IMG/VR virus record: IMGVR_UViG_3300038696_000123
Coordinates: 1-58,178 of that record
Length of the DNA stretch: 58,178 bases
Strand: one strand, 5' to 3'
From: a virus
How positions within the stretch are numbered: the stretch's first letter is position 1; each line of letters starts with the position of its first letter. The translations under genes and the position numbers were made by a program. Shown one piece after another: positions 1-58,178 of this stretch. The notes under the pieces are model-generated. The model saw only the letters and a list, made by a program, of their open reading frames with translations. It was not told the origin of the DNA and did no database searches.

Positions 1-860
1 GTGGAGGAGCCCCAGTCAAGGCTGCGGTCGATGCGCCAGCCCCGGGGGATGAGGTGGGCCGGGAAGTTGGGCACCACGTTGGTCTTGCGGTCCCAGACGT
101 CATCGAACATGCCCCCGGCGACAATGTCCCAGGAGCCGTGGAGCCAGGCCTTGAGCTCAGCGTCGTTGCGCGCAGCAGCCCGGATGCGGCTGATGTAGTT
201 GGGGTCGCTGTCCAACAGTATCTTGTTCTCATAGATGTTGCCGTGGATCGCCATGCGCGGGGGCTCCAGCTCCCCGTCAGAGGAGCGGGCATTGACGATG
301 GGACGGCCCCGCATCAGGGGGAGGCGGTAGCGCTCCTTGACCCAGTTGTGGCCCACACCGTAGGGGTTGGTGGTGGAGCGCACGCGGGCTCGCATCGCAA
401 CGTCCGGGTGAGTGGAGCGGCAGCAGGACTGCATGATGGTGAAGCAATCGGGGGTTGCCCAGGTCGTCAGCTCCTCAAAACCAATCCAAGGATAGGCGTG
501 GCCGTGATAGGCGTTGTAGTCATCCACCCTCCGCATGTGGCGGAGCAGGAGCTGCTCGCCCCCGGGCCAGGTCCAGGTGCTGTTGGCCTCGTTGAACTTG
601 GGGGCGTTCCGCATCCGGCTGAACCACTTTTTGGACTTGCTGATCACGTCAGCCAGCTCGGGGTAGCTCTTGCGGAACAGGATGCCCCGCCACTCCTCCC
701 CGAACCCCTGGCCGGTGTCCATGGCGAAGTCCATCAGCAGCGCATCGGTCTTGCCCGGCCCCCGGGTCCCCTCATAGAGGACCTCAAAGAGCGGGCACTG
801 CAGGAATGCTGTCTGCGAGCCGGGCTGGGGAGCCCAGACAATGGGGACGTCAAGGGGCAT
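1..860 (-). CDS. terL: Terminase large subunit, N-terminal part
   Basis: ATP-dependent motor that packages and cuts phage DNA at the portal. The visible 286 residues start at an ATG at 860 and run off the left edge. A Walker A motif GTRGPGKT lies at residues 31-38 and a Walker B-like WIGFEEL at about 125-131, as in phage terminases. The nuclease domain should lie in the missing C-terminal half. Only 1 bp separates it from the upstream small gene; terS is four genes upstream in the same transcription unit. The reading frame is open throughout. The ATPase assignment is firm; the end of the gene cannot be seen. Confidence 0.92.
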   Translation of the reverse strand, partial: MPLDVPIVWAPQPGSQTAFLQCPLFEVLYEGTRGPGKTDALLMDFAMDTGQGFGEEWRGILFRKSYPELADVISKSKKWFSRMRNAPKFNEANSTWTWPGGEQLLLRHMRRVDDYNAYHGHAYPWIGFEELTTWATPDCFTIMQSCCRSTHPDVAMRARVRSTTNPYGVGHNWVKERYRLPLMRGRPIVNARSSDGELEPPRMAIHGNIYENKILLDSDPNYISRIRAAARNDAELKAWLHGSWDIVAGGMFDDVWDRKTNVVPNFPAHLIPRGWRIDRSLDWGSS

Positions 861-861
861 A

Positions 862-1146
862 TCAGTGGAGGGCCTGCCGCATGTCGCTCATCAGCTCCCG
901 GTACAGCTCCCGGGCGTCCTGGGCGATTTCGTCCTGGTTGAACTGGTCCCCGTAGGACTGACCCAGGTACTCAGCGAGTGCTCCCCCGGCTGCCAGGACG
1001 GCCTGGGCTGTGCGTCCCTCCCCCCCCTGGTCATTCACGTTGGTGAGGGCGATGACGTTGGGCTTGATCCGGGACGCAAGGCGGACCTCCAGGAAGCGGG
1101 TGGCGTCCTTGCGCTCCATCAGTTTGATCTCAAGGTTGTCACTCAT
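862..1146 (-). CDS. Small phage protein before terL, unknown
   Basis: Encodes 94 residues, mixed charged and hydrophobic, with no signal peptide or membrane segment. The ATG at 1146 follows a GGAGAGAG ribosome site and overlaps the stop of the upstream membrane-protein gene (ATGA), so the two are probably translationally coupled. The frame is also open further upstream to 1227, but that stretch only repeats the end of the neighbouring gene in another frame. I do not recognise the family. Its position between terS and terL suggests a packaging or late function, which is inference only. Confidence 0.7.
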   Translation of the reverse strand: MSDNLEIKLMERKDATRFLEVRLASRIKPNVIALTNVNDQGGEGRTAQAVLAAGGALAEYLGQSYGDQFNQDEIAQDARELYRELMSDMRQALH

Positions 1147-1589
1147 GGTTCTCTCTCCGGTGTTGTGAATACGTGCTTGGAGAGGCTCACGGGTCCAAGG
1201 GTGAACAGGCCCAGGTGCCAGGTCCACGTCGCCTCCCAGATGTAGCCCAGGGGGTCGCTCAGGCAGGGCTCTGCCCAGGGCATCTCCCAGGAGCCAGTGG
1301 CGTGCACGAGGTCATAGCGGAAGGGTCCCCCCTCATCCACGCAGGGACGCCCTAGGTTGTGCCAGGGCGTCAGGGGGCGGACCTTCTCCAGGTAGCTTAT
1401 GCGGGGACGGGGGAGGCCCAGCGCGTCCCCGGGGAATGAGCGGTACAGGACCACCTGCTGGCCGGTGATGTCCACCGCCTGCGGGCTGTACACGAGGCGG
1501 GTCACCGGGAGGACCTGGGCAGCGAGGTACAGGGCGCAGAACACAGCAAGGACCATCCAGGGCCGGGAGTTGATCACCTGCCTCGTCAT
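1143..1589 (-). CDS. Single-pass membrane protein, unknown
   Basis: Encodes 148 residues. The first 25 hold a hydrophobic segment (roughly WMVLAVFCALYLAAQVLP), consistent with an N-terminal membrane anchor and an exported remainder. The ATG at 1589 has AAGGAG ten bases upstream. An in-frame ATG at 1622 also has a possible ribosome site and would overlap the upstream gene by 16 bp, so the start is uncertain. The remainder is rich in Trp and Pro with a few Cys. No family recognised. It lies between terS and terL beside another membrane protein. Confidence 0.6.
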   Translation of the reverse strand: MTRQVINSRPWMVLAVFCALYLAAQVLPVTRLVYSPQAVDITGQQVVLYRSFPGDALGLPRPRISYLEKVRPLTPWHNLGRPCVDEGGPFRYDLVHATGSWEMPWAEPCLSDPLGYIWEATWTWHLGLFTLGPVSLSKHVFTTPEREP

Positions 1590-1606
1590 ATCAGCGGCAC
1601 TCCTTG

Positions 1607-1861
1607 TTACCTTCCCAGCCATTGTGTTACTGACTCCTTGGCCCAAGACAGGGCCTGCTCCCCGAAGAACCATAGGGCTGCGACGATTGGAGCAACCTTC
1701 AGGCACATCCCGCCCAACCAGGCGGTCATCTCAATGCTCTTGGCGAACTTCCTCAACAGGTTGTCCAGGCGCTCGTCATCCGGGGTGCGGGTGGTGGGCA
1801 CGCTCTCCAGGGCGGCAATTCGGGCCTCCAACCTCTTGAGGTAGTCATCCTGATCCGACAA
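1607..1861 (-). CDS. Coiled-coil membrane protein, unknown
   Basis: Encodes 84 residues. An N-terminal helix YLKRLEARIAALES looks like a short coiled coil. A central segment (AWLGGMCLKVAPIVAALWFF) looks membrane-spanning. This architecture occurs in many small phage membrane proteins of unknown role, including some holin-like or superinfection-related ones. It starts 3 bp after the terS stop and is followed by a second membrane protein. Function is not assigned. Confidence 0.65.
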   Translation of the reverse strand: MSDQDDYLKRLEARIAALESVPTTRTPDDERLDNLLRKFAKSIEMTAWLGGMCLKVAPIVAALWFFGEQALSWAKESVTQWLGR

Positions 1862-1863
1862 TT

Positions 1864-2379
1864 TCAGTCCCCGCCTTCCTGGTTGTGCTTGTCCCCAGCG
1901 GCCTGCGCCAGGAACTCCTCAACAGTCATCTTGGGGGGAACCAGTAGCACGCCCCCGGTGATGTCTGCATCCAGCTTAATGTTGTCACGGAAGCGCTCGG
2001 GGCGGACGGCCTTGGCGAGCGTGATTGCGAGGGTGTCGCTGTGCTTGCGGATTGAGCCAACCTCCTCACCCTTGTAGAACACCGGCTCATCGTAACCCTC
2101 AATTGCGCGTCGGGCCATCTCTGTCTCAAGCCGGTCTGCGAACAGGTCCAGGCTCTCCTCCCAGAGCTCAAGCCACTCAGGCTGCCCGAGGTCGTTGAGC
2201 TCCTTGATCCGCTTGACTACGTTGTTGCCCTTGAACCCATAGGCTGAACAACTGGCGTACTTCACGCCGGTCTGCTCCACCAGCGCGCAGATGGCCTGGA
2301 ACACAGGCCAGGTGAGCTGCGATGGCCGCCCGATCCCGGACTGCTCTTGAGGTGTCTTTGGTGTATCTTGTCTTGGCAT
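1864..2379 (-). CDS. terS: Terminase small subunit
   Basis: Recognises phage DNA and loads the large subunit. The 171-residue product has an N-terminal helix-turn-helix-like region. Its C-terminal block (EEVGSIRKHSDTLAITLAKAVRPERFRD) resembles the conserved end of many phage small terminases, where a KxSDtLL..LlKa..PekYrd pattern recurs. I chose the ATG at 2379: the frame is open to a TTG at 2421, but that codon lies inside the predicted promoter (2404-2432). It is the first gene of the packaging operon, directly downstream of the promoter and the left 278-bp iteron module. Confidence 0.85.
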   Translation of the reverse strand: MPRQDTPKTPQEQSGIGRPSQLTWPVFQAICALVEQTGVKYASCSAYGFKGNNVVKRIKELNDLGQPEWLELWEESLDLFADRLETEMARRAIEGYDEPVFYKGEEVGSIRKHSDTLAITLAKAVRPERFRDNIKLDADITGGVLLVPPKMTVEEFLAQAAGDKHNQEGGD

Positions 2380-2403
2380 GGTGCGAAAACTCCCGTGCGC
2401 GTG

Positions 2404-2432
2404 AGAATAGGCGCAAAACAAGATTTAGGCAA
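2404..2432 (-). promoter_or_regulatory. Predicted promoter of terS operon
   Basis: Read on the minus strand: -35 TTGCCT (2427-2432), 17-bp spacer, -10 TATTCT (2404-2409), about 25 bp before the terS ATG. The same geometry recurs before many operons in this window. The iteron module lies 26 bp further upstream. Confidence 0.6.
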
Positions 2433-2457
2433 TCCCCAGCCCATCCGACACACCGGA

Positions 2458-2735
2458 GCGGAACGGCTTTCTTAACTTAGCCCAGGAGACAGGCGGCAAG
2501 TCGTTCCGCATAACCAGTTGACCAGCAAGGCAAAACTTAACTTACTTAACTTTCTTAACTTAATTAGGGGAGGGCAGTCTTAACTTCCCTGTCGGGCGAA
2601 GTGAAACCAACCTAAGAAGGTTAAGAAAGTTAAGACGAATGCGGATTGTACTTTGGGCTCATACACTTATGCGTCTTAACTAGGCACAGAACAGGCACCC
2701 TGAAGTTAAGACGGCACACCGCTAAGTTAAGACGG
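2458..2735. repeat. Iteron module, left copy (278 bp)
   Basis: AT-rich noncoding block in a GC-rich genome. It holds eight exact 8-mers CTTAACTT or AAGTTAAG: forward at 2471, 2536, 2545, 2554 and 2579; reverse at 2627, 2703 and 2724. Degenerate copies lie near 2617 and 2675. Three forward copies are spaced 9 bp apart. The first 52 bp form an inverted repeat with arms GCGGAACGGCTT (2458-2469) and AAGTCGTTCCGC (2498-2509). The right copy at 38115-38392 has the same length and keeps the motifs at the same offsets. No gene was found in the 335-bp gap that holds it. Candidate operator array or replication origin; its function is inferred. Confidence 0.85.
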
Positions 2736-2754
2736 CACACTGGGCAGCGTCCAC

Positions 2755-3096
2755 TCACCCCGTCTTATCTTCATGTGCCTCAAGCACCTCAGCCCAGGAG
2801 GCATACGCCTCGCCCCGGGGGTCAAGGTCATCAAACCGCGCAGCCCGGAGGCGCTCAGCAACCTGCATGATCTGGTTGTCCTCGCCCTCCCGCCGGAGGA
2901 CGGCCATGAGCCCCGCGCACTGTTGGGGCCGCTCGCCCGGGGCCGATGATCCCTCATCGGTCCAGGCGAGCGTCTTGTGGCACAGGAAGGCGCTCCCGGT
3001 CCTGATCTCCTCCAGCCTCCCCGGGTCCAGCCGGAACGCCTCACCCTGCCCCCGCCGGAACGGACAGTTGACACACGGTCGCTTCAGGTCAAACAT
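2755..3096 (-). CDS. Cysteine-rich DUF6283-like protein
   Basis: Encodes 113 residues. The N-terminal pattern PCVNCPFRRGQ, followed later by FLCHKT and a Cys before GLMA, matches the small zinc-binding phage/bacterial family I know as DUF6283 (CxxCPFR...CH...C). The ATG at 3096 overlaps the upstream stop (TGATG). It is the last gene of the early gene string before the left iteron module. Function is unknown; the four ligand-type residues suggest a metal-bound fold. Confidence 0.65.
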   Translation of the reverse strand: MFDLKRPCVNCPFRRGQGEAFRLDPGRLEEIRTGSAFLCHKTLAWTDEGSSAPGERPQQCAGLMAVLRREGEDNQIMQVAERLRAARFDDLDPRGEAYASWAEVLEAHEDKTG

Positions 3097-3437
3097 CACT
3101 CCTCCTCCCGCGTGAAGCGGCCATCCTCAAACATCGCCCTGGGCCGGGCCCACAGGCCCCCGTCCTCTCCCCTGTAGACAGTCAGCTCCTCCAGCGTCTC
3201 GCTGTGTCGGGCCGTCCCCAGGCGCTCGTATAGTCCGCCCTTCTTGTGTCTCCAGAGGTCGCGGGCCTCCTCCTGATGGTGCTTCACCCGGGCGATGAGG
3301 AAGGACAGGGAGGGGCTGGACTCAGCCACGCAGCCGCATACAGTGGAGCGGCAGTGCATCACGCCCCGGGCGCACCCGGGGTAGTCAGTCTGCTCCTGGT
3401 CGAGCAGCGCCCGGGCAACTGCATACATCCACTTCAT
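3096..3437 (-). CDS. DUF1653-like domain protein
   Basis: Encodes 113 residues. The C-terminal half carries a pattern LWRHKKGGLYERLGTARHSE, then TLEELTVYR and LWARPRAMF. This is very close to the DUF1653 signature (yrHyKGglYeVlgvArHSETlEelVvYr...lWvRP..mF), a small SH3-like family often found in phages and plasmids. The N-terminal half holds a Cys cluster (CARGVMHCRSTVCGCV). The start at 3437 is preferred over an in-frame GTG at 3470. Biochemical role unknown. Confidence 0.7.
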   Translation of the reverse strand: MKWMYAVARALLDQEQTDYPGCARGVMHCRSTVCGCVAESSPSLSFLIARVKHHQEEARDLWRHKKGGLYERLGTARHSETLEELTVYRGEDGGLWARPRAMFEDGRFTREEE

Positions 3438-3459
3438 GACAGAACCTGCCGCAGGCCCT

Positions 3460-3744
3460 TCACGCGTCACCGCCCTTCATGAGGTTGTCCCGCAGGGCGT
3501 CAACCCCCTCCTCCCGCACCAGGGCACGGACCAGCTCAGCCGTTGAGTCAGGCCGGGTGTCGGCCAGCACGATCCTGTCCGGGAGGTCCTCCACTGAGAA
3601 GTGGGTCAGCTCTCCGAAGCTCCGGGCGCTGTCGGCCAGGCCGTCAATCTCCTCCCACATGGACCGGAACCCGGCGATGTCCAGCATGCTCTCGTCAATC
3701 GGGGCCTCCACGCGCATCGTCAGCGTCATCTTCTTCAGAGCCAT
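3460..3744 (-). CDS. Small acidic phage protein, unknown
   Basis: Encodes 94 residues, beginning with a beta-like KKMTLTMRVEAPI stretch and then acidic helices. It resembles in layout the 62-residue product at 3812-4000 (both start with alternating hydrophobic residues and contain a similar FSxEdLPdR/FSAEGLPER segment). The two may be diverged duplicates separated by a tiny membrane ORF. No known family recognised. Confidence 0.6.
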   Translation of the reverse strand: MALKKMTLTMRVEAPIDESMLDIAGFRSMWEEIDGLADSARSFGELTHFSVEDLPDRIVLADTRPDSTAELVRALVREEGVDALRDNLMKGGDA

Positions 3745-3812
3745 TTTGAACCCCCCAGCGCCCACACGAGGGCCTTGAAGCAGGCCACGGCCCACATCCA
3801 AATCTTGCGCAT
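3735..3812 (-). CDS. Tiny membrane peptide (25 aa)
   Basis: A 25-residue frame with a basic start (MRKIW) and a Trp/Ala/Val-rich core (MWAVACFKALVWALGG) that could span a membrane. The upstream stop and start are fused (ATGATG), with AAGGAGAAGG just before, and the 3' end overlaps the next gene by 10 bp. Both contacts suggest real translation in the operon. No homologue known to me. Confidence 0.45.
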   Translation of the reverse strand: MRKIWMWAVACFKALVWALGGSKWL

Positions 3813-4000
3813 CATTCCTTCTCCTTCACATTGACCACGGCCCCGCCCAGGGAGGCCGGGCGCTCCGGGAGGCCCTCAGCGGAGAAGGCGTCAAGCCTCC
3901 CCAGCGCCTGGGCCCCGTCCGCAACGCCTGTGAGCCAGGCCCTGACCTGGGCCTCCATGCCCTCGCTGACCTCCAGCTCCACTCTCAGTTTGACCTTCAT
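3812..4000 (-). CDS. Small phage protein, unknown
   Basis: Encodes 62 residues. Starts KVKLRVELEVSEG (likely beta strand), then a helix and a C-terminal segment LGRLDAFSAEGLPERPASL similar to part of the downstream product at 3460-3744. Located between two tiny membrane ORFs and tightly packed with both. Unknown function. Confidence 0.55.
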   Translation of the reverse strand: MKVKLRVELEVSEGMEAQVRAWLTGVADGAQALGRLDAFSAEGLPERPASLGGAVVNVKEKE

Positions 4001-4002
4001 CG

Positions 4003-4167
4003 TCAGCGCCTCCCGGCCTCAATTATCAGGAGGAGGGCCACCAGGCCCCCCATCCCCATTGCCGCCCACTCCGGCACCGCTGGGACAAGCTCCAGCAGGC
4101 CCCGCCCGAGCGTGTAGGCGGACGTGCTCCAGATGAGCACTGCGCAGATGCGCTGCTTGTTGCTCAC
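4003..4167 (-). CDS. Small two-helix membrane protein (54 aa)
   Basis: GTG start at 4167 overlaps the upstream stop (GTGA). The 54-residue product has a possible first membrane segment (ICAVLIWSTSAYTLG) and a clear second one (MGMGGLVALLLIIEAG). It ends in GRR, two bases before the next ATG. Size and topology would fit a holin- or antiholin-like peptide, but the position, far from the lysis genes, does not support that. Function unknown. Confidence 0.5.
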   Translation of the reverse strand: MSNKQRICAVLIWSTSAYTLGRGLLELVPAVPEWAAMGMGGLVALLLIIEAGRR

Positions 4168-4697
4168 CCTGCACCTCCCTGGGAGAAGTGTGCGAACACG
4201 GCCCTCAGCTCAGCCTCAACGTGGGGCGGGGGAGGGCCCATGCCCTCGGGAGGGAGGAGGCGCATCATGCGCCCGGTCATTGTGCCGTCCCCACCCCAGT
4301 CCGGGTCAGAACACGCCGCCAGCTTCCCGTCGCGTGCGATCCGGCTGATGAGGCCCCAGGCCCCGGAGCGGGTCACCCCGTTGACCACGATGACCTCGCT
4401 GCGGTCCTCGCAGTCCGCCGGTGCGCGCCTGTCCTGGTCGTCAATCTCCCGGGTCACCGTCCAGGCCTCGCTCACCTGGATGTAGGACGTGACCTGCTTC
4501 CACGCAAAGAACAGCGTCACGTAGCGGAGTGTCCGCACCTTGTCCTCCTCGCTGTCCCAGGGCGTCCCCATAATGAACACCTCCCCGGCGTCGTTGAAGC
4601 CGATGAAGCAGGGCAACAGGTCCTCGCCCCGCTCAACCTCCTCCACGCTCTTGGCCATCTGCTTGCGCATGGCCTCCTTCATCTCACTCGCATCCAT
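4164..4697 (-). CDS. Conserved-looking phage protein, unknown
   Basis: Encodes 177 residues. Acidic N-terminal helix, then a globular centre with aromatic strands (VTLFFAWKQVTSYIQV) and a Pro-rich stretch near the C-terminus (PPEGMGPPPPHVE). No catalytic motif recognised. Overlaps the upstream gene by 14 bp and the downstream membrane ORF by 4 bp, so it is part of a coupled operon. Confidence 0.65.
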   Translation of the reverse strand: MDASEMKEAMRKQMAKSVEEVERGEDLLPCFIGFNDAGEVFIMGTPWDSEEDKVRTLRYVTLFFAWKQVTSYIQVSEAWTVTREIDDQDRRAPADCEDRSEVIVVNGVTRSGAWGLISRIARDGKLAACSDPDWGGDGTMTGRMMRLLPPEGMGPPPPHVEAELRAVFAHFSQGGAG

Positions 4698-4899
4698 TGC
4701 CGTCTCTCCTCTGGTTCCAGTGGGGGTACAGCTGCACCCCTGTTATCTTGAAGCCAACCCGGGTCCTGAGGCGCTTGCCCAGGGCGTCCCGGACGGCCTC
4801 CTCAGCGTCCACCATCAGGGTGTCCCCGGGGAGCGCAACAACGTAGTCACGCCGCTCCTCCCGGATGAGGAGGAACGCCCTCAGCTTGACGTGTCTCAT
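4684..4899 (-). CDS. Small phage protein, unknown
   Basis: Encodes 71 residues with alternating strands and a helix (VDAEEAVRDALGKRL), compatible with a small alpha/beta fold. The ATG at 4899 overlaps the stop of the upstream gene. No family recognised. Confidence 0.6.
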   Translation of the reverse strand: MRHVKLRAFLLIREERRDYVVALPGDTLMVDAEEAVRDALGKRLRTRVGFKITGVQLYPHWNQRRDGNGCE

Positions 4900-5282
4900 G
4901 TCACCACCTCCCCTTCACCGCCAAAGCGGTTCACCAGGGACGCAAGGCGGGCTGCCCGCTCCTGCCCGAGGTCCGCCCGGGAGAAGGTCCTGGACCCCCG
5001 CTTGATCCCGTCGAGGCCCCCGATGTCTGCCCAGTCCTGGACAGCCTCCGGGCTCCCCCAGCAGCCAAGTCCCCGGGCGGGGAAGGCGTTGTACAGCATG
5101 TTGGCGTAGTGCCACAGCAGCGTCACGTTCTCATCGTCTGCCTTGCCCACGGCCCCCACCAGGTCATTCTCAAGGACGGCCTGGAGGAAGCTGCCGGGGA
5201 CAACCCCGTTGTCCCGGAAGCGGGTGACGCCCCCGCGCATGCGCTCGGGGAGGGCATTGAGGTATTCAGTCAGGTCATTCAT
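4896..5282 (-). CDS. Phage protein, unknown (128 aa)
   Basis: First gene of a transcription unit. A promoter-like element (5320-5348) and the recurrent leader AGAAATGGAG lie just upstream of the ATG at 5282. The product is helical with a central WHYANMLYNAFPARGLG segment. No recognised family. The frame extends upstream to 5348, but that part overlaps the promoter and leader and is unlikely to be translated. Confidence 0.6.
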   Translation of the reverse strand: MNDLTEYLNALPERMRGGVTRFRDNGVVPGSFLQAVLENDLVGAVGKADDENVTLLWHYANMLYNAFPARGLGCWGSPEAVQDWADIGGLDGIKRGSRTFSRADLGQERAARLASLVNRFGGEGEVVT

Positions 5283-5319
5283 TTCTGTGCTCCATTTCTG
5301 TGTAAGGTTGCCCGGGGAA

Positions 5320-5348
5320 AACATACCCCGCCCCGGGCCTCGGTTCAA
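5320..5348 (-). promoter_or_regulatory. Predicted promoter
   Basis: Minus strand: -35 TTGAAC (5343-5348), 17-bp GC-rich spacer containing CCCGGGG, -10 TATGTT (5320-5325). It lies 38 bp upstream of the ATG at 5282, with the AGAAATGGAG leader in between. Confidence 0.55.
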
Positions 5349-5352
5349 ACAT

Positions 5353-6564
5353 CTAGGCTTGGGCCCCCTCCTTCACCTTTGCGCGGGTCAGCTGCGTCTC
5401 GGGGACGCCCTGGAACTCGCTGTGGCCCTTCACGGTGGCGTCCATGACGTACTGTCCGCCGGGCTCCAGGTCCGCCCCGCCGGAGCTGAACCAGCACATC
5501 ACGTTGCCGGAGGCGTCGTGGAACTTGTACAGGATGGTCGTGCCCCACTGGCTCTCAATCCCCCGGGCGCTGTCGCACCGCAGCTGGAGGCCCCGGAGGC
5601 GCTCGCCCTGCTCCCCCACGTGGCGGGAGGTTACAGCAACCGCAGCCGCCCTCTGGCGCTCTGCCAGCTTCCCGAGGTGCTGCTGGTAGGCGGCCACGGC
5701 TGAGCAGGCGATGCCCCTGCGGACAGCGGGGACAGAGCCGGGGGCCAGGATCATGCGGACGTTGTGGATGTACTCGCTGTCCCCGCTCTCCTCCTCATCT
5801 GCGATCCACTCCATGACTTCCCGGGAGTTGTCCCAGTCTGCCTGGGTGATGGAGGCGCGCATCAGGTCCCGGTCCTTCAGGCCCTGCTTGTCGCTGGGGG
5901 AGCAGTAGAACCAGGGGCTGATCGCCCAGGCGGTCGGTTGCCCGGCCTCCTCGGGGGCGCTCTTGGGCACCCATCCCCAGAGCCGGATTGCTACAGACGT
6001 GACGGCCAGCAGCTCCTCAGCGCTGTCCGGGACCGGAGCGCCTGCAGTCATCCCGTAGTCATCACTGAGCTCCCGCAGCTCGCTGATCCACCGGAAGCGG
6101 GCAGCCACAGACGCGGGGGTGTCGGTGCCCATGAAGTCCCGGAGACAGGTGCGCCCAACCTGGACCAGCTGTCCCTCCGGGTCCCGGACCACGAACAGGT
6201 GCTTGCGGGGGCGGTCGTGCTGGCAGTGCTCGCAGGCGTTGCTGGCCTCCCGGAAGCGCTTGGGCAGCTCCTCCCCCGGGATGCTGTCGATGATCGTGCC
6301 CGCGTCGGTGATCTCAAGCCGGGCGATGAACTGGAAGTCCCCAACGCGGGGGGCCTCAACGTGGCTGAGGTTGAGGTCAACGTACATGACCTTGACCTCC
6401 CTCCCGTCCGGGGTCCGCACCTTCTCCTCCCGGGGCTCCCCGAGGGTCCAAGTGACCGGCTCTGCGCCGTAGCGCACCGCCTTCTTGTTGAGCTTCTCCA
6501 GGGCGTCCACGGCCTCGGGGAGGCGGGACTGGACGATGCTGATGGTGTTGATGTCGGTGTCCAT
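5353..6564 (-). CDS. Zinc-knuckle phage protein, unknown
   Basis: Encodes 403 residues. A CxxC pair (C111, C114) followed by C140 in VGRTCLRDF suggests a metal-binding insertion. Surrounding strands (KHLFVVRDPEGQLVQVG) look like a small treble-clef or OB-like unit. The C-terminal 90 residues (beginning GLQLRCDS) look beta-rich. Proteins with this CEHC...VGRTCL arrangement are common in phages with no known function. Starts 3 bp after the upstream small gene. Confidence 0.65.
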   Translation of the reverse strand: MDTDINTISIVQSRLPEAVDALEKLNKKAVRYGAEPVTWTLGEPREEKVRTPDGREVKVMYVDLNLSHVEAPRVGDFQFIARLEITDAGTIIDSIPGEELPKRFREASNACEHCQHDRPRKHLFVVRDPEGQLVQVGRTCLRDFMGTDTPASVAARFRWISELRELSDDYGMTAGAPVPDSAEELLAVTSVAIRLWGWVPKSAPEEAGQPTAWAISPWFYCSPSDKQGLKDRDLMRASITQADWDNSREVMEWIADEEESGDSEYIHNVRMILAPGSVPAVRRGIACSAVAAYQQHLGKLAERQRAAAVAVTSRHVGEQGERLRGLQLRCDSARGIESQWGTTILYKFHDASGNVMCWFSSGGADLEPGGQYVMDATVKGHSEFQGVPETQLTRAKVKEGAQA

Positions 6565-6567
6565 GAC

Positions 6568-6807
6568 TCAGCCCCAAACCCAGGTTGTTTCAGCGGTGAC
6601 TTCATCTCCGGGCTCGCCTGTACAATACCAAGAGCCCTCCAGCTCCCCCTCGGGGATGTCCGCCCGGGAGGCGTTGGGGGCGAGGTACTCAAACGGGGCA
6701 CCCATGGGGCCGTCCAGGACGTAGCAGAAGCCGTCCTGAATGAAGCCGTCATCGGTGCGGGCCTTCGTGAGGGCCTCAAGCGGGGTGAGGGTGGGTGCCT
6801 TAGTCAT
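6568..6807 (-). CDS. Small acidic phage protein, unknown
   Basis: Encodes 79 residues. The true start is probably the ATG at 6807: the ATG four codons earlier is part of the AGAAATGGAG ribosome leader itself. It opens a promoter-led unit (promoter 6851-6879). Acidic, with a Trp-rich C-terminus. No family recognised. Confidence 0.6.
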   Translation of the reverse strand: MTKAPTLTPLEALTKARTDDGFIQDGFCYVLDGPMGAPFEYLAPNASRADIPEGELEGSWYCTGEPGDEVTAETTWVWG

Positions 6808-6836
6808 TTCGTTCTCCATTTCTGCGCCCGGACCAT

Positions 6837-6879
6837 CCGGGGATAAGTCCTAACTAACAACGCCCCGGGGATAAGTCAA
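6837..6879 (-). promoter_or_regulatory. Predicted promoter with twin 13-mers
   Basis: Minus strand -35 TTGACT (6874-6879), 17-bp spacer, -10-like TAGTTA (6851-6856). Two copies of GACTTATCCCCGG lie at 6865-6877 and 6837-6849, 28 bp apart. A palindrome CCGGACCATCCGG (6828-6840) and the AGAAATGGAG leader follow. The same arrangement occurs at 9.64 and 30.49 kb. Confidence 0.6.
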
Positions 6880-6902
6880 GCCCCCTCGGGCAACTTTCTT
6901 GC

Positions 6903-8090
6903 TCAGAAGGGCGTTTTATCCTCCGGGCTGGAGGGCTCCGGCTCCGGGAGGCCCATCGACACAGCCACCAGCTTCTGAAACAAGAAGGTCTGGAGCGCCC
7001 GGGACTCATCCCTAAATCCGTGGGCTTTGTGGAGCCACTCCTCGTACAGGGTCGCCACCACTGTCTCCAGGCCGCAGTCCAGGGTCGATGCCGCAAGGAA
7101 CACCTGGCCCCGCTCCTGGTGCCAGAGGCCCATGACGCCCGGCCCAAGGCTCTCAACCACCTCCACGTCCTCCGGGCTCAGGGACGCCCCGAGCCGGAAC
7201 AGGTGGGGGAAGGCCTGGAGGAACATGCCCTGCGCCTCCTCTCCCAGGCGGGCAGGCGGGAACACGCCCCGCTGCTGGAGGTCGCGGTCAACCACCCGCC
7301 GGGCAGCATTGCTGGAGGTCATGTTGGTGTAGGTCGCGGCAGCCGCGTCCAGGAACTCCTTTGATGGCGTCCCGCACATCGTGAAGTCCAACTGCTGGTC
7401 CCATCGGTCCCCCTTGGCGAGGAGCTGGGCGTGGATGCCCCGGTGCGGGAGGCGGGGGATGAGCTGGGACAGCTTCCACTGGACGGTGTACTGGCTCTCA
7501 AATGTCCGGTCCTCAGTGAGGGTCATCGGGCACAGGAGGTTGTAGATGAACATCAGCTCCTCCGGGAGGGTCCCGGCCCTCACGCCCCTGTAGAACACGC
7601 TGCGCGTCGGGCCAGGGTGGACCTCCAGGAACTCGTTGGCCGCAATCGGCTTGCTGTCGATGAAGATGGACCCCCGGTTGTTGTACTCCCGCTGGATGGC
7701 CTCGCCCTCCACGGCGATGACGGTGTCAGCCGTCTGCTCCCGGTCAGTGATCTCCCCGGCCTCGTCAAGGGTGTTGCTGTGAAGCTCCCTGTACGCCTGC
7801 CAGACCTCCCAGTTGCGCCCGAGGTCGGTGGTGAAGGCCAGGGCCTCCTCCCCCATGAACACGCGCTGGACCTGCTTGCCGCGCACCAGGGCGTCCCGGG
7901 CGGTGAACTCCAGGACCTCTCCGCCCCTGCGGAGCTCAACCCGGTGCCCGGTCCTGAGCAGGGTACTCAGCGCAAACTTGAGCCCCGTCCCGAAGTATCC
8001 AATGGGGTTGTCCCCAGTCTTGACGGACACGCCCATCACCCGGATCACGTCCAGGTCGATGAGCCCCGCATTGGCGAAATAAACAGTCAT
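6903..8090 (-). CDS. Possible GHKL-type ATPase, phage
   Basis: Encodes 395 residues from the ATG at 8090. An N-terminal segment NPIGYFGTGLKFALSTLLR resembles the glycine-rich lid (GxxGxGLK) of GHKL ATPases (Hsp90, gyrase B, MutL, histidine kinases), and an Asn-containing strand precedes it. The classical DxGxG box is not obvious. Near the C-terminus, YEEWLHKAHGFRDESR is a conserved-looking helix. Function unknown; ATP binding is a tentative fold-level guess. The last gene before the promoter at 6851-6879. Confidence 0.5.
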   Translation of the reverse strand: MTVYFANAGLIDLDVIRVMGVSVKTGDNPIGYFGTGLKFALSTLLRTGHRVELRRGGEVLEFTARDALVRGKQVQRVFMGEEALAFTTDLGRNWEVWQAYRELHSNTLDEAGEITDREQTADTVIAVEGEAIQREYNNRGSIFIDSKPIAANEFLEVHPGPTRSVFYRGVRAGTLPEELMFIYNLLCPMTLTEDRTFESQYTVQWKLSQLIPRLPHRGIHAQLLAKGDRWDQQLDFTMCGTPSKEFLDAAAATYTNMTSSNAARRVVDRDLQQRGVFPPARLGEEAQGMFLQAFPHLFRLGASLSPEDVEVVESLGPGVMGLWHQERGQVFLAASTLDCGLETVVATLYEEWLHKAHGFRDESRALQTFLFQKLVAVSMGLPEPEPSSPEDKTPF

Positions 8091-8386
8091 TGGTTCTGCT
8101 CCCACTTGTATTCAGTTTTCAGGTCATCTCGGGTGAAGCCCGGCCAGCCCTCCAGGGCGCTCTCCGGGACGTCAGTGATCAGGGGCCTCCACTCTGACCA
8201 CAGGATGTCCCAGTCAGATGACGGGAAGCACCCGTGGTAGCACCGGCGCTGAGAGCCGGGCCGGGCCTCCCGGTGCTGGCTCTTCACGTATATGGTGCCC
8301 AAGGGGACCTCGGGGGCTGGCTCCACCGGCCTCTCAGGCCGGTTCCTCCGGCCCTCTGCCTTGCACCATTCGTCAAGTGCGCTCAT
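8087..8386 (-). CDS. Phage protein, unknown (99 aa)
   Basis: Encodes 99 residues with a charged N-terminus and a Trp-rich C-terminal half (SSDWDILWSEWRPL). Start and stop overlap both neighbours by 4 bp, so translation is probably coupled. No family recognised. Confidence 0.6.
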   Translation of the reverse strand: MSALDEWCKAEGRRNRPERPVEPAPEVPLGTIYVKSQHREARPGSQRRCYHGCFPSSDWDILWSEWRPLITDVPESALEGWPGFTRDDLKTEYKWEQNQ

Positions 8387-8700
8387 GATGCTGTCCCCTC
8401 TGCTATCTCACGGATGCGACCCACGGCAGCCCGGAACTTTTCTTCAAACCACTTGTCCCCGGGCTCCAGGGTCCAGTCCACATCCAGGTCGATGACCTGT
8501 TGGGCCACCGCCTTGGCGTCCTCCAGCCTCGGGCGCTGGAGCTTGTAGTACACTTCCACGCCACCAGACAAGTGGTACACGCCCCAGACCTTGCCGATGC
8601 GGGACACCCCCACGCCGTCCTTGACGTAGGCAGGCACCGTCCTGTCCCCGTACAGTTTGTTGCGTATGGTCAAGTCACCCTTCTTGAAGCCAGTCGTCAT
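8383..8700 (-). CDS. Phage protein, unknown (105 aa)
   Basis: Encodes 105 residues. N-terminal strands (GDLTIRNKLYGDRTVPAY and VWGVYHLSGGVEVYYKL) are followed by helices. Basic and soluble. ATG overlaps the stop of the tiny membrane gene upstream. Not recognised. Confidence 0.6.
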   Translation of the reverse strand: MTTGFKKGDLTIRNKLYGDRTVPAYVKDGVGVSRIGKVWGVYHLSGGVEVYYKLQRPRLEDAKAVAQQVIDLDVDWTLEPGDKWFEEKFRAAVGRIREIAEGTAS

Positions 8701-8822
8701 TGTATCACCTCATAGCATTCGGAGGGCGTCAGGCCCTCGCAGGAGGGGGTGGTTGCCCAGAGGGCTCCCACGAGGAGGGCGGACGCCAGAGCGCCTGCCC
8801 AGAGGAGTTGCCGCAGGGTCAT
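8697..8822 (-). CDS. Small exported or membrane peptide (41 aa)
   Basis: A 41-residue frame with an N-terminal hydrophobic helix (LLWAGALASALLVGALWA) and a short tail holding two Cys (TPSCEGLTPSECYEVIQ). The tail would lie in the periplasm if the helix acts as a signal anchor, and the two Cys could form a disulfide. The ATG overlaps the upstream stop and the TGA overlaps the next ATG, which supports it as a real gene. No homologue recognised. Confidence 0.55.
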   Translation of the reverse strand: MTLRQLLWAGALASALLVGALWATTPSCEGLTPSECYEVIQ

Positions 8823-9397
8823 GCTTGGGCACTCCCCTGGAAGCGGATGAGCGGGTCATGCGGCTCCAGCTCCCCGCGGAGGTGCTCCACGTGCCCGTCC
8901 CAACCCAGGGACCACGCCACCTCGCCCCGGTACACGTGGAGGGTCAGCTCACCCTCCCCGAGGTCGATGATCACCAGCTCCCCCGTCTCACCGTCCTCCC
9001 AGCAGAGGGCCTGGGGACCGGCCCCGGCGTACATGTCGAGCAGCCAGCCGGTGAGCGGTTTGAAGTACCCCCGCACCAGAGCCCGGCGGATGTCCTCCAA
9101 GGTGGTCTGGGGGTCCGGGATGCCGGGGCAGGTCTCAATGACCTCCTCCACCGGGCCGGTGTCCCTCCAGGCTGCCCAGAGCTCAATGAACTGCCCGCCC
9201 CCGGTGAGGCGGGAGGAGGGCCGGGCGGGGTCCTCCACCACGGGCACCCACATGTCCCAGGTGCGGCTGCCGCCCTCGCCCCACATGAAGCGGATGTTGC
9301 GGCCCACGGCCTCCGCCGGTGGCGTCCCGTCCACGCAGAGCGCCGGGTTCTCGGTGACCTGTTGGGTGAAGATGTTGCGCTTGAATATGATGTACAT
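8819..9397 (-). CDS. Phage protein, unknown (192 aa)
   Basis: Encodes 192 residues, predominantly beta, with a repeated-looking Trp/Gly pattern (YIIFKRNIFTQQ, MWGEGGSRTWDMWV, VYRGEVAWSLGWDGHVE). No catalytic motif recognised. ATG at 9397 lies 6 bp after the upstream gene; an in-frame start at 9406 is possible. Confidence 0.6.
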   Translation of the reverse strand: MYIIFKRNIFTQQVTENPALCVDGTPPAEAVGRNIRFMWGEGGSRTWDMWVPVVEDPARPSSRLTGGGQFIELWAAWRDTGPVEEVIETCPGIPDPQTTLEDIRRALVRGYFKPLTGWLLDMYAGAGPQALCWEDGETGELVIIDLGEGELTLHVYRGEVAWSLGWDGHVEHLRGELEPHDPLIRFQGSAQA

Positions 9398-9402
9398 ATC
9401 TC

Positions 9403-9597
9403 TCACTCCTTCCAGCAGCGGCTGGCGGGTTGGGTGACCTGGTGGCGGTCCCCCGTCATGCTGTCGTACACTGACAACACGAGGTAGGTTCCCCGGATGT
9501 CAACGAGGCGTCCCGATTGTTCGATGTCATTCTTGAAGCCGATGAAGTCACCGATGGCGACTGTCTGGCCCTCAACTGTAGCTGTCTTGGTGGTCAT
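9403..9597 (-). CDS. Small SH3-like phage protein, unknown
   Basis: Encodes 64 residues with strands VAIGDFIGFKNDIEQSGRLV and YLVLSVYD, suggestive of a small SH3-like barrel. Leads the unit driven by the promoter at 9642-9670, with leader AGAAATGGAG. The in-frame ATG four codons upstream belongs to that leader. Confidence 0.6.
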   Translation of the reverse strand: MTTKTATVEGQTVAIGDFIGFKNDIEQSGRLVDIRGTYLVLSVYDSMTGDRHQVTQPASRCWKE

Positions 9598-9627
9598 GTC
9601 GTTCTCCATTTCTGCGCCCCGGACCGT

Positions 9628-9670
9628 CCGGGGATAAGTCCTAACTAACAACGCCCCGGGGATAAGTCAA
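9628..9670 (-). promoter_or_regulatory. Predicted promoter with twin 13-mers
   Basis: Minus strand -35 TTGACT (9665-9670), 17-bp spacer, -10-like TAGTTA (9642-9647). GACTTATCCCCGG copies lie at 9656-9668 and 9628-9640, spaced 28 bp; palindrome CCGGACCGTCCGG at 9619-9631. It is nearly identical to the element at 6837-6879. Confidence 0.6.
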
Positions 9671-9703
9671 GCCCCCTCCGGCAACTTTCTTTCTGTGGTG
9701 GCA

Positions 9704-9737
9704 AAATAAATGCCCCGGCGCTGTCGAGCGCCGGGGC
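9704..9737 (-). terminator. Rho-independent terminator
   Basis: Perfect 11-bp stem (9712-9722 with 9727-9737), loop of 4, followed on the minus strand by ATTTATTTT. It ends the exonuclease-containing operon just before the next promoter. The 100 bases between it and the exonuclease stop at 9835 hold nothing I recognise. Confidence 0.85.
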
Positions 9738-9834
9738 CAGTCCCCGGGGGGACCTTCAGGCAGGGGCGTGGGGCGCATGGAGCACCCCCCGCCCAACTCC
9801 GCCTTATCCTGTGGTGGCGTCGTGGATAGGCCAA

Positions 9835-10386
9835 TCAGTTGGGGCTGAGCCCCCTTCCCTTGATGTCCCTGTACATGTCCTGTACCCAGAGGGCCTGGGC
9901 GATTGAATCGCTCAGGGCGTTGTGGGCCACCTCGGGCTCCCGCCGGGGCGTGTCTGGGCTCAGCATCTTCATCGTCCTGACGTCCAGCACATTGTAGTAC
10001 TGCCAGGGCGGGTCCAGGCGGCAGCGCCGGAAGGCGTTTTCAATGATTGGTACATCAAACGCTGAGCCGTTGGACCAGACCTTCAGGTTGCGGGAGCCCA
10101 AGGGGGCGCAGAAGTCGATGACCTGGCGGAGGGCATCGCTGAGCTTGGGGGCTGCGCCGGGGGCGGGCAGGGTGGCCCGGGCCTCAGCGCTCTGGTTCAT
10201 CCACCAGTGTACCGTGCTCCAGTCAACCCGGAGCCCGGCCATCATACAGGCGTCGGGGTCCACGTTGATGTTCAGGCCGTCTCCAGCCATCCCCTCCCCG
10301 CTAACCTCAAACGGCACAATGCCGATCTGTATGATGGCAGCGTCACCAGCCGTTGATAGGGTCTCAAGGTCAAGCATCAGGTGCAT
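9835..10386 (-). CDS. DEDD-family 3'-5' exonuclease
   Basis: Encodes 183 residues. Motif I MLDLETLS near the N-terminus, a central WSNGSAFDVPI (motif II Asp) and C-terminal HNALSDSIAQALWVQ (motif III, H..D) make a DnaQ/RNase T-like exonuclease. The closest family I recall is the Rv2179c-like/DUF5051 group. It could degrade host nucleic acid or proofread. The ATG at 10386 lies within the end of the upstream gene (17-bp overlap). Last gene before a strong terminator. Confidence 0.85.
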   Translation of the reverse strand: MHLMLDLETLSTAGDAAIIQIGIVPFEVSGEGMAGDGLNINVDPDACMMAGLRVDWSTVHWWMNQSAEARATLPAPGAAPKLSDALRQVIDFCAPLGSRNLKVWSNGSAFDVPIIENAFRRCRLDPPWQYYNVLDVRTMKMLSPDTPRREPEVAHNALSDSIAQALWVQDMYRDIKGRGLSPN

Positions 10387-10654
10387 TGAAGTCCTCCTCT
10401 CTGAGCAGCCCGCGTGCGATGAGCAGGGCCGCAATCGGGTCTTGGTTTCCAACGCCCATCTCCCGGACCAGCCGGGCGATGTCGCTGAGGGTGCTGTCGC
10501 TCTGCTGGAGGGCGTTGAGGCCGTCCGCAAGCTCCCGGGCCTTGTACTCGCTCCGGGTGTCCGCGACCTTGAACCAGCCCCCGCCTATGCGGTGCTGGAT
10601 GACCATCGCCCGGCGCTCCCCCGTCACCACGTAGCTGTAGGACTGGTCAGACAT
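10370..10654 (-). CDS. Phage protein, unknown (94 aa)
   Basis: Encodes 94 residues. N-terminal strands (YSYVVTGERRAMVIQHRIGG) then helices. Overlaps both neighbours. The C-terminal region is acidic. No family recognised. Confidence 0.6.
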   Translation of the reverse strand: MSDQSYSYVVTGERRAMVIQHRIGGGWFKVADTRSEYKARELADGLNALQQSDSTLSDIARLVREMGVGNQDPIAALLIARGLLREEDFNAPDA

Positions 10655-11129
10655 CGTACATCACCGCAGCGAGGTCCGGGGGACTGTACAGCTCAGACTT
10701 GAGCACGCGCCCGGAGGGACCGATGACCGGGTTGCCGTCGCCGTCCAGCTTGGACATGTTGGAGCGGTGTATCTCCATGAGGGCAGGCTCCTTGTACTCA
10801 GCCAGCCCGGTCGTCAGGTAGGTCCCGTCAACAACGTAGCTGAGGTCACCCAGGGCGTCCAGGCACTCCACCGGGTCCCGGGAGATGAAGCCAGCTGCCA
10901 GCTCCGCAAGCTCCTCCTGGATGAGCTGGAGGCGGATGAGGAGGACTGAGCCCCCCGCCAGGGCGGAGGCTGCCTTGAGCTCCTCAGCCAGGCGAGCGGC
11001 CTGCTGGTGGTAGATGCCGAGGGCGAGTTGGACCGGCTCATCAGGGATGTGCGGGACCTCCGGTTGGGCAATGCCGAATGCCTGGTGAAACTCGTCAACC
11101 AGGTTCAGCCCGAGGTCTGTGCTGCGCAT
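10647..11129 (-). CDS. MazG-like all-alpha NTP pyrophosphohydrolase
   Basis: Encodes 160 residues. The pattern LQLIQEELAELAAGF ... DALGDLSYVVDGTYL gives the ExxE and ExxD-type metal-binding helices of the all-alpha NTP-PPase (MazG/HisE) superfamily. The tail EIHRSNMSKLD is characteristic of phage and phosphoribosyl-ATP pyrophosphohydrolase-like members. It would hydrolyse a nucleoside triphosphate to the monophosphate. In a phage that probably replaces thymidine, dTTP is an attractive but unproven substrate. Confidence 0.8.
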   Translation of the reverse strand: MRSTDLGLNLVDEFHQAFGIAQPEVPHIPDEPVQLALGIYHQQAARLAEELKAASALAGGSVLLIRLQLIQEELAELAAGFISRDPVECLDALGDLSYVVDGTYLTTGLAEYKEPALMEIHRSNMSKLDGDGNPVIGPSGRVLKSELYSPPDLAAVMYDV

Positions 11130-11470
11130 CAGTGGAGCCCTCCACTGGAGGGAGCTTCAGGGGACTTGCGGCCCAGGAGCTGCCCGAGGAGGTCCCCGAT
11201 GCCGCTGGAGCGCTCGCAGCCGGTCTTGGCAAACGCCACGCCGTGCTCTGAGAGGTAGTCCAGGTCAACGTGACAGCAGTCATCTTTCTCCAGACCCAGC
11301 TCGTGCTTCAGCTCGCCCTGGAGCTTCTCCGCCTGGGCGATGCCTGCTGCGTTGAGGGCGTCCGCCTGGGCCTTCAGCACCCCGATCTGGTCGTTGGTGT
11401 CGCTCAGGGTCTTGTCGATGGCTTGGGCGAGCTCAAGTGCGCGCCCCGCCAGCATCAGTGTCTTGGTCAT
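11129..11470 (-). CDS. Coiled-coil phage protein, unknown
   Basis: Encodes 113 residues. A long helix (ALELAQAIDKTLSDTNDQIG onward) probably forms a coiled coil. The C-terminal half holds a Cys pair (DDCCH). The ATG at 11470 is preceded by AGAAATGGAG and a good promoter (11519-11548). Function unknown. Confidence 0.6.
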   Translation of the reverse strand: MTKTLMLAGRALELAQAIDKTLSDTNDQIGVLKAQADALNAAGIAQAEKLQGELKHELGLEKDDCCHVDLDYLSEHGVAFAKTGCERSSGIGDLLGQLLGRKSPEAPSSGGLH

Positions 11471-11518
11471 TGTGTGCTCCATTTCTGTTTGGTCCCGGAC
11501 CATCCGGGCCTGCCTGTG

Positions 11519-11548
11519 ATAATATCCCCGGGGCTCCCGGTCAGTCAA
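11519..11548 (-). promoter_or_regulatory. Predicted promoter
   Basis: Minus strand -35 TTGACT (11543-11548), 18-bp spacer, -10 TATTAT (11519-11524): the closest match to a sigma70 consensus in the window. The CCGGACCATCCGG palindrome (11495-11507) lies just downstream, before the AGAAATGGAG leader. The -35 overlaps the end of the upstream gene. Confidence 0.7.
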
Positions 11549-11762
11549 GCGCCCCTAGTTGCCTCAGCATCCTTCTGATGCCCGCCCGAGCGTTCCGTTT
11601 GGATCGCCCGGCATTCTTGTTCTGTGTACAGACGTAGAACTGGGTGACGCCGCCCACGGTGAAGCGGACCTTGGCGTGTATCCCGCCCTGCTCCACTGTG
11701 TAGGGGACACCAGCCTTGTCAAGCTCCCGCTTCACCCAGTCCAGGCCCGTGTCCCTCGCCAT
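11541..11762 (-). CDS. Small basic phage protein, unknown
   Basis: Encodes 73 residues: helix, strand (IHAKVRFTVGG), strand (VTQFYVCTQ), then a Lys/Arg-rich helix. The alpha-beta-beta-alpha layout and basic charge resemble small nucleic-acid-binding folds such as HicA or dsRBD, but key residues for HicA are not evident. Directly downstream of the primase-helicase and overlapping it by 1 bp. Confidence 0.55.
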   Translation of the reverse strand: MARDTGLDWVKRELDKAGVPYTVEQGGIHAKVRFTVGGVTQFYVCTQNKNAGRSKRNARAGIRRMLRQLGALD

Positions 11763-14113
11763 CAGAACGGCTCCTTGGGCTCCTCAGCCTCATCCGCGGG
11801 CCACTGGTAGGGTCCTCCAAAGCGGTCATCCCAGTGGGCCCGGGCTGCCTCCAACCCGGTGAGCTCATAGAACCACGCCTTGGACTTCCTGACCCGCTCG
11901 TGGCCGTACTGGTCCTGCTCGCTGACCTCTGCCCAGCGCTGGAAGGTCCGGGGGTACTGCCCAGGGAGCACCCGCTTCAGGAACTTCCCGAGGGCCGTGG
12001 GGGACGCCCGGCGCATGATCTTTTGCCGCTCCGCATAGAGTAGATAGTCACGCTGGAGGTCCGCCTTCATGACCTCGCCCTGCCAACCATCCGCCTCAGA
12101 GAGGGTCCGCCCCTCCATCAGCTTCTCAAACCACCAGTTTTCCTCCGGCCCGAGGCTCAACAGCTTCTGCTCCTGGAGGGCCTCTGTCTTTGGGAACTGG
12201 CGCACATCGAAGCCGGTCAGGTCGCGGGTCATCAGCAGGTGGAGGAGGGCCTCACGGCCCCCGCTGTCCAGCTCCGCCCGGATGGCCTTGAAATAGTCCT
12301 TGTTTTGCATCTGCCTGTCGCCCACGTCCAGGACAAAGAAGCGCCGCTCATCGGTCCCGGCGGGCACCACCCAGTCGCTGTTCGATGCCATCATCAGGTG
12401 GACGTAGTTGGGGGCAGCCTCGGCATCCACACCCTTGCCCTCAATCATGATGGTCTCCTCTGTGACCATGGTCTTGAGGATCGCCTCGTGCTTCTTGTCC
12501 CCAGCATAGAACGCCTCATCACCGAACAGCACAACGCAGTCCCGGAGGTGGGCGTTGAAGCTCCCCACGAGGTGCTTGGAGTCACTGACCTGGAGGAAGT
12601 GGCGGCCCCAGAGGGACCCAAACGCCTTCACAGCGAAGGACTTGCCGGTGCCCATCCGGCCCCGCATGACGATGGCGACCTCACCGGGGCTGTCTGGCTT
12701 CTGGACGGCCCGGGCCATCCAATTCATGTAGTATTCAAAGTGCTGCTCATTCCCGGCGCACACGTTGTCGTGGACGTGCTTCAGGAACAGCTCGCAGGAG
12801 CCCGGCTTGGCCTCGCACGCAAAGCCCCTCCAGAGGTTGAAGGCGTCCGGGACCTCCCGCCCGGGGGCGAACATGATTGTGCGGTACTGACGCCTGTTCT
12901 GGTTCATCAGCCACCACTTGCCCAGGGGCATCTTGACGTCATGCCCGTCCTTGTCCTGTCCCACGACAACCTGGAGGTGCATGTAGCGGTTGCGGAAGTC
13001 CTCAAAGCTCTGGCGGCTGATCCGCTCCCGCTGTAGGGCATAGTCCATGACCTCGCTGATCACCCGGCACCGGCCCCCTATGTCCTCAATCACTGCGTGG
13101 TCCTCGTTGAGCTTGCGCAACCAGGGGTCAATCGCCTCCTCGTGGGCCCTCTGTATCTGTCGGGCAACGTACTGCTGGGGCCGGGGCTGCTCCAGGACGT
13201 GGGCGCTGATCCCGTAGTCAGGGTCAAGCACGCACGCTGCGATCATGTCGTCATCCACCCCCGCCCGTATCATCTCGCACAGGACCGCAAACAGGACCTC
13301 TGAGCGGCTGGGGTACTTGGTTGGGTCATCCGGGTCGTCACCGTTGACGATGAGCATCTTGGTCCGGGGCGTCACCTCCGGGGGCAGATCGTCAAGGCTC
13401 TCCAGCCTCGGGATGTTCCCTGACAGCTTGACCTGCGGCCCTCCCCCACCGCCAGGTCCGGTGGTCTGGACGCGGGGGGCCGGGGTGAACTCCTTGAGGC
13501 TGTAGATGCGGGACCAGTCAGCGTCCACCACCCGGGCGAGCGCCTCCACCCGGCCCTTCTTGCGCTTCTTCTCCCCTGGGACGTTGACAGTGCCCGGGAG
13601 GCGCATGATGCGGTCGATGTTGTGACAGGCGTCCGCCTGGAGGAGGACCTCAACCTGGAGGTTGTACGCCTCCAGCACAGCAGCCTTCTCCTCGCTGCCG
13701 TCTGTGCGCTGCTCCTCGTCAAGCAGCCAGAAGCCCTGGAAGCCCCCGCCGCTGTCGATGATGACGGTGGGCGGTGGCGTGAACTCCCGCAGCATCTTTT
13801 CAGCCCGCTCCCGCTCGCTGTCCAGGGGCTCGCCCGGCCTCGGGTCCACGTCCACGTGTAGCGCAGCCATCCCCCTGATCTCTGTCTTCTTGGGCTTTGA
13901 CTTCGCAGCCTTGATGACTGGATTGACAGTGAAGTAGATGTTCTGCTTGCCCTGCCGCTCCTCCAGCCAGTCCCCCATTGACTTCTGCTCCCCGGCCTGG
14001 AAGGTGACTGTGGTTGTCCGCCCCCCGTCAACCATGATCGAAGTCAGGACCCAGGGACCCTCGGGGGCCCAAGCCTGGAGGAACTGAATTGCCTCTGATG
14101 TGTTTCCCTTCAA
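11762..14113 (-). CDS. Primase-helicase (AEP primase + SF3 helicase)
   Basis: Encodes 783 residues and probably starts and drives phage DNA replication. The N-terminal half has archaeo-eukaryotic primase features: HVDVD at 86-90, the SGGGFQGFWLL motif near 121-131 and RLPGTVNVPG near 171-180. The C-terminal half is a superfamily 3 helicase: Walker A GRMGTGKS (485-492), Walker B VVLFGDE (527-533), sensor LMMASNSDWVVP (about 573-584) and Arg finger DERRFF (588-593). The gene overlaps the adenine methylase gene by 4 bp. Similar D5-type proteins occur in many phages and plasmids. Confidence 0.9.
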   Translation of the reverse strand: MKGNTSEAIQFLQAWAPEGPWVLTSIMVDGGRTTTVTFQAGEQKSMGDWLEERQGKQNIYFTVNPVIKAAKSKPKKTEIRGMAALHVDVDPRPGEPLDSERERAEKMLREFTPPPTVIIDSGGGFQGFWLLDEEQRTDGSEEKAAVLEAYNLQVEVLLQADACHNIDRIMRLPGTVNVPGEKKRKKGRVEALARVVDADWSRIYSLKEFTPAPRVQTTGPGGGGGPQVKLSGNIPRLESLDDLPPEVTPRTKMLIVNGDDPDDPTKYPSRSEVLFAVLCEMIRAGVDDDMIAACVLDPDYGISAHVLEQPRPQQYVARQIQRAHEEAIDPWLRKLNEDHAVIEDIGGRCRVISEVMDYALQRERISRQSFEDFRNRYMHLQVVVGQDKDGHDVKMPLGKWWLMNQNRRQYRTIMFAPGREVPDAFNLWRGFACEAKPGSCELFLKHVHDNVCAGNEQHFEYYMNWMARAVQKPDSPGEVAIVMRGRMGTGKSFAVKAFGSLWGRHFLQVSDSKHLVGSFNAHLRDCVVLFGDEAFYAGDKKHEAILKTMVTEETIMIEGKGVDAEAAPNYVHLMMASNSDWVVPAGTDERRFFVLDVGDRQMQNKDYFKAIRAELDSGGREALLHLLMTRDLTGFDVRQFPKTEALQEQKLLSLGPEENWWFEKLMEGRTLSEADGWQGEVMKADLQRDYLLYAERQKIMRRASPTALGKFLKRVLPGQYPRTFQRWAEVSEQDQYGHERVRKSKAWFYELTGLEAARAHWDDRFGGPYQWPADEAEEPKEPF

Positions 14114-14814
14114 GTTAAGTCCCCCACTGCATACAATTTTTCAACGGTTTTCTGTTCCCCGCCTTCACGTTTGCGGAGGTCTGTCCGGCTCGGGAACTCA
14201 GCGTGAACCTCCGCCCAGTCCGGTCCCGTGAACTCACTCACGAAGATGAGCGCCCCGTTGTCAGCACCCCGCCGTACCCAATCCCAGAACGCCGCGCTGT
14301 CGAAGGGTCCAGTGGCGTATCCGTTGGTCACGCCCGCATATGGTGGGTCACAGTAGAACACCTGACCTGACTTGGGTTTATAGTCACCGTAAGCGGCGTG
14401 GCAGAAGTTGACGTTGCGGGTTGCCTCCACTTTCCTCAGGAGCGCGTTCCGCCCCTGGAGCGCGTTCCGCCCCTGGAGCGCGAAGTTGCGCCCACTTTCA
14501 CGCGCATAACCTCCCCACCATTTTCCCCCGAACGACATACAATGTCCGCAAAATGCCTCCATTTTGGTCCCGGTCCCTTTGGCAGCATTGTAATCAAATT
14601 CACTAACGTGGGTTGGTGGTTCCCAACCGCACCGCACAGCCGTGATCAGCTTGATCAGGGGCTCTGACGCATCACTAGCGACATCGGGTTGGAGTGACAC
14701 AGTGGCGCTGAGTCCCCCGCAGAAGGGTTCAATGAGCCTCCTGCCCCGGACATGGGGAAGTATAGACCTAGCCAGCTGTTTTGCGATCCTGTGTTTGCCA
14801 CCTACATATCTCAT
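14110..14814 (-). CDS. dam: D12-class DNA adenine methyltransferase
   Basis: Transfers a methyl group from SAM to N6 of adenine in DNA. The 234-residue product has the N-terminal YVGGKHRIA, motif I EPFCGG (29-34) and motif IV DPPY (156-159), the Dam family layout. It is slightly shorter than E. coli Dam. An internal 18-bp tandem duplication gives a repeated LQGRNA segment near residues 113-124. The target sequence cannot be read from the gene. It probably adds a second layer of restriction protection to the hypermodified DNA. Confidence 0.88.
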   Translation of the reverse strand: MRYVGGKHRIAKQLARSILPHVRGRRLIEPFCGGLSATVSLQPDVASDASEPLIKLITAVRCGWEPPTHVSEFDYNAAKGTGTKMEAFCGHCMSFGGKWWGGYARESGRNFALQGRNALQGRNALLRKVEATRNVNFCHAAYGDYKPKSGQVFYCDPPYAGVTNGYATGPFDSAAFWDWVRRGADNGALIFVSEFTGPDWAEVHAEFPSRTDLRKREGGEQKTVEKLYAVGDLT

Positions 14815-15239
14815 CAGTCAAGTCTCCCATCTGCCAGGAAGGCCGCAGCCCCGGCGGGTGTCTCACCCCTCCAGACCGCAGCCGCCTCCAGCTCTTGTTT
14901 GTTGGGGGGAGCATCCCGCGTAGCAGCCCAGAGGGTGATCACGTCGCATCCCCGGAAAATCAGCCACTCACGGCCCACCCGGAGGGTAAGCCAGCAGTTG
15001 CCGCCGTTGTGCCACCGCCGGAGGAGCCATGTGCGCTGCTCCGGGGTCGGTGGATGGTTGAGCTGGAGGGGTCCGCCCCGTGGCGGCCACCTGTCGGCGT
15101 GCTTCAGCTCTGTCCAGCCCTCAATGTAGTTGACGTCAGGTGTCCCCGGCAGCGCAGGGTTCTCCACGCGCACCGGGTCCAGCTTCAGCTTCACCATGGG
15201 GGTCCTCAGCACGTCCCACTGCTGCTTCTCACTCGGCAT
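14814..15239 (-). CDS. PD-(D/E)XK nuclease, VRR-NUC-like
   Basis: Encodes 141 residues. [13 protein letters not shown] followed by GWTELKHA gives the catalytic signature E26, D35 and E44-x-K46 of small phage PD-(D/E)XK nucleases related to Holliday junction resolvases. The tail [12 protein letters not shown] fits the closing strand. Probably resolves replication or recombination branches. ATG at 15239 overlaps the upstream gene by 11 bp; the TGA overlaps the next ATG. Confidence 0.75.
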
Positions 15240-15678
15240 AGGGGGCCTTGCTCACGATGAAGCTCACGTGGTAGAAGCCGTCAGGGTCTGTGGGCCCGAC
15301 AATCCCGGCGTCTGTCTGCGAGGGGTCGCAGGCTATCTCTCCGCCCTGGCAGACCACGGTGTGGTTGACGCCTGTGCGGCTCCGGCCCCCGAGGAGGAAC
15401 GGCAGGCCGGGGTTGGTGTGCTCCATTGACCAGAGTATCTGCTGGAGGTCTGTGGTGCCGTCATACACGAACCAAATCTCCATCAGCCCCCGGGCGTGCA
15501 GCCACTCCTGAACCCGCTCCCGGAACACGCCAGAGCCGCAGTTGTCGTGGAGGAAGTGGGGGACCTCATCCCGGTCCAGCCCGAGGAGGACCGCAATGGC
15601 GGTGCGGTGGCAGTCCCCATACAGCCCCTCCTCTGGGAGGTGCCTGTTGGCCTGCTTCTGTGGGACTATCTTGCGCAT
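15229..15678 (-). CDS. Cysteine-peptidase-fold phage protein
   Basis: Encodes 149 residues. [16 protein letters not shown] places a Cys (C23) at a helix start, followed by VNHTVV (H106) and CDPS (D118): a Cys-His-Asp order typical of papain/C39/transglutaminase-like folds. It lacks a signal peptide, so action inside the host is likely. Similar proteins sit in early regions of many phages. The substrate is unknown. Confidence 0.55.
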
Positions 15679-15902
15679 GGGACCCTCTCAAACTTGAACT
15701 CATCCAGCCGGTCGGTGATGTTCATCTTGTTGGACTGTTCGTATGCCTTGGTGAGCCCCGGGTCGCGGTGGAGCCGGTCAGCCAGCCATATCCGGTTCAG
15801 CTCGCAGGAGCGCCGGAGGTCGTTGCTGTCATCCTCATAGGCAGTGCCCGAGGGGACGTGGGTCACCCGGTAGCGCCCCGGGCCTCTCTCCCGCGTCTCC
15901 AT
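15666..15902 (-). CDS. Small phage protein, unknown (78 aa)
   Basis: Encodes 78 residues, charged, with a central helix RRSCELNRIWLADRL. Overlaps neighbours at both ends. No family recognised. Confidence 0.55.
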   Translation of the reverse strand: METRERGPGRYRVTHVPSGTAYEDDSNDLRRSCELNRIWLADRLHRDPGLTKAYEQSNKMNITDRLDEFKFERVPCAR

Positions 15903-16441
15903 CAGCGGGCCTCCTGGGGGCCTGAAGCCTGGTTACGCCTTTTCATCCCGTCTGATATGGCTTTCCGCCGCCGCTCCCTGACTTCTGGGTCACGCCAACT
16001 CGCTGCCGCCTTCTCAGACATTATCTTAGAAGCCAAAGCCATTCCCTCCTCAATTTTTTTACGTTTGGTGAACCAGAGTTTCACGCCGCACTCTCTCGCC
16101 AGTGCTAGGCGTTCCGGGTCCTTCATTACAACTTTCATGGATATTGATCGCGCTTCTGTTACCTCCGGGACCTCTCCAACCACGCCGTCGCCGCCAGACG
16201 TCAGGTTGAAACCACCCGGGCTGATTGTCCCCAGCTCGGATATCAGCTCAATCTCCCTCCGCAGGCAATCCTCCCGGCTCCCGTGAAATACAACGCGGGG
16301 ACGCCAGCCACGCTTCCTCATAGCCCGGCCCACGCGACTGTCTGCCTTGAGATGCTCTCGGATGCGCTTCAAGAGGTTTCCCGTCACTCCAACGTATCGA
16401 CCGCCACACTGGCCTGTAATGACATAAACGAAACAGGTCAT
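15902..16441 (-). CDS. GIY-YIG homing endonuclease
   Basis: Encodes 179 residues. The N-terminal domain has FVYVITGQCGGRYVGVT, a GIY-YIG variant, then RIREH and a downstream E (RREIELISELG), matching the catalytic fold. The C-terminal half has repeated basic helices with a motif like NUMOD3 (GMALASKIMSEKAAASWRD). It is probably a free-standing mobile endonuclease. The sequence is less GC-rich than its neighbours and uses more AT-ending codons, which fits recent arrival. It overlaps the dCTP deaminase stop (TGATG). Confidence 0.85.
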   Translation of the reverse strand: MTCFVYVITGQCGGRYVGVTGNLLKRIREHLKADSRVGRAMRKRGWRPRVVFHGSREDCLRREIELISELGTISPGGFNLTSGGDGVVGEVPEVTEARSISMKVVMKDPERLALARECGVKLWFTKRKKIEEGMALASKIMSEKAAASWRDPEVRERRRKAISDGMKRRNQASGPQEAR

Positions 16442-16926
16442 CAAAGCGCCTCCTGCGGTCCTGGCTTCTGATCTTGGTATTTACCAAAATAAGGGTGAAG
16501 CGTTGGTTCATCCAAAACGTGAAAAATTACTTGACAGATGCCCGTCCCTTGCCGGAGCCGGAGGGGCTCTGTCGAGTGGTTGTTGAGCTCCAGGGTCAGC
16601 CACCCCCGCCAGCCCGGCTCAATCACCGTGTTCTGGCAGGCGAGCCCCCGGCGGGCCCAGCTGCTCTTGTCGTGGACCACCCCGAGGAGGTCGTCAGGCA
16701 TCTGAAACTCCTCCATGGTGCTGGCGAGGACAAACTGCCCCGGGTCAAGCCTCCACAGGTTCTCGCCCAGCTGGTAGGCTCCCTTGACCCGGTCCAGCCG
16801 GAGGTCATACCCCGCCGGGCTGCAGCCGTAGGTGAAGCGCTGGCCGTCCGCCTCCACCTCTGTCCGGGGCTGGGGGTTCACCACCGGCCTCCGCCGCATG
16901 ATAGACTGTCCACTCAAGATTGTCAT
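16441..16926 (-). CDS. dcd: dCTP deaminase / dUTPase family enzyme
   Basis: Encodes 161 residues. The conserved GYDLRL, DKSSWARRGL (86-95) and IEPGWRGWLTLELNN (102-116) correspond to the SS.AR.GL and DPGW.G...LE motifs of dCTP deaminase, retaining the Arg and Glu. It would make dUTP (or dUMP, if bifunctional) from dCTP and so feed the thymidylate-synthase-like hydroxymethylase encoded upstream at 20.2-21.3 kb. The ATG at 16926 follows AGAAATGGAG and a promoter at 16961-16989. Confidence 0.8.
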   Translation of the reverse strand: MTILSGQSIMRRRPVVNPQPRTEVEADGQRFTYGCSPAGYDLRLDRVKGAYQLGENLWRLDPGQFVLASTMEEFQMPDDLLGVVHDKSSWARRGLACQNTVIEPGWRGWLTLELNNHSTEPLRLRQGTGICQVIFHVLDEPTLHPYFGKYQDQKPGPQEAL

Positions 16927-16960
16927 AGTTGTCCTCCATTTCTGCTCCAGGGGAGCCTCC

Positions 16961-16989
16961 AGAATAGCCTCCCGGCACCGCACCGGGAA
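16961..16989 (-). promoter_or_regulatory. Predicted promoter of dcd unit
   Basis: Minus strand -35 TTCCCG (16984-16989), 17-bp spacer, -10 TATTCT (16961-16966). The -35 is weak, but spacing and the downstream AGAAATGGAG leader match the other promoters. Confidence 0.45.
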
Positions 16990-17002
16990 GCCGCATCAAT
17001 TG

Positions 17003-19015
17003 TCACTCTGCCTCGCCCCACGAGGGGCCCACCTCAACGTCCACCCTCATGGGCACGTTGAGTTGCCGCACGTTCTCCATCACCAGGGCTGCCTGCTGGG
17101 CGTGCTCCCGGTTGCGCACCCCGAAGTCAACCTCATCGTGAACCTGGAGCTGTAGGGGGTAGCCCAGGCGGTCCATCTCAACCACTGCCTCCTTGGTCTG
17201 GTCAGCTGAGGAGCCCTGGATGAGGCGGTTGAACGCCTTGTGCGTCCAGTCCCACTCCCCGTTGTCCTTCAGGGGGAAGCGGCACCGCCGCCCGGAGAGG
17301 GTCCTGATGAAGCCCTGGGCCTCCGCGATGTCCTGGCAGTGGTTGGCCATCTTGCGGACAAACGGCACCCGGCGGTCAAACGTGTCGGTGAGCTCCTGTC
17401 CCTCCGGCCCGGCAGCCTCCCAGTGTCGGACCTTGTAGCCTGCCTTGCGCCCGGCCTCTGCCTTCTCAATGACATCCTCCCGGGTGGCGAAGTCCTTGAA
17501 GTGTCTCCGCCTCCCGTCCTGCCAAGACAGCCGCCAGCAGGTGGGCAGCCCAAGGTCCCGACAGAGCTTGGCCCCGCCCATCCCGTAGGACAGCCCCAGG
17601 AAGATGTTTTTGGCAGGCTTGCGCTCAATCCCGGCCATGTCAGCCATCATCTGGTGGAAGTCGGTGCTGGGGTCCTCCCGGTAGCGCCTTGCCGCCTCCA
17701 GGGCTGCCTCGTGCGCTGCCGCCCCGATCTGGGCCGGGCCTGCCTCAACTGCGAAGTGGACGGCCTGGCGGGGCTCCTGCTGGGAGTAGTCAAGGGACGC
17801 CCAAACAAGGCCCTCATCCGGCTCATATATGGAGCGCCACATGGGGCCAATCTCCGGGTCCCGGGCAGGCTGGTTCTGGAAGTTGAAGTTGGCTGAGGAC
17901 AGGCGGCCATAGGCTGCGCCCTCGCTGTCCCCGCTCCCGTCATCCTTCTCCCGGCGGAGCTGGTTGAAGGTACAGTGCGCCCTCCCGTTGGTCAGGTGCT
18001 TCTGGACGCTCTCGACAAACGTGGACCGCAGCGTGGCCATCTTCTTGGCCCGGCGGAGGTGGTCCCCTATCGGGTGGGCGAGGCCGTCCAGCACAGCCGC
18101 AGTGACGCTGTCCTTGCCGCTCTTTGCTGTCTTAGGCAGGTCCACCCCGAGCCCCCGGAGGATGAGGGCCAGCGCCCCCGTGTTGGTGATGTCGCCCAGG
18201 GCGAGGCGGTGGCCTGTGGGCGTGAACTCGTTGGCCGCGTCAATTGCGATCTGCTGCTGCTCCCGGGCCCAGACGTCAACCTGCGCCAGGCGGTCCTCGT
18301 TGACCTTCACGCCCCTCCTCCGCATCTTCACGAGGACGGGCAGCACCCGGCTCTCCAGGTTGTAGACCTCCCACAAGTCCTGCTCCTCAATCTCCCGCTC
18401 CTGTCGCCGGAGGAGGGTCAGGGGGAGCCGGGCGTCATGCTCAGCGTAGGGTCCCACGAACTTGCTGTGGAGGGACCAGAGGCCCCCCTTGGCTGACCGG
18501 CCCTTGTAGCCGTAGGCAGCCAGCGCCTCCATGAGCAGACCCTCATCCTTCCCGGGGATGCCCCGGCGCTCACTGATGGACGCCAGGCTGTAGCTCATGT
18601 GGAGCTCATTGATCAGCGGGTCAGCCACCTGGACATCCCGGAACCACTCCACCCCGGGGAACTCAACACCCTCCTCAGCAAGGAAGTCCAGGTCATAGCC
18701 CAGGTTGGCCCCGCACAGCGAGCCGGGGAACTTCTTGGCCATGTCCCGGATGTACCGGATGACCTGCTGCGGGTCCATGTTGCCCCCGTCCCCGTGCCTC
18801 ATGGGAAGGTAGAAGCCGGGGCCGTCCTCAATCGCAAAGCTGATGCCCGCGATGAAGCCGCCCCGGCGGACGCCCGGACCCATCTTGGTCAGGTAGTCAT
18901 CCCGGGTCTCAGTGTCCAGCCCAACCCGGCCCCGGCCCCAGTCCGTGGGGAGGTCGGCCATTGAGGGAGGGGTCCAGGAGCTGTCAGGGGTGAACAGGGG
19001 CAATTGTGCGTGCAA
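17003..19015 (-). CDS. polA: Family A DNA polymerase with 3'-5' exonuclease
   Basis: Replicative phage polymerase, 670 residues, T7-like in layout. Exonuclease: D34/E36 in LDTET, D108 in LGYDLDFL, and Y190..D194 in YAEHD. Polymerase: motif A SLDYSQQEPR with D409, motif B RKPAKNIFLGLSYG (465-478) and motif C QVHDEV (H626, D627). No 5'-3' exonuclease domain. The start is a TTG at 19015 with GGAGG six bases upstream, overlapping the DnaA-like gene by 32 bp; the next in-frame ATG (18961) has no ribosome site. It must accept 5-hmdUTP if the modification pathway works as inferred. Confidence 0.92.
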   Translation of the reverse strand: MHAQLPLFTPDSSWTPPSMADLPTDWGRGRVGLDTETRDDYLTKMGPGVRRGGFIAGISFAIEDGPGFYLPMRHGDGGNMDPQQVIRYIRDMAKKFPGSLCGANLGYDLDFLAEEGVEFPGVEWFRDVQVADPLINELHMSYSLASISERRGIPGKDEGLLMEALAAYGYKGRSAKGGLWSLHSKFVGPYAEHDARLPLTLLRRQEREIEEQDLWEVYNLESRVLPVLVKMRRRGVKVNEDRLAQVDVWAREQQQIAIDAANEFTPTGHRLALGDITNTGALALILRGLGVDLPKTAKSGKDSVTAAVLDGLAHPIGDHLRRAKKMATLRSTFVESVQKHLTNGRAHCTFNQLRREKDDGSGDSEGAAYGRLSSANFNFQNQPARDPEIGPMWRSIYEPDEGLVWASLDYSQQEPRQAVHFAVEAGPAQIGAAAHEAALEAARRYREDPSTDFHQMMADMAGIERKPAKNIFLGLSYGMGGAKLCRDLGLPTCWRLSWQDGRRRHFKDFATREDVIEKAEAGRKAGYKVRHWEAAGPEGQELTDTFDRRVPFVRKMANHCQDIAEAQGFIRTLSGRRCRFPLKDNGEWDWTHKAFNRLIQGSSADQTKEAVVEMDRLGYPLQLQVHDEVDFGVRNREHAQQAALVMENVRQLNVPMRVDVEVGPSWGEAE

Positions 19016-19277
19016 TGCGGGCCTCCAGCTTCTTCACTCTCTTGTCGTCCAGGTCAGTCACCCGCTTGCGGGCGTGCCTCACTGTCGTGCGGTCCCGCCC
19101 GAAGTACCTGCCGATGGAGGTCAGGGACTGGTGCGGGAGGAGCCGGGTGGCGAGGTACATGGCGACCATCCTCGCCAGCGCAACGTCCTTGCGGCCCCGG
19201 GAGCGGGCCAGCAGCGCATGCCTCTGCTGACCGTACTCGCTCCCCACCGCCTGTAGTATGCGGTCAAGGTCATTCAC
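18984..19277 (-). CDS. Stand-alone DnaA domain IV protein
   Basis: Encodes 97 residues. SRGRKDVALARMVAMYLATR, SLTSIGRYFG and RDRTTVRHARKRV match the DNA-binding domain IV of the bacterial initiator DnaA (R..d.a.ARqiamYL..., IG..FggRDHTTVlHA). Domains I-III, including the AAA+ ATPase, are absent, so this is a DNA-binding module only. It could recognise phage origin or promoter sequences, or compete with host DnaA. It lies directly upstream of polA. Confidence 0.82.
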   Translation of the reverse strand: MNDLDRILQAVGSEYGQQRHALLARSRGRKDVALARMVAMYLATRLLPHQSLTSIGRYFGRDRTTVRHARKRVTDLDDKRVKKLEARIARTIAPVHP

Positions 19278-19729
19278 TTGTTGTCCCCCTGGTATCCGAA
19301 CGGCTCCGCCTGCCCGGTCGGGTCAGGCCGTGGCGTCCGGGCGTCCTCCGCCATGACGGCGATGAGGCTGATTGCCTCCTCCAACCACTCATTCTCCCGG
19401 GTCCAGCCGTCCACAAGGGAGATGATGTGGGCCTCTGTAGCCGGTACATTTGCTGAGTCAAGGAAGCGCCGGAGCCGGTCGTCATCCGCCAGCTCCCGCT
19501 CCCCCGCCGGGACCAGCCCCGGGATGATGCCCGCGACCTTCTGGAGCTTGACCAGGTAGCTGGCTGCCTTCTCCAGGTCCTGGGCTCCGCCCTTTTGACG
19601 CCACCGGCTCACGTACTTGGTCCCGGCACTCTCCAGGTAGCCTAGGGCCGTCTCCGCACTCCAATCCCAATGCTGGTATGCCGCCGCATAGTGGGTTCCA
19701 CCCACCTGCTGTACTGCTGTCGTGTTCAT
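19274..19729 (-). CDS. DUF3310 protein
   Basis: Encodes 151 residues. The N-terminal GGTHYAAAYQHWDW, then YLESAGTKYVSRWRQKGG and DLEKAASYLVKLQ are the DUF3310 signature, a family often annotated as phage nucleotide-kinase-associated (T7 gp1.7-like). A phosphotransfer role in nucleotide metabolism is plausible but not shown by motifs. Coupled to both neighbours by 4-bp overlaps. Confidence 0.75.
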   Translation of the reverse strand: MNTTAVQQVGGTHYAAAYQHWDWSAETALGYLESAGTKYVSRWRQKGGAQDLEKAASYLVKLQKVAGIIPGLVPAGERELADDDRLRRFLDSANVPATEAHIISLVDGWTRENEWLEEAISLIAVMAEDARTPRPDPTGQAEPFGYQGDNK

Positions 19730-20253
19730 TCAATCGCTCCCATCCATTTCCAGCCCTCTGCGCGGAAGTCCTGGATGAAGTCCCAGGCCTCCGGCGGGAG
19801 GGTGCCGTCAGCATTCTTCTTGTCAAATGAGGCGTCCATCTGGCGCTTCATCTCGGTAGCGGCCTGGTTGCCCATGGCCTCCTCATCCCAGCACCACAGC
19901 CAGAGGTCAAGGCTGTCTGCTGCCCGGAGCTTGGGCCAGTCCTCCCGGGACAGGGCGTGCTCATCCGGGAGCCGCAGGGAGCGCATCACGCGCCGGTCCT
20001 CCCGCTCCAGGTTCTCCCCGATCCCCAGCCGGGTGATGGACGGTGAGGGGATGTCCCCGGTGCTCACCTCGGGGATGTCGTGGAACAGGGCGAAGTCCAG
20101 CAGGTCCCGGTCATCTGGCCAGAGGAGCCGGAGGATCACGCAGACGCCCCAGGAGTGTTGACTGTTGAGGTACGGCTCTGCCTTGGGCCACTGGTGACAC
20201 CTTGCGATCCGTCCGGCCTGGCGGACGTGTCTGATGCGGTCAGTCCTGTTCAT
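19726..20253 (-). CDS. HD-domain nucleotide phosphohydrolase (YfbR-like)
   Basis: Encodes 175 residues. Metal-binding pattern NSQHSWGV ... FALFHDIPEVSTGDIP ... AADSLD is the H...HD...D set of HD-domain enzymes such as the 5'-deoxynucleotidase YfbR. Probable dNMP dephosphorylation. Together with the MazG-like enzyme it could clear dTMP, favouring replacement of thymidine. It overlaps the hydroxymethylase gene by 14 bp. Confidence 0.78.
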   Translation of the reverse strand: MNRTDRIRHVRQAGRIARCHQWPKAEPYLNSQHSWGVCVILRLLWPDDRDLLDFALFHDIPEVSTGDIPSPSITRLGIGENLEREDRRVMRSLRLPDEHALSREDWPKLRAADSLDLWLWCWDEEAMGNQAATEMKRQMDASFDKKNADGTLPPEAWDFIQDFRAEGWKWMGAIE

Positions 20254-21334
20254 CGGCTGCCTCCCGGCGCTTGCGCTCTGCGGCAGCCTCGCGGTTGTCG
20301 AGCCAGAGCTCAGCCCCCAGCCTCCAGTCAAGGTCCCCGGGCATCTGACCCAACACCTCCCGGGCTGCTGCTGCCCCGTCCTGCTTGTAGGCGCGGTGGG
20401 TCATCACCATCGGGCACGCGACCTTGCGCAGGAAGCGGGACCGGATGCCGATGCGGGCCGGGTCGTCAATGAACATCTCCACGTCATCCGTGAACTCCTC
20501 CAGCCGGAAGGAGGGGTCAAACATCGGTGATGTCGTGGCTGTCCCGGAGGTGTAGGGGTCATCCCGGAGGCTGACCAGGCCCACGCCCCCGTCATAGGCG
20601 TCATTGTCGGTCCCCCACGGCCACTCCTCCCCGGCCTTCCCCATTGTGGAGAGGTATCCATGAAAGTTGTTGCTCACCTGGTAGTACCGCCCAACGGGGA
20701 CGCCAACGCCAGCGGCGATGACCTCCTGGAGGGCGCTGAAGTGTACCGCGTTTGCCCCGTAGGCACCCCAGACCATGTCGTTGGAGCGGTTGTACACCGT
20801 GAGGTTGAGCCGCCCATCCGTGCCCACAGAGGGCAGGGCAGAGAGGTTGCAGGGGATGTCCCTGCCCCCGTGGTCCGCCGCGTCCTGGTCCACGTCCACG
20901 TCATACATCTGGATGACCACGCGCCGGTCGTTGGGGTCAGCCTTCAGCCGCCGGATGGCCCAGGCGAGCTGGTCACGGTCGTCATCCCCGTTGACGTCAA
21001 AGTGCCGCCGCCAGCGGTGGCCGTAGGCCCCGGGCTGGGTGACGCCCCCGTCATCGCTGAAGTTGGCCATGTTCTTCACAAACGGGAGGAGCGGGGCGAG
21101 GTCGTTGCGCCCTGCCAACATCCACAGGCTCTCAAAGAGGTGGAAGAAGGGGTTGGCATCCCGCCCCGGGTGTAGCATGACGCGCTCCTCTGGGCGCTCA
21201 TAGACGGTCGTGACCGGGTGGGGGGCGAGGAGGACCGGGCCGTTGCGGCTCTCCCTCCCCACCCCGTCCCTGCGCAGGAGCGAGGCCCCCGCAAACAGGG
21301 CATAGTTGACGTTGCGTGCGCCGATGGTGATCAT
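20240..21334 (-). CDS. Thymidylate-synthase-family dUMP hydroxymethylase
   Basis: Encodes 364 residues. TS family residues: ANPFFHLFESLWMLAG near 60-75, RR at 137-138, catalytic C162 in DIPCN, R183-S-N-D186 and N195 in GAYGANAVHFS. The usual PCH is PCN here. T4 dCMP hydroxymethylase has Asp where TS has the pyrimidine-specifying Asn; an Asn here fits dUMP rather than dCMP. I infer 5-hydroxymethyl-dUMP production, because the adjacent genes act on 5-hmdU DNA; plain thymidylate synthase is the alternative. ATG overlaps the upstream stop. Confidence 0.8.
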   Translation of the reverse strand: MITIGARNVNYALFAGASLLRRDGVGRESRNGPVLLAPHPVTTVYERPEERVMLHPGRDANPFFHLFESLWMLAGRNDLAPLLPFVKNMANFSDDGGVTQPGAYGHRWRRHFDVNGDDDRDQLAWAIRRLKADPNDRRVVIQMYDVDVDQDAADHGGRDIPCNLSALPSVGTDGRLNLTVYNRSNDMVWGAYGANAVHFSALQEVIAAGVGVPVGRYYQVSNNFHGYLSTMGKAGEEWPWGTDNDAYDGGVGLVSLRDDPYTSGTATTSPMFDPSFRLEEFTDDVEMFIDDPARIGIRSRFLRKVACPMVMTHRAYKQDGAAAAREVLGQMPGDLDWRLGAELWLDNREAAAERKRREAADEQD

Positions 21335-21504
21335 GTGCGGACCTTCCCAGACATTATTGCGGTGGTGCCCCGGAGGAGGACCTTGACGGGGAGCCGGGCC
21401 TGGGCCCGGAGGAACTCCATGCGCCTCTGGAACTCCGCCCAGACACGCGCCTCCTCCCGGACGGCCTCAGCGGCCTCCGGGCTCATTTCTTCTTCAACCT
21501 TCAC
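21331..21504 (-). CDS. Small charged protein in modification operon
   Basis: A 57-residue frame starting at a GTG that overlaps the upstream stop (GTGA) and ending in a TGA that overlaps the hydroxymethylase ATG. Starts acidic (VKVEEEMSPEAAEAVREEA) and ends basic. Probably helical. Double coupling supports translation. Function unknown. Confidence 0.6.
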   Translation of the reverse strand: MKVEEEMSPEAAEAVREEARVWAEFQRRMEFLRAQARLPVKVLLRGTTAIMSGKVRT

Positions 21505-22187
21505 GCCACGGTCCCCCCTGCCACTTCCTCGGGCTGGGCCTCACTCGGGGGCAGCCCGAGCTTGGCGTTGAGCTCCGCCCGGGGGATGGCCGGGAGGATA
21601 GCCTTGCGCTCACCATGGTCGATGTAGTGCTTGGCGAACTCCTCAACCTCGGGCCAGACTTCAATGAGCTTGGGAACAGTCGTGACGCTCGCCATCGCAG
21701 TCGATGTCGTCCGGGAGGCGCGGCTGATCTCTGTCTCCAGGTCCTCCTGGGCACCCTTGATTGCCGTGAACTCCTCGGCAATCGGGGTACCTGCCTCATA
21801 CTGCTTCAGGCACTGGCCCCGGAGCTTGGCCGGGAACGGGAGGTGGGGACGGTTGAAGGAGCCCGGCACAGAGCCCTCCAGGTCGTCAACCTCCTTTGCC
21901 CCAGTCTCCCGGAGGGTGGTGGTAAGGCAACCGTTGCCCATGGAGCCGTTGAAGCAGAGGCGCTCCATGTCCCCGCCCACGTACACTTTGAGGTCGTCAC
22001 CACCCGGGAGCCAGCCCGGCGGGATGGCCCGGATTGCCTCCAGGTGGGTTGCCAGGGCGTCCTCATAGACGCGCACGGCAAACTCAGAGCAGCGCTGGAC
22101 GTGTGCCTGGGCACGCTCCTGGAACGCCCTCTGGAGGAGCTTCTTCAGCAGCGCCTCACGGATTGATTTGGTCAGTCGGGATGCCAT
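21501..22187 (-). CDS. Nmad5-like putative modification protein
   Basis: Encodes 228 residues, mainly helical. The N-terminus (SRLTKSIREALLKKLLQRAF) resembles the start of the family named Nmad5, a putative nucleotide-modification-associated domain seen beside base-modification genes in phages. The assignment rests on that pattern and on position between the hydroxymethylase and the kinase/transferase genes. ATG at 22187 has AAAGGAG upstream with good spacing. Biochemistry unknown. Confidence 0.55.
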   Translation of the reverse strand: MASRLTKSIREALLKKLLQRAFQERAQAHVQRCSEFAVRVYEDALATHLEAIRAIPPGWLPGGDDLKVYVGGDMERLCFNGSMGNGCLTTTLRETGAKEVDDLEGSVPGSFNRPHLPFPAKLRGQCLKQYEAGTPIAEEFTAIKGAQEDLETEISRASRTTSTAMASVTTVPKLIEVWPEVEEFAKHYIDHGERKAILPAIPRAELNAKLGLPPSEAQPEEVAGGTVA

Positions 22188-22203
22188 GATGTTTCTCCTT
22201 TTC

Positions 22204-23214
22204 TCAGCTTCCACGGCCCGGCACGTACATCGCCCGGGGCCTTCCCTCCCCGGAGCGAGCCCGGAGCAGTTTGTCAGTCTCGCACAGCGCGTTCTGGATG
22301 TCGGACAGCTCAATGCGGGGGACCCAGGGAGCCCTCCAGCGGTCCTGCTCCCCCCACAGGGTGAGCATCTCCTCCAGCCCCTGGGCCTGTTTCAGGGGGT
22401 AGTCCACGGGACGCCCGGAGAGGCGGTTGAGGCCCCGGCGGGAGCCCGGCCCGAGGGCTGCCCACGTGTTGATGTCCGGGGCGTCCCGGAGGTAGCGGCT
22501 GTGGCGCAGGTCCACCACCACCTGGTACGCCATGAACGGCCCCCAGCCGATGAAATGCTTGTCCTGGAACATCTCCCAGACCTCCTGCATGGAGAGGGTC
22601 TGCCCGGGGGCAACGTCCCAGTCCAATTCAGCTTCCCAGAGACGCCCAAGGACAATCCGGGCGATGTACTGCTGCTTGGTCCAGCTGTACCACTCCGCCT
22701 TGGGGTTGCTCTCCGCCCGGATCATGTAGGCCCCGGTGTAGACCTTGGCCCCGGTCGCGCTCCAGTGGTCCAGGGCGTTGCCCAGGGCCTCGGGGGAGAA
22801 GGCGAAGTGCGGCAGGCCCTGTCCCTCGTTGTTGGGCCAGGCGTTGAAGTCGCACTTGACCTCGCCCCGGTTCATGAGCCACTGGAGGGTTGGCGGCCAG
22901 TTGATGTACCGGGCGATGGCCAGCATCATCCAGAGGTCCGGGTGGTCTGCGTAGGGGACCTGGATGTTGCGGTGGATCCACTGCGTCACCCGGTCCAGCT
23001 CCCGGAACACGTTGCAGAAGCGGTACTTCTGGAGCACCGGGTCATCGGTCAACGGGCCGTCCGGGCGGGCAGCAAAGTGGTTGGGGTCGCTCTCCTCCAG
23101 GTCGCATTCCTGCGGCACCCAGAGGTCCGCCGGGTCCGCCCCGGCCCGAAGCTCCTTGCGGATGTAGATGGCGTGGCGCTCGTTCACAAAACTCCAGAAA
23201 GGTTCAATGTTCAT
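22204..23214 (-). CDS. DNA base hypermodification protein (HMUDK helical domain type)
   Basis: Encodes 336 residues. FWSFVNERHAIYIRKELRAG, then DDPVLQKYRFCNVFRELDRV and WIHRNIQV, is the signature of the family described as the 5-hmdU DNA kinase helical domain, relative of the alpha-glutamyl/putrescinyl thymine pyrophosphorylases. Members act on 5-hmdU DNA or its pyrophosphorylated form. The ATG at 23214 overlaps the P-loop kinase stop, so kinase and helical protein are probably made together and may form one enzyme split over two genes. Confidence 0.82.
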   Translation of the reverse strand: MNIEPFWSFVNERHAIYIRKELRAGADPADLWVPQECDLEESDPNHFAARPDGPLTDDPVLQKYRFCNVFRELDRVTQWIHRNIQVPYADHPDLWMMLAIARYINWPPTLQWLMNRGEVKCDFNAWPNNEGQGLPHFAFSPEALGNALDHWSATGAKVYTGAYMIRAESNPKAEWYSWTKQQYIARIVLGRLWEAELDWDVAPGQTLSMQEVWEMFQDKHFIGWGPFMAYQVVVDLRHSRYLRDAPDINTWAALGPGSRRGLNRLSGRPVDYPLKQAQGLEEMLTLWGEQDRWRAPWVPRIELSDIQNALCETDKLLRARSGEGRPRAMYVPGRGS

Positions 23215-23822
23215 CACGCTCCCTCCATCTCGTCAATCGTGTCCCAGAGGTCCTCAACGGCCCGGTCGTGGCGGAGCAGGACTGTGGGGATGCCTGCGAA
23301 CTCCATCTTGGAGCGGGTCGCCTTGATGGACTTGATCTTGTCGGCAACCAGGTCCTCCTTGATCTCCCGCTCGCCCCGGTCGGTGGCACGCTGGCGCTCC
23401 CGGATGCGCTCCAGGCACAGCTCCAGCGGGGTGTCGAGGTAGGCCACGAGGACGCGGTGCGCACCCTCGCTCTGGACGGCCTTGAAGAACTCCAGCCAGG
23501 AGCCTGCCACCGTGGAGGCCAAGACGCCCTCGCAGATGACGTGTCGGGGCGAGCCGGGCAGCCGGGTTGCGGCCATGACGGCCTGCTGCTGTAGGTCAAA
23601 CGTCTTGATGGTGTCCATCCCGCCGCAGCCGGTGCTGTACTTGCCCACGGCCAGGTATCCGCCCGGGGTCCCCCAGCCCTCAACAGAGCTGCGCCGCCCC
23701 GGGTCGCGCTTGGTGGGGTTGTCGTACCAGACCAGGTCAACCGGCTGGGCCTGCGGCGTTATGAGCTCCCGGGCCAGCGTGGTCTTGCCGCTGCCGTTGG
23801 TCCCCCTGATGTTGATAATCAT
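23214..23822 (-). CDS. P-loop 5-hmdU DNA kinase candidate
   Basis: Encodes 202 residues. Walker A GTNGSGKT at 7-14, a CEGV segment at the second strand, and RIRERQRATDRG as a lid with several Arg place it in the nucleotide-kinase-like P-loop class. Because the next gene encodes an HMUDK-type helical domain, I infer that it phosphorylates the hydroxymethyl group of 5-hmdU within DNA, the activating step for later substitution. A free-nucleotide (5-hmdUMP) kinase is the alternative. Confidence 0.78.
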   Translation of the reverse strand: MIINIRGTNGSGKTTLARELITPQAQPVDLVWYDNPTKRDPGRRSSVEGWGTPGGYLAVGKYSTGCGGMDTIKTFDLQQQAVMAATRLPGSPRHVICEGVLASTVAGSWLEFFKAVQSEGAHRVLVAYLDTPLELCLERIRERQRATDRGEREIKEDLVADKIKSIKATRSKMEFAGIPTVLLRHDRAVEDLWDTIDEMEGA

Positions 23823-23992
23823 GTCGGCTCCTCCAGGTGTTCTGCGTTGAAGGCGTCCCGGAACTCAGCCCAGTCAGCCTCGGACATCACCAGGGTGCCG
23901 ATGCCGGCAAACGTCTGGCGGGGGTTGGGGGCGCTGAACACGCGCACGTGGTAGTGCGCCCCCTTCTTGACGTATCGCGTGCGGAACACCAT
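23819..23992 (-). CDS. Small basic protein in modification operon
   Basis: A 57-residue frame: strands RTRYVKKGAHYHVRVFSAP and QTFAGIGTLVMS, then an acidic helix (EADWAEFRDAFNAEHL). Start and stop overlap both neighbours (TGATG, ATGA). Unrecognised small alpha/beta protein. Confidence 0.6.
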   Translation of the reverse strand: MVFRTRYVKKGAHYHVRVFSAPNPRQTFAGIGTLVMSEADWAEFRDAFNAEHLEEPT

Positions 23993-24198
23993 CAGCCCAC
24001 CCTCTCCCGGGTCATGCGTGTGAGGTCCATGCGGCGCTCATTCCAGTCCATCCAGGGCCTGATTCGGTCCTTCCAATGGGTGTGGGTCTCATACTCCTTC
24101 CAGGCTGCTGTTGACGAGTTCAACGCAGCCTTGAAGCGCTCCTCCGGTGTCTGGGGAGGGGTTTCGGGCTTGCGCCGGAACCATCCGAAAAGTCTCAT
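23992..24198 (-). CDS. Small phage protein, unknown (68 aa)
   Basis: Encodes 68 residues with a basic N-terminus (RLFGWFRRKPE) and helices rich in Trp and Arg. It leads the operon that carries the kinase and hydroxymethylase, with AGAAATGGAG before its ATG and a promoter at 24234-24262. Function unknown. Confidence 0.55.
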   Translation of the reverse strand: MRLFGWFRRKPETPPQTPEERFKAALNSSTAAWKEYETHTHWKDRIRPWMDWNERRMDLTRMTRERVG

Positions 24199-24233
24199 CT
24201 TGGTGCTCCATTTCTGTGAGTGTCCGCCCCCGG

Positions 24234-24262
24234 AGCCTATCCCCGGGGACGGGGCCGGTCAA
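24234..24262 (-). promoter_or_regulatory. Predicted promoter of kinase/hydroxymethylase operon
   Basis: Minus strand -35 TTGACC (24257-24262), 17-bp spacer CCCCGGGG-containing, -10 TAGGCT (24234-24239). The -35 overlaps the stop of the transferase gene. Confidence 0.6.
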
Positions 24263-25131
24263 GCGGCAGGCGTTGGGTAGCAGCTGAGCAGCTCATGTCC
24301 GCCCCACAGCTCCAGCTCCCGCCGATGGTGGGTGGTGTCCTTCCCGATCCAGTAGTGGCCGTTGCGGGCTGACTTCCACTTGCACAGGACAGTCTCAACC
24401 TCCTGGACGTTCACCTTGCGGTCCCCAGCCGGTGGGGCGTCCTGCCCCGCGTATGCGCTCAGGAGGTGCTCGGTGACGCCCTGTGGGGAGAGGTCCCCGA
24501 GGAGCTGCCCAGCCATCTCTGCGCCCTTCCTCGGGTCGCGGTACATGGAGGTGATCGTGGTGGGGAAGTCAACCGGGACGCCCAACACACGGTCAAGCAT
24601 GTCCGCTGCCTTGAAGGCAATCCACGGCCCGAACTGCGGCCAGCTGGTGACCTCCAGCTCAACGGCCCGGAGGTTGAGCTGCCCCGGGAGGTCCTCCAGG
24701 CTCATCACTGCGTCCTCGGGGCGGGGGAAGCGCTCCCGGAGCCAGGCCACGCTGTCAACGCACTTCTGGCCGCGCCAGTGGCGACGCTCTGCCGCCCTGG
24801 GCCACCGCTCCGCCGGGGCAACCTTCAAGGCTGCTGGGCCGGTCGCGTCCCCGTTCTCTGCCGCCACGTCAAGCCAGTCCCAGAAGCTCACGGCGCTCGT
24901 GCGGGAGGCGAGGAAGGCGCTGGCCCCCACGCTGTAGCAGCACCAGTATGCGAGCATGTAACGCCGCACCCAGTCCCGGCGCTCAGTCTGGTTCTGTCCC
25001 CCGGCCTGGATGTAGCGCCAGAGGCCGGTGTACAGGGGGTCGTGGTCGTGGGTCCTGATGAGCTCTCGCCCCCAGGCCACAGGGTCATCCAAAAGGTTCT
25101 CACCAGGTTTCATCGGGCATTCCTCCGCCAT
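24259..25131 (-). CDS. Amino-acid:DNA transferase candidate (HhH type)
   Basis: Encodes 290 residues from the ATG at 25131, nine bases after the AGAAATGGAG leader; ATGs at 25140 and 25113 are alternatives. The segment LEVTSWPQFGPWIAFKAADM with DRVLGVPVDF resembles the helix-hairpin-helix region of the alpha-glutamyl/putrescinyl thymine pyrophosphorylase (AADT) family, relatives of base-excision glycosylases. Such enzymes displace pyrophosphate from activated 5-hmdU DNA with an amino acid. The amino acid cannot be read from sequence; glycine is expected if the system is M6-like. Confidence 0.72.
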   Translation of the reverse strand: MAEECPMKPGENLLDDPVAWGRELIRTHDHDPLYTGLWRYIQAGGQNQTERRDWVRRYMLAYWCCYSVGASAFLASRTSAVSFWDWLDVAAENGDATGPAALKVAPAERWPRAAERRHWRGQKCVDSVAWLRERFPRPEDAVMSLEDLPGQLNLRAVELEVTSWPQFGPWIAFKAADMLDRVLGVPVDFPTTITSMYRDPRKGAEMAGQLLGDLSPQGVTEHLLSAYAGQDAPPAGDRKVNVQEVETVLCKWKSARNGHYWIGKDTTHHRRELELWGGHELLSCYPTPAA

Positions 25132-25315
25132 CTTTTTCATCTCCATTTCTAAGGCAACCGGCGCAGGTGTGTCCCCAGCCGTCTGTGATCTTGTCAAACT
25201 TGTAACCCTCAGAAGCGGCTGCCTCCCGGGCCTCGTCAAAGTCCTCTCCCTCAACGTAATCACTGCAGTGGTCGCAGAGGATGATGACGGCCCCGTGTTC
25301 CCTTTCAATTGCCAT
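25100..25315 (-). CDS. Small zinc-ribbon-like protein
   Basis: Encodes 71 residues with two Cys pairs, CDHC near residue 12-15 and CAGC near 52-55, spaced like a zinc ribbon. It overlaps the start of the transferase gene by 32 bp in another frame and contains that gene's leader. A role as a modification-complex partner is possible but unsupported. Confidence 0.6.
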   Translation of the reverse strand: MAIEREHGAVIILCDHCSDYVEGEDFDEAREAAASEGYKFDKITDGWGHTCAGCLRNGDEKDGGGMPDETW

Positions 25316-25316
25316 C

Positions 25317-25670
25317 TCAATCCTCCTGTGAAGCTGCCCAGGAGAGGAACGCCAGCAGGGCCGGGTTGTCTCCAAGGAGCGTGATTGTCCAGGACGCGAA
25401 GAAGCTCACCATGAACTCCTCTGGGTACTGGTCGTCATCGCCACCAGGGAGCGCGTGGAGCGCCCCGATGTCGAATGCGGCGTGGAGGCACTCGTGCCAC
25501 AGCGTTTCTGCTGCCTGGCGGTGCCCCCGGGTGGTGTCCACCTTGATCTCGTTGTTGACGTGGTCACACTCACCGTACTTGCGCTCAGCCGCCGCCACCT
25601 CGGGCTGCCAGACGGTCACCCGGTAGCGCTTCCAGCCCACCTTGACGTGCTTTGGGAACGGCGGCATCAT
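25317..25670 (-). CDS. HExxH metallopeptidase-like protein
   Basis: Encodes 117 residues. LWHECLHAAFD has the zincin motif H59-E60-x-x-H63, with EEF about 20 residues later as a possible third ligand. Short phage zincin-like proteins of this kind (SprT- or DUF-type) are known but uncharacterised. It has no signal peptide, so an intracellular target is likely. Located inside the hypermodification island, 1 bp upstream of the zinc-ribbon gene. Confidence 0.6.
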   Translation of the reverse strand: MMPPFPKHVKVGWKRYRVTVWQPEVAAAERKYGECDHVNNEIKVDTTRGHRQAAETLWHECLHAAFDIGALHALPGGDDDQYPEEFMVSFFASWTITLLGDNPALLAFLSWAASQED

Positions 25671-25834
25671 GTCGCCTCCTCGCAGCGGGCCCAGGAGCCG
25701 GGACCGGCCCTCTCAACCACTGCGTCCCCGATCTGCTGGACCCACTCGCAGCTCTCAAACTGCGGGAAGGCGCGGCTGGTCTCCTCGCAGCCCTGTGGGC
25801 CGCAGAGGAACAGGGTGAGGATGACGCCGCTCAT
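25667..25834 (-). CDS. Small Cys-rich peptide (55 aa)
   Basis: A 55-residue frame with a short hydrophobic N-terminus (MSGVILTLFLCGPQG) and four Cys. The ATG overlaps the radical SAM stop and the TGA overlaps the next ATG. LTLFLCG vaguely resembles a lipobox, but the helix before it is short. Function unknown. Confidence 0.5.
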   Translation of the reverse strand: MSGVILTLFLCGPQGCEETSRAFPQFESCEWVQQIGDAVVERAGPGSWARCEEAT

Positions 25835-27240
25835 GGATGAGCCTCCCGGTCATAAGCTGACTTCCTGAAGTCACTCATGCGGTTGGACTTGGCGGCCCCG
25901 AACAGGAGGGAGCCGCATGCCCCCCGCCCCTCCGGGTCCTCATCGCCGCAGGACAGGCAGCCCGAGGGCGGACACTCTGCGACCTCAGCAAACGGGACGG
26001 CAGTGTCCATCCGGGTGAACATGGGGACACGCTGGCCGTGGCACTGGTCCGCCGTCAGGAAGTCCGCCCCCACTGAGCGGGTCTTTTTGGAGTTGAGGGT
26101 GCCATCCTCTGCCCGGTCTGTATACATGTACTCATAGCAGGTCGCGTAGGTCATCCCGAGCTTGGTGGCGAGGGGCTGGAGCCTCCGGTGGGCCTCCAAG
26201 CGCCACTCCTCGTCAACGCACTTCTGGCCACCCATGTTGTCCACGAACAGGGACTCAAACACGCCGCCCCGGTTGTCCCCGAAGCGGGCCTTGATGCGCT
26301 CAACCATGGTCCCGGCCCAGGCATATCCGGCCTCCACGAACTTGACGATCACGTGGTTGTTCCCAACCTCCGCCAGCATGTGGAACAGCTGCTCAATCTC
26401 CTCAATGCTGGTCACGCCCGGGATGACCGGGTTGACCTGGATGGAGGTGTAGATGCCCTGACGCCGCAGCTCAGCCACCTCCTCAATGTGGTCCAGGAGG
26501 GGGAGTGCCCCTGGGCTGAGCTTCTTCCAATCCTCTGGGTCGCACGTGTTGAGGGACTTCTGGGCGTAGCTGTAACCGTTCCGCTTGAGGATGTCGAATG
26601 CCCAACCAGGGTAGCGCATCCGACTCAGGAAGAACACAGGCAGGCCCCGGTCGGTGAACGCCTCAGCGCCCCGCTGGGTGTTGTGGTACACGTCCTCAAG
26701 GGGGAGGAACGGGTCAGTGAAGCTGCTGAAGTATCCGGCGCTGGCTGTCTTCATCCGGTCCAGTGATTTGGCGACGTGGCCCCCGAAGTCGATGGGCACC
26801 GTGATGAGGCCGCTGCCCCGGTAGCCCTTGACCCCGCTGTTGATGTAGCAGAAGGCGCACCCCACGGTACAGAAGCCTCCATATGGTTCAGTGAGGATCG
26901 CGTCTGACATACAGGGGCGCTCCCGGGAGGTCCCGCCGGTTGGGCCCTTGCCCTGGTACCATCCCTGGAGGGGCTTGCCGTTCTCCAGCCGGAGGTGGGG
27001 CGCATACTTCTTGCCGTTGAAGCCGATGTACACCCGCACGTCTTTGTCCTTCTCCGCACCGCGCATCATCGCCACCCGGGCGGAGCGGGACTTGGCAACC
27101 ATCCCGGTCAGGGGGTCCTCGTGCTCCTCAATTGGCCCAAGGAACTCCCGCATGTCGGGGTCCGGGCGCATGAAGAACTTGTATGCCTCCTGCGCCGGTT
27201 CATTGCTCTGGCCCATCAGCCACTGTTCTTCAGATTGCAT
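25831..27240 (-). CDS. Radical SAM enzyme of base hypermodification
   Basis: Encodes 469 residues. The cluster motif CTVGCAFC (C124, C128, C131; CxxxCxxC) is preceded by PYGGF and followed by the usual TIM-barrel strands. A second Cys group near the C-terminus (CPPSGCLSCGDEDPEGRGAC) may bind an auxiliary iron-sulfur cluster. Radical SAM isomerases are reported in thymidine hypermodification pathways, where they rearrange the attached amino acid. The ATG at 27240 with GGAG seven bases upstream is preferred to upstream in-frame ATGs that fall inside the HNH gene. Confidence 0.82.
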   Translation of the reverse strand: MQSEEQWLMGQSNEPAQEAYKFFMRPDPDMREFLGPIEEHEDPLTGMVAKSRSARVAMMRGAEKDKDVRVYIGFNGKKYAPHLRLENGKPLQGWYQGKGPTGGTSRERPCMSDAILTEPYGGFCTVGCAFCYINSGVKGYRGSGLITVPIDFGGHVAKSLDRMKTASAGYFSSFTDPFLPLEDVYHNTQRGAEAFTDRGLPVFFLSRMRYPGWAFDILKRNGYSYAQKSLNTCDPEDWKKLSPGALPLLDHIEEVAELRRQGIYTSIQVNPVIPGVTSIEEIEQLFHMLAEVGNNHVIVKFVEAGYAWAGTMVERIKARFGDNRGGVFESLFVDNMGGQKCVDEEWRLEAHRRLQPLATKLGMTYATCYEYMYTDRAEDGTLNSKKTRSVGADFLTADQCHGQRVPMFTRMDTAVPFAEVAECPPSGCLSCGDEDPEGRGACGSLLFGAAKSNRMSDFRKSAYDREAHP

Positions 27241-27667
27241 GTATTCTCTCCAATTCAATTGTTCCATCCCCGGGGTCGATGCGGGGCACTTCAAAGCCGA
27301 GGTTGCGGAGGGCCGCAGCCAGGGCAAACGGGTTGGTGGCATCCAGGGAGGTCGCCTGTAGGTGGCCCTGGACCTTGCGCCGCTGGTTCTCCTCTGCCGT
27401 CACCACCTCAATGTGATGGGGGCACACGCAGAGGGAGAAGCGGCAGGTGTGGTCGCGGTGGTGGCCGGTCGGGCAGGGCTCTCCCCCGAGGACCTCTGAA
27501 GAGAAGCGGTGGGCCCTCACCGTCCGCTTCCCGAGCCTGAATGAGCCATACCACTTCTTGTTGCCTTTCCCCCGGGAGCGTCCGCCGGTCCAGAACCAGC
27601 AGCCGTTGGGGAGCTTCTCAACGTACCCCATGAAGCGGTCGATGTCCTCTGGCCTCGCCCTCAGCAT
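27230..27667 (-). CDS. HNH homing endonuclease
   Basis: Encodes 145 residues. The N-terminal GCWFWTGG segment, then HHRDHTCRFSLCVCPHHIEVV and NQRR form an HNH zinc-finger nuclease like those inserted in phage genes. It separates the PLP enzyme and 27.7-27.9 kb gene from the radical SAM gene and overlaps the latter by 11 bp. Probably a mobile passenger in the modification island. Confidence 0.8.
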   Translation of the reverse strand: MLRARPEDIDRFMGYVEKLPNGCWFWTGGRSRGKGNKKWYGSFRLGKRTVRAHRFSSEVLGGEPCPTGHHRDHTCRFSLCVCPHHIEVVTAEENQRRKVQGHLQATSLDATNPFALAAALRNLGFEVPRIDPGDGTIELERIHAI

Positions 27668-27668
27668 C

Positions 27669-27914
27669 TCAGACCCTCACCGGGATGAGGAGCTTGAAGT
27701 CAGTGACCGGGAAGGTGTGCCAGCCAAGCCCCAACAACTCCCCTGTCAACGGGTGCCTCGGGCTGTCCTCCTCCGGGAGGAATGGGAAGTGGGCCTCAAG
27801 GGTCCTCTCCCCCAGCGGCAGGTCATAGGTGTCGTCAGGCCTGACGAGGGCTCGGGCTCCGGCAATCTCGGGCATCTGACCGCAGTACTCAGCATCATCC
27901 AACATCCCGCTCAC
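27669..27914 (-). CDS. Phage protein, unknown (81 aa)
   Basis: Starts either at a GTG (27914) that overlaps the PLP-gene stop or at an ATG three codons on (27905). The product is acidic and Pro-rich, with a beta-like C-terminus (WHTFPVTDFKLLIPVRV). No family recognised. It lies between the PLP enzyme and the HNH gene. Confidence 0.55.
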   Translation of the reverse strand: MSGMLDDAEYCGQMPEIAGARALVRPDDTYDLPLGERTLEAHFPFLPEEDSPRHPLTGELLGLGWHTFPVTDFKLLIPVRV

Positions 27915-28741
27915 CCTATGTTCCACATGAGGGCCTCGCCCCACTTGTCGCGTCCCTCCGCCATCCACCAGCGGAATGCCTTGAGGTCATAGTAGGCGTT
28001 GGCTGGCCAGGGAGGCGTCGGGCCGGGCCGGGCCTGGTCCTTGTAGTTGTAGCGCTCGTTGATGAACGTGATCCGGGTGTCCTCAAACGTGGTCAGCCCG
28101 GACATATTGAGCATGTACTTCAGGGTGGCCCCCTCGGGCTTGTTATACCCCTGATGGAGGATGAAGCGGGGCCTCAGCCCGGCCTCGTGGAAGCCGGTGA
28201 TGACGCCCGCAGCGATTGTCCCGGAGCTGATTGGGATGAACACCGGGTGGTGGGCACAGAAGGTCCGCAGGGCCGGGAGGGCCTCCAGCGTCCGCCCCAC
28301 CTCTGCCGCTGTCTCGGTGATCATCTCCGGGAGCTTCAGGGCGTTGGGCATCATGTAGCTGTCGTGAATCTTGGCGAGGTCCGCCTTGGCCTGGTGGAAC
28401 AGGTGCCAGCTTGGCCCCGCCGGGAGCGGCTGGAGCTGCGCTCCGAGCCCCATTGAGTGGGTCTGGGCGACGTGCGGCCCCGGGTCCTTCTTGTACCTTG
28501 GGTAGTAGTTGACGCACGCCTTGCCCAACAGGAGGCAGGCCTGGGCCACCGCGTGACCGGCCTGGGAGTGGTAGGTGTCCAGCACTCCAATCACCTCCTC
28601 CGGGCGGTCCCGGATGTGGGCGTACACGCCCCGCGTCTTGCTGAAGGGCGGGCCGGGCGGTGGACAGCTGAGGTCCTCCCGCTTAACCATCAGGCCGAAC
28701 TCGCTGAGGTGGTCCTGGACGGGGGTGTTGTTGACTAGCAT
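27911..28741 (-). CDS. Fold-type II PLP-dependent enzyme
   Basis: Encodes 276 residues. KREDLSCPPPGPPFSKTRG places a candidate PLP lysine at K35. TYHSQAGHAVAQA corresponds to the S.GNH.qa.A phosphate/substrate loop and ISSGTIAAGVITG to the Gly-rich PLP-phosphate loop of the tryptophan synthase beta/cysteine synthase superfamily. PLP-dependent decarboxylases act in published thymidine hypermodification pathways. I infer a comparable late step here, though decarboxylation by a type II fold would be unusual, so a lyase or exchange reaction is possible. Confidence 0.75.
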   Translation of the reverse strand: MLVNNTPVQDHLSEFGLMVKREDLSCPPPGPPFSKTRGVYAHIRDRPEEVIGVLDTYHSQAGHAVAQACLLLGKACVNYYPRYKKDPGPHVAQTHSMGLGAQLQPLPAGPSWHLFHQAKADLAKIHDSYMMPNALKLPEMITETAAEVGRTLEALPALRTFCAHHPVFIPISSGTIAAGVITGFHEAGLRPRFILHQGYNKPEGATLKYMLNMSGLTTFEDTRITFINERYNYKDQARPGPTPPWPANAYYDLKAFRWWMAEGRDKWGEALMWNIG

Positions 28742-28763
28742 GGGTGCTCCCTTTCTCTCACAG

Positions 28764-28792
28764 AGCCTATCCCCGGGTGCACCCCGGGGCAA
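28764..28792 (-). promoter_or_regulatory. Predicted promoter of PLP/radical SAM operon
   Basis: Minus strand -35 TTGCCC (28787-28792), 17-bp spacer, -10 TAGGCT (28764-28769). A variant leader AGAAAGGGAG precedes the ATG at 28741. Confidence 0.55.
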
Positions 28793-28798
28793 GCCATT

Positions 28799-29740
28799 TC
28801 ACTTGAGCGCTGGCTGCGCAGTCTTGGACACCTGGTCGTCAAGGCCGATCTCATCTGCGGCCTCCCGGCCCTGGAAGTATGCGCCCTGGTCCTTGTTGGC
28901 CCAGTAGCGGTCCTGCTCCCGGTCCCAGCGCTTGGACCACTTGTCCCAGTCCTTTGCCCGGGCTGCGTCCTCAGCCTCCCGCTCCTCCTCGGTGAGGTTG
29001 GCCCGGCGCTCCCCCTCCTGGCGCTTGTACTCAGCGCTGCGGACCTCTGCCTGCGCCCGGCGCTGGGCTGCCTCTCCGGCCTTCCAACCCCTCCGGTGCT
29101 CAAGGTTGGCGTCTGCCTCCGCCTGGGCGAAGTCCTCCATGACGACAACCAGCGCTCCGCTGCCCGAGGAGGTGGCTTGAGCCTCCCGCTGTGCCCGGGC
29201 TGCAGCAGACTGCTCAGCCAGCTTCTCCTGGTGGCGGTCCCGCAGGCGCTCCGCCAGGCGCTGGGCTGCCCCCTCTTTGAAGCTCACGGCCCAACGGCTC
29301 AGGCGCTGTGAGTTGCTCTCCAGGTGGGGCGTGACGATCCGCTCCAGGGAGGCGTTGAGGTAGTCAAACATGTTGGCGACGGCTGCCACGTTGGTCTCCC
29401 GGCCAATGATCGTGTAGCCTGTGTCGATGTGTCGGTTGCCCCGGCGCTCGCTGTCCACGAGGACGGCGCAGAAGTTGGTGTCTGCGATGGTGGACATGAG
29501 GCTCTGCTGATACTTGTACAGGGCCTTGCCCTTGAGGCCTGACCGGAGGCGGTTGGAGCCCTCCCCGCCTGACTTGCCGCTGGCCTCCAGCTGGGCCATA
29601 GACAGGTTGTTGTTGGCCATGATCTCCCGGGCCTTCTCCATGGCCACGCTGGCCTCGCCCTCGGTGGCTCCGCCGTCCTTGGCGAGGTTCATGAGCTTGC
29701 GGATTTTGTCGAGGGTCTTGCGGTCGATCTGGGCGGTCAT
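28799..29740 (-). CDS. DUF2786-domain phage protein
   Basis: Encodes 313 residues. The N-terminus KIRKLMNLAKDGGATEGEAS, then AMEKAREIMANNNLS matches DUF2786, a helical domain common in phages. The middle (FKEGAAQRLAERLRDRHQEK) and later AQ/ER-rich region are long charged helices, probably coiled coil. The start is the ATG at 29740; the ATG four codons earlier belongs to the AGAAATGGAG leader. Function unknown. Confidence 0.75.
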   Translation of the reverse strand: MTAQIDRKTLDKIRKLMNLAKDGGATEGEASVAMEKAREIMANNNLSMAQLEASGKSGGEGSNRLRSGLKGKALYKYQQSLMSTIADTNFCAVLVDSERRGNRHIDTGYTIIGRETNVAAVANMFDYLNASLERIVTPHLESNSQRLSRWAVSFKEGAAQRLAERLRDRHQEKLAEQSAAARAQREAQATSSGSGALVVVMEDFAQAEADANLEHRRGWKAGEAAQRRAQAEVRSAEYKRQEGERRANLTEEEREAEDAARAKDWDKWSKRWDREQDRYWANKDQGAYFQGREAADEIGLDDQVSKTAQPALK

Positions 29741-29789
29741 GGGGTTCTCCATTTCTGAGGGGGTGGGGTGGCGAGGGGAGCCCGGAGGC

Positions 29790-30434
29790 TCAACCCTTCT
29801 TGGACATGGGCTTGTGGGCGTGGGGCTTGCTCATCCCGGCGGGCAGCACAAGGTGGTAGCAGTCGGCGTCCCCGCGCTTGGTGGTGCGGATGCCGTAACC
29901 CTTGATCTTGTTCATGTCCCAGTTGAGCCCGGACTTGACGGTGACCTCCAGCCAGGGCTTTGCGCCGCCGGAGAGGGCCTTGAGAAGCTCCTCCATGGTC
30001 GCGCCCTTCTCCCGGCTGAGGAAGTCAACGAGGATGGACTGCTTGGAGCCCTCCCGGCAGGGGTAGGCTGCGGACTTGGGGGCGAGGTTGATGCCCGTTC
30101 CCCGGCGTGGGCCGGTGGCCTTGGCTGCGGGGGCTGGCTTGGCCTTCTTGGCGTTCTCCGCCCGAAGCTCTGCGAGGTCCACGATGTTGGCCCAGAGGCG
30201 CTTGGCTGCGACGGCCTTGGTGCTGAACTTATTGACCGGGACGATGTTGCTGTCCAACTCTGCGGCGGTCGCGTTGTAGAGGGCGACGGCCTGAGCGCCG
30301 GTGAGCTCCAGGAGGTCGTCAGCGATGACGGCGAGGAAGCGGCCCTTGTCGTCTGCAACCTTCTCTGCGCGCTCTGCTGAGCCGTGGAAGGTGACGTCAA
30401 GGTTGTCCAGGGTGATGGTTGCGAAGGTTGTCAT
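29790..30434 (-). CDS. DUF3489-like winged-helix protein
   Basis: Encodes 214 residues. N-terminal domain followed by a Lys/Ala/Pro linker, then GSKQSILVDFLSREKGATME with a further helix and a beta-wing (YGIRTTKRGDADCYHLV). The C-terminal part resembles DUF3489, a small winged-helix-like domain, so DNA binding is plausible. It is preceded by AGAAATGGAG and a twin-13-mer promoter, making it a possible early regulator. Confidence 0.65.
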   Translation of the reverse strand: MTTFATITLDNLDVTFHGSAERAEKVADDKGRFLAVIADDLLELTGAQAVALYNATAAELDSNIVPVNKFSTKAVAAKRLWANIVDLAELRAENAKKAKPAPAAKATGPRRGTGINLAPKSAAYPCREGSKQSILVDFLSREKGATMEELLKALSGGAKPWLEVTVKSGLNWDMNKIKGYGIRTTKRGDADCYHLVLPAGMSKPHAHKPMSKKG

Positions 30435-30464
30435 GTCGGTGCTCCATTTCTAGTCCCGGACCAT

Positions 30465-30507
30465 CCGGGGATAAGTCCTGTCTAACAAGCAACCGGGGAT
30501 AAGTCAA
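30465..30507 (-). promoter_or_regulatory. Predicted promoter with twin 13-mers
   Basis: Minus strand -35 TTGACT (30502-30507), 17-bp spacer, -10-like TAGACA (30479-30484). GACTTATCCCCGG copies at 30493-30505 and 30465-30477, again 28 bp apart. CCGGACCATCCGG palindrome at 30456-30468. The -35 overlaps the inferred stop of the glycosylase gene. Confidence 0.6.
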
Positions 30508-31077
30508 GAACTTTTCTGGCTGACTGGCAAAATAATTTGCCCGAGGTCATCGAACATCTGGCGGAGCTGGTCCCGGTTGGCCGGGTCATTCCAGAACGGG
30601 ACCACGCCCGAGGTGTGAGGGACCCAGGCCCAGGTCCCTCCCCCCGCGCTGGGGGTGTAGGGTCAGGGGCTCCGGGAGGGCCTCAGCGTCCCAGGCGTAG
30701 CAGCTGGCGTTGGCCTTGCCCACGAACACGCAGACGCGGTTCCACAGCTTCATCTCCCCGAAGTGTCGCTGTGCGCACTCCCGGGCGAGCGGGAGGGGGA
30801 AGGCATCACCCTTCCCGGAGGCAGCGCCCCCGGGGAAGCTCTGGATGATGTTGATGCGGTCCCAGTGGGCGAACCAGGGCATGAGGCCCCAGCCCCCCAT
30901 CTTGAAGAGGCGAGCCCCCGCGCAGTTGTTTGGGAACGGGAACAGGGCGTGACCGGAGCCGTGCGCGGGGTTGCGGGGAGCCGCCTGCCCAACCAGGAGG
31001 CCACGCCGGTCGTCAGGGTTGTCCCTGCGCCAGCGGGAGGCGTTCCGGTAGGCTGCCAGGACAGCTCCCCTGTCCAT
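30504..31077 (-). CDS. Uracil-DNA-glycosylase-like protein, frameshifted
   Basis: LLVGQAAPRN near residue 30, then INIIQSFPG and RVCVFVGKANA match a phage UDG-superfamily group. The intact frame runs 144 residues to 30646, then would go out of register and stop at 30586. In the other frame a clear family C-terminus follows: PHTSGVVPFWNDPANRDQL, ending at 30504. Dropping one base in a six-G run (minus strand, 30640-30645) joins them into about 190 residues. So either a real 1-bp insertion, slippage, or a sequencing error. ATG at 31077 overlaps the reductase stop. Confidence 0.75.
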
Positions 31078-32822
31078 CAGCCGCACTCCTTCAGGCCGGT
31101 GACGGGGTCAATCTCGCACATCATCCCCTCCCCCGGCTCGTTGATTGGGCCATTGGTCGCCTTCCCGGTGAGGAGCGCCATGCGCTTCCCGTCCTTGTTG
31201 AAGGTGGTACAGCCCTTGCAACCGGACTTCCAGGCCGTCATGTAGAGGTCCTTGAAATCTTCCCAAGGCATGGAGCTGTCCATGTTGGTGGTCTTGGACA
31301 CTGAGCTGTCCACCCACTTCTGGGCGGAGGCGAGGACCGCGACGTGCTCCCTGGCCGTCACCTCGTGGGCACGCTTGCCGCGCACCCCGAAGTTGGCCAC
31401 CCCGTAGTCAGCCACCTCCACAATCTCAACGCCGCTGGGCGTGTTGACCGGGCGCTCCTGGAGGTAGTCAAACACCGGCTCAATGCCCGAGGAGCAGTTG
31501 TCAGCTGTGAGGCTGATCGTGCCGGTGGGTGCGATGGAGGTCAAATGGGAGTTGCGGAGGCCGTGCTTGGTGATGAGGTCCAGAACGTCCGGGGCCTCCC
31601 CCCCGAGCTGGACGATGAACTTGCCTTGGAGGTACTTCTCAGCGTCATAGGCTGGGAATGTCCCCTTCTCAGCTGCCAGGAGGGCGCTTGCGCGGTAGCA
31701 CTCAATGGCGATGATCTTGAGGACCTCCTCCTGCCACTCCAGGTACTCGGGGGAGCCGTAGACAAAGCCCAGGGCCTCCCCGGCGTTGGCCATGCCAGTC
31801 ACCCCAAGCCCCATCCGGCGCTTGTTGTGGGCCTCGGCACGCTGCTGTGGGAGGGGGTAGCGGGCGCGGTCCACGATGTTATCCATGGCCCGGACAACCG
31901 GCGGGATGTCCGCCCGGAGCTGGCCCCAGTCAAACGCCCAGGCGGACTGAGAGAGGGTCCGCACTGTCTTGGGCTTTACATACTTGGCCGCATTGAAGGA
32001 GCCCAGGAGACACGCCCCAAACGGGGGCAGGGGCTGTTCGCCACAGGGGTTGGTGGCCGCGATTGTCTCACAGTACCAGAGGTTGTTCATGCCGTTCATC
32101 CTGTCGATGAAGAGCACGCCGGGCTCCGCCCAGTCCCAGGTAGAGCGCATTATTGTCTCCCAGAGGCTCCTGGCGTCAACCGTGTTGTACGTCTCTCCGC
32201 CCCAGCGCAGCTCAAAGTCTGCCCCGGCCAAGACTGCCTCCATGAACTCGTCAGTGATGGCGATGGAGAGGTTGAAGCCGGTCAGCTCTGTGACGTTGTG
32301 CTTGGCGTTGATGAACTCCTCAATATCCGGGTGGTCAACCCGAATCACGCCCATCTGTGCGCCCCGGCGGTGCCCGGAGGAGGCCACGCACTTGCAGACC
32401 TCGTTGAAGATGGCCATGAAGGAGATGGGGCCGGAGGAGTGGGACTGGAGCTTGCGGATGATGTCGCCCCGGGGGCGGAGCGTGCTGAAGTCATAGCCGA
32501 TCCCGCCGCCCATGCGCATTGTCGCTGCGGCCTCTGTGGCCCGCTGCATGATGTTCCCTTCACCGTGGACAAAGCTGTCCTCAATCGTGCCGGAGACATA
32601 ACAGTTGTAGGGGGTTGTGGAGCGGGAGGAGCCCATGGCGCTCTGGACGCGACCGGCGGCCATGAAGCGCTGGTGGCCGGTGATGTCCCTGAATTGATGG
32701 TAGTGTTCGTCACTGTCTTTGAGGGCTGAGGCCACCCTGTTGTTGGCTTCCCGGAAGTCCTCGCCCTCCGCCCGATACTTCATTGCGTGGAAGTAGTCCC
32801 CCACTCTTGTTTGTGGACCCAT
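31077..32822 (-). CDS. nrdJ: Class II (B12-dependent) ribonucleotide reductase
   Basis: Makes deoxynucleotides using adenosylcobalamin. Encodes 581 residues from an ATG with AAGGAGGAG upstream. Key residues: C74 in YNCYVSG, NPCGEQPLP at 258-266 (N258, thiyl C260, E262) and C271 in GACLLGSF. The 260/271 and 74/260 spacings resemble those in class II enzymes. The MRMGGGIGYDFSTLRPRG segment (102-119) is typical. No NrdB or activase gene is present, which supports class II. The C-terminus has a CKGC pair for re-reduction. Confidence 0.9.
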   Translation of the reverse strand: MGPQTRVGDYFHAMKYRAEGEDFREANNRVASALKDSDEHYHQFRDITGHQRFMAAGRVQSAMGSSRSTTPYNCYVSGTIEDSFVHGEGNIMQRATEAAATMRMGGGIGYDFSTLRPRGDIIRKLQSHSSGPISFMAIFNEVCKCVASSGHRRGAQMGVIRVDHPDIEEFINAKHNVTELTGFNLSIAITDEFMEAVLAGADFELRWGGETYNTVDARSLWETIMRSTWDWAEPGVLFIDRMNGMNNLWYCETIAATNPCGEQPLPPFGACLLGSFNAAKYVKPKTVRTLSQSAWAFDWGQLRADIPPVVRAMDNIVDRARYPLPQQRAEAHNKRRMGLGVTGMANAGEALGFVYGSPEYLEWQEEVLKIIAIECYRASALLAAEKGTFPAYDAEKYLQGKFIVQLGGEAPDVLDLITKHGLRNSHLTSIAPTGTISLTADNCSSGIEPVFDYLQERPVNTPSGVEIVEVADYGVANFGVRGKRAHEVTAREHVAVLASAQKWVDSSVSKTTNMDSSMPWEDFKDLYMTAWKSGCKGCTTFNKDGKRMALLTGKATNGPINEPGEGMMCEIDPVTGLKECG

Positions 32823-32875
32823 GACAGGCTCCTCCTTGTTGTTGATTAATAAAGCGCTGGCAGCGAATTTCAAAC

Positions 32876-33061
32876 TTATCCGCCCCGCTGGTTGTCGGTC
32901 AACACTGATCTAATGGTGACAGCCGCTGCCTCCAGGCGGGTGGCAATCCACTCCAGCCTCTGCGGGGTCAGGCCCCGGCGGAGCACGATCATGGTGACCA
33001 GCGCCCCCATGGCCGGGGCTGCCGTCTTGTGGGCCTCGTCAAGGCGCTCCCCGGCGCTCAC
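32876..33061 (-). CDS. Small helical phage protein (61 aa)
   Basis: GTG start at 33061 fused to the RecD-like stop (TAGTG). A helical 61-residue product with a hydrophobic stretch (PAMGALVTMIVL) and Arg-rich helices. The frame is open upstream to 33118, but that only overlaps the helicase gene. Function unknown. Confidence 0.55.
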   Translation of the reverse strand: MSAGERLDEAHKTAAPAMGALVTMIVLRRGLTPQRLEWIATRLEAAAVTIRSVLTDNQRGG

Positions 33062-34317
33062 TATCCCCTCACCACCGTGACCTGTTGGGCAGCCCGGGTG
33101 ATCGCCGTGTACAGCCACTTCATCTGAACGTCCCTCTGCCTGAACACCCGGCTCTCGTCAATGATGAGCACGTCATCCCATTGCGAGCCCTGAGACTTGT
33201 GGCAGGTCAGGGCGTATCCAAACGTGAACTCCTGGGCGTTCCGGCGCTCCCAGTACCCGATCTGCTCCGGGTCCCCGTTGAAGTGCTCCGGGTGGGCAGA
33301 GACAAGCACCGGCTCTGCGTCTGGGTAGTCCTCTGGGCGGATGCGCAGGTTGACGTAGCCTCCCAGCTCCTCGGTGTCCGTCATGGACGTGTGGAGGGTG
33401 CCGTTGAGCAGCCCAAGCTCCCGGTCATTCCGCAGGCACACCAGCTTCTCCCCGGCCCGGGGGAAGGGGGCACCGTCATACCCCAGGAGCTGCCGCATGC
33501 GCCGGTTGGTCGCGTTCCGGGTCGCGTTCTTGCCGACAATGACCTGGTTGGCGGCTGTTGCCAGCTCGGGGGTGGCGCGTTCAATGACGCTGCTTGAGCC
33601 GTACTGTCCCAGCTCCAGGACCTGGCCGTTGCGGACGCGGGTGGCCATCTCAATGATGGGGTTGTCCCGGGCCTGGCGGTGTATCTCGGTGAGCATGATG
33701 TCTGGCTTGGCGTCGGTGAAGTAGCCTGTGCCCTTGACGGGGGGCAGCTGGGCAGGGTCGCCCAACACGAGGACGGGCACCCCGAAGCTCAGGATGTCCT
33801 GGGCCATCTCCTCGCCAACCATGGAGCACTCGTCAACCACCAGGAGGGAGGCTGTGGCCAGCTTGCTCTCCAGGTTGAGGGAGAAGGCCGGGCGGGCAGC
33901 GTTGCGCTCCTCCGCCTTGATCTCACCCTGGAGCTTCTGGACGCGGTCAGTCTTGCGCCGGTCGTCAACGTGGTCCGGGGGACCCTCCAGCCGGTCCTCC
34001 CGGATCATCTGATGGACCTCGTCAAGCTCCCGCTTCAGCTCATCCATCCGCTCCCGGGACTTCTCCTTGGGGTGGTAGATGAGGCTGTGGAGGGTCTGCG
34101 CGTTGGGAGCCCCCGATGCCTTCAGGACGCTGGCTGCCTTCCCGGTGAATGCCGCAAACAACACGTCGCCGTCAACACCCTCCGCCAGGTGCTTGGCCAG
34201 CGTGGTCTTGCCGGTCCCGGCATACCCGAACAGCCGGAACAGCTGGTTGCCGTCGCGGTTGGCGAGCCACCGGCTGACCGCAGTCAGGCCCTTGTCTTGC
34301 TGGGGTCCCCATTCCAT
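33061..34317 (-). CDS. RecD/Dda-like SF1B helicase
   Basis: Encodes 418 residues. Walker A GYAGTGKTT (31-39), motif Ia AFTGKAA, Walker B VDECSMV (161-167), motif III GDPAQLPPV (186-194), and C-terminal TCHKSQGSQWDDV and YTAITRA mark a 5'-3' SF1B helicase close to RecD2/Dda. A long charged insert lies between Ia and II (about 84-140). Likely replication or recombination. AGAAATGGAG precedes the ATG. Confidence 0.9.
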   Translation of the reverse strand: MEWGPQQDKGLTAVSRWLANRDGNQLFRLFGYAGTGKTTLAKHLAEGVDGDVLFAAFTGKAASVLKASGAPNAQTLHSLIYHPKEKSRERMDELKRELDEVHQMIREDRLEGPPDHVDDRRKTDRVQKLQGEIKAEERNAARPAFSLNLESKLATASLLVVDECSMVGEEMAQDILSFGVPVLVLGDPAQLPPVKGTGYFTDAKPDIMLTEIHRQARDNPIIEMATRVRNGQVLELGQYGSSSVIERATPELATAANQVIVGKNATRNATNRRMRQLLGYDGAPFPRAGEKLVCLRNDRELGLLNGTLHTSMTDTEELGGYVNLRIRPEDYPDAEPVLVSAHPEHFNGDPEQIGYWERRNAQEFTFGYALTCHKSQGSQWDDVLIIDESRVFRQRDVQMKWLYTAITRAAQQVTVVRG

Positions 34318-34345
34318 GTGTCGTGCTCCATTTCTAGTACCAGGT

Positions 34346-34510
34346 TCAAGCCCGGCGGTTGCGCCAGCCCTTGGTGGCGTGGTAGCTCAGGACGCGCTCG
34401 CCCTTGAGCACTGCCCCGAGCTGTCGGCGCTGGTACTCCCCCTTGCGGCCAATCGGCCCGGTGGGGTGCCCCTTGGGGGCCATTTCCTTCAGTCTTGCCT
34501 TGCGGGTCAT
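34346..34510 (-). CDS. Small basic phage protein (54 aa)
   Basis: A 54-residue, Lys/Arg-rich product (MTRKARLKEMAPKGHPTGPI start, ending KGWRNRRA). The ATG has GGAGG nearby, within a variant AGAAACGGAG leader. Charge suggests nucleic-acid binding. No family recognised. Confidence 0.55.
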   Translation of the reverse strand: MTRKARLKEMAPKGHPTGPIGRKGEYQRRQLGAVLKGERVLSYHATKGWRNRRA

Positions 34511-34691
34511 CTCCGCCTCCGTTTCTGTTAAAGGTCCCCCGGGTCCGGCATGCGGCGTCCCTGAGGTGCGCTCTTCAGCGCAGGTAGTCAGGATCATAGA
34601 TGGCTTGCGCCGCTCCCCTGACCTCAGCCGCACCCCAGCATGCTAGGGGCGTCCCAGTGGGATGGGACATCGACCAGTCGTTGACGGCCCC
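34511..34691 (-). other. Intergenic region after SSB-like gene
   Basis: 181 bp between the SSB-like stop and the small basic gene. It contains one possible 31-codon frame (starting at an ATG near 34665 on the minus strand) without a convincing ribosome site. No clear promoter or terminator seen. Confidence 0.4.
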
Positions 34692-35543
34692 TTAGAATGG
34701 GGGCTCGTCATCAACACCGCCGGAGCTTCCCCCGCCGGAGTATCCGCCCGCAGGGGGAGTATCCGGCTGCTCACCTGACGCTCCCTCCTGGGCCATCTTC
34801 AGCTCGCCCGAGGACTTCTGGCGGACCATCTCAGCCCCCATCTGGACAACCTCGCTGTCCGCCGGGAGGCGGGCACCGTTGGCGTCCTTGTTGGGGCTAT
34901 CGAACTCAGCAGTGTACAGGAACCAGGACTGGTTGCCGTCCACCTTCTTCAGGGTCCCGATGCGCCAGACGTGACAGAACCAGGGGGCCTTGAACTTGCG
35001 TCCACCGGAGCCCAGCAGCATAATGCTGTCGGAGCGGTTGACGATGCTCTTGTAGGTCTTGATCCGGGTGGAGGTGAAGCTGACCACAACCGGCTTGGGC
35101 TCGCCCTCGTCATCGCCCTCCTCGGGGAGGAGGATGCCGAACAAGTAGAACGTCTCAACGAGGTCGTTGCCGTTCCGCAGGCTGATCTTGCCGCGCTGCG
35201 TCTTGGCCCACTTGGCGATGTCCTCGCCCATCCCGTAGGAAGCCACCAGGCCACCACCATTGTCAATCGGCACCCACTCGACAAACGCGTGTTCCCGGCA
35301 GGCCGGGACAAAGCGGATTGTTTCATACAGCTTCAGCGTGGCCGTGTCGATGATCATGCCCGCCTTGGCACCGTCAACTGTCTCAATCTCAGGGCTGTTC
35401 TTCTCCAGCACCTTGAGGAACGGTACAGAGCGGTCAGAGCTGTCGAGGTCGTCAAGGCCCTGCCCTGCGAACTCCTCCAGCCCGGCGTATTCAGCCGGGA
35501 GCCCGGCCTGTTCCTTCTTCGCAACTTCAGTTTTGGTCGCCAT
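34692..35543 (-). CDS. Single-stranded DNA-binding-like protein
   Basis: Encodes 283 residues. The C-terminus is a flexible Gly/Ser-rich linker ending in the acidic DDEPPF, the SSB-type tip used to recruit replication proteins. The central region is beta-rich (VVVSFTSTRIKTYKSIVNR, FKAPWFCHVW), consistent with an OB-like fold, but I do not recognise a bacterial-SSB core. T7 gp2.5-like function is a reasonable inference. ATG at 35543 has AAGGAG seven bases upstream. It sits among helicases. Confidence 0.65.
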   Translation of the reverse strand: MATKTEVAKKEQAGLPAEYAGLEEFAGQGLDDLDSSDRSVPFLKVLEKNSPEIETVDGAKAGMIIDTATLKLYETIRFVPACREHAFVEWVPIDNGGGLVASYGMGEDIAKWAKTQRGKISLRNGNDLVETFYLFGILLPEEGDDEGEPKPVVVSFTSTRIKTYKSIVNRSDSIMLLGSGGRKFKAPWFCHVWRIGTLKKVDGNQSWFLYTAEFDSPNKDANGARLPADSEVVQMGAEMVRQKSSGELKMAQEGASGEQPDTPPAGGYSGGGSSGGVDDEPPF

Positions 35544-35559
35544 GTGGCGTCTCCTTCTC

Positions 35560-35640
35560 AATGTGAGGCGGGTTGTAGCGCCCCGGCTCATCGCGCGTCC
35601 CCCGAGCAGGGGGGCCTCTCACCACTAGACCAGGTGACGG
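35560..35640 (-). other. tRNA-like remnant between genes
   Basis: On the minus strand TGGTCTAGTGG perfectly fits the tRNA A-box/D-arm pattern. A hairpin CCCCC-TGCTC-GGGGG lies 7 bases later, where an anticodon arm would be. The T-arm is not recognisable and no acceptor stem pairs, so this is at best a decayed tRNA or a chance hairpin. Confidence 0.25.
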
Positions 35641-35644
35641 TATC

Positions 35645-36190
35645 TCATGTTGCCGCCTTGACGTCAGCGAACTTGGTGACCTCAGCCCCCATCTCAGCCA
35701 GGGGCATGTCCTGTCCCTTTGAGAGGAGCTCACGGACCAGAGCCCCGAAGGTCTGCGGGTGAACGTCCAGCTTGGCCGCCGGGGACCACCCGAGGGTGAC
35801 CAGCTTCCCGGACAGCTCATCAACCTGCTCCTGGGTCACCTTCCCCATGGACACCTTGACCTCCCGCTTGACGATCCCGGCGTGGCCGTGGTTCTCCAGC
35901 CACTTGATGGTTAGGGCCTTCTGGTCCTGGTCGGGACGCCACTGGGTGCCTGTCTTCATCGACACCTTGAGGCCGTCTATGGTCGTCAACGCCTCCTGAC
36001 CGGCGCTTGTCATCAGCTCGGGCATTGTCTCCTGCTGGAGCACGCTCAGGACCTTATTGGCGTCCTTCAGCTGCTCCTCCCGCTCCCGCACAAGGGCCTG
36101 GGCCTCCAGGATGTCCCGGGCCGTCTGTGCGATCTGTGCGAGGATGTTGTCTCCAAGCGGGGCTTGGGCAAATTCTTCATATCCAGTCAT
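35645..36190 (-). CDS. Phage protein, unknown (181 aa)
   Basis: Encodes 181 residues: an N-terminal coiled-coil-like helix (AQTARDILEAQALVREREEQ) and a C-terminal globular part (VSMKTGTQWRPDQDQKALTI). Located between the SSB-like gene and the helicase operon, with its own promoter, so a replication role is possible. No family recognised. ATG at 36190 follows AAAGGAG. Confidence 0.6.
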   Translation of the reverse strand: MTGYEEFAQAPLGDNILAQIAQTARDILEAQALVREREEQLKDANKVLSVLQQETMPELMTSAGQEALTTIDGLKVSMKTGTQWRPDQDQKALTIKWLENHGHAGIVKREVKVSMGKVTQEQVDELSGKLVTLGWSPAAKLDVHPQTFGALVRELLSKGQDMPLAEMGAEVTKFADVKAAT

Positions 36191-36218
36191 CAATGGTTCT
36201 CCTTTTCTCCGCCCTCAG

Positions 36219-36247
36219 AGACTACCCCTGGGGCTCCTCCGGGTCAA
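36219..36247 (-). promoter_or_regulatory. Predicted promoter
   Basis: Minus strand -35 TTGACC (36242-36247), 17-bp spacer, -10 TAGTCT (36219-36224), lying inside the end of the upstream gene. Confidence 0.55.
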
Positions 36248-36584
36248 CCTGAAACACTTGAGCGGACACAGGAGTGTAGCGCCGTTCCCGCCCATGCCAC
36301 TGGAGCAGGTTCAGCCGTCCCTCGTTCATGTCTGCGGCCACAGCCGTTGCCCAACCGATGAGGATGGGGTTGCCGGTCAGGAGGAGGTGGTCAGCGTCCC
36401 CGAAGTCCCGGAGGCCCTCCCAGAGCTCAGGCATCACCGTCTCCGGGTTCCAGGGCGCTGCGGTGGGGCTCAAGAGGTACTTCAGCGGCCCATACTCCTC
36501 CGCCGGGGTGAGGTCGTGGACAGCCTCATACTGCCCTGTGTCCCGGTTGTAGCGCCGGTGGTCCTGTACAATGAATACAGTCAT
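36222..36584 (-). CDS. Phage protein, unknown (120 aa)
   Basis: Encodes 120 residues. FIVQDHRRYNRDTGQY, LLSPTAAPWNPETV and LLLTGNPILIGWATAVAADM suggest a compact alpha/beta fold; the Asn/Gly-rich HLLLTGNP loop recurs in similar phage proteins of unknown function. ATG overlaps the helicase stop by 4 bp. Confidence 0.6.
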   Translation of the reverse strand: MTVFIVQDHRRYNRDTGQYEAVHDLTPAEEYGPLKYLLSPTAAPWNPETVMPELWEGLRDFGDADHLLLTGNPILIGWATAVAADMNEGRLNLLQWHGRERRYTPVSAQVFQVDPEEPQG

Positions 36585-38053
36585 TCAATCCATCCCTTCT
36601 TCTTGTCGCCCATGATCACGTTGGCAACGTCCAGCTTGGCCACCAGGGCGTCGATGGCCCTCTCATCCCGCGTCCCGGGGCACACCAGGTCAACGTAGGT
36701 GACGTGGTCATCCTGCCCGATGCGGTGGTTGCGGTCCTCAGTCTGGAGGCGGTCAATGAGCTTGTAGCTGTTGTTGTAGTAAATCGTTGTCTTGGCCTCG
36801 TTGAGCGTGAGGCCCTCTGACATCTGGGAGTTGGCAACAAAGTCAGTCGCATCCCCGTGCTTGAAGGCGTCCTTGGCCCGCTGCCGCTCGTCATCGCTGA
36901 CCCTCCCGTCATAGCGGACGGGGTTGCGGCCCATCTCCCGGAGCACGTCCAGGATCATCTCAATGTCCCGGGTCCAGGTGGCCCAAATAATGGTCTTGCC
37001 GTTGACGTCCTCCATCGTGTCCCGGAGGAGCTTGAGCCGGGGGTTCTTGTCCCGCTCAATCAGCTCGGTGGGCTCATCCTCCCCGTCCACCGGGATGTAC
37101 CCGCAGAGGACCTGCTGGAGGCGCAGCATGCGGGTGATCGCCAGGGGGGCAGTCACCAGCTCCCCGCTGTCGAGCCACGCCATGAACTCGCCCTCCACGC
37201 TGTCGTACACGCGGCGCTGGGCCGGGCTCATCTCATAGTACCGCTTGGTGAACAGCTTGGGCGGGAGGTCCAGCACGTCATCCTTGGTCACCCGGGAGCT
37301 GATCAGCCGGATCGCCTCTGCCAGGTGCTCCAGGTTCTGGTAGCCCACCAGCATGTCAAATTCGCGCTTCTGGGCGTTGTTCCAACCCTTGTCCCAGACG
37401 CCAAAGAAGCTCTTGAAGGCCGTGAAGCTCCCGATGTCCAGCTCACGCCTCCAGAACTCCGGGTCAAGGAAGGCCAACTGTGTGTAGATGTCGAAGGGGC
37501 CGTTGGTCACCGGCGTCCCAGAGAGCACCCGGCGGTAGGCGGCATGCTTGCCCCCGGCCAGGATGGAGCGGGTGCGCCGGGCGGAGGGCGTCTTGATGCG
37601 GTGGCTCTCGTCAAGGGTGAGGAGGACGCGCCGCTTGCGCATCATGTTCCACACCGCCTTCTTGCCCCTGTCCGTCATCCAGGCGTCATAGCTGATGGCG
37701 AGGAGCGGGAGGCCGTTGTGACCCATGAGCCGCTCAACCTCTACCTGGTGCCACTTGGTGTCGGCACTCGGGGCGGAGTAGGCGTGGGCCCGCAGCGGGA
37801 TGTCCGGGCTCAGGTGGGTCGGGAGCTCATCGGTGATCCAGTTGCGGTGGACGCCATTTGGGGCCACCACAATCGCCGCGTCAACCTCGCCCTCGGTGTA
37901 CAGGTGCCCGAGGGTGTCGATGGTCAGCTTGGACTTGCCGGTGCCCTGCTCCCAGAAGGCCGCAAAGGCGTTCAGGTCGCGGGACGCCTCCCAGACCTCA
38001 GCCTGGTGGGCAAACGGTTGTGTGTGGAACTGGTAGCTCAAGGGGTCCTCCAT
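36581..38053 (-). CDS. SNF2-type superfamily 2 helicase
   Basis: Encodes 490 residues. Walker A GTGKS (37-41), DESH box 148-151, motif III SGTPV/TNGP, and C-terminal motifs TIIWATWTRDIEM, SEGLTLNEA and DRNHRIGQ define a SNF2/SWI2-like DNA translocase. It is the first gene after the right iteron module and the promoter at 38067-38095, so the first early gene. Probably in replication, recombination or chromatin clearing. Confidence 0.88.
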   Translation of the reverse strand: MEDPLSYQFHTQPFAHQAEVWEASRDLNAFAAFWEQGTGKSKLTIDTLGHLYTEGEVDAAIVVAPNGVHRNWITDELPTHLSPDIPLRAHAYSAPSADTKWHQVEVERLMGHNGLPLLAISYDAWMTDRGKKAVWNMMRKRRVLLTLDESHRIKTPSARRTRSILAGGKHAAYRRVLSGTPVTNGPFDIYTQLAFLDPEFWRRELDIGSFTAFKSFFGVWDKGWNNAQKREFDMLVGYQNLEHLAEAIRLISSRVTKDDVLDLPPKLFTKRYYEMSPAQRRVYDSVEGEFMAWLDSGELVTAPLAITRMLRLQQVLCGYIPVDGEDEPTELIERDKNPRLKLLRDTMEDVNGKTIIWATWTRDIEMILDVLREMGRNPVRYDGRVSDDERQRAKDAFKHGDATDFVANSQMSEGLTLNEAKTTIYYNNSYKLIDRLQTEDRNHRIGQDDHVTYVDLVCPGTRDERAIDALVAKLDVANVIMGDKKKGWIE

Positions 38054-38066
38054 TTCTCAGGCCCCG

Positions 38067-38095
38067 ATCCTACCCGGGGGAGGGCGGGGGAGGAA
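38067..38095 (-). promoter_or_regulatory. Predicted early promoter of helicase operon
   Basis: Minus strand -35 TTCCTC (38090-38095), 17-bp GC-rich spacer, -10 TAGGAT (38067-38072), followed by AGAAATGGAG. The right iteron module starts about 20 bp upstream. Confidence 0.5.
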
Positions 38096-38114
38096 GCCCA
38101 AAAGGGCTGGCGCA

Positions 38115-38392
38115 GCGGAACGGCTTTCTTAACTTCGCACACCGGCCCACAGGCAAGTCGTTCCGCATAACCAGTTGACCCCCCAGGCAAAACTCGACTT
38201 ACTTAACTTTCTTAACTTAATTAGGGGAGGGCAGTCTTAACTTCCCTGTCGGGCGAAGCCCGACCTGGGTAAGAAAGTGGAGAAAGTTAAGACGGGACAG
38301 ATTCAGTCAAGGTTCTCAAACACTTGTGCGTCTTAACTTAGGGCAGGGCGGTGGCTGCGAAGTTAAGACGACAGGCCCCTAAGTTAAGACGG
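38115..38392. repeat. Iteron module, right copy (278 bp)
   Basis: Colinear with the block at 2458-2735 over exactly 278 bp. Exact 8-mers CTTAACTT or AAGTTAAG: forward at 38128, 38202, 38211, 38236 and 38332; reverse at 38284, 38360 and 38381. Inverted repeat GCGGAACGGCTT (38115-38126) and AAGTCGTTCCGC (38155-38166). Sequence between motifs has diverged. A GTCGGGC-GAA-GCCCGAC hairpin near 38250 occurs only here. The far end overlaps the spanin stop by 9 bp. Candidate operator or origin. Confidence 0.85.
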
Positions 38393-38614
38393 GCACCCCC
38401 AGGCGGTGCGTGCCCTGTTGTTGGCCCTGGCCTCCCGGATGGTCTGGTCAGTGTCCCGGGAGGACCAGCTGATGGGCAGCCAGCTCCCACAGACGGCCAG
38501 GGGCCGGGCTCCCTCGGGCGGGGGCTCAGTCGCGCCGGTGCCCATCGTCATCACGCAGCCGGTCAGGAGGAGGCTCATCACTGCGAGCGAGGGAAGCCTT
38601 GTAAATGCGTTCAT
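38384..38614 (-). CDS. Outer-membrane spanin lipoprotein (Rz1-like)
   Basis: Encodes 76 residues. N-terminal signal with lipobox LLTGC (Cys near residue 20) and a Pro-rich mature part. Its first 89 bp overlap the Rz-like gene in another frame, the usual Rz/Rz1 arrangement. With the inner-membrane partner it would fuse the two membranes in the final lysis step. It also implies a Gram-negative host. Confidence 0.85.
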   Translation of the reverse strand: MNAFTRLPSLAVMSLLLTGCVMTMGTGATEPPPEGARPLAVCGSWLPISWSSRDTDQTIREARANNRARTAWGCPS

Positions 38615-38741
38615 GAAGGTCCTCCAGCTGGCGGGTGACCAGCCGCGCCTCCCCGGACGCCCTCAGCTCCTCATCCCGGACGCGGGTTGCGACGTAGGAT
38701 GCGAGGCTGAGGAGCGCCCGGAGGAGCGCAAGCCAGCTCAC
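38526..38741 (-). CDS. Inner-membrane spanin (Rz-like)
   Basis: Encodes 71 residues: an N-terminal membrane segment (WLALLRALLSLASYVATRV) followed by a charged helix (ARLVTRQLEDLHERIYKASL) likely to form the periplasmic coiled coil. Shorter than lambda Rz. It overlaps the Rz1-like lipoprotein gene and starts within the holin stop. Confidence 0.75.
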   Translation of the reverse strand: MSWLALLRALLSLASYVATRVRDEELRASGEARLVTRQLEDLHERIYKASLARSDEPPPDRLRDDDGHRRD

Positions 38742-38953
38742 TTGCCGATTGCCTTGGTGGCGGTGACGCGCCCGTAGATGGCGATTAGGCCACCAACTGC
38801 GGAGGCGATGCCGGAAACAGCCTCCACGAGGGAGGCCTGGTCAGTCTCGCTGACGCTGTATCCGAAGATGGCTGTGCCGCCTGCGAGGAGGGCGACAACG
38901 CCGCCCCAGACAGTCTTGGAGGCAAAGATGCCCTTGGTGTCGTAAAGTGCCAT
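38738..38953 (-). CDS. Holin
   Basis: Encodes 71 residues with two membrane helices (TVWGGVVALLAGGTAIFGYSV and VEAVSGIASAVGGLIAIYG), the layout of small phage holins starting MALYDTKGIFASKTVWG. It would permeabilise the inner membrane and release the endolysin. ATG at 38953 has AAGGAGAA seven bases upstream, and its own promoter lies at 38981-39009. Confidence 0.85.
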   Translation of the reverse strand: MALYDTKGIFASKTVWGGVVALLAGGTAIFGYSVSETDQASLVEAVSGIASAVGGLIAIYGRVTATKAIGK

Positions 38954-38980
38954 GTTGGTTCTCCTTGTTGTGCCCGGGGG

Positions 38981-39009
38981 ACTATACCCCGCCCGGGCGT
39001 GCGGGGATA
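38981..39009 (-). promoter_or_regulatory. Predicted promoter of lysis genes
   Basis: Minus strand -10 TATAGT (38981-38986) with a weak -35 TATCCC (39004-39009) at 17 bp, and a CCCGGGCGGGG spacer. Confidence 0.4.
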
Positions 39010-39014
39010 GCCGT

Positions 39015-39842
39015 TCAGAGCCCAGGGGCCTGGACGTGCATCCAGTCGAAGTCGCGGGCACGGCCCAGGCTCAGCCAGCCCTCAGCCTCCCAGCACCTCC
39101 AGAACTCCTCCGCATCCGGCTTGGCGAGGCGGGCACGGGTCGCGTTCCACCTCAGCTGGTTGCGCTCCGGGTCAGTGTCGATGGCCAGGCCGTAGGCGTG
39201 TGTGGACAGCGTGGAGCCGCCCCGCTTCTTGCGGTAGTTGTAGCAGCCGCCGAACAGGTCGATGCCCAGCCGCCGGATGTCCTCCGGGCTGTAGGCACTC
39301 GCCACCCTGGCATAGACCCTCTCAGCGCTCTGTGCCACGTCCTCGTGGCAGGAGAAGCGCCGGACAATGGAGCCCTTGTCCCAGGCGATGCGCATGCTGA
39401 ACGGGAGGTCCACCTTGCCCGCCGTGCACTGGGCCCCCCCGGCAGGCCCGAAGCGCCTGTCCATGTCGCGCTGCCGCCCCCAGCTGTTCTCAACAACCGG
39501 GCCGTCCTCCGGCTCATCGTCGGGACGCCAGGCAGCCAGGCGCTCGCCCTCCCGCTGGAGGTGGTCCCACTCGCTGTACGCCTGGATGGTATCGGGCCCA
39601 ACCAGGCCGTCAATCACGCCAACGTCCGGGAAGCCCGCGTGCTTCAGGATGAGCTGGAAGGCCGCGATGCCGCGCCGCCGGTCACCCCAGCGCCTGTAGC
39701 TTCCCCGGACCTCATCCGCCCGGGACTCAAGCAGCCCGTCGATGCCTGTCATGCTCTTGGGCCCGAGGTCCCCGTCAAGGGCTCCGCTGTACCGGCCCCC
39801 GGCCTTCAGGAGCCTCTGGATGTCGAAGTTGCTGATGTCCAC
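39015..39842 (-). CDS. Endolysin: PG-binding domain plus M15 peptidase
   Basis: Encodes 275 residues. The N-terminal part has GALDGDLGPKS and GVIDGLVGPDT, two peptidoglycan-binding-like repeats. The C-terminal part has STHAYGLAID (H215, D222) and DWMHVQ (H269), the zinc-binding set of VanY/M15 D-Ala-D-Ala peptidases. It would cut the peptide cross-bridges. No signal peptide, so release depends on the holin. Confidence 0.88.
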   Translation of the reverse strand: MDISNFDIQRLLKAGGRYSGALDGDLGPKSMTGIDGLLESRADEVRGSYRRWGDRRRGIAAFQLILKHAGFPDVGVIDGLVGPDTIQAYSEWDHLQREGERLAAWRPDDEPEDGPVVENSWGRQRDMDRRFGPAGGAQCTAGKVDLPFSMRIAWDKGSIVRRFSCHEDVAQSAERVYARVASAYSPEDIRRLGIDLFGGCYNYRKKRGGSTLSTHAYGLAIDTDPERNQLRWNATRARLAKPDAEEFWRCWEAEGWLSLGRARDFDWMHVQAPGL

Positions 39843-39853
39843 TGCGCTTCTCC

Positions 39854-42800
39854 CTATGAAACCAGCTGGCTGAACTCAGCGCTGGTGTTGTAGCCGTCCC
39901 CGCCTGCGTAGCTGTCCTCAGCAACCAGGCGGAAGTACACCGTGGAGGCGGGGGTCAGGCCGGAGATGTTGACGCCCAGGGCGGCACCCCGGAACGCCTC
40001 GTTGGATGGGCCAGGGGTGAACCCGGAGGTGCCGTCAGCATACAGGACGTACACCGTGGCGTTGGTGGAGGCATCCCACTCCGCGTCAACCTCCCCGGAG
40101 GTCCCGGAGGAGGTGGTGATGTTCGCGGGCACAGCCGGGGCCACGTCGCTGATGGCGAGGACCGTGGCAGCGCTCACCAGTGTTCCGTTCTGGGCCTTGA
40201 CCCGGAGCTCAAGGGACCGCCAAGGCCCCCCGGCAGAGGCCAGCGAACTCCCGGTGATGACGATACTGGTTGAGGTCACAGTGAAGCTCGCCCGGAGGGT
40301 CCCGCCCTGCCAGAGCTCAGCAACGTAGGATGATGCGGCCGCAACCGGCGTCCACTGCGCGTTCACCTCCTGGCCGTCATAGGCGGTCACGAGGCTGACC
40401 ACAGCAGGGGCCGCCATGGATACATCAGTGACCGTCTCCTCCGCCGGGGTGCCCTCCCCAGCGGCATTGATCGGCACCACCACCAGCCGGAAGGCGTCCC
40501 AGGGACCTCCCGCAGCAGACACGTCAGTTGAGGTGAACAGGACAGAGGAGCCGGAGAGGGTCCGGGACATCACCAGGTCGGTGTAGGCCCCCCCGTCATC
40601 AATGTACACCTCAACACGGTAGGACGTGGCCCGGGGGGCCAGCCCCCAGCTTGCCGTCAGGACACCTGCGCCCGTGTCCGCTGACACAGAGAGGCTCTGC
40701 GGCTGTCCCGGGAGGAGGGTGGGGGTGCCGTAGGTGACGGGGGTGGGGGACGGCAGGGCAGCAGGCCCCCGGAACTGGCCGATGCCGAACACCCGGACAT
40801 AGACTGGACCAGCCTCTGTAGTGAACTGGGCGGAGGCGAGGGGGCCGTCATACACACTCTCCCAGGTGACCCCGTCCGGGCTGACCTGGAGCAGGTAGGT
40901 TGACGCACCCGGGGCCGCATTCCAGCTGGCGTCCAGGAGCACTGGACTGCTTGGGCTGGAGGGGTTCTGGCTGACTGAGAGCCCAGTCACCACCGGGGCA
41001 TCCGGGACTGTTCCGGGGCCGTAGGGGCTCACCTCATCCGGTGGGGTGCCAAGGTCCACCTCATACACCCTTGGGTCATCGTTGGTCAGGACCATCTGGA
41101 CAGTGCCGCCCTTGTCGGGAGTGCTCCCCACCACCTTGAACTTCCTGCTGTACGTGTCGAGGGTCCCGCACATCGCCCGGGTGGGTTCTTGGTCAAGGTC
41201 GAGGTATACAGGGATCACTCCCATGACTCCCTCAACTGCTGAGAGGTCCCCCGCGTCAAGGGTGACGCTGAACCCGTCTGTTGAAACGGCAGCGACAACA
41301 ACTGGTCCCCAGAGCCTGCCCCGGCGGTCGCTGAGGCCGACAACGGTTGTGGTGTCGTCAACCGGCTCGCTGAGCCCAAGGATGCGCGTGCCCGCGTGCC
41401 AGGACTCAACCTCAGCGCTCTGTCCCCAGCGGGCCATGTCGTGGGACACAGCAACGCTGTCACCCCGGATGAGCAGCCTGCCCTCCATCTCAGTCGTGAG
41501 GGAGGCGAACACCCGGCGGTACAGGTTGGCGGCTGCCTGGTAGATGCCCTCACGCCAGGCGTGGGTCCGGTTCACCACGCCAAACATCTGGATGCGGGCG
41601 GGGTTCTCCTCGGTGCTACCATCAATCTTGCACAGGACCTCGTTGCGCTCCCAGGTGCGCTCGTCATAATACTCAATGATCACCGCGTCCGGGCTGTCCT
41701 CGTCATACAGGATGTGGGTTGTCTCAAAGGAGCCCCGGATGATGTTGCGGGGGGTCATGACGCCACGGGTGATCTCATGGGCCTCGTCACGCACGAATGA
41801 GACCTTGCCGGCAATCAGGAGGGGCTGTGCGCGCCCAACCATGAGGGACTGGACAAGGGAGGTCCACAGCGTCTGCTTGCGGTCAAACACAGCGTCAAAC
41901 TTGTCTCCCCGGGCCGTCCACTTGTCAGCAAGGGACAGGAGCGCCGGGAGGTCAATGCGGCTGTCCTGGAGCCCGGCCCCGTAGATGTCGTTGCGGAGGA
42001 TGTCGGCTGCTGCCCAGGCAGGGTTCCGGGTTGTCTGCGGGGCGCTCCAGGTGGTACCGTCCCATACCGGGACCTTGGCTGTCTGGATGGTGTTGAAGCG
42101 CCGGGAGGACTGGTCAGTGAGCTGGTTGGTGGCCCTCATAACCACCGCCATCAGGGTTACATCATCAAACGTGTTGTCGTCAGGGATGAAGGCCCGGAGG
42201 CTTCCCCACGTGACGTCATTCGCATAGCGGGTGTCGGCCCTCTTGTTGGTGAGCCTGCGGAGGCGGACCTCATAGCGCCCGAGGGTGAGGCCATAGGTGC
42301 GGGTCACGCGCTGCGGCGTGGGTGTCTTTTTGGTGAGCTCATAGTCCTCCATCGTCACCCAGGAGCCGGTCGGGTCACCCGCAGCATCAACGGCCCGGGC
42401 CTGGACACGGACGCTGAGGGAGAGGTTGTTGAGCTTCCCCTCGTCGTTGGCGTAGTACAGCCCACGGGGGTAGATGATGTCCACTTGGAGCTTGTCGGTG
42501 TCGCGGTCAGCTGGGTTGACTGTGAAAGGTCCGATCCAGCTGATGGTGTTCAGGTTCACCGCCTCGCCTGTGGTGGTGCCGAGGTCCCCGTCAACCTCCA
42601 CCCACTCGCCCGTCCCGGACGTGCCCACCACTGTGTAGGTCCCGTCCACAGCAGCGGAGCCGGTGATCACCAGCTCATCACCCACGGCGATGTAGTCCAG
42701 CTTCTCATCCTGGTCCGCCGTGGACATGGTGACCCGCGCTGTAGCAAAGTCAACAGTGCGACCAGCGTCAATACAGAGGGCCTCCTGACCACCCACCTCC

Positions 42801-43540
42801 ACGGAGGTCAGGACGGCTGCCGGGAACAGGGTCACGCTCCCGCCGGGCGGAATGATCTCCATCTGGACATCAGAGAAGGAGGCGGAGAAGCCGTCAACAC
42901 TGTCCCACAGGGTCGTGTCCTCAATGCGGACCTCCTCCACGTCATACTCCCCCACCCCGAGGCAGAACAGCTGGTACAGGAACTGGTCATTACCCTCATA
43001 GGTCGCATATGGCTGGGAGGCAAAGTCAGGGTAGATGATGTGGCGTCCATAGAGCCGGGGGATCGGCTCCAGGAGCCGTGCACTGTTCCCCTGGGCGCTG
43101 AGGGAGTAGGTGGGCGAGGCTGAGATGGGGTCCCGCGCCCCGGGCGTCTCCGGCGGGAGCAGGGCGTTGATCAGAAAGGAGCCAGCGATGACGAGGCCAG
43201 CGCTGATGAGGGAGATACCAATTGCTGAGGTGATGCCCAGGGCTCCCCCGATGATGGGGGCCACAATCGGGGCGATGACGGACAGGGCGATGAGCGCAAC
43301 GGCTCGCAACAGCTTCTTTGCTCCGCCGCCCTGAGGCATGACGACAAATTGAACGCTGTCTGTGACTATCACGGGGCGGCCCCAGTCGCAGCGGAGGAGG
43401 GGCTCACCGTTGAACACGCACACCACAGGCCGGTCCTGCGGGGCGAGGCGCTCAAAGTGTTCCTGCACGCTCTCCCCCGGGCGCATCTCAGAGCGCTCCA
43501 AGAAGCTCAGCGGGGTTGTAAGCTCAACCGATCCATTCAT
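39854..43540 (-). CDS. Tail tip / host-specificity protein (J-like)
   Basis: Encodes 1228 residues. The N-terminal region includes a long hydrophobic stretch (ALIALSVIAPIVAPIIGGAL and SAGLVIAGSFLINALLPPET) and then GARDPISASPTYSLSAQ and RLYGRHIIYPD, as in lambda J-type tip proteins. The C-terminal 350 residues hold about four fibronectin type III-like repeats (each with a pattern like LDASWNAAPGASTYLLQV). Receptor binding is expected at the distal end. ATG at 43540 overlaps the NlpC gene by 17 bp; the open frame further upstream overlaps that gene. Confidence 0.9.
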   Translation of the reverse strand: MNGSVELTTPLSFLERSEMRPGESVQEHFERLAPQDRPVVCVFNGEPLLRCDWGRPVIVTDSVQFVVMPQGGGAKKLLRAVALIALSVIAPIVAPIIGGALGITSAIGISLISAGLVIAGSFLINALLPPETPGARDPISASPTYSLSAQGNSARLLEPIPRLYGRHIIYPDFASQPYATYEGNDQFLYQLFCLGVGEYDVEEVRIEDTTLWDSVDGFSASFSDVQMEIIPPGGSVTLFPAAVLTSVEVGGQEALCIDAGRTVDFATARVTMSTADQDEKLDYIAVGDELVITGSAAVDGTYTVVGTSGTGEWVEVDGDLGTTTGEAVNLNTISWIGPFTVNPADRDTDKLQVDIIYPRGLYYANDEGKLNNLSLSVRVQARAVDAAGDPTGSWVTMEDYELTKKTPTPQRVTRTYGLTLGRYEVRLRRLTNKRADTRYANDVTWGSLRAFIPDDNTFDDVTLMAVVMRATNQLTDQSSRRFNTIQTAKVPVWDGTTWSAPQTTRNPAWAAADILRNDIYGAGLQDSRIDLPALLSLADKWTARGDKFDAVFDRKQTLWTSLVQSLMVGRAQPLLIAGKVSFVRDEAHEITRGVMTPRNIIRGSFETTHILYDEDSPDAVIIEYYDERTWERNEVLCKIDGSTEENPARIQMFGVVNRTHAWREGIYQAAANLYRRVFASLTTEMEGRLLIRGDSVAVSHDMARWGQSAEVESWHAGTRILGLSEPVDDTTTVVGLSDRRGRLWGPVVVAAVSTDGFSVTLDAGDLSAVEGVMGVIPVYLDLDQEPTRAMCGTLDTYSRKFKVVGSTPDKGGTVQMVLTNDDPRVYEVDLGTPPDEVSPYGPGTVPDAPVVTGLSVSQNPSSPSSPVLLDASWNAAPGASTYLLQVSPDGVTWESVYDGPLASAQFTTEAGPVYVRVFGIGQFRGPAALPSPTPVTYGTPTLLPGQPQSLSVSADTGAGVLTASWGLAPRATSYRVEVYIDDGGAYTDLVMSRTLSGSSVLFTSTDVSAAGGPWDAFRLVVVPINAAGEGTPAEETVTDVSMAAPAVVSLVTAYDGQEVNAQWTPVAAASSYVAELWQGGTLRASFTVTSTSIVITGSSLASAGGPWRSLELRVKAQNGTLVSAATVLAISDVAPAVPANITTSSGTSGEVDAEWDASTNATVYVLYADGTSGFTPGPSNEAFRGAALGVNISGLTPASTVYFRLVAEDSYAGGDGYNTSAEFSQLVS

Positions 43541-43937
43541 TGTAGGTGAACCTCCTCCAGCCCGCTGCCTGCAGCGTTGCAATCCTGTCGAAGCAGACGC
43601 CAGCCGGGTTCTGGGAGTGTAGTATGCCGCCCCCATCAACGTCAAGGTACACGCCAACGTGGTAGGGGTGACGCCCAGAGGACATCTCAACGAGGCGTCC
43701 GTGTGTCGGGCCGTCAGCGCGGGTCCAGCTCATCCGGGCCTTTGTGGTCGCAATCTCCCGCATGACAGTGCGAACGTCCTCAGCGTTAATGCGTATGTCC
43801 GGGAGCTGGCGCAGGAACAGCCGCCCCTGGACGGCCTGGGCTATGCCCCAGCAGTCGTATGCGTCTGGACCGTTTGCGCCGCTTTTCCACGGGAGCCCTA
43901 TCAGGCTGTTGACAAACTCCTGCTCATCCTGGGTCAC
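43524..43937 (-). CDS. NlpC/P60 tail-tip peptidase
   Basis: Encodes 137 residues. AYDCWG (C29), YHVGVYL (H93) and HSQN (H107) give the catalytic Cys-His-polar set of NlpC/P60 enzymes, like the N-terminal-less lambda gpK. It probably processes cell wall during DNA entry. Located directly before the J gene, as in lambda-type tails. Confidence 0.85.
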   Translation of the reverse strand: MTQDEQEFVNSLIGLPWKSGANGPDAYDCWGIAQAVQGRLFLRQLPDIRINAEDVRTVMREIATTKARMSWTRADGPTHGRLVEMSSGRHPYHVGVYLDVDGGGILHSQNPAGVCFDRIATLQAAGWRRFTYNEWIG

Positions 43938-44497
43938 TGGACAAGCCCCTGGAACTCGCTGGGGCGGTACAGCTTCTTGGGGAAGCTCTTGTTGACCAGG
44001 TCGCTGAACTGCGCTGTCCCGGTAACCCGCCCGAGGTTTGACTTGACCTCCTTGAGGGTCAGGCCCCCGAGGATGAACTGGGGCTCGCCCATGTCACTGG
44101 CGATGTACTCCCTGTAGGTCAGCTCCATGGGTGCCTTCAGGCCGATTGCCGCGTCAAGGTGCTCCATCACGAGGCGGGTCACGTTGTCCAGCTCCACCTC
44201 AATGGTCGGCAGGCTCCCCTCCTTCTGGTCAGGGAGGGTGAGGCTGAACATACAGGCCTGGAAGAACACCACCTGGCCCGCCTGGACTGGGGCATCGACC
44301 TCCAGCCCAAGGAAGTGGCCGTCAACCTCCTCCCCTGACACCACGTACTCCTCCCCGTGGTCCATGACCACGCGGATGGACGTGTCTGGGAAGGCCGGGT
44401 GGCGCAGCTCCAGGGTGTGGAGGATGACCTCATCACTCGGCGCAGAGGCATATGCCTCCTGGAGCGCCTCTGTCCAGATGTCGTCGGGGTCTGCCAT
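43934..44497 (-). CDS. Minor tail protein (DUF1833-like)
   Basis: Encodes 187 residues with strands ELRHPAFPDTSIRVV and PTIEVELDNVTRLVMEHLD. The pattern and position between a distal tail gene and the NlpC gene match DUF1833-type tail tip components (lambda gpL analogue position). ATG at 44497 overlaps the stop of the SGNH tail gene. Confidence 0.75.
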   Translation of the reverse strand: MADPDDIWTEALQEAYASAPSDEVILHTLELRHPAFPDTSIRVVMDHGEEYVVSGEEVDGHFLGLEVDAPVQAGQVVFFQACMFSLTLPDQKEGSLPTIEVELDNVTRLVMEHLDAAIGLKAPMELTYREYIASDMGEPQFILGGLTLKEVKSNLGRVTGTAQFSDLVNKSFPKKLYRPSEFQGLVQ

Positions 44498-46953
44498 CAG
44501 CCCACCATGGGGGGGTAATTGATGCCCGCCAGGTGGTGCTGCAGCGCCCGGCTCCACCAGTAGTACCAACTCTCATCCGCAGGGTCGCCGCTGTAGCCCA
44601 ACCCCCAGGAACCATGGATGCCGTCGCCGCGAAGGTGGGTGGCGTTCCTGCCGTCAACACGGATTGCGTTATACTCTGCGTTGGTTTCAGCCTGCGCCTG
44701 GATCAATGCGTTGGTGTAACAGTAGGCGGCAGGGTACGTTTCACGGATGTTCGCCATGGTGACGCGGAGCTGGTCCATCTTCTCGGTGTTGCCAGCGGCA
44801 ATGTCCAGCTCCGCTGCGCGGTTGAAGTTGCTCTCCATCCACACCCAGCGGGACTCGCGGAACTTGTACCTGATCTCGCGGAGGTGTCCCTGTATTTCGC
44901 GTTCCGTCAGGGGGGCGGAGAGGCTGCTGCCATCGAAGTTGAGGCCCTCATAGTCAAAGCCCCCCTCAACCATCACAAGGATGTGGTCGCGGAAGCTGTC
45001 GTCAAATGTCACCAGCTCCTCAATGAACTCCTCAAAGTAGTTGAGGCCGCGCCCACCCTGGCCCTGGCCCCACCAGGGAACGTAGGAAAAGCCGTCATTG
45101 ACGAGGTGGAGGCCCAACATCTCAGCTGGCTGCTGGACGTTGTTGATGCTGTCCCCGATGAACAGGAGAGGCTTTACCCCGTACTCGTTGAACGTCTTGA
45201 GCGCGTTCATCTGTGCGACCGACAGTGACTTGCAGAAGATGAAGCCCTGCACAATGTCGGTGTTGGCGAGCGGGTTCGTCCCTGTCACGCGCGCACCGAA
45301 CCGCATCCAGTCCTGCGGGACGTAGACGCTGGTCGAGGCGTTGCTTTTGACCGGCCCCGAGTTGGTGGACGTCAGGATCGGCCCGCTGGGCGGCACTGAC
45401 ATGCAGTAGCGGTAGATGCCCTGGCCGCGCGACACGAAGCCCCCGTTGGCCGACACGGCGGAGGAGAGGGGGAAGAACTGACTGGCCCTGGCTGCATACC
45501 CGCTCGTGTTTGCCAGCCCGCCGGGCTCCACGGGGGAACCGCCGGTGCCTGGTATGTTCTGCGTGGTGACGTTGAAATCCAGCCGCTCTCCAAGCGAGGC
45601 AACCTCCACGGCCCTCAGCGCGTTGAACACAAGCCCGCTCGGCACCTCGGTCTCCTGGTAGAAGTCCAGCCGGTGTACGTCTGCCCCGAAGGTGATGCCC
45701 GTGGACGCCGTCAGCCCACGAGGTGGCTTGATCAACGTGAAATCGCCCCCGGCAGCGTCCACGAACACATCAGCAAAGGACTTCTGGCGACCATTGAACC
45801 AGCAGCGCCCCCGGCTGTAGTCGTAGGCAAGGTCAGCATACCTGTACCCAGGCAGGCTCTCGTGAGGGACGCGTGGCACCCAGTGGGGAACAAACGACTG
45901 CTCAAGCCCATAGTCAGGATGGGTGGTCTCAAAGAGGGTGTCAAGCTGCGCTGACGACAGGGCCACGGGGAATACAGTGGCCCGGCGCACGGATGCGTTG
46001 GTCAGGGGGTCCCGTCCCGTCCGGGCGCTGCCGCCAATGGTGACCTGGATTGGGGTCACATAGGTCCCAGTCGCAATGTCCGTGACTGTTGGCTGTCCCT
46101 CCAGCTTCCTCAGCTGGTTGCCGCTCGCGGGCACAGTGATGGCGGCGCGGTTGACGCCCCAGCCGGTCACTGCGTCAATTGAGACAGTCGTTCCCATTCG
46201 GTTGTTGAAATTGACCCCGAGGGTGTCGCTGGGCGAGTGGTTGTATGTGCCCAGGGACACCTCCCCGGCCAGGGAGGTCTTGTTGGCGATCATCCCCATG
46301 AATGATCCCGAGGGCGTGCCAGTGTGCCCGTCCGTGGTGTAATCCAAAAACACCGTGACGCCCGAGGTGAGGAGCGCTGCCAGGCCGTTCACATCATGCG
46401 TTCCGTCCTCGTTGTCTGTGAGGGCTCCCGCAACCGTGCGGGTTGAACCGTTGAGCCACACCCTCCCGTTTGGGATGTCCCAGTCAAAGGCTGGGACGAC
46501 GTACCCCCCTGCGCCGTCCTCCACCACGTTCAACCAGGGGATGGCCTGGGCAATGGACGGCCCGAGGGCGGAGAGGGAGGGGAAGACACCGCTGCGCGAC
46601 GTAGCTGTGGTGGAAACATTTTCGTACAGCTGCCAACCTGCGTCATTGGCGACCACAAAGAGGTCCCCGCTAGTGGTGGCCGTGATGCCGGCTGCCGTGG
46701 TGGCATAGACCCCGGAGGCTCCGACAAGGGTGGCATCCCGCGCAGCCACCGCCTCATCCCGCGCTGCCCGTGTTTGCGACACAGTGGCATCATTGAGTGA
46801 CTCCAGCTGTCCATAGAAGTTGGCGACAGAGGGGACCACCCCACCATCAGTGGCAACAGTGGCGTTCTCGTCCCCGTTGACGATGGTGTCGAGCTTGTCC
46901 ATGTTGCCGGACAACTCATCCATCTTCGCCTGAATTTCAGCAGCTGTTGTCAT
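44497..46953 (-). CDS. Tail protein with SGNH hydrolase domain
   Basis: Encodes 818 residues. The N-terminal 90 residues are helical. The middle has two LamG-like beta-rich modules (for instance RVWLNGSTRTVAG). The C-terminus has FIGDSINN near residue 600 and DGIHGSW near 779, the Ser block and Asp-His block of SGNH/GDSL hydrolases. It could deacetylate or cut host surface polysaccharide. Codon use looks a bit less GC-rich than flanking genes, compatible with exchange of host-range modules. Confidence 0.75.
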   Translation of the reverse strand: MTTAAEIQAKMDELSGNMDKLDTIVNGDENATVATDGGVVPSVANFYGQLESLNDATVSQTRAARDEAVAARDATLVGASGVYATTAAGITATTSGDLFVVANDAGWQLYENVSTTATSRSGVFPSLSALGPSIAQAIPWLNVVEDGAGGYVVPAFDWDIPNGRVWLNGSTRTVAGALTDNEDGTHDVNGLAALLTSGVTVFLDYTTDGHTGTPSGSFMGMIANKTSLAGEVSLGTYNHSPSDTLGVNFNNRMGTTVSIDAVTGWGVNRAAITVPASGNQLRKLEGQPTVTDIATGTYVTPIQVTIGGSARTGRDPLTNASVRRATVFPVALSSAQLDTLFETTHPDYGLEQSFVPHWVPRVPHESLPGYRYADLAYDYSRGRCWFNGRQKSFADVFVDAAGGDFTLIKPPRGLTASTGITFGADVHRLDFYQETEVPSGLVFNALRAVEVASLGERLDFNVTTQNIPGTGGSPVEPGGLANTSGYAARASQFFPLSSAVSANGGFVSRGQGIYRYCMSVPPSGPILTSTNSGPVKSNASTSVYVPQDWMRFGARVTGTNPLANTDIVQGFIFCKSLSVAQMNALKTFNEYGVKPLLFIGDSINNVQQPAEMLGLHLVNDGFSYVPWWGQGQGGRGLNYFEEFIEELVTFDDSFRDHILVMVEGGFDYEGLNFDGSSLSAPLTEREIQGHLREIRYKFRESRWVWMESNFNRAAELDIAAGNTEKMDQLRVTMANIRETYPAAYCYTNALIQAQAETNAEYNAIRVDGRNATHLRGDGIHGSWGLGYSGDPADESWYYWWSRALQHHLAGINYPPMVG

Positions 46954-47444
46954 CAGTAATTCTCCATGATATCTGGGTACGTCTCGTTGACAATCGGGTC
47001 CAGCTCATCCGAAAGATCAAACAGGGACTGCTCGCCATAGGTTTCAACAAAATAAACAGCCCCTCCAGAGATGATTGGGGTCATCTTGACCTCCAGCTTA
47101 GCTGAAACTTTCACTTGGCGAAAGCCTGCATCCCGCACCTGGTAGGGTTCCGTGAACCTCACTGGCTTGACCTCATACCCTCCCCGGCCCATGTAGAAGG
47201 GCATATTGAACCACGCAGCCCCGGCCCGGAGGTCATCCTGGAAGAAGCCCTCAAAGAGCACATACTCATCCTCAGACATCTGTATCGTCAGGGAATACCT
47301 GGACACCTGAGACGTGAAGCGCCGCCTTGCGCGCGCAGGCCCAACATCAAACTCAGACCTCAGCACGGGTTCATTGGGGACTTTGTTCCAGGAGCCCCGC
47401 TCAGCAAGGTAGTTGATCGCTGCGGGCCAATTGGGCGTGCTCAT
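46953..47444 (-). CDS. Minor tail protein
   Basis: Encodes 163 residues with RSEFDVGPARARRRFT and a repeated strand pattern (SRYSLTIQMSEDEYVLFEGF), resembling distal tail proteins found next to tape measures. The exact family is uncertain. It follows the tape measure gene with a 4-bp overlap. Confidence 0.65.
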   Translation of the reverse strand: MSTPNWPAAINYLAERGSWNKVPNEPVLRSEFDVGPARARRRFTSQVSRYSLTIQMSEDEYVLFEGFFQDDLRAGAAWFNMPFYMGRGGYEVKPVRFTEPYQVRDAGFRQVKVSAKLEVKMTPIISGGAVYFVETYGEQSLFDLSDELDPIVNETYPDIMENY

Positions 47445-50056
47445 GTCTTGTTCCCCGCTGCTGGGTTGAGGCCGTAGCGCCGCTCAATTGCCCGGTTGAG
47501 GTCGGTGCCGCCCCGGGAGATGTCTGATGCGGCCGCAGAGCGGGAGCGGTTGATGAACACGTCCACAATCCGGGAGCCGTCTGCGCCCTCACGTTCCTCC
47601 ACCTCAGCCTCGCCACCGCCGCCCATGACGTTCACCTGGACGTTCTGCTCAACCTTCTGCCCGCCCTGGCGGTCAATCTCCCCGGGCCGGGTGACGCTGA
47701 CGCGCTCCCCGGGAGAGGCCATGAAGTTGACTGGGGTGCTGTCCACGGCCCCCACGTTCCCCGGGACGGTGAACCCGCCCGCAGTTGCGAAGCCCAGGCC
47801 GGTCTGCCCAACAGTCCCAGTGCCGCCGGTGGCGAACCCGAACATGCCCGCGAAGTCGATGCCCCCGAGGGCCTGGGCCAGTGGACCCATGATCTGCTGC
47901 TGGAGCATGAGGCGCACGAGGTCCGCAATCATGCCGTCGATGAGGCTGCTGAAGTCCAGCTTGCCGGTCTTGACAAAGTCCACCAGGGCGTCGGTCATGC
48001 CGCTGAAGGCGTTGGTGATGAGGTCCTCAATCTGGGTGGCCGCGTCCTCAGCGTCCCGCGCAATCTTGAGGAAAGTCCGCTCCATCCCGGACTCAAGGGT
48101 GGTCTGGGTGTCAAGGAACTCAATGCGGAGGTCCCGGAAGGCGGTGCGGTACTCATCAGTGGTGACCGCCCCGGCGGCCATGAGGGCGTCCAGTGCCTTG
48201 AGGTTCTTCTCATACTCCTTGAGGGGGCCGTCAATCTCCTCCAACATGTCAACCTGGCGCTGGAGGGCGTCCGGGAGGCTGGAGGAGCCGCTGCCGGAGC
48301 CACTGGGTGAGTCAGGGATGACCGGGGAGGCAGGCCCCGCAGCGTCCAGCCCTCCGCCGCCCGTATTGGCAGCCCGGGCCTCGGCAATCTCTCGGGCACG
48401 GCTCATGATGGTGTTGACAAAGGTCCCGATGTAGTCCGTGTTGAGGGCCTCGCTGAAGGCCCCCGACGCAATGGTTCCCATCTGCCCGAACACCTCGCCC
48501 ACCACGCCTGCGCCCTGTATCTTGAACTTATCCAGACCAGTGGTGAAGTCGTCAGCCAGGCCGACAAACGGATTGTCGAGCCCAACAAGCTCTGCTGCAC
48601 CGCCGATGAACTCCAGGAGACCAGCAACAGCTTTCACAATGCCGGAGACGCCCTTGTCCACGATGTCGATGAGGCCGTTGATGGCCGCAGCCCCGAGGGC
48701 CTTGAACGCTTCGGGGAGGAGGTTCCAGACGCCCACGATTGTCTTGAAGGCCCCCACCCACAGGCCGATCTGGGTGTTGACGGCTGTCTTCACGAAGTCG
48801 ATGATGGAGCCAATGACCGTGACGAACACGTCCAGGAGGTCCCCCACGTAGCCACCCACGTTATCCAGTCCAGTCTCCCAGGCCTCCCCGAACCAGTCAA
48901 TGACCGGCCCGAGGAAGTCCATGATGAAGCTGAACACAGAGCGGAACACGTCGCCCAGGGACACGACGCCGTCAGAAGTGACCTTGAGGCTGTCCCGGAA
49001 TATGAAGAGGGCCGCAACAATCGCCGCAATTGCTGCTACCACGAGGCCGATGGGGTTGGCCAGCATCGCAGCGTTGAGGCCCCACATGGCTTTCCGGGCG
49101 AGGTTGACGGACACGGCCCAGGCGGCAGTTGCCACGCTGGACGCCCCCATTCCGATCTGCATACTGATCAAGTTGCGGACCAGGAGCGCCACGCTGCCGA
49201 TCATGTTGGCGGAGAAGGCCGCAGCCAGTGCGATGCCCACCACGCCAGCCAGCCTGGCAATTGTCTGGAGGTTCTGCCCCACAAAGGTCAGGGCATTGGC
49301 GAGGAAGTCCGTGACGCCCAATGTCTCGTTGAGCTGCCCGATGAAGCGGAGGGCGGAGTTGCTGAGGACGGTGAACGCCTCTCCCACAGTGGGGGTGAGC
49401 TGGGCGAACTCCGCCGCAATCTCGGGGGCAGTCTGCTGAAGGGCATCCATGATCTTGTCGGAAGTCAGCGCCCCCTCCGCCCCAAGGTCCCGGAGCTGAC
49501 CGATGGTGACGCCCATACCCTCGGCAATCGCCTGGGCGAGGCGGGGCATGTTCTCAAGGATGCTGATGAGCTCATCGCCCCGGAGCGCACCGGAGCCGAT
49601 GGCCTGGCCGAACTGGCGCACCCCGGCCTCCGCCTCCATGGCGGTCCCGCCGGATACACGGATGGCCTGGTTGACCGTCTCGGTGATGTCCAGAAGCTCC
49701 TGCTGGGACAGCCCGAGGGCGTCCGCATTCCGGGCCACCCGGGAGTACAGGTCAACCGTGGCCTCATAGCTCGTGCGCGTCCTCTGGGCGCTCTGGTACA
49801 GCTCTTCATTGATGCGGGCGAGGTTGTCCGTGCCCGAGGTGACCAGCTTGAGGCGGTTGGTCAGGAGGGTGTAGGTGTCTGCCTGGCGGAGTATCTCCCT
49901 TGCCCCGAACGCAGCCCCCAGCCCAGCGAGTGCGCCCATGAGGAAGCGGACGCCCCGGGCTGCACCCATGGCTCCACCGCCGATGCCGTCGATGTTGCGG
50001 CGGACAACCCGGGAGCCCCGCTCAGATACAATGATGTCAATGCGTTCAGTGGTCAT
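47441..50056 (-). CDS. Tape measure protein
   Basis: Encodes 871 residues and sets tail length. N-terminal tape-measure domain (ARGVRFLMGALAGLGAAFGA, then SGTDNLARINEELYQSAQRT and GNALRGDELISILENMP-like motifs). Central hydrophobic helices (IGLVVAAIAAIVAALFIF and others) may insert in the host membrane. The C-terminus is Gly-rich with MASPGERVSVTRPGE. If 1.5 angstrom per residue applies, the tail would be near 130 nm. Confidence 0.92.
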   Translation of the reverse strand: MTTERIDIIVSERGSRVVRRNIDGIGGGAMGAARGVRFLMGALAGLGAAFGAREILRQADTYTLLTNRLKLVTSGTDNLARINEELYQSAQRTRTSYEATVDLYSRVARNADALGLSQQELLDITETVNQAIRVSGGTAMEAEAGVRQFGQAIGSGALRGDELISILENMPRLAQAIAEGMGVTIGQLRDLGAEGALTSDKIMDALQQTAPEIAAEFAQLTPTVGEAFTVLSNSALRFIGQLNETLGVTDFLANALTFVGQNLQTIARLAGVVGIALAAAFSANMIGSVALLVRNLISMQIGMGASSVATAAWAVSVNLARKAMWGLNAAMLANPIGLVVAAIAAIVAALFIFRDSLKVTSDGVVSLGDVFRSVFSFIMDFLGPVIDWFGEAWETGLDNVGGYVGDLLDVFVTVIGSIIDFVKTAVNTQIGLWVGAFKTIVGVWNLLPEAFKALGAAAINGLIDIVDKGVSGIVKAVAGLLEFIGGAAELVGLDNPFVGLADDFTTGLDKFKIQGAGVVGEVFGQMGTIASGAFSEALNTDYIGTFVNTIMSRAREIAEARAANTGGGGLDAAGPASPVIPDSPSGSGSGSSSLPDALQRQVDMLEEIDGPLKEYEKNLKALDALMAAGAVTTDEYRTAFRDLRIEFLDTQTTLESGMERTFLKIARDAEDAATQIEDLITNAFSGMTDALVDFVKTGKLDFSSLIDGMIADLVRLMLQQQIMGPLAQALGGIDFAGMFGFATGGTGTVGQTGLGFATAGGFTVPGNVGAVDSTPVNFMASPGERVSVTRPGEIDRQGGQKVEQNVQVNVMGGGGEAEVEEREGADGSRIVDVFINRSRSAAASDISRGGTDLNRAIERRYGLNPAAGNKT

Positions 50057-50520
50057 CTCAGGAAGCGAGCCCCCCGGACCTGGCGGACAGCAGCCTGGAC
50101 GGCCTTCTGGATGAACCCGGCGGGGGCCTGCCGGGAGGAGCCGCTGTTGAGCGCGTTGATGTAGGGGAGGTTGTTGGAGATGGCGATGCCGCTGTTGCGG
50201 TCCCCGTCATACCGTGCGATGACGGCCTGCCCCTGGGCTATGGCTGAGGCGCTGTTGGGACCTGCTGTGCTGCCCTTGTCTCCGGGGACATAGGCGTCAA
50301 TCGCCGTCCGGGCGGGGGCGTCCATCTGGACAATCCAGTTTGAGCGTGCACGTCCCTTGTCAACCGGGGTGGCCATGACAACGGCCTGGTCAGCGGCCAG
50401 GGCTGCCATCCTCACTGTGCGGTCGGCTGCTTGGGCTATCTCAACGCCCAGGCGACCCATCCGCCGGTTGAACTGTTCCGGGCTTGCCACTGTCTTTCCC
50501 CATCCATTCAAGGTACTCAT
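50053..50520 (-). CDS. HK97 gp10-like tail completion protein
   Basis: Encodes 155 residues. ATPVDKGRARSNWIVQMDAP and NNLPYINALNSGSSRQAPAG resemble the HK97 gp10/tail-completion family (TPVdTGraRanW... YA..lE.G.S...a). Its place after the assembly chaperone, not before the tube, is unusual. Start at the ATG 50520; it overlaps the frameshifted chaperone C-terminus by about 80 bp. Confidence 0.7.
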   Translation of the reverse strand: MSTLNGWGKTVASPEQFNRRMGRLGVEIAQAADRTVRMAALAADQAVVMATPVDKGRARSNWIVQMDAPARTAIDAYVPGDKGSTAGPNSASAIAQGQAVIARYDGDRNSGIAISNNLPYINALNSGSSRQAPAGFIQKAVQAAVRQVRGARFLR

Positions 50521-50824
50521 CGTCAAGAGCCCTAACCATCGTCACCAGGTAGTCCCTGGCCTCGCCCTCAAACCCAAACTCCCTCCCCCACTCGTTGACC
50601 CGGTTCCAAGGTATTGGTCCCGGTGTTCCATTCATCCCAATGTGGGGGCGTGTGGTGCTGAGCTCCCGGAACGCCTCCATGTAGAGGTCCAGCCCCGGGA
50701 GCAGCTCGGGGGCATCTGCGATGTAGGAAGGGGGCGGCTGGTTCCTCTTGTAGGAAGCTGCCAAAACCCGCCTTTCTGTGCGCCCGTGCTCAAGCTCATA
50801 CCGCAGAACCCCTCTCAGTTTCCC
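50441..50824 (-). CDS. Tail assembly chaperone, -1 frameshift extension
   Basis: Downstream half of a gpG-GT-type chaperone (DUF1799-like, from LYMEAFRELS to VRALDDEYLEWM). It lacks its own ribosome site and probable ATG. The upstream gene ends in G GGA AAC TGA, a heptamer G GGA AAC (50818-50824), in the same class as lambda's slippery site. A -1 slip yields continuous reading through CTG AGA GGG into this frame. The fusion would be about 275 residues. Confidence 0.75.
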   Translation of the reverse strand, partial: GKLRGVLRYELEHGRTERRVLAASYKRNQPPPSYIADAPELLPGLDLYMEAFRELSTTRPHIGMNGTPGPIPWNRVNEWGREFGFEGEARDYLVTMVRALDDEYLEWMGKDSGKPGTVQPADGSPGR

Positions 50825-51270
50825 GTGTCCAGCTCCTCGTCACCGTCAAGGAACAGCCCCAGCTTCATGGACTGGTCCCGCACGTCAATGTAGAGGTCCG
50901 GGAGGTCGATGAACAACGTCTTGCAGGCGTCCACGCTGAACTGGAAGGGCGCACCCTTGTAGGGCATCACGTTTGAGCCCAGGGCACTGTCCCAGCCCAA
51001 TACGATACACTCCGCCCAGACATCGCGGGTGATCCGTTCTGCCAGGTCGTTGGACATCGTGTCGTTGGCCATCGCCCGGCGGTGGGGCTTCATGCGGTCC
51101 TCCATGAGCTTCTTGAAGCGCTTGTTGGTCGCACCGGCCCGGGTGATCTTGATCCTGAAGTCGCCATAGTCAAGCCAGATGCCCTCCTGTTCCAGCTTGG
51201 AGCTGGTCTTGAAGAGGGCCTCTGGACCCTTCATGGACTTGATGTCCGGCTTGGTTTCAGTTGCTGCCAT
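50815..51270 (-). CDS. Tail assembly chaperone (G-like)
   Basis: Encodes 151 residues, an acidic helix-rich protein typical of the first of two chaperone products. It ends LDTGN just after the slippery heptamer; both the short form and the frameshifted long form should be made. They coat the tape measure during tail assembly. Located between tube and tape measure genes. Confidence 0.85.
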   Translation of the reverse strand: MAATETKPDIKSMKGPEALFKTSSKLEQEGIWLDYGDFRIKITRAGATNKRFKKLMEDRMKPHRRAMANDTMSNDLAERITRDVWAECIVLGWDSALGSNVMPYKGAPFQFSVDACKTLFIDLPDLYIDVRDQSMKLGLFLDGDEELDTGN

Positions 51271-51284
51271 TGTCGTTCCCCTTG

Positions 51285-52760
51285 TTACTCTGCTGCCGTT
51301 GGGAGGTAGGTGAAGCTGACCGCCATCATGGAGTGGTGGAGCGTCGGGTGTTCTGCGCCCTCCATCGTGATAGGCAGCTTGATCTCAGTGTCCTTCTCCA
51401 CCTGGGGCCGTCCGTCACCGATGGAGATGAACGGGATGTCGAACACCCAGCCAGCGTTCTCCTTCACCATGGCGAAGTCCAGGCTGATGTCGTCGTTGTC
51501 GCGCACCGCCTGGATTGCCTCCACGCTGGTGAAGTAGGCGGTCACGGACCCTGCGGCCACAAAGTCCCCGGCGGTGACGTCAAACGCCCCGAGGGTCCCG
51601 ATGGCCTTGGAGGGCGTCACGTTGTTGTTGATCGTCACCGTCAGCTCAGTGAGGTACGTGAACAGCGTGGCTGCTGTGTCCTCGTTGAGCATGCGGAGGC
51701 GGGAGAAGTCGCTGGAGCTGTTGAACGCTTCCTGGTCAGGCACGTCTGGGCGGGAGCCGGTCTTGGCCCCGTCCGCAACAGTGCGGTACTCAGCGTCAAT
51801 GCCGATGAACCCGAGGTCCACCATGACCTTGTCCGCCGTACTGACCTTGATCTCCATGGTGTTGGCGACGCAGCCCTTGATGTACTCAAAGCCAGCGGAG
51901 CCCAGGCTGCGCTCCATCTGGTAAGAACGCTGCTTGATCAGGGCCGGGTCGCTCTCGTTTTTGATCGCGTGGCCGACAAACAGCTGGATGGTCTTGGCTG
52001 CCCCTGCGTCGGTGACCATGGTCCCCGGCTGGCGGTCAAGCACGAGGGCGTTGGCCGCCACAGAGAGGACGCGGGCAAAGCCGTTGTTGGCTGCCGTGTC
52101 AAACTGCGTCGCGGTCGCGTCCCCGCCGATGAACAGCCACTCGCCCGGGATGAGCCCGAGGTCCGTGAAGTCCAGGGTTGTCGAGGTGAGGGAGACAACG
52201 GTGCCTGTGACGTCCACCTCAACATCGCCGGAGGATGCCTGGGCACCCACCTTGGTGATCTTGGCCCCGGCAGGCGGGGATGCCTCAGCCGTGAGGCCAG
52301 ATACAACCACGGTGGTGGCCGTGGAGCCGGTTGCGACCTTCAGGCCGTTGTTCGCCGGGGTCGTGAAGCCCTCTGCCCAGACAAGGTCGCCAGAGGCGAA
52401 GCTGGAGCCCAGGGGCGTCGTGACGGTGTAGGCCGTCCCGGTCACTGCGGACGGCTCAGCATTGGGCTTCTCACGCCAGTCAGCGTACATGAAGCCCTGC
52501 ATCATGTCATACAGGCTCTCCTGGACAAAGTCATTCTGGAAGCCAGCGGTGGCGTCCAGGTCCGTGACAACGCCCTTCTTGCGCTGGCGGGACGGGGTGA
52601 TGGGAGCCCGGGCTGTGGTACTGATCTGCGGTCCAAACTCGCCGTAGCTGTTTGGCTCCAGGGGATACCAGACCGGGGAGCCCGGAAGCACACCCAAAGT
52701 ACCCAGGACCTCCTCCGCATAGCGGAGGCCCGTGATGTTGCTGTCAATCTTGTTGGCCAT
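51285..52760 (-). CDS. Major tail tube protein
   Basis: Encodes 491 residues. The N-terminus (ITGLRYAEEVLGTLGVLPGS) and repeated beta strands match large siphophage tail tube proteins. The extra length over lambda gpV (about 250) suggests added surface domains. Located upstream of the chaperone, as expected for the tube gene. Confidence 0.8.
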   Translation of the reverse strand: MANKIDSNITGLRYAEEVLGTLGVLPGSPVWYPLEPNSYGEFGPQISTTARAPITPSRQRKKGVVTDLDATAGFQNDFVQESLYDMMQGFMYADWREKPNAEPSAVTGTAYTVTTPLGSSFASGDLVWAEGFTTPANNGLKVATGSTATTVVVSGLTAEASPPAGAKITKVGAQASSGDVEVDVTGTVVSLTSTTLDFTDLGLIPGEWLFIGGDATATQFDTAANNGFARVLSVAANALVLDRQPGTMVTDAGAAKTIQLFVGHAIKNESDPALIKQRSYQMERSLGSAGFEYIKGCVANTMEIKVSTADKVMVDLGFIGIDAEYRTVADGAKTGSRPDVPDQEAFNSSSDFSRLRMLNEDTAATLFTYLTELTVTINNNVTPSKAIGTLGAFDVTAGDFVAAGSVTAYFTSVEAIQAVRDNDDISLDFAMVKENAGWVFDIPFISIGDGRPQVEKDTEIKLPITMEGAEHPTLHHSMMAVSFTYLPTAAE

Positions 52761-52771
52761 CTCGTGCCTCC

Positions 52772-53236
52772 TTATTTGAGCTCATCATAACTGAACTCTG
52801 CTGTGACGTTAAGCTGGAACCACGGGTCATCTGGTCCAACCTCCTGAATGCCCACCGATCTAAACCAAACGCCAGACGGGGAGCTGACGCCCTCAAAGGC
52901 GTCCCGGGCGATGACCGCAAGGGCCTCCGCCATTGTTACTGACTGCTCAACGCTCATAGGCGTGAACACCTGGACGGTGAGGACACCGGCCCGGGCGAAG
53001 CGCCGGTTGCCTGTGCCGCCGAATGTGCGCTGACCCCCGGCGGGGGGATTGTGGGAGATGTTCACCCGGGCCCAGGGCTTGTCAGAGCGGGGACCGTTGG
53101 CCGGGTCCTCCTCTGTCGCGTCCCATATGACGCGGGGCGGGTCTGCGCTGCCAGCAGCGGCAGAAGCCCCTGCGTTCCAGGCGTCCCGGAACAGGGTGAG
53201 CATCTCATCGCGTGCGTTGGGTGTGGTGGTTGCCAT
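52772..53236 (-). CDS. Tail terminator / completion protein
   Basis: Encodes 154 residues. Sequence RFARAGVLTVQVFTPMSVEQ and the alpha-beta layout resemble phage tail terminator proteins (lambda gpU-like), and the gene sits between a head-tail connector and the tube gene. Exact family not confirmed. Confidence 0.6.
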   Translation of the reverse strand: MATTTPNARDEMLTLFRDAWNAGASAAAGSADPPRVIWDATEEDPANGPRSDKPWARVNISHNPPAGGQRTFGGTGNRRFARAGVLTVQVFTPMSVEQSVTMAEALAVIARDAFEGVSSPSGVWFRSVGIQEVGPDDPWFQLNVTAEFSYDELK

Positions 53237-53637
53237 CAGTAACGCACCTGCAGCTGGTGGAGCACCGGCTGTCCGTTGGGGTCAAGGGTCTGGACCTGTA
53301 CGATGGACCAACCCTCGTCATCTGGGTCAGCCCCGTCGCGGTACAGGCGGTCACGCAGCCGGGGAGCCTCGGTGAGGGCTCCACCGGATATGAACACCAG
53401 CTTGTCCCCGATCTGGATGTCGGTGCCGGGCATGTACTGCTCCCCGGCCCGGCCCATGTCCCCGAAGTTGAGGAACACAGCGCTGACGGGAATGTCGTTG
53501 TCTGAGGGCTTGGAGCGCCGCCAGGGCTTGTCCGGGTCTGCCAGGGCAGCGTCGGTGAAGCGCCGGAGGACGGCTGGTGCCCCGAACTTCGCAACCAGCC
53601 TCGTGGCGAGCGCAATTGATTTGTCGTACTGGGCCAT
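53236..53637 (-). CDS. Head-tail stopper-type connector
   Basis: Encodes 133 residues, beta-rich (VSAVFLNFGDMGRAG and IQIGDKLVFISGG), with a small SH3-like look typical of head-tail stoppers. Position in the connector block supports this. Start overlaps the next gene; gap 1 bp upstream. Confidence 0.55.
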   Translation of the reverse strand: MAQYDKSIALATRLVAKFGAPAVLRRFTDAALADPDKPWRRSKPSDNDIPVSAVFLNFGDMGRAGEQYMPGTDIQIGDKLVFISGGALTEAPRLRDRLYRDGADPDDEGWSIVQVQTLDPNGQPVLHQLQVRY

Positions 53638-53638
53638 G

Positions 53639-54160
53639 TTACGCCCTCACCCCGGTGAGGCCGGTGCGGACCAGACCGGCGGAGATGAGCAGCCGGTCCA
53701 CTGCGGGGTACTCAGGGAACGTGTAGCTGCCCCCACCGGCGTATTCAACCGCCTCCTTCAGTGGACCAACCTCCTCCTGCTTGGACAGGACGGTGCGGCC
53801 TGAGTCATCGCGTGTAGGGTCGGACAGGAGGGACTGAGTCAGTGCCCTCTGCGCCAGCTCTGCCACCGCCTGCTTGACAGCGCGGTGGATGCCTGTCACG
53901 AGGTATCCGCTGCGGTCATAGAGGTCCCGGCGGGGGTGCTCGGTGTCCTGGTCGCGGTTGAGGCGCTCCCCGGGGAACACCCAGCGCTTGTCGAGGAAGT
54001 CAGTGGCCTTGACGATTGCCACCTGGAGGGCAGCATCAGATGTCCCGGGGTCGGACAGGTCCAGCCCCCGGTCGGCGTGGTATTCACGCACGTAGATCAG
54101 GTCAGCGTAGGCGTTTGCCCCGCTGACCGTCCCATTCTCATCTTGAACCAGAAAGGCCAT
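53639..54160 (-). CDS. Head-tail adaptor (DnaT-like domain)
   Basis: Encodes 173 residues. Opening VQDENGTVSGANAYADLIYV and ALQVAIVKATDFLDKRWVF match a phage family often labelled DnaT-like ssDNA-binding but found in head-tail adaptor position. I read it as an adaptor. The 3' end is followed by the stopper-like gene. Confidence 0.7.
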   Translation of the reverse strand: MAFLVQDENGTVSGANAYADLIYVREYHADRGLDLSDPGTSDAALQVAIVKATDFLDKRWVFPGERLNRDQDTEHPRRDLYDRSGYLVTGIHRAVKQAVAELAQRALTQSLLSDPTRDDSGRTVLSKQEEVGPLKEAVEYAGGGSYTFPEYPAVDRLLISAGLVRTGLTGVRA

Positions 54161-54166
54161 GATGCG

Positions 54167-54217
54167 TTACTTCCCCTTGCCGCCCTTGCCCTTGGGCTTC
54201 TTCTTTCCACTCTTCAT
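54167..54217 (-). CDS. Tiny Lys/Gly peptide ORF (16 aa)
   Basis: A 16-residue frame MKSGKKKPKGKGGKGK with a strong ribosome site (GAAGGAG seven bases before the ATG), between the 197-residue head-region gene and the adaptor gene. Half of its residues are Lys. It could bind DNA or act only to couple translation. Low complexity makes chance possible. Confidence 0.4.
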   Translation of the reverse strand: MKSGKKKPKGKGGKGK

Positions 54218-54228
54218 TGTAGTCTCCT

Positions 54229-54822
54229 TCAGTTGGCTGCGCGGGCAGCGTCCCGGTCAAAGCCCGGGGCCGCAGCGTTCACCTGGGCGCGGGTCACGTC
54301 AGACCGGCCCATGGCCTCCTCAATGGCGGACATCTTGGGCTTGCCGTCAGCAGTCCACTGCTCGTCATTCTCGGGGTCCAGGCGACTCAGCGCCTTGTTG
54401 ATGGTGCCCTGTCCGTCCCCTTCACCATCGCGTCCTGGTTCCGCTGCCCCGGGCTCGGGCTGAGCATCGCTGCCGCCTTCATCGGGGCCGGTGGGCTCGG
54501 GTGCCGGGTCAGAAGCTCCGCCCGCATTGTCTTTGGTCCCGCCCGGGTTGCCATTCCCCGCTTTGGGTTCATTGGTGTCAGCTTGAGCAGCATCTGGTGC
54601 CTCCTTGAGGGCAGCCCGGGCCTCATCCAGCTCCCTGCTGGGGTCTGGGTATGCCTGCCAGCACCTCAAGAGATACTTGCTCAGGCTGTCCACGTCTGCC
54701 GAGGGTCCTGTGACCTCCAGCGAGCCGTCAACAAACTCATACTCAGAGCCCCCCGCCCGGAGGGTGACTGACTGTCCGTCAAGGTCCCCCACCAGGCTCA
54801 GTTTGCGTGTGGTGATTCCCAT
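54229..54822 (-). CDS. Head-region protein with low-complexity linker
   Basis: Encodes 197 residues. N-terminal beta part (RKLSLVGDLDGQSVTLRAGG), a long Gly/Pro/Glu-rich linker (about residues 75-140), and a C-terminal helical module (NKALSRLDPENDEQWTADGK) seen in other phage capsid-region proteins. Possibly a head decoration or fibre-like component; unproven. Confidence 0.6.
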   Translation of the reverse strand: MGITTRKLSLVGDLDGQSVTLRAGGSEYEFVDGSLEVTGPSADVDSLSKYLLRCWQAYPDPSRELDEARAALKEAPDAAQADTNEPKAGNGNPGGTKDNAGGASDPAPEPTGPDEGGSDAQPEPGAAEPGRDGEGDGQGTINKALSRLDPENDEQWTADGKPKMSAIEEAMGRSDVTRAQVNAAAPGFDRDAARAAN

Positions 54823-54837
54823 GCTGCGTTCTCCCTA

Positions 54838-55107
54838 TCAGGCGATTGTTTCGGCCACAGTGGAGCCGGTGAAGATGGTGACATCCTCGTCAGCGTTCCA
54901 GGTGGCGGCAATGCCCCGGTTGTCGTCAAAGTAGTCATCTGGGAGGTCCTGGCCCTCGCCCTGACAGAGGGCTGCGGCCTGGCCCCGGATGAGGGCGTCA
55001 GTTGTGTAGGTTACGTCGTCAATTGCGACAATGACGGCACGGATACCATTGATGAAGTTTTTACCGGGGGCGTCAGCGCGTTCAACGAGGTGAGCTACAA
55101 TAGCCAT
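54838..55107 (-). CDS. Small head-region protein, unknown
   Basis: Encodes 89 residues, beta-rich (AVIVAIDDVTYTTDALI and EDVTIFTGSTVAE), next to the capsid gene. Position fits a decoration or head-completion protein; no family recognised. AGGAG precedes the ATG. Confidence 0.6.
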   Translation of the reverse strand: MAIVAHLVERADAPGKNFINGIRAVIVAIDDVTYTTDALIRGQAAALCQGEGQDLPDDYFDDNRGIAATWNADEDVTIFTGSTVAETIA

Positions 55108-55130
55108 GATGTGTCTCCTGTGTACCTGTG

Positions 55131-55163
55131 AAAGCGCCCGCGCCTCCGGGGAGGGCGGGCGCT
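55131..55163 (-). terminator. Weak terminator or processing hairpin after capsid
   Basis: Minus strand hairpin with 14 paired bases and one bulge (AGCGCCCGC and CCTCC arms), followed only by CTTTCAC. The short U-tract suggests partial termination, which would set high capsid to low downstream expression. Confidence 0.55.
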
Positions 55164-55191
55164 CAGTTAAGTCATGCCTGACCGCACCGCC

Positions 55192-56115
55192 TTAGTTGGT
55201 GATGCCGTCCGCAGCCGCAAGGCCCTTCTCGCTGAACAGCGCCAGACCGGAGTACCACTTGATGCGCGTGATGCTCTCATCCTTGGTCTCGCTTTCGCCA
55301 ACCGGAACCACCTGGATGCCTGCGGCAGCCTCAGCAGTCAGACCGGCGATGCCGTGCATGCGCGACCCATCGTCCAGGGTGCCGGCAAAGATGCTGGTCT
55401 TGACTGCGCCGCCGGTGCCCTTTGTCTGGGTCGTTGGGATCCAGTCATTCTTGAAGATGGGCACACCACGGTAACCTGGGACCTCACGGCCCGAGGGCAG
55501 CTGGACCACCTCGTTGATGCTCGCACCACCCAGGCCGCGCAGCAGGGCCATGTAGCTCCGCAGCGTCCGGGCGTGCATCATGAAGTAGTCAACTTCACCG
55601 TCCTTGTCGGTCACGAGGTCCAGGAGCTCATCCATCACGGCGAAGTCGAGTGCCTTGCCGTTGGCACCGGTGGTGGACATCTGGGTGGCGTCAACGAGGT
55701 TGATGAGGCCATCGAACTCGTTGCTGGAGCCGGTGCCGTTGACGAACATGTCCTGGTACTTGCGGCCCACAGACTTCGCCTTGGACGCAATCTGTACAGC
55801 CTGCTGGTCGTTGCCGTCACCGGAGCGGGTGGCCTGGATGAGACCGTTGACCTCTGCATCACCGATGATCGTGGTGAGGGTGGAGGTGACCTGGGTGAAG
55901 GTCGCGGCTGCCTTGGCAGTGATGGTCCCACCAACACCAAGCACCTGGACGTCGCCAAGGACGTTCTCACGGTTGTAGGCGAGGGCGTTGCCGTCGATGC
56001 CGTCAAACGGCAGGATGTCGAAGAAGGGGTTGACGGTGATAATGTTTTCGATGACGCCCGCAACCAGCTCATCCTGAGCGAGTTTTGCGGACTCAGAAAG
56101 GGTGACGGAAGTCAT
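55192..56115 (-). CDS. Major capsid protein
   Basis: Encodes 307 residues from an ATG preceded by GGAGG. ENIITVNPFFDILPFDGIDG, then YNRENVLGDVQVL and RSGDGNDQQAVQIASKAKSV, plus a central YRGVPIFKNDWIP, are typical of HK97-fold capsids of the phage/P22-like branch. It has its own promoter (56208-56236) and sits downstream of a scaffold gene. Confidence 0.88.
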   Translation of the reverse strand: MTSVTLSESAKLAQDELVAGVIENIITVNPFFDILPFDGIDGNALAYNRENVLGDVQVLGVGGTITAKAAATFTQVTSTLTTIIGDAEVNGLIQATRSGDGNDQQAVQIASKAKSVGRKYQDMFVNGTGSSNEFDGLINLVDATQMSTTGANGKALDFAVMDELLDLVTDKDGEVDYFMMHARTLRSYMALLRGLGGASINEVVQLPSGREVPGYRGVPIFKNDWIPTTQTKGTGGAVKTSIFAGTLDDGSRMHGIAGLTAEAAAGIQVVPVGESETKDESITRIKWYSGLALFSEKGLAAADGITN

Positions 56116-56207
56116 GTCCAATCCTCCAAGAGTGTTTCAAAAGAGCCTGAATGCGCATCGCACGCGGGCCTCCTGGATCGCCCTGGAGGGGTTTGGCCTG
56201 GTCACAG

Positions 56208-56236
56208 AGGATAGGCGACAATTACCAGGCAGTCAA
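56208..56236 (-). promoter_or_regulatory. Predicted capsid promoter
   Basis: Minus strand -35 TTGACT (56231-56236), 17-bp spacer, -10 TATCCT (56208-56213). It follows immediately after the terminator at 56245-56274, isolating capsid expression. Confidence 0.65.
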
Positions 56237-56244
56237 GCCCCAAA

Positions 56245-56274
56245 CGAAAAGAGGCCCGGCGCAGTGGCCGGGCC
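56245..56274 (-). terminator. Rho-independent terminator after scaffold
   Basis: Perfect 8-bp stem (GGCCCGGC / GCCGGGCC, 56253-56260 and 56267-56274) followed on the minus strand by TCTTTTCG. A second CCTCCC..GGGAGG hairpin lies further upstream at about 56320-56360, right after the scaffold stop. No gene lies between 56116 and 56362. Confidence 0.85.
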
Positions 56275-56362
56275 CAGTGGTCGAGGCAGGTTGCCCAACA
56301 TGGAGGGCTGGGTCAGGATAGCCCCGGGACCTCCCGAGGGGAAGCCCCGAGGCTTGGGAGGT

Positions 56363-57145
56363 TCAGCGGTTGCGCGCTGCCAGGCCTGCCTTGATGCGGT
56401 CAATCGGGGTGGCGTCCGCCTTGGTCGGAGCCCGGGGCTTGCCCGTCCGGTCAGGGAGGGCTCCGCCCCCGCCCTTGGCCTCGCTCTTGAACAGCGGGGC
56501 ATACTTCTCCTGGCCCTTCATCTCCTTGACCAGCTCCCGGATGGTCATGGGGTTGCCGGTGCCGCCTGAGATGCGGGGGTCACCGTCGCTGTCGACAACA
56601 ACGGCCTTGAACTCGCCATCCTGCTCCTGGACCTTGACCTGGTTCTGGACAAAGGGCATCGCCAGCTCCACCATGCCGCCCTCGGCAGCCAGGGCCTCGC
56701 TTGCGCCGGAGGTCACGAGGTACTTGTGGACAGTGCCCCGGAGGGCGTCCTGGACCTTGCGCTCCTCGCCAACAGCCTTCTCCATGGCAGACTTCATCTC
56801 GCCCCGGACCTTGTCCACGTTGAGCTTGCCCTCCTTGCCGGCAGCAGCAGCCGTCTCCAGCTCCTCCATCCGCTCCTTGATCTTTTCCTTGATCGTGGGG
56901 AGGTCCTCCCCGAAGTCCTCAAGGCCGGACAGGTCCACCTGGCCCTTCTTGGCCAGCTCCTTGTTCTCGCCCCTGATCTTGCCGTTGGCCTGGAACAGGC
57001 CGGTGATGGCGTCGGCAACCGGGCGCATCGCCTCGGGGACCTGGTACTTGCCCTCAGCCCCCTCCACCGGCTGGTAGATGCTGCGCAGGTTCTCGGGGAT
57101 TGTGTTGAAGCCGTCGCTGTCAACCTCGTGTTTAAGCACTGTCAT
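56363..57145 (-). CDS. Capsid scaffold protein
   Basis: Encodes 260 residues, mostly charged helices (KIRGENKELAKKGQVDLSG, ERMEELETAAAAGKEGKLNV) and a basic C-terminus (RTGKPRAPTKADATPIDRIK) as in phage scaffolds that bind the capsid. Located between the MuF and capsid genes, the classical place. Its own promoter lies at 57212-57240. Confidence 0.85.
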   Translation of the reverse strand: MTVLKHEVDSDGFNTIPENLRSIYQPVEGAEGKYQVPEAMRPVADAITGLFQANGKIRGENKELAKKGQVDLSGLEDFGEDLPTIKEKIKERMEELETAAAAGKEGKLNVDKVRGEMKSAMEKAVGEERKVQDALRGTVHKYLVTSGASEALAAEGGMVELAMPFVQNQVKVQEQDGEFKAVVVDSDGDPRISGGTGNPMTIRELVKEMKGQEKYAPLFKSEAKGGGGALPDRTGKPRAPTKADATPIDRIKAGLAARNR

Positions 57146-57211
57146 GATTCATTGTCTCCTGTGAATCGCTCACCCCGGGGTCGCCCTGGGTGGAGTAGTT
57201 GTCGCCCCGGG

Positions 57212-57240
57212 ATTGTAGCCCAACGGGAGGCCCGGGGGAA
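57212..57240 (-). promoter_or_regulatory. Predicted promoter of scaffold
   Basis: Minus strand -10 TACAAT (57212-57217), a near-consensus hexamer, with a weak -35 TTCCCC (57235-57240) at 17 bp. Confidence 0.55.
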
Positions 57241-57258
57241 GCCTCCCGCTGGTGTGGG

Positions 57259-58178
57259 TCATGGGACCTTCAGGATGCGGGCCAGGATGCTGGTGACCCC
57301 CCGGAGGAACTCCACTGTGGTGCGGTGGTTTCCGTCACCGATGATATAGCTGCCGTTCACCTCAATGAACAGGGGCGGAATGTCCTCAAGCTCCTCAGCT
57401 TGGGCAATCCCCAGCAGCGCGTCCGGTCCCACCTCGGGTTGATTGGTGTAGACCTGTGAGAGGTCCACCATGCGGGTTGGGAGCTTGGTGCGCCCGTTGC
57501 GGGCATCCACCAGGGTGTCAAAGGGGATGTTCAGCAATGGTCCGAGCATCGCCCGGGACGCCTCTGGGATGGGGCTGACCACAGCCCCGGCAATCGTTGG
57601 GTGCGGGGGGAGGTTCTGGATGGACTGGACCAAGGAGGCCGGAGCCCGGGAGGGGCGCACAAGGGTGTCCAGCTCGCTCAGGGTGCGGGTGCGGCCCCCG
57701 GCGTCAACAAACTGGTCAAGGGTCGCGTCCCCGTTGCGGAACATCTCAGCCCGGGAGGGGCCCAGGGTCGCGTCCTGGAACTCAGGGGCCTGGCGGCGCA
57801 TCCACTCCTCATATGTGGTGGAGGCCGGGACGGTGCCGATGTTCTCATCACCCCACTTGTCCCGGATGCGCTTCACCTCAGCGTTGCGGTCTGCTGGGCT
57901 CATCGCCTTCCATGCCTCAGGGTCCGCCTCCCGGGCCTCCCGGCGGAAGTCCTTTTCACGTTGCTCCCTGGTCCGGTCATCGGACACAAAGGGCCGGTCA
58001 CCAATGATCATGTCCGGGGCGAGCATGGCAACCATGAGGGAGCGGCAGTTGGGGTGCCCAGGGGGTCGAGCGTCCTGCGGGTCCAGCAGGTCGGTGCCCG
58101 GCGGTATCTCCCGCCCCGGGTTCACGGCAATCGCGCCGTCCCGGGCCTGGCAGATGGGGCTCGTGCGCCCATCCAGGG
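57259..58178 (-). CDS. MuF-type minor head protein, C-terminal part
   Basis: The 5' end is beyond the window: the frame is open to the right edge, and an in-frame GTG at 58125 is internal. Across the edge it reads TSPICQARDGAIAV, then PPGHPNCRSL, the C...D...HPNCRS signature of the SPP1 gp7/MuF domain. The C-terminal half has SELDTLVRPSRAPASLVQS and GDGNHRTTVEFLRGVTSIL; the latter resembles ParB/sulfiredoxin-like segments, hinting at an additional toxin- or nuclease-like domain fused to MuF. Confidence 0.82.
   Translation of the reverse strand, partial: LDGRTSPICQARDGAIAVNPGREIPPGTDLLDPQDARPPGHPNCRSLMVAMLAPDMIIGDRPFVSDDRTREQREKDFRREAREADPEAWKAMSPADRNAEVKRIRDKWGDENIGTVPASTTYEEWMRRQAPEFQDATLGPSRAEMFRNGDATLDQFVDAGGRTRTLSELDTLVRPSRAPASLVQSIQNLPPHPTIAGAVVSPIPEASRAMLGPLLNIPFDTLVDARNGRTKLPTRMVDLSQVYTNQPEVGPDALLGIAQAEELEDIPPLFIEVNGSYIIGDGNHRTTVEFLRGVTSILARILKVP

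Follow-up and report, generated by a model that had tools for sequence, protein, structure and literature searches.

The minus-strand gene cluster at positions 20240-28741 of the window, which is the whole of a single 58,178-base virus record, is very probably an M6-type thymidine hypermodification island whose product would be 5-(2-aminoethyl)-dU (5-NedU). A sequence-only reading had proposed hypermodified thymidines from the genes in this span, and a profile search located every gene that it named, all on the minus strand and each where it had been placed. The pathway is already known, and the island is a well-preserved additional example of it. Gene identity, gene order, intact motifs and clade placement are established here, and the gene set goes far beyond chance expectation. 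The window has a G+C content of 64% and carries tailed-phage genes (tape measure, tail fibre J, major head and DNA polymerase A), together with an adenosylcobalamin-dependent ribonucleotide reductase and a dCTP deaminase. Three further genes match Pfam families named after cyanophage Pam3 (gp32, gp33 and gp34).

In comparison with the 5-NedU pathway of Pseudomonas phage M6 (gp51-gp58), the window presents the same enzyme set, including the radical SAM and PLP enzymes, and the Nmad5 and HD genes are common to both. Within one block, each of gp51-gp56, gp58 and gp59 of the M6 cluster finds its match, which upholds the hypermodified-thymidine proposal. Every protein compared with M6 has a match, at 32-63% identity: 63% for the radical SAM enzyme, 51% for the PLP enzyme, 50% for the helical kinase component, 44% for the thymidylate synthase (TS) family enzyme, 41% for both the amino acid:DNA transferase (ADDT) and the HD protein, and 32% for both the P-loop kinase component and Nmad5. 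The two arrangements differ in that the ADDT gene lies between the kinase and radical SAM genes in the window, whereas in M6 it is next to the PLP gene on its other side, and in that HNH-like, HExxH-motif and CxxC ORFs are inserted in the window. The same genes in the same order are found in Pam3, a phage of Pseudanabaena (Pam3_43-Pam3_54), with an HNH gene before the radical SAM gene and Nmad5 before the TS gene; the cluster proteins are 42-67% identical to those of the window. The Pam3 genome paper makes no mention of hypermodification.

Predicted hydroxymethylase, kinase and transferase

The predicted dUMP 5-hydroxymethylase of the TS family is encoded at 20240-21334 (PF00303, E-value 5.5e-18; phrog_5131, 1e-109). 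Both residues noted in the sequence-only reading are present: Cys162 lies within a PCN motif (20849-20851), and the retained Asn is Asn195 (20750-20752). The best PDB match is the CMP 5-hydroxymethylase MilA (1.8e-15), the first thymidylate synthase following at 8.5e-9. MilA has Asp where the window enzyme retains Asn, a difference that fits uracil as the substrate better than cytosine. The enzyme was aligned with those of hmdU phages (SPO1-like phi18 and ViI-like Maynard) and with two canonical phage thymidylate synthases. It shares with the SPO1-like and ViI-like enzymes a CN, not CH, after the active Cys and an RS(N/Q)D-xxWG motif, and none of them retains the Trp loop (IWD) of the canonical enzymes. 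Since the Trp of this loop shields the methylene intermediate of thymidylate synthase from water, its loss fits a hydroxymethylase. In the tree, the window enzyme groups with the SPO1-like, ViI-like and M6 enzymes, apart from the canonical synthases, with support of 100/100 on long branches. By these sequence criteria the protein is classed as a hydroxymethylase of the hmdU-phage type, not as a canonical thymidylate synthase.

The two Pfam families of the 5-hmdU DNA kinase sit in adjacent genes, as they do in M6. The helical component (22204-23214, homologue of M6 gp55) matches PF18723 (HMUDK_hel) at 9.1e-42 and is 67% identical to its Pam3 counterpart. The P-loop component (23214-23822, homologue of M6 gp54) matches PF18748 (HMUDK_HMUD1) at 2e-13 and has an intact Walker A motif, GTNGSGKT (23781-23804). 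The amino-acid transferase candidate, at 24259-25113, matches the ADDT profile PF18724 (2.9e-19). Thus neither the kinase nor the transferase belongs to an unrelated family, Pfam placing both in families specific to this pathway, although the P-loop component and ADDT are fairly distant from their M6 homologues.

The transferase also matches PDB entries 25qc, an amino acid:DNA transferase (2.6e-51), and 8z2m, named "Glycinyltransferase" (1.6e-46); across the alignment as printed, the 8z2m chain shows no difference from gp46 of Pseudomonas phage PaMx11. In the ADDT tree, the window protein is placed with M6, PaMx11 and the solved glycinyltransferases, apart from Delftia phage phiW-14 and Acinetobacter nACB2. 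The phiW-14 homologue, gp109, comes from a phage with putrescinylthymidine, is 27% identical, falls in a separate clade and has other motif residues. The ADDT QEVETVLCKWKS motif is located at 24370-24405, and the signature motifs match the glycine type. Sequence comparison therefore suggests that the protein is probably a glycinyltransferase.

The tailoring pair and the probable end product

The radical SAM enzyme (25831-27240) is recognized by phrog_9252 (9.6e-210), with a weak match to Pfam Radical_SAM (0.007), and is a homologue of M6 gp53, matched at 90% coverage. Its proposed CxxxCxxC motif is real, reading CTVGCAFC (26848-26871). The PLP-dependent fold type II enzyme (27911-28741), a probable decarboxylase, is homologous to M6 gp52 over its full length; it matches phrog_7093 (1.2e-67) and PALP (1.1e-7), the latter at 31.9 bits, just below the Pfam cut-off of 35. 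Its catalytic features, Lys35 (28637-28639) and an SSGT loop, are conserved in homologues. PDB sequence searches with the radical SAM enzyme, the helical kinase component and the PLP enzyme gave no match.

In a predicted structure, the barrel of the radical SAM enzyme is closest to that of spore photoproduct lyase, which also belongs to the radical SAM enzymes and has thymine in DNA as its target. In all 66 of the 66 long homologues ten cysteines are invariant, comprising the CxxxCxxC triad and seven more (C110, C368, C400, C423, C428, C431 and C442). Four of the seven form a C-x4-C-x2-C-x10-C cluster near the C-terminus (25912-25977), a region modelled at pLDDT under 50. Conservation of the extra cysteines suggests auxiliary Fe-S binding or chemistry. 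We tentatively propose, with slightly less than even confidence, that the family consists of DNA-acting isomerases with a core like that of spore photoproduct lyase and one or more auxiliary Fe-S clusters; clusters on the seven cysteines would, on the same proposal, make the mechanism differ from that of spore photoproduct lyase.

The tailoring module varies among phages that share the core. PaMx11 has the same TS, kinase, helical component and glycinyltransferase as the window, but combines them with a flavin enzyme and an acetyltransferase instead of radical SAM and PLP enzymes. In Rhizobium phage RHph_TM26, the core is likewise kept, a flavin oxidoreductase replaces the radical SAM enzyme, and a PLP match is absent. 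No flavin (FAD-dependent) enzyme of the PaMx11/TM26 type was found by tblastn or HMM search in the whole window. Given the presence of the radical SAM and PLP enzymes and the absence of the flavin enzyme, the module here is that of M6, which points to the M6 product.

The earlier suggestion of an amino-alkyl base such as 5-(2-aminoethyl)dU consequently stands as the best guess, the tailoring pair being the M6 pair. An unlikely alternative is that the pathway is the same up to the transferase and then yields a variant aminoalkyl-dU, either because another amino acid is used or because the radical SAM and PLP enzymes do something else. The ADDTs of the window and Pam3 type do form a clade separate from that of M6 and PaMx11, and the cysteine cluster of the radical SAM enzyme could be read in the same way; the cluster occurs in M6 as well, however, the signature motifs of the transferase are of the glycine type and unlike those of phiW-14, and both tailoring enzymes are close to those of M6. 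By analogy, 5-NedU as in M6 is most likely the end product.

Conservation of the island and its accessory genes

Islands 80-98% identical to this one are present in four other contigs (L006-L009). Among isolates, Rhizobium phages RHph_I65/I72 and RHph_TM26 have the closest TS (67%) and RHph_I65/I72 the closest radical SAM enzyme (78%). RHph_I72 has the same enzymes minus Nmad5, its PLP gene being located at the other end of the circular record. Co-occurrence was counted across 24 fetched loci in which the radical SAM gene is flanked by 7.5 kb or more on each side: ADDT is present in 24, the helical component and TS in 22 each, the kinase and the PLP enzyme in 21 each, Nmad5 in 7 and the flavin enzyme in 2. 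These counts are not independent, some phages or groups of close relatives being represented by more than one locus.

These data bear on two further explanations. It is very improbable that the island is decayed or silent, with virion DNA containing only thymidine or 5-hmdU: although the contig comes from a metagenome-type collection and the island is known here from its genes, all frames are intact, Shine-Dalgarno-like sequences precede most starts, catalytic motifs are conserved and islands 80-98% identical recur in the four other contigs. That ordinary nucleotide metabolism or repair genes are neighbors by chance, as the database labels thymidylate synthase, terminase small subunit, DNA repair photolyase and threonine dehydratase might imply, can be dismissed, since it is contradicted by the co-occurrence counts, by the recurrence of the set in M6, Pam3, Rhizobium phages, Bordetella phages and many contigs, and by the pathway-specific families of the kinase and transferase.

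Some related loci depart from the M6 arrangement. Three of them (L150, L159 and L160) combine the radical SAM enzyme and ADDT with a flavin-enzyme match and no PLP match, a combination unlike M6, PaMx11 and TM26 that possibly makes another modified base. Three jumbo-phage-sized contigs, L147 (266 kb), L148 (249 kb) and L162 (288 kb), carry an M6-type radical SAM enzyme at 54-58% identity and a divergent ADDT.

The Nmad5-like protein listed in the sequence-only reading is present at 21501-22187 (PF18757, 4e-28), yet it adds no weight to the pathway and is better regarded as an optional passenger or accessory. It is a cassette that islands otherwise much alike either have or lack: in L006 and L008, whose pathway proteins are 80-98% identical, 186 bases without Nmad5 separate the helical and TS genes. 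RHph_I65/I72 and RHph_TM26 also lack it. Conversely, of the 79 Nmad5 loci newly fetched, 70 are without any pathway gene in their flanks (fetched up to 6 kb), three Nanhaivirus phages have Nmad5 with no pathway gene within ~8 kb, and the gene is common in ordinary, unrelated prophages. A search of the PDB with the predicted Nmad5 structure (pLDDT 83) gave no match. A role as a chemical step or required component is thus unsupported, and Nmad5, which the pathway can lack and which is widespread elsewhere, should not be counted as evidence.

Starts were refined by Shine-Dalgarno-like sequences, giving 22187 for Nmad5, ~25113 (or 25131) for ADDT, ~27240 for the radical SAM enzyme and 28741 for the PLP enzyme. 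The island is adjoined by a YfbR-like HD 5'-deoxynucleotidase (19726-20253, minus strand; PF12917, 5.6e-10), which is a homologue of M6 gp59 and part of the block conserved in M6 and Pam3. The HNH-like ORF and two other proteins encoded in the span are probably outside the pathway. The first of these two, at 25317-25670 between ADDT and the radical SAM gene, has 117 amino acids and an HECLH (HExxH) motif; it has no Pfam match and no counterpart in Pam3, and occurs also in L006-L010 and L012. The second is a small ORF with two CxxC pairs (25100-25315) that overlaps the ADDT start. An hmdUMP kinase was not identified among the ORFs scanned, a set that takes in part of the small ORFs. Elsewhere in the window, a match to D12-class N6-adenine methyltransferases (14110-14814) makes a second DNA modification possible.

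Proposed pathway and its significance

The genes and the probable sequence in which they act have good support, whereas the individual reactions and the end product are deduced by comparison with M6 and related phages. The TS-family enzyme would produce 5-hydroxymethyl-dUMP, which would replace T in DNA during replication, and the neighboring HD nucleotidase would probably lower dTMP. The two-gene kinase would phosphorylate the hydroxymethyl group on DNA, probably preferring TG/TC. The remaining steps reportedly follow the order given by Lee et al. in 2018 and 2022, namely glycine transfer, radical SAM isomerization and PLP decarboxylation. Here, ADDT would put glycine in place of the phosphate, the radical SAM enzyme would rearrange the glycinyl group from a C-N to a C-C bond, and the PLP enzyme would decarboxylate the product to 5-NedU.

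The modified DNA would resist host restriction. M6 DNA, with its 5-NedU, is resistant to cleavage by roughly half of the Type II enzymes that were tested, and resistant sites are enriched in TG/TC (PMC6449724). By analogy, part of the thymine in the DNA of this phage probably carries an aminoethyl group that would block host restriction enzymes. Palindrome frequencies in the window served as an indirect gauge of restriction-site avoidance. Among 6-bp sites that contain T, depletion is milder when TG/TC is present (0.66) than when it is absent (0.34), a pattern broken by T-free 6-bp palindromes (0.49) and by 4-bp palindromes (0.62 with TG/TC, 1.08 for others).

The M6 pathway is now extended to an uncultured, Pam3-like phage lineage, whose divergent yet complete enzyme set should be of use in reconstitution work and in the search for residues that set substrate choice. 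Set against its relatives, the island shows which genes are core and which are optional. Nmad5 is dispensable, and the radical SAM and PLP pair on the one hand and the flavin enzyme on the other seem to be tailoring modules that can replace each other on a shared core.
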